NCBI GenBank assembly: GCA_946886995.1
Contig: CAMPJU010000036.1
Span: 1 to 9,657 of the forward strand
DNA: 9,657 nt
Source of the DNA: an uncultured Lysobacteraceae bacterium
Lineage (GTDB): Bacteria; Pseudomonadota; Gammaproteobacteria; Xanthomonadales; Xanthomonadaceae
Direction of reading: 5' to 3'
Made by a program: the position numbers and the translations under genes
Notes under the pieces: generated by a model
Told to the model about the DNA's origin: nothing
The model's input: only the letters and a program-made list of their open reading frames with translations
Database searches by the model: none
In this document: positions 1 to 9,657 of the stretch, one piece after another
How the letters are laid out: each line of letters begins with the position of its first letter
Position numbering within the stretch: the stretch's first letter is position 1

Positions 1-26
1 CCTTCGGTGAGGGTTGGTCGAATCGG

Positions 27-695
27 TCAGGCAGCGACGGCGACGCCGCGCCGGTAATGCAGCAGTCGGCCGCGGTAGGGGGCGGGATCGGCGTCGTCGC
101 GCGGGCAGCGCGACTGGTCCACGGTGAAGCCCTGCAAGGCAAGGGCGCGGCTGAAGCGGGTGCTGTTGCCGCGTCCCGGATCCGTCACCAGCACTTCCGC
201 GCAGTCCGCGGCATGGCGCTCGACGACGCCGCCCAGCAACTCCGCCTGGATCGGTTCGTACAGCACGTCGCTGGCGATGATGAGGTCGAACCTGCCCAGC
301 GTCGGCAGCGGGACGTCCCAGCGCAGCTGCCGGTAGGTCACGGCCTCGAGTGCATTGAGCGCGGCGTTGTACGCCAGGAACGGCTCGGCGAGGGGATGTA
401 CGTCGGACGCCGTGACGGTCGCGCCGCGGCGCTGCAGCACCAGGCTTGCCAGGCCGATGCCGCACCCGAGCTCGAGGATGCGCTTGCCGGCGATGTCGAA
501 TCCGTGCATCGCCTGCGCCAGCAGTTGCCCCGCCGGCCACAACTGCCCGAACAGGCTCCATTGTGCGGAGGAGATCCCCAGCGCATCGCCATGCCCGTCT
601 GGGTCATGGAACTGCTGGATATCGGTCAGGACCCGCAAGCGCCAGGCGTCGCCGCCGACTTGCATGGCGAGCATGCGGGTGGAATAGCCGTCCAT
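27..695 (-). CDS. Class I SAM-dependent methyltransferase, protein-lysine methyltransferase type
   Basis: A 222-residue Rossmann-fold methyltransferase. The SAM-binding motif I ILELGCGIGLAS is at residues 73-84. The acidic end of strand 2 is ASDVHP at 96-101, where D98 should hold the ribose hydroxyls. The motif FDLIIASDVLYEP at 136-148 matches the D-x-I-x-A-S-D-V-x-Y-E signature of the METTL21/Nnt1-like family (COG3897), whose known members methylate lysines in proteins. The substrate here cannot be read from sequence. There is no signal peptide, so it should act in the cytoplasm. The ATG at 695 is preferred because GGGAG lies 5 bases upstream; a second Met at residue 8 has no better site. 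It lies 89 bases downstream of the lipoprotein gene on the same strand and could be co-transcribed with it. Family assignment is firm; specificity is open. Confidence 0.88.
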   Translation of the reverse strand: MDGYSTRMLAMQVGGDAWRLRVLTDIQQFHDPDGHGDALGISSAQWSLFGQLWPAGQLLAQAMHGFDIAGKRILELGCGIGLASLVLQRRGATVTASDVHPLAEPFLAYNAALNALEAVTYRQLRWDVPLPTLGRFDLIIASDVLYEPIQAELLGGVVERHAADCAEVLVTDPGRGNSTRFSRALALQGFTVDQSRCPRDDADPAPYRGRLLHYRRGVAVAA

Positions 696-784
696 CTGCG
701 CTCCCGGAGGGGCGTCGCCCTTGCGGGCCGTGACGCGGAAAAGGAGCGGAGTCGTGGGGCCATCCTACCCCATCGGCAGCCTGT

Positions 785-1234
785 TCACCCGCAGCGAACG
801 CGCTCCATCCCGCTGCCGAGGTCGGTCAACGTGCCGCCATCGTCGGACAACCTGAAGCGATAAGTCGCCTCCCGGGTCTCGCCTTCGCCGGTCAGTTCGG
901 CGGTGATGGCGACGTCGGACGGGCCACTGGCGACCCGGGTGACCGGGCCGCTGCTCTCGTGGAAGCGGATCGTGTCGCTGCCGATCGTCAGCCGCGTGGG
1001 ATCGCCCGGGGCATCGCAGGCCGCTGCATCGGAAGCGAAGCTGCCCTGGTAACGGGTCGGGACCGCAGCCTCCGGGGCGTCGCCGTCGTCGTCCGGATCG
1101 GCCACGGGGGGTGGCACGGTGGCAGGCGGGGTGTCGGCGTCGGCGGAGGCGTCGATCGCGCCGTCGTCGCGGCCGGCATCGCAACCGGCGGCCAGGGCAA
1201 GGGAGAGGGCGAGGGCGAGCGAAGCGAAGCGCAT
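785..1234 (-). CDS. Small lipoprotein of unknown function
   Basis: The product is 149 residues. A basic start (MRF) is followed by a hydrophobic helix and a lipobox-like ALAAGC, with C18 the likely lipidated residue, so it is predicted to be a membrane-anchored periplasmic lipoprotein. Residues about 20-60 are an Asp/Ala/Pro-rich linker. The C-terminal part (about 63-149) looks like a compact beta-rich domain with strands such as DTIRFHES and ATYRFRLS, and has two cysteines (near the start of the domain and at the penultimate position) that could form a disulfide. The reading frame stays open to an ATG at 1330. I chose the ATG at 1234 because GGAG lies 8 bases upstream and the signal peptide starts there; an ATG at 1240 is too close to that site. 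I do not recognise the domain. Similar short lipoproteins are common in Xanthomonadaceae. Confidence 0.75.
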   Translation of the reverse strand: MRFASLALALSLALAAGCDAGRDDGAIDASADADTPPATVPPPVADPDDDGDAPEAAVPTRYQGSFASDAAACDAPGDPTRLTIGSDTIRFHESSGPVTRVASGPSDVAITAELTGEGETREATYRFRLSDDGGTLTDLGSGMERVRCG

Positions 1235-1355
1235 CGGCATGGCTCCATGCGGGACCAGCCCGCACTGTCGCGCACCCCGGGTGATCGGCGGGTCGACGCG
1301 GTCTCCATCACCGCCGGCCGTGGCGTCCACGGCATGTGTTCACACGCACCGGCGA

Positions 1356-1361
1356 TATCAT
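1356..1361 (+). promoter_or_regulatory. Possible -10 element upstream of ybiI
   Basis: TATCAT matches the sigma-70 -10 consensus at five of six positions, in an otherwise very GC-rich 159-base divergent gap between the lipoprotein gene and ybiI. It would give a leader of about 25 bases before the ATG at 1394. No convincing -35 box sits 16-18 bases upstream; TTCACA at 1339-1344 is a fair -35 by sequence but is only 11 bases away. Weak candidate. Confidence 0.25.
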
Positions 1362-1393
1362 GGCCACCGGCTTTCGGGGCGGATGGACGCGAC

Positions 1394-1660
1394 ATGGCAA
1401 CGGGATGGGCGGGCGACGGCGCCGTGCAGGACCAGATCGACGCAACGGTGAAGGACGCGATCGAACGCGCCCGCAGCAAGCTGCGCGCCGGCCCGGGGCT
1501 CACCCATTGCGAAGAATGCGACGCCGCCATCCCGCCCGCGCGGCGCAAGGCCGTGCCCGGCGTGCGGCTGTGCATCGCCTGCCAGGAGCGCGAGGACCGT
1601 GCCGACGCCGGTGCCGGCAGCTACAACCGTCGCGGCAGCAAGGACAGCCAGCTGCGCTGA
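1394..1660 (+). CDS. ybiI: YbiI-type DksA/TraR C4 zinc-finger protein
   Basis: An 88-residue protein that aligns end to end with E. coli YbiI (also 88 residues, from memory). It has the MA-x-GWA start, the DAI-x-RAR helix at 21-27, the zinc finger CEEC (C39, C42) and CIAC (C60, C63), the AVPGVRLC stretch before the second cysteine pair, and the diagnostic end YNRRGSKDSQLR. The C4 finger places it in the DksA/TraR superfamily. It lacks the long coiled coil with the acidic DxxDxA tip that DksA inserts into the RNA polymerase secondary channel, so a DksA-like role cannot be assumed. The function of YbiI is not established. The start is fixed by homology and by the ATG at 1394. The gene ends 12 bases from the end of the convergent cyclase gene. 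Confidence 0.93.
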   Translation: MATGWAGDGAVQDQIDATVKDAIERARSKLRAGPGLTHCEECDAAIPPARRKAVPGVRLCIACQEREDRADAGAGSYNRRGSKDSQLR

Positions 1661-1672
1661 CCCGGCGGGAGT

Positions 1673-2728
1673 TCAGGCGGGAGCCGGCTCGGGATACGTG
1701 CCCGCGTCCGCGACCGCCACCTGGTTGCGTCCCTCGCGCTTGGCGCGATAGAGCGCCTGGTCGGCGGCATCGAGCCAGTCCTGCAGGTCGTCCTGGCCGT
1801 CGGCATACGCGACGCCGACGCTGATGGTGGGATGCACGTCGGGCTGTTCGTAGACGCGCATGGCCGCGACGGCCTCGCGGATGCGGCCGGCCGTGCGGGC
1901 TGCGTCCTGCGCCGGAACCCCGGGCAGCAGCACCGCGAACTCGTCGCCGCCCAGCCGTCCGGCGAAGTCGTCCGGCCGGATGTTGCGGCGGATGGCCGAG
2001 GCGAGCGCGCGCAACACCTCGTCGCCGGCGCCGTGCCCGTGGCCGTCGTTGATGCCCTTGAAGTGGTCGAGGTCGATCAGCACCAGCGCGGCGGGCTCCC
2101 CGTTGTCGCGGTGCCTGCCCAGGGCGAGGGACGCCTGCTCGCGCCAGTAGCCACGTCCGTACAACCCGGTCAGCGTGTCGGTGCGGCGCAACTGGTCGAG
2201 CAGGTGGTTCTGCCGGGTCACCTGGCGGATCAGGCGGTAACTCGCCAGGCTCACCGCAATGGTGTGGATCACGATGATCGGCAGGCAGGCCAGCAGCACC
2301 TGCATGCTCGTGGCCGGCTCGAACGCGAAGCCGGTTGCCAGGCCGGTCGCCAGCATCGCCGCGCCCATCCCGGGCAGCGAGCGCAGCCACAGCCGCGGCA
2401 CGCCCGAACTGATCTTGTCCACGGTGGCCAGGGTGACGAGCAGCACGCTCGGCAGCAGGTTGAAGTGCATCAGCGGCACCCACGCGCCGGCCAGTGCCGA
2501 ATCGAGCAGGAGGTTGCGCAGCTCGGCCCGGTAGGGATCGCGGCTGCGCATCGCCACCAGGTAGGCGAGTTGCGGCCAGGCGAGCGCGGTGAACGCCAGC
2601 CACGCCCATTCGGGCCAGCCCGCCTGGCGCTCGAGCAGGACCGCCGCGATGGCGATGCCGCCCAGCGACAGCCCGAGCAGGCGCAGCCGGTAGATCATGC
2701 GTGGCAGCTGTCGCCGCTCGCGCTCCAT
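1673..2728 (-). CDS. MASE2-like membrane diguanylate cyclase
   Basis: A 351-residue GGDEF protein. Residues about 12-165 hold five or six hydrophobic segments (around 13-31, 40-58, 77-103, 118-135, 142-165) resembling the MASE2 sensor domain of AdrA/DgcC-type cyclases. A linker helix leads into the GGDEF domain: TDTLTGLYGRGYW at 183-195, the metal-binding DLDHFK at 219-224, and an intact GGDEF at 260-264. The inhibitory I-site RPDD is at 251-254, five residues before GGDEF, so product inhibition is expected. It should convert two GTP to cyclic di-GMP at the inner membrane. Catalytic residues look complete. The ATG at 2728 has a poor ribosome site; the Met at residue 11 (ATG at 2698) is an alternative. 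It is divergent from the GIY-YIG gene. Domain call firm; MASE2 assignment somewhat less so. Confidence 0.92.
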   Translation of the reverse strand: MERERRQLPRMIYRLRLLGLSLGGIAIAAVLLERQAGWPEWAWLAFTALAWPQLAYLVAMRSRDPYRAELRNLLLDSALAGAWVPLMHFNLLPSVLLVTLATVDKISSGVPRLWLRSLPGMGAAMLATGLATGFAFEPATSMQVLLACLPIIVIHTIAVSLASYRLIRQVTRQNHLLDQLRRTDTLTGLYGRGYWREQASLALGRHRDNGEPAALVLIDLDHFKGINDGHGHGAGDEVLRALASAIRRNIRPDDFAGRLGGDEFAVLLPGVPAQDAARTAGRIREAVAAMRVYEQPDVHPTISVGVAYADGQDDLQDWLDAADQALYRAKREGRNQVAVADAGTYPEPAPA

Positions 2729-2782
2729 GTCAATCGACGTCCGCCGTCATCGACTTCCCCCCGGAAGCATCGACCCGATGGA

Positions 2783-2788
2783 ATCATA
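2783..2788 (-). promoter_or_regulatory. Possible -10 element for the MASE2-GGDEF gene
   Basis: Read on the minus strand this is TATGAT, five of six matches to the -10 consensus, inside the 116-base divergent gap between the cyclase and the GIY-YIG gene. It would give a leader of roughly 48 bases. There is no good -35 at 16-18 bases, so it is only a candidate. Confidence 0.28.
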
Positions 2789-2844
2789 GTGCGGATGCCG
2801 ACCCGGAAACGGGCCGCGCCACGCATTTCCGCAAGAGGCGACCC

Positions 2845-3456
2845 GTGCCCACCGACCCCGCGTTCCGCCAATCGCCCAGCCGCGGCCGATGTTTCGTCTA
2901 CGTGGTGCCGTGCGCTGGCGAGGACCTCCTGAAGGTCGGGCACTCGCGCGATCCGCTGGACCGCCTGCAGGCATTGCACCATCGGTGGTTCGAGTGGTTC
3001 GACCTCGACGAGGCGTGGCTGGTCGAACTCGACCGCGTGCGCGAGGCCTCGCTCCTCGAGTTGTCGTTGCGGCGCGGGCTCGCCGAGCACAATGCACCCG
3101 CGCCGCTGACGGTCCGCCGGGAAGCCGCAGGACACGGCGAGTGGTTCCGCGGTGCCACGGCCGCACTTGCCCGTGAGCGCGAGCGACTGCGGGACGAAGG
3201 CCACCTGCTGCATGTCCCGGCTCGCGGATGGCTGGTCGCTGCTCTGGCGGCACGCGCGGACCGGCTGCATGGCTGGACGGAGGCAATGCTGGACGTGGAT
3301 GCCCTGGACGCGCCGACGGACGCGACGCCTGCGTCGCGGATCGTGCGCGACGTCCTCGATGCCCATGCCGCGTTGGGGATCGACATCGAAGCATCGTTGC
3401 CGCCTGCGGTCGCGCGGTGGCGCAAAAAAAGAGGCCCCGCGAACGGGGCCCCCTGA
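2845..3456 (+). CDS. Stand-alone GIY-YIG family protein (T5orf172/Mug113-like)
   Basis: A 203-residue protein with a GIY-YIG-like core at about 15-102: FVYVVP at 17-22 stands for the GIY strand and LLKVGHSRDPLDRL at 28-41 for the YIG strand and following helix, with candidate catalytic arginines R35 and R40. HGEWF at 97-101 supplies the glutamate (E99) that binds metal in this superfamily. The spacing resembles the T5orf172/Mug113 branch. The rest is helical with no DNA-binding domain I recognise, so the nuclease target is unknown. I chose the GTG at 2845 because AGAGG lies 6 bases upstream. The frame is open back to a GTG at 2701, but that stretch overlaps the divergent cyclase start and does not look coding. 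The last nine codons coincide with the terminator of the opposing gene. Confidence 0.82.
   Translation: MPTDPAFRQSPSRGRCFVYVVPCAGEDLLKVGHSRDPLDRLQALHHRWFEWFDLDEAWLVELDRVREASLLELSLRRGLAEHNAPAPLTVRREAAGHGEWFRGATAALARERERLRDEGHLLHVPARGWLVAALAARADRLHGWTEAMLDVDALDAPTDATPASRIVRDVLDAHAALGIDIEASLPPAVARWRKKRGPANGAP
3424..3450 (-). terminator. Rho-independent terminator for the tyrosine-rich small protein gene
   Basis: Read on the minus strand, the stem GGCCCCG/CGGGGCC (3444-3450 with 3433-3439) closes a TTCG loop and is followed, after TC, by seven T residues (complement of A 3424-3430). It lies 27 bases past the stop of the small gene ending at 3477. The plus side has no T run, so it is one-directional. 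It sits entirely within the 3' end of the convergent GIY-YIG coding region. Confidence 0.88.
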
Positions 3457-3476
3457 TCAACGGTTCCGGGAAGGCT

Positions 3477-3788
3477 TCAGCGGCCGTCGCCGTCCGCGTC
3501 ACCGGGCATGGCGTGCTCGAGGCGGTGCCAGCCGTCCCGGACGGCGTCCTTGGCCTCCGCCCAGCCCAGCCGGGAATTGGCCTTGGCGCGTTCCCAGCCG
3601 CGCTCCAGGTCGTTCTCGACCTCGTCGAAGTGGCGGCCGCGATACGTGGTGCTGTACTGGTCGTAGCCGTACTTGTAGGCCGGCTCGTAGTCGTTCCACG
3701 TGCGGCCCTGCTGGTAGTACGAAGCGTTCTCGTAGTTCTTGCGGAAGTGGTTGTCGTAGTCCTGCTGGGTCGACTGCGGGTTCGCCAT
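3477..3788 (-). CDS. Small tyrosine-rich conserved protein, possibly stress-related
   Basis: 103 residues, hydrophilic, acidic-aromatic, with no signal peptide or membrane segment. The layout is a Tyr/Asn/Gln-rich N-terminus (about 10-30), then DYEPAYKYGYDQY at 33-45, RGRHFDEVENDLERGW at 50-65 and WAEAKDAVRDGWHRLE at 76-91. This chain (D-Y-x-P-A-Y-x-Y-G, then D-x-V-E-x-D-L-x-x-x-W, then A-K-x-A-V-R-x-G-W) recurs, from memory, in unnamed bacterial proteins often associated with stress genes. No biochemical function is known to me. The ATG at 3788 has AGAGGA about 7 bases upstream. It lies downstream of the HPF-family gene on the same strand, 109 bases away, and has its own strong terminator. 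A stress role is inferred from its neighbour only. Confidence 0.8.
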   Translation of the reverse strand: MANPQSTQQDYDNHFRKNYENASYYQQGRTWNDYEPAYKYGYDQYSTTYRGRHFDEVENDLERGWERAKANSRLGWAEAKDAVRDGWHRLEHAMPGDADGDGR

Positions 3789-3844
3789 GGCGGTTTCCTC
3801 TGTGGTGGGGACGACGCCTTGACCCTAGTCGTGGCGAAAGCAAG

Positions 3845-3854
3845 CCGGTGTCAA
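3845..3854 (-). promoter_or_regulatory. Shared upstream decamer TTGACACCGG (copy 1), possible -35
   Basis: On the minus strand this reads TTGACACCGG, beginning with a perfect -35 hexamer, 56 bases ahead of the tyrosine-rich gene. The same ten bases occur at 4250-4259 ahead of the HPF-family gene. The best nearby -10 is TAGGGT at 3822-3827, but the 21-base spacer is too long for ordinary sigma-70, so the exact promoter is unclear. Confidence 0.35.
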
Positions 3855-3859
3855 CGGAA

Positions 3860-3879
3860 ATGTGCGCCAGGGCGCATAT
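3860..3879. repeat. Inverted repeat between the two small stress genes
   Basis: TGCGCC-AG-GGCGCA at 3863-3876, extended to nine pairs by A/T ends with one G-T wobble. It lies 19 bases beyond the stop of the HPF-family gene on its transcript strand. It could be a weak terminator or mRNA-stabilising hairpin, or an operator dyad; no T run follows closely. Confidence 0.45.
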
Positions 3880-3895
3880 GTTCAGGCACCTGAAC
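3880..3895. repeat. Perfect inverted repeat just after the HPF-family stop
   Basis: GTTCAGG-CA-CCTGAAC, seven perfect pairs around a 2-base centre, ending 2 bases from the HPF-family stop codon and abutting the preceding inverted repeat. The dyad form suits either a protein-binding site or a stem-loop in the RNA. Confidence 0.5.
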
Positions 3896-3897
3896 CG

Positions 3898-4209
3898 TCA
3901 GGACCCGAGTTTTCCCAGCGAACTGTCGAGCGCCCGCTGCAGCTTTTTCGCCGCGCCATTGATGGCCACTGCCAGCGCATCGGAGTCGTCCGAGGCGGTC
4001 ACCGGCGGGCGGCCCTCGAGACGCGCCTCCATCAGGCAGTGCTTGTCGCGCCCGCCGCCCTTCGCGGCGTTCTCGTCGCGCAGGTGGACTTCGACGCGGG
4101 TGACCTGTCCGGCGAAGCGGCCGAGGTGGTTCTCGACGGTGTCCTCGACGTGGCGGACCACGGACTCGTCGGACTGCAGGTTGTGGTCGGTGTTGATCAG
4201 GATCTTCAT
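3898..4209 (-). CDS. HPF/RaiA-family ribosome-associated protein
   Basis: A 103-residue protein with the beta-alpha-beta-beta-beta-alpha pattern of ribosomal S30AE domains. It starts with strand MKILINTD, then helix DESVVRHVEDTVENHLGRF at about 14-32, strand TRVEVHLRDEN at 37-47, strand HCLMEARLEG at 57-66 and final helix DALAVAINGAAKKLQRAL at 77-94. The D-A-x-x-A-I-x-x-A-x-x-K-L-x-R-x-L ending is typical of HPF and RaiA. The family binds the 30S decoding region and stops translation in stationary phase or stress. The short length matches short HPF rather than long HPF. It is probably an accessory paralogue, since the usual hpf lies near rpoN in gammaproteobacteria. The ATG at 4209 has AAGGA 7 bases upstream. 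The frame is open far upstream to 5301, but that part is antisense to the next gene. Confidence 0.87.
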   Translation of the reverse strand: MKILINTDHNLQSDESVVRHVEDTVENHLGRFAGQVTRVEVHLRDENAAKGGGRDKHCLMEARLEGRPPVTASDDSDALAVAINGAAKKLQRALDSSLGKLGS

Positions 4210-4249
4210 GCGCGGGTCCTTGTCATGGTTCGCGCCCACGCTACGGAAA

Positions 4250-4259
4250 CCGGTGTCAA
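4250..4259 (-). promoter_or_regulatory. Shared upstream decamer TTGACACCGG (copy 2), possible -35
   Basis: Identical on the minus strand to the copy at 3845-3854, here 40 bases ahead of the HPF-family start. It begins with a perfect -35 TTGACA. No clear -10 follows at 16-18 bases. Its recurrence before both small stress-type genes suggests a common regulatory element. Confidence 0.35.
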
Positions 4260-4274
4260 GGCCGTGCGCGGACG

Positions 4275-4303
4275 TTGGCGGACCGTCACGGGGCGAGTAG
4301 ATT
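4275..4303 (+). promoter_or_regulatory. Candidate sigma-70 promoter for the TPR/GNAT/borosin gene run
   Basis: TTGGCG at 4275-4280 and TAGATT at 4298-4303 are separated by exactly 17 bases. Each matches the consensus at four of six positions. The predicted start near 4310 gives a leader of about 20 bases before the ATG at 4330. The -10 is part of the octamer AGTAGATT that also occurs at 6101-6108. Confidence 0.45.
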
Positions 4304-4329
4304 GCCCAGCCAGGGGAACGGGGAGGCAG

Positions 4330-5565
4330 ATGGCCAGGGTGTTGACCGTGCTGTTCGCGGCGCTGCTGCTGGCGTCGGCGGCGGCGTCCGCGCAGGACGA
4401 TTTTTCCGCGCGACTCGACCGGGCCGACGCGCTGCGCAGCGCGGATCCGGAGCGCTCGGCGACGCTCCTGGCCACGCTGGAGGCGGACACCGCCGGTGCC
4501 ACGACGCTGCAGCGCCAGCGGATCGCCTACCTGCGCGCATACCATCTCGCGGTGTTCGGCAACCGCCCGGAAGAGGCGGCGGAACGCGCGCTCGTGCTGT
4601 TCGAGCAGGTTGGCGACATCAATCTGAAGTTCCGCGCCGGGTCGCTCGCGGCCAGCAGCTTCGCGATCACCCGTGATTTCCAGGACAGCCTGCAGATCCT
4701 CGAGCAGGTCCTGCCGATGCGTGATCGCGTCACGGACAAGCCGGTGCGACACGCCGGGACGTACGCGGCCGCCCTGCTGTACAGCGAGCTTGGCCAGTAC
4801 CGCCTGAGCCTTCGCTACGCCGACGAAGTGATTGCCGACGGTCCCGACCCCCGCACGCGCTGCCTCGCATCGCTCCCGCAACTGGAAGCGCGCTACCGGC
4901 TCGGCGTGCTGCCCGTGGACGACGGCCCGCTCGGCCGCGCGATCGACCAGTGCCTGGCGGTAGGGGAACGGATGCCGGCGAACTTCCTGCGGCTCATCCT
5001 CGCCAGGAAGCTGGCGGACGGAGGGCGCCCGGGCGACGCGCTGGAACTGCTTCGCGTGCACCTTCCGGAAATGGATGCCATCGGTTACCAGCGACTGACG
5101 GTGGATGCGCACGCCCTGGTCGCCACCCTGCTGCTCGAGCAGCGGGACCTCAACGGCGCCGAGGAGCATGCACGCAGGGCGCTGGATGCCGCGCGCAGTT
5201 TCGCCGGCGGGCTGCCGCTGGCCGAGGCGCACCGGGTGCTCTACGAAGTCGCGCAGCGGGAAGGGGACGCGGTCGCCGCCCTCGCGCACTACCGCCGGCA
5301 CATCGACGCGGACAATGCGAGCCTGGGTGACCTGGAGGAGCGCAACCTGGCTTACGCGCTCGTGCAGGACGAACAGACCGGGCGGGACCGGCAGATCGAC
5401 TTGCTGGTCCAGCAGAACCAGCTCCTCAGGCTCCGCCAGGAGATCAGCGACAAGGCCGCGAGGAGGGCGTGGGTCGTCATCGCGGCGCTCATCCTCCTGG
5501 TCGGTGTCACCGGTGCATGGACATGGCGGACCGCACGTCGCGCCAGGTCGACGACCGTCGATTGA
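4330..5565 (+). CDS. TPR-like membrane sensor without output domain (paralogue of the downstream GGDEF protein)
   Basis: 411 residues. A signal peptide covers about 1-21 (likely cut after ASA). A helical repeat region of TPR type runs about 25-330, followed by a coiled coil at 340-378 (LLVQQNQLLRLRQEISDK at 358-375) and one transmembrane helix at 381-399. The protein then ends twelve residues later after an Arg-rich stretch. It is collinear over its whole length with the N-terminal 405 residues of the protein at 7294-9090: AYLRA, K-x-R-A-x-x-L-A-x-x-S-x-A-I-T-R, LRYADE and LYE-x-A are in the same order. The GGDEF domain of that paralogue is absent. It is predicted periplasmic with a short cytoplasmic tail, perhaps sensing a ligand or pairing with the GGDEF paralogue. 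The start has GGGAGG only 3 bases upstream; a GTG at 4339 is an alternative. Confidence 0.87.
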   Translation: MARVLTVLFAALLLASAAASAQDDFSARLDRADALRSADPERSATLLATLEADTAGATTLQRQRIAYLRAYHLAVFGNRPEEAAERALVLFEQVGDINLKFRAGSLAASSFAITRDFQDSLQILEQVLPMRDRVTDKPVRHAGTYAAALLYSELGQYRLSLRYADEVIADGPDPRTRCLASLPQLEARYRLGVLPVDDGPLGRAIDQCLAVGERMPANFLRLILARKLADGGRPGDALELLRVHLPEMDAIGYQRLTVDAHALVATLLLEQRDLNGAEEHARRALDAARSFAGGLPLAEAHRVLYEVAQREGDAVAALAHYRRHIDADNASLGDLEERNLAYALVQDEQTGRDRQIDLLVQQNQLLRLRQEISDKAARRAWVVIAALILLVGVTGAWTWRTARRARSTTVD

Positions 5566-5568
5566 CCG

Positions 5569-6102
5569 TTGGACGGCTTCTCCACCGGGCGTTGCGACCT
5601 TCGGCTGCTGGCGCCGGGCGACGAACCGCTGTACGCCGCGCTGTACACCGACGCCCGGGTCATGGCATGGATCGCGCCGCCATGCGGCGCGTCGGAACTG
5701 CAGCGACGGTTCAGCACCGCGTGTCGGGAGAACGCCGTCCCCATGCCGCTACGACGTCATTGGGTCGTCCATGACCGAAGCGGTGGCGCCGTCGGGCTGC
5801 TGGCGCTCCTGCAGGACCAGGCGGGATCCGGCGATGCCGAAATCGGGGTGATGTTGCTGCCTGCTGCGCAGGGCCGCGGATTCGCGCGCGAGGTCGTCGG
5901 AGCACTCGTTGCACTCGTCTTTTCCGCATGCCCCGGGATCGACCGTGTGTGGGCACGGCACCGGGTGGACCACGCGGCGGCCGCGGCGTTGATGCGGGCC
6001 GTCGGGTTCCCGGTGGAATCCGCTTGCGGGAAGCGGGCGACCTGTTCGCGAACGCGCCCCTTGGACAGCCCGGTTTGCATGGCGCGGCCCGGCGGAAGCT
6101 AG
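5569..6102 (+). CDS. GNAT family N-acetyltransferase
   Basis: 177 residues. LRLLAPGDEPLYAALYTDA at 11-29 is the usual first strand and helix of GNAT enzymes of the RimJ/RimL-like type. EIGVMLLPAAQGRGFAREVV at 91-110 carries strand 4 and the acetyl-CoA pyrophosphate loop Q-x-x-G-x-A (Q101, G104, A106). HAAAAALMRAVGF at 135-147 is the late helix. It should transfer an acyl group from acyl-CoA to an amine; the substrate is unknown. The start is a TTG three bases after the TGA of the upstream gene and in the same frame, with a weak ribosome site, so coupled translation is likely. The last 30 residues are Cys/Arg-rich and unlike a normal GNAT final strand (see findings). It sits 41 bases before the borosin methyltransferase, so the precursor peptide is one possible substrate, by inference only. 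Confidence 0.8.
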   Translation: MDGFSTGRCDLRLLAPGDEPLYAALYTDARVMAWIAPPCGASELQRRFSTACRENAVPMPLRRHWVVHDRSGGAVGLLALLQDQAGSGDAEIGVMLLPAAQGRGFAREVVGALVALVFSACPGIDRVWARHRVDHAAAAALMRAVGFPVESACGKRATCSRTRPLDSPVCMARPGGS

Positions 6103-6108
6103 TAGATT
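6101..6108 (+). promoter_or_regulatory. AGTAGATT octamer, possible -10 for the borosin methyltransferase
   Basis: The same octamer forms the candidate -10 at 4296-4303. Here it overlaps the GNAT stop and lies 35 bases before the methyltransferase ATG. The -35 side is poor (TGGCGC at 17-base spacing), so an internal promoter is only possible. Confidence 0.3.
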
Positions 6109-6143
6109 CGCAGGCACTTGGGGCGCGCGGGGCGGGGAGAAAC

Positions 6144-7013
6144 ATGCCAGGAGCGGGGAATCTTGCCTGCGTCGGCCTGGGAATGATGCTGGGTGCCCAC
6201 CTCAGCCCTCGTTCGCGCAGTCATATCGAACACGCCGATGTCGTCTTCGCGCTGGTTTCCGATCCGCTCGTGGAACTCTGGCTGGGACAGCTCCGGGCGT
6301 GTGTGCGCAGCCTGCAGCCGTTCTACGGGTCCGGCGACCGCGACGGCAAGCCACGGACCGAAAGCTACCGTGAAATGGTCGAGGCGATGATGGCCGAGGT
6401 GCGCGCGGGGCGGCGCGTCTGCGCGGTGTTCTATGGCCATCCGGGCGTCTTCGCCATGGTTCCCCATCGGGCGATCAGCCAGGCGCGGTCGGAGGGTTTC
6501 CACGCCGTCATGGAGCCGGGCATTTCCGCCGAGGACTGTCTCTACGCCGACCTGGGCATCGACCCTGGCACGTTCGGTTGCCAGCATTTCGAGGCCAGCC
6601 AGTTCATGTTCTATCGCCGCCGGGTCGATCCGTCGGCGCTGCTGGTGTTGTGGCAGGTGGGCATCGCCGGCGACCGGTCGCTGAGCCGGTTCGCGACCGG
6701 CAGCGACCATCGTGGCCTGCTGGTCGACCTGCTGGCGGAGGACTACCCGCTCGACCACGAGGTCATCGCCTACGAGGCTGCGACGCTGCCCATCAGCGAG
6801 CCGCGGATGGAGCGCATGCCCCTGGCCGGGCTCGCGATCGCCGACCTGCGGCTGCAGACGACGCTGGTCGTGCCGCCGGCGCGCGCGATGGAGCGGAACG
6901 ACGCAATGCTCGCGCGGCTCGATGCGTTGGAAAGCCCGGTGCGTCGCCGGGCCGGAAATGGCATGTCACTGAAAGGGGGATCGATCCATGTCGCAAGTCC
7001 TGCAATTCCTTGA
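6144..7013 (+). CDS. sonM: Split-borosin peptide backbone alpha-N-methyltransferase (SonM-like)
   Basis: 289 residues, tetrapyrrole (corrin/porphyrin) methylase fold. It closely resembles SonM of Shewanella, as I recall that sequence: LACVGLGMMLGAHLSPRS at 7-24, HIEHADVVFALV at 27-38, FYGHPGVFAMV at 96-106, ME-PGISAEDCLYADLGID at 123-140, FEASQFMF at 149-156 and PLDHEVIAYEA at 202-212. Y61, R71, Y75 and Y97 match, in spacing to within one residue, the active-site Tyr/Arg set of SonM and OphMA. The family uses SAM to methylate backbone amides of a precursor core; the split type acts on a separate precursor, here encoded next. It lacks siroheme or cobalamin context, which argues against a pathway role in corrin synthesis. 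The ATG at 6144 follows GGGGAGA. The tail beyond about 262 is not recognisable and overlaps the precursor gene by 26 bases. Confidence 0.92.
   Translation: MPGAGNLACVGLGMMLGAHLSPRSRSHIEHADVVFALVSDPLVELWLGQLRACVRSLQPFYGSGDRDGKPRTESYREMVEAMMAEVRAGRRVCAVFYGHPGVFAMVPHRAISQARSEGFHAVMEPGISAEDCLYADLGIDPGTFGCQHFEASQFMFYRRRVDPSALLVLWQVGIAGDRSLSRFATGSDHRGLLVDLLAEDYPLDHEVIAYEAATLPISEPRMERMPLAGLAIADLRLQTTLVVPPARAMERNDAMLARLDALESPVRRRAGNGMSLKGGSIHVASPAIP
6972..6980 (+). promoter_or_regulatory. Strong ribosome binding site of the borosin precursor gene
   Basis: AAAGGGGGA ends 7 bases before the ATG at 6988 and lies inside the 3' coding end of the methyltransferase gene. It is the strongest purine-rich site in this gene run, consistent with a precursor made in excess over its enzyme, and it fixes the start of the precursor. 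Confidence 0.7.
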
Positions 7014-7263
7014 AAGCCTCGGCCGTGACGGCGCGGTCGCGGCACGCGCTGGCCAGGGCTACCTCGCCGCTGTCTCCAGCCTGGACATCGACGAGATGCA
7101 GCGCCAGGCATTGCTCGACCGCGACGCGGGTGCGCTCGCGGACCTGCTCGGCGCACGTCCGGTGATGTTGTGTTCGATCTTCCCGGCCGAGGATCCCCAG
7201 CGCGAAGACGAACAGTCGCCGGACCAGGATCCAGATGACACCCCGCAGGAAGAAGAGCGCTGA
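6988..7263 (+). CDS. sonA: Borosin precursor peptide, SonA-like, with acidic tail
   Basis: 91 residues. Residues 1-55 are helical and match the borosin-binding domain of SonA (related to the LigA subunit fold): FLESLGRDGAVAAR at 7-20, a helix-break at 30-34, then DEMQRQALLDRDAGALADLLG at 35-55, which parallels the SonA stretch with D-E-Q, M-x-G-D and K-L-x-x-L. A hydrophobic strand RPVMLCSIFP at 57-66 follows where SonA has its methylated core (Y-L-V-I-S), so V59-F65 is the likely site of backbone N-methylation. The tail from E68 to R91 is 12 Asp/Glu in 24 residues plus Pro and Gln, and looks disordered. That tail is unlike SonA as I recall it. No protease or macrocyclase gene is seen, so maturation is unknown. 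The role rests on its place beside the SonM-like gene and the domain match. Confidence 0.85.
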   Translation: MSQVLQFLESLGRDGAVAARAGQGYLAAVSSLDIDEMQRQALLDRDAGALADLLGARPVMLCSIFPAEDPQREDEQSPDQDPDDTPQEEER

Positions 7264-7293
7264 TCCGCGCAAGCGGGTGGCCCGGACCTGTCC

Positions 7294-9090
7294 ATGACCC
7301 GAGCCGCCCTCGCGCTGCTGTTGTCCTGCTGGCTGGCCGCCGCCCTGTCGGCCGCGCCGCCTGCCGCCGCGGCGCCGTCGGTCGACGCGCTGCTGGCGCA
7401 GGCGGAGGCCGTCCGCAGTTCCCGGCCGCGGGAGTTCAAGGCGTTGCTCGACCAGCTGGATGCGTCCGTCGGGAAGGCCACGCCACGGCAACGGGAGCAG
7501 TTGGCCTACCTGCGGGCTTTTGCCGCGGCACTGGAGGGACGGCATGAGGTCGCGATCGACTCGGCCGTCGCGCTGTCGCGACGGACCAGCGACGTCGCGA
7601 TGAAGTACCGGGCCGCGACGCTCGCGGTCAACAGCTATGCGATCACGCGGCAGTTCGCGGAAGGGCTGCGGTTGCTCGAGGAGACGTTGCCACTCGCCGC
7701 GGACGTCGAGGACGCCCACGTGCGCATCCACGGGCAGATGGTCGCCGCGCAGATGTACAACCAGATGGGACAATTCGAGATCGGCCTGCGGTACGCCGAC
7801 GAGATCCTGGCGGGAGACATCCCGCCACGCACGGCCTGCTTCGCGGGGCAGCACCGCCTCGAAGCCCTCCAGAACCTCGGGCGAACGCCCCCGGAACCGG
7901 ACGTGGTCGCACTGGTCGGGCTGTGCGACGGGCTCGGGGAGCAGTTGGTCGCGAACCTGGTGCGGCAATCGCTTGCGCGGCAGTACGCGGAAGAAGGACG
8001 CCCGAAGCCGGGCATCGACCTCCTCGAATCGCACCTGGACGAGGTGCGCGCGCTCGGTTACCCCGCCATCATCATCGACTTCCACGCGCTGCTTGCGGAG
8101 TTGCTGCTTCGCGACGGGCAGGTGGAGGCGGCCGTCGCGCATGCCGAGGCAGCCATCGACCAGGAGCCCGGCGCGGCGCTGTCGAGGTCCCTGGTGACTG
8201 CATACAAGGCGTTGTACGAAATCGCGGAGGACCGGGGGGACCCGGTCCGGTCGCTCGAGTACTACCGGATGTACGCGGAGTCGCGCGAGGCCTACCTGGC
8301 GGACGTCAAGGTCCGCGACCTGGCCTACCAGGTCGTGCGCCACGAAGCCGAGCAGCAGAACCAGAAGATCGCCCTGTTGAACCAGCAGAACGAGGTGCTC
8401 AGGCTCCAGCAGCAGGTCGCCACCCAGGCCGCCCAGAATACGCGGCTGCTGATCGCGCTGCTCCTGCTGCTCCTTGCGTCCATCGGCTACTGGGCCTGGC
8501 GCGTCACGCGCCGCCATCATTCGCTGCGGCTGCTCGCCGAGGTCGACTCGCTGACCGGCGTGTCGAACCGGCGCCACTTCCTCCTGCAGGCCGGGCAATG
8601 CCTGGAGCAGGCCGCGCGGAACGGCGAGACGGTATCGCTGGTGATGCTGGACCTGGACCACTTCAAGCAGATCAACGACACGTACGGCCACGTGACCGGC
8701 GACTGGGTGCTGGAACGCGTGGCCGCGGAGTGCCGGGCGCATTGCAGGCGGGTCGACCTCTTCGGCCGGCTGGGTGGCGAGGAGTTCGCGATCCTGCTGC
8801 CCGGTTGCGACGTGCAGGCCGCGGCGCGGGTCGCAGAGCAGTGCCGTGCGCGGATCGCGGGAATGGACACGAAGGGCGCAGGCCATGCGATCCGGCTGGC
8901 GGCCAGCTTCGGCGTGACCGATTCGACCTGGTCCGGCCACGTGCTGAGCCGGCTGCTCTCGCACGCCGACCAGGCGCTGTACCGCGCGAAGCACGGCGGG
9001 CGGAACCTGGTGTGCGTCTATGCGGGCGAGCCGGTGCGGACACGCCCGCCGGTGACGCCGCCCGCCGGCCTCGCATCGCAGACGTCCTGA
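7294..9090 (+). CDS. TPR-membrane diguanylate cyclase (GGEEF)
   Basis: 598 residues. A signal peptide covers about 1-27. TPR-like helices fill about 30-335, a coiled coil lies at 340-384 (QKIALLNQQNEVLRLQQQV at 357-375), and one transmembrane helix at 385-403. The cytoplasmic GGDEF domain follows: VDSLTGVSNRRHFL at 417-430, DLDHFKQIND at 453-462, and GGEEF at 494-498. The I-site RRVD at 485-488 sits five residues before GGEEF. All catalytic features are present, so it should make cyclic di-GMP in answer to a periplasmic signal read by the TPR region. The sensor half is paralogous to the protein at 4330-5565. It starts 30 bases after the precursor stop with a weak ribosome site and ends 6 bases before the transporter, so it is probably co-transcribed with the borosin pair. 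Confidence 0.93.
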   Translation: MTRAALALLLSCWLAAALSAAPPAAAAPSVDALLAQAEAVRSSRPREFKALLDQLDASVGKATPRQREQLAYLRAFAAALEGRHEVAIDSAVALSRRTSDVAMKYRAATLAVNSYAITRQFAEGLRLLEETLPLAADVEDAHVRIHGQMVAAQMYNQMGQFEIGLRYADEILAGDIPPRTACFAGQHRLEALQNLGRTPPEPDVVALVGLCDGLGEQLVANLVRQSLARQYAEEGRPKPGIDLLESHLDEVRALGYPAIIIDFHALLAELLLRDGQVEAAVAHAEAAIDQEPGAALSRSLVTAYKALYEIAEDRGDPVRSLEYYRMYAESREAYLADVKVRDLAYQVVRHEAEQQNQKIALLNQQNEVLRLQQQVATQAAQNTRLLIALLLLLLASIGYWAWRVTRRHHSLRLLAEVDSLTGVSNRRHFLLQAGQCLEQAARNGETVSLVMLDLDHFKQINDTYGHVTGDWVLERVAAECRAHCRRVDLFGRLGGEEFAILLPGCDVQAAARVAEQCRARIAGMDTKGAGHAIRLAASFGVTDSTWSGHVLSRLLSHADQALYRAKHGGRNLVCVYAGEPVRTRPPVTPPAGLASQTS

Positions 9091-9096
9091 CCCGGG

Positions 9097-9657
9097 ATGG
9101 TCGTCGCGCCCGCCAGGAACTCGCCCGCACGCGTGCTGTTCGCCAGCATGATCGGGACCACGATCGAGTTCTTCGACTTCTACATCTACGCGACCGCCGC
9201 AGTGCTGGTCTTCCCCCGGCTGTTCTTCCCGGCCGGCGACCCGACCGCGGCGACGCTGCAGTCGCTGGCCACCTTCGCGCTGGCGTTCTTCGCCCGGCCC
9301 GTGGGCTCCGCCGTATTCGGGCACTTCGGCGACCGGGTCGGGCGGAAGGCGACGCTGGTGGCGGCGCTGCTGACGATGGGCGTGTCGACCGTCGCGATCG
9401 GCCTGCTGCCGACGCATGCGCAGGTCGGCGTGCTGGCGCCGGCCCTGCTGGCGCTCTGCCGGTTCGGCCAGGGACTCGGGCTGGGCGGCGAGTGGGGCGG
9501 GGCGGTGCTGCTGGCCACGGAGAACGCACCGCCCGGGAAACACGCGTGGTACGGCATGTTCCCGCAGCTGGGCGCGCCCGTCGGCTTCCTCCTCGCCACC
9601 GGGGCGTTCATCGTGCTGGATGTAGCGCTCGACGACTCGGCGTTCTTCGCCTGGGGC
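9097..9657 (+). CDS. MFS transporter, metabolite:H+ symporter (MHS) type, 5' part
   Basis: The first 187 residues are present; the gene continues past the window. IEFFDFYIYATAAVLVFP at 23-40 is the first membrane helix typical of the MHS family (ProP, ShiA, KgtP-like). GHFGDRVGRK at 75-84 is the loop 2-3 signature of MFS proteins. RFGQGLGLGGEWGGAVLL at 122-139 covers helix 4, and WYGMFPQLGAPVGFLLATG at 151-169 covers helix 5. MHS members import small metabolites such as proline, betaine, citrate or shikimate with protons; the substrate cannot be told here. The ATG is 6 bases after the cyclase stop with only a GGG upstream, so translation may be coupled. Export of a borosin product by this transporter is possible but would be unusual for the family, which imports. 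Confidence 0.9.
   Translation, partial: MVVAPARNSPARVLFASMIGTTIEFFDFYIYATAAVLVFPRLFFPAGDPTAATLQSLATFALAFFARPVGSAVFGHFGDRVGRKATLVAALLTMGVSTVAIGLLPTHAQVGVLAPALLALCRFGQGLGLGGEWGGAVLLATENAPPGKHAWYGMFPQLGAPVGFLLATGAFIVLDVALDDSAFFAWG

Follow-up and report, generated by a model that had tools for sequence, protein, structure and literature searches.

The closest described relative of the locus analyzed here is SonM/SonA of Shewanella oneidensis (PMC8429565; PDB 7LTC and 7LTE), a type IV split borosin in which the methyltransferase and its precursor peptide are separate proteins. In the passages of PMC8429565 compared, SonA has a linker at residues 54–61 and a core at 62–71 that is methylated at positions 63 and 65, and the activity of SonM falls upon mutation of Y58, R67, Y71 and, slightly, Y93, with R67A inactive and a tyrosine double mutant giving no measurable activity. 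The fungal borosins OphMA and dbOphMA carry the precursor fused to the enzyme, and surveys of split borosins by Imani and by Cho are named in the part of PMC11285071 consulted. A link to GGDEF domains has already been hinted at in print, in the Figure 1 legend of PMC11395268, which names a GGDEF-containing part among borosin architectures; this was the sole paper in open-licence PubMed Central joining borosin and GGDEF. The same collection returned no paper joining borosin with Lysobacter, N-methylated peptide with c-di-GMP and TPR, or TPR with GGDEF, peptide pheromone and periplasmic; papers combining borosin and quorum sensing included none on a receptor link by title, and those combining RiPP, diguanylate cyclase and precursor peptide were actinomycete reviews only. 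No biological role is assigned to bacterial borosins in the literature passages compared.

The window, by which we mean the whole 9,657-nt stretch of DNA analyzed, contains a compact plus-strand cassette encoding a TPR membrane protein, a GNAT protein, a methyltransferase (MT), a 91-residue protein and a TPR-TM-GGDEF protein (Table 1). The initial annotation had described the MT and the small protein as a SonM/SonA-type locus in a Xanthomonadaceae-like genome; both genes lie where it had placed them, the start of the precursor gene overlapping the end of the MT gene by 26 nt, and the nearest relatives, which are from Lysobacter, fit the proposed origin. The two proteins very probably form a split borosin (type IV) of the SonM/SonA kind, having in common with it the separate MT and precursor, the catalytic residues and the leader fold, and a locus almost identical to SonM's (L085) likewise has a TPR-GGDEF gene next. 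The window differs in that its MT belongs to another clade, a GNAT gene is added, and the core contains Cys62 and Pro66 and is followed by a long acidic tail, where SonA has a short core. OphMA and dbOphMA are homologous to the MT (E about 1e-45) and the leader resembles their clasp region, whereas the precursor in the window is a separate gene; the GGDEF part is also common to the architecture in PMC11395268, as judged from its legend. Taken as a borosin, the locus represents a kind already described; its clade, marked by GNAT, a Cys-containing core and an acidic tail, is a variant absent from the literature passages compared, and the receptor reading of the GGDEF link developed below is proposed in the present analysis. 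An Rfam scan gave no match at gathering thresholds, c-di-GMP riboswitches included, and a sigma-70 promoter scan of 5300–9657 gave none (0.3 expected by chance).

Table 1. Features of the borosin cassette and its proposed receptor, in window coordinates
Feature	Position	Strand	Basis
Truncated receptor paralogue, 411 aa	4330..5565	+	TPR profile match 4399-5463; hydrophobic ends
GNAT acetyltransferase (PF13302)	5569..6102	+	Pfam E 1.7e-19
Probable split-borosin alpha-N-methyltransferase, SonM homologue, 289 aa	6144..7013	+	SonM match; catalytic residues
Putative ribosome-binding-like site AAAGGGGG for the precursor, within the MT gene	6972..6979	+	sequence
Probable borosin precursor, SonA homologue, 91 aa	6988..7263	+	family profile; position in relatives
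Five-helix leader of the precursor, residues 1-54, comprising the borosin-binding domain	6988..7149	+	
Predicted core C62-S63-I64-F65-P66	7171..7185	+	motif in 69 aligned precursors; SonA core numbering
Acidic C-terminal tail, residues 67-91	7186..7260	+	tails likewise acidic in relatives sharing the core type
TPR-TM-GGDEF protein, proposed receptor	7294..9090	+	GGDEF match; hydrophobic stretches; model; Rap-like TPR

The MT matches the TP_methylase family (PF00590, Pfam E 3.6e-20), and its nearest PDB sequence is SonM (7ltc_A, E 8.9e-84 over residues 5–260), followed by MroMA, OphMA and dbOphMA (E 5e-46 to 1e-44). SonM residues Y58, R67, Y71, Y93, F99, E146 and W166 correspond to Y61, R71, Y75, Y97, F103, E150 and W170 in the window and are invariant in 117/117 aligned sequences (SonM and the window counted); an eighth residue, Q178, corresponds to R182 and is variable in the family. 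The Tyr/Arg set noted at the outset is present, and seven of the eight SonM residues tested are conserved. The initial annotation had named a siroheme or cobalamin methylase as the assignment that would speak against it, and its reading survives this check: 25 of the 26 matched PDB sequences are borosin enzymes, the remaining one being a precorrin-2 methylase (E 0.003). That the MT is such a methylase, with the small gene a chance neighbor, can be practically discounted on sequence grounds; the fold family is shared and the NCBIfam models YabN, CobJ and CobI match weakly, far below their curated cut-offs, but SonM is closer by ~80 orders of magnitude in E than the only tetrapyrrole methylase matched, the borosin active-site residues are invariant, and the precursor is conserved beside the MT. 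The enzyme carries no fused clasp or core, ending at 289 aa, ~29 residues past the SonM-like part, and it is represented in 119/146 genomes from the family of a Shewanella species and in 76/198 from that of a Lysobacter species. We consider it highly probable that the MT N-methylates the precursor backbone and that methylation would occur on co-expression.

The small protein gave no match in Pfam or NCBIfam, and a single-sequence PDB search retrieved only designed proteins (designed TIM barrels). When 18 relatives were made into a profile from which SonA was left out, SonA was the first match (E 1.2e-4). Together with a predicted fold resembling SonA and the OphA clasp (the Foldseek E values, at best 2.3, are not significant), this supports the borosin-binding domain originally assigned to it. 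The model has a five-helix leader (3–54) with disorder after it; the tail is without predicted structure, pLDDT being about 56–62 from residue 71 onward. Among 69 precursor relatives, five match IniB_NTERM (best E 7.9e-7) and five Os1348 NHLP (best 5.2e-6). Apart from the window itself, a precursor HMM matched 90 loci (repeats of one genome counted), one of these matches, on the minus strand of L008 (E 8e-3), being plainly false. Once the HMM was rebuilt and used with a cut of 1e-4, its best match among 18,190 reversed frames had an E of 4.8. Because the precursor is conserved across loci, it is not a chance frame, and in relatives too it lies between the MT and the TPR gene.

The hydrophobic segment V59–F65, which had been put forward as the core, is real, yet the motif shared with relatives in an alignment of 69 precursors, phi-C62-x-phi-phi-P66-A-[ED], spans ~residues 60–69; P66, as a proline, has no amide hydrogen. 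V59–L61 more likely belong to the linker, because the linker and core of SonA are 54–61 and 62–71. Methylation had been expected anywhere in V59–F65, and SonA numbering favors positions 63 and 65 within C62–F65, making S63 and F65 the most likely predicted N-methyl sites in a register that runs ungapped from G55 (common to SonA) and may be off by one or two positions; a MAFFT alignment opens gaps at the core for SonA-like rows and does not fix the sites. The numbering also agrees with a precursor strand that would reach the SAM pocket of the MT. Acidic tails recur in loci with this core type, and SonM-type cores lack both the Cys and the PAED motif. In seven loci (L002, L003, L041, L065, L067, L070 and L078) a single MT is accompanied by two or three precursors in tandem, whose cores differ. 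A 95-aa precursor-like protein (P0011, covering 47% of the query at 72% identity) has sigma-70 domains in its Pfam list and is possibly a chimeric or misread contig.

In all 53 loci found with the MT query alone, a TPR gene follows downstream on the same strand, with GGDEF in frame in 52; the exception (L034) ends at a contig end. A second set, the best 30 of a Shewanella-family search, has the TPR gene in 30/30, in stretches too short to reach GGDEF. Ten SonM-like loci chosen from that search all contain a precursor and TPR gene and also a GGDEF part, which is in another frame in L086 and without the GG[DE]EF motif in L090. In L086 (6348–8070), a locus close to that of SonM, the TPR and GGDEF parts occupy different frames, and the receptor gene is broken or misassembled. 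In the tree, the closest neighbors of SonM are L085, L087 and L086, all of which have both parts, and a TPR-GGDEF gene is therefore very probably present in the SonM/SonA locus itself. The neighbors of the window had been thought different from those of known borosins; this fails for TPR-GGDEF, which adjoins the precursor in 10/10 SonM-like loci, and stands for GNAT, which is found in none of them. Among ten loci chosen for long frames or low identity, nine (L094–L101 and L103, two checked by Pfam) have a precursor followed by a TPR-GGDEF-MT protein of ~850 aa, and in L102 neither a precursor nor a TPR gene was found. The cores of the fused loci are of another type, mostly ATNHxIxxY-like.

The association extends to whole genomes. 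In the family of G002, comprising 198 genomes, the MT was found in 76, a match that includes the TPR part in 66 and both in 63, such that a TPR-GGDEF match occurs in 63/76 genomes with the MT versus 3/122 without it, with misses possible in this count, for which at most six candidates per genome were scored. Of 89 TPR-GGDEF copies, 74 lie within 5 kb of an MT. Sixteen MT copies had no adjacent TPR match at the threshold used; in a follow-up covering all of these but G100, G181 and G032, eight proved to be divergent TPR-GGDEF-MT fusions, G136 has a TPR gene, the second copy of G066 lies near the contig start with GGDEF before it, and G060, G039 and G148 showed no TPR gene on the 10–12 kb read. 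An HMM-found precursor lies within 500 nt upstream of 114/146 TPR genes, and 9 of the remaining 32 have one by eye (repeats of one genome counted); in L034 and L035 a TPR gene adjoins the MT without a precursor, and in L048/L127 and L123 precursor–receptor pairs occur in tandem.

The GNAT gene, whose product has weak spermidine acetyltransferase matches (E 6e-6), is found near the MT on the same strand in 37/53 loci and in 29/30 of the second set, figures to be read knowing that GNAT is a common domain and that no chance rate was computed. It is a recurrent, clade-specific extra of the cassette. Gene order can persist in related genomes, and operon inheritance alone might account for the arrangement, with TPR-GGDEF and GNAT serving unrelated envelope physiology; the absence of GNAT near the MT in 16/53 loci and in 10/10 SonM-like loci is in keeping with this. 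Against it stand the genome-wide co-occurrence, the fusions, and the fact that MT and TPR-GGDEF go together not only in Lysobacter but also in Shewanella, Alteromonas and Marinicella, and we regard it as unlikely. In an Alteromonas locus (L040:5662–7026) MT and GNAT share one 455-aa open frame.

The 7294–9090 protein comprises a signal-like helix (2–19), TPR helices (30–313), a membrane helix at about 386–404 and a GGEEF diguanylate cyclase domain (415–571; GGDEF Pfam E 1.3e-42), in a model with a pLDDT of 92.8. The 50 Foldseek matches listed for the whole model are dominated by diguanylate cyclase/GGDEF entries. The signal-like start and the position of the membrane helix place the TPR domain in the periplasm, and two cysteines invariant in 59/59 TPR domains may form a disulfide, as expected outside the cytoplasm. 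The TPR fold resembles Rap pheromone receptors, with 6–13% identity in aligned rows of a second Foldseek search. Rap belongs to the RRNPP receptors of Bacillota and phages, which are cytoplasmic and have an HTH or a Rap helical effector domain. The modeled TPR domain appears to share the Rap-type superhelix, whereas the window protein has a signal-like start, a membrane helix and a GGDEF domain instead, and would be a periplasmic TPR joined to a diguanylate cyclase with a proposed N-methylated ligand. Two points count against reading a receptor into this likeness: the score of APPBP2, which binds degrons, equals that of Rap, and TPR solenoids resemble one another without common ligands.

Because the precursor gene travels with the gene of a membrane protein that makes a second messenger, the modified peptide may be a signal. 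We tentatively propose, as the likeliest purpose among those considered though at somewhat short of probable, that the N-methylated core is an exported pheromone read by the Rap-like periplasmic TPR domain of a membrane diguanylate cyclase. The five-helix leader would dock on the MT, which would use S-adenosylmethionine to N-methylate backbone amides of the hydrophobic core in trans, likeliest at 63 and 65, the 26-nt gene overlap probably coupling translation of enzyme and substrate; a protease would then free the core from the leader for export, and the periplasmic TPR domain would bind it and control the cytoplasmic cyclase. If this is true, gammaproteobacterial split borosins would be a form of Gram-negative peptide signaling with direct input to c-di-GMP, in which cores differ by clade, peptide–receptor pairs are duplicated and orphan or decoy receptors occur.

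If the core is read by the TPR groove, the two should vary together, and we compared distances across 62 loci (fused loci left out, as were loci in which the HMM found no precursor beside the TPR gene, repeats L016, L038, L043, L080 and L127 dropped, and L128, a repeat of L035, dropped in the helix tests only). Given MT and GGDEF, core (57–69) and TPR distances correlate at r 0.29 (0/1000 permutations), compared with 0.11 for core and MT (22/1000) and −0.04 for core and GGDEF (736/1000); the leader correlates with MT at 0.31 (0/1000), with TPR at 0.20 (0/1000) and with GGDEF at −0.01 (620/1000). In the 44 loci without SonA-like and Rhodanobacter-type members (L117 being grouped with Rhodanobacter by genome though its core has a Cys), the values are 0.24 (0) for core–TPR, 0.06 (209) for core–MT, 0.43 (0) for leader–MT and 0.19 (2) for leader–TPR. 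Substitution-matrix distances agree. These partial correlations are modest (core–TPR 0.24–0.35), misalignment is visible in some rows of the core alignment (L028, L117 and L122), the permutations treat loci as exchangeable and so overstate significance, and Mantel-type tests do not wholly remove common ancestry. Helices A line the groove of TPR proteins. With helices A and B defined in advance from the TPR consensus (61 and 43 loci), the core–TPR signal is stronger in helices A than B (0.33 vs 0.19), a difference reached by 73/3432 relabelings and in the restricted set by 32/3432, and the leader has no such bias (1586/3432; restricted set 903/3432). The core thus co-varies with the TPR domain and the leader with the MT, the pattern that would be expected if the TPR groove reads the core; against this argument, TPR distance tracks the leader as well (r 0.20). 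The pairing of core and TPR domain as ligand and receptor is one we hold as possible, on tentative terms.

A different reading is that the TPR-GGDEF protein is a regulator that senses some other envelope cue, c-di-GMP switching borosin synthesis and the peptide being an antibiotic, metal-binding or other product. The nine TPR-GGDEF-MT fusions would suit such local control of the enzyme, as would the intact GG[DE]EF motif in 99/103 split and 9/9 fused proteins (repeats of one genome counted); against this reading, it is the core, more than the enzyme, that tracks the TPR domain, with the excess in the groove-lining helices A. TPR-GGDEF copies away from the MT bear on both readings: of 15 such copies, 14 were read, and 11 had no precursor found, whereas L109, L110 and L130 have a precursor–TPR pair with the MT absent from the stretch examined and present elsewhere in the genome, and the peptide–receptor unit can therefore stand without the MT, which speaks against regulation. 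Lone TPR-GGDEF copies would be orphan receptors under signaling; on the regulatory reading they would weigh against signaling. Further points against signaling are the TPR genes for which the HMM found no precursor and the lack of the Cys and the PAED motif in SonM-type cores. No protease or exporter gene was recognized in the window or cassette, which counts against signaling, since the proposed receptor domain is periplasmic. The lack of an exporter suits regulation, a possible reading that we hold slightly less likely than signaling. The lack of both genes suits a methylated precursor that stays whole and acts in the cell, perhaps on the cyclase, with neither release nor export, as does the acidic tail recurring in loci with this core; the signal-like start and membrane helix that place the TPR domain in the periplasm, and its invariant cysteines, expected of an extracytoplasmic disulfide, make this course quite improbable. 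If binding of the core to the TPR domain proved to alter c-di-GMP, Gram-negative bacteria would have a signaling route that uses a modified peptide; the conservation of TPR-GGDEF, its fusion to the MT and the parallel variation of core and TPR domain make the role of borosins experimentally addressable.

The first gene of the cassette, at 4330–5565, encodes a signal-peptide-like start, a TPR array (TPR_12 below the Pfam cut-off) and a C-terminal membrane helix, with no GGDEF, and its Cys178 and Cys208 are the same two cysteines as in the proposed receptor. It adjoins the GNAT gene, probably belongs to the cassette, and is the only TPR match without GGDEF nearby (matches cut by stretch ends excluded), and could possibly be a decoy or co-receptor. 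On the minus strand of the window lie genes for a Methyltransf_16 protein (27–695), a small Tyr/Asn-rich protein without a Pfam match (3477–3788) and a Ribosomal_S30AE-like protein (3898–4209). Another GGDEF protein, distinct from the one in the cassette and hydrophobic in its N-terminal half, is encoded at 1673–2728 (minus strand); L001, L006 and L029 are among the relatives in which a homologue lies close to the cassette.
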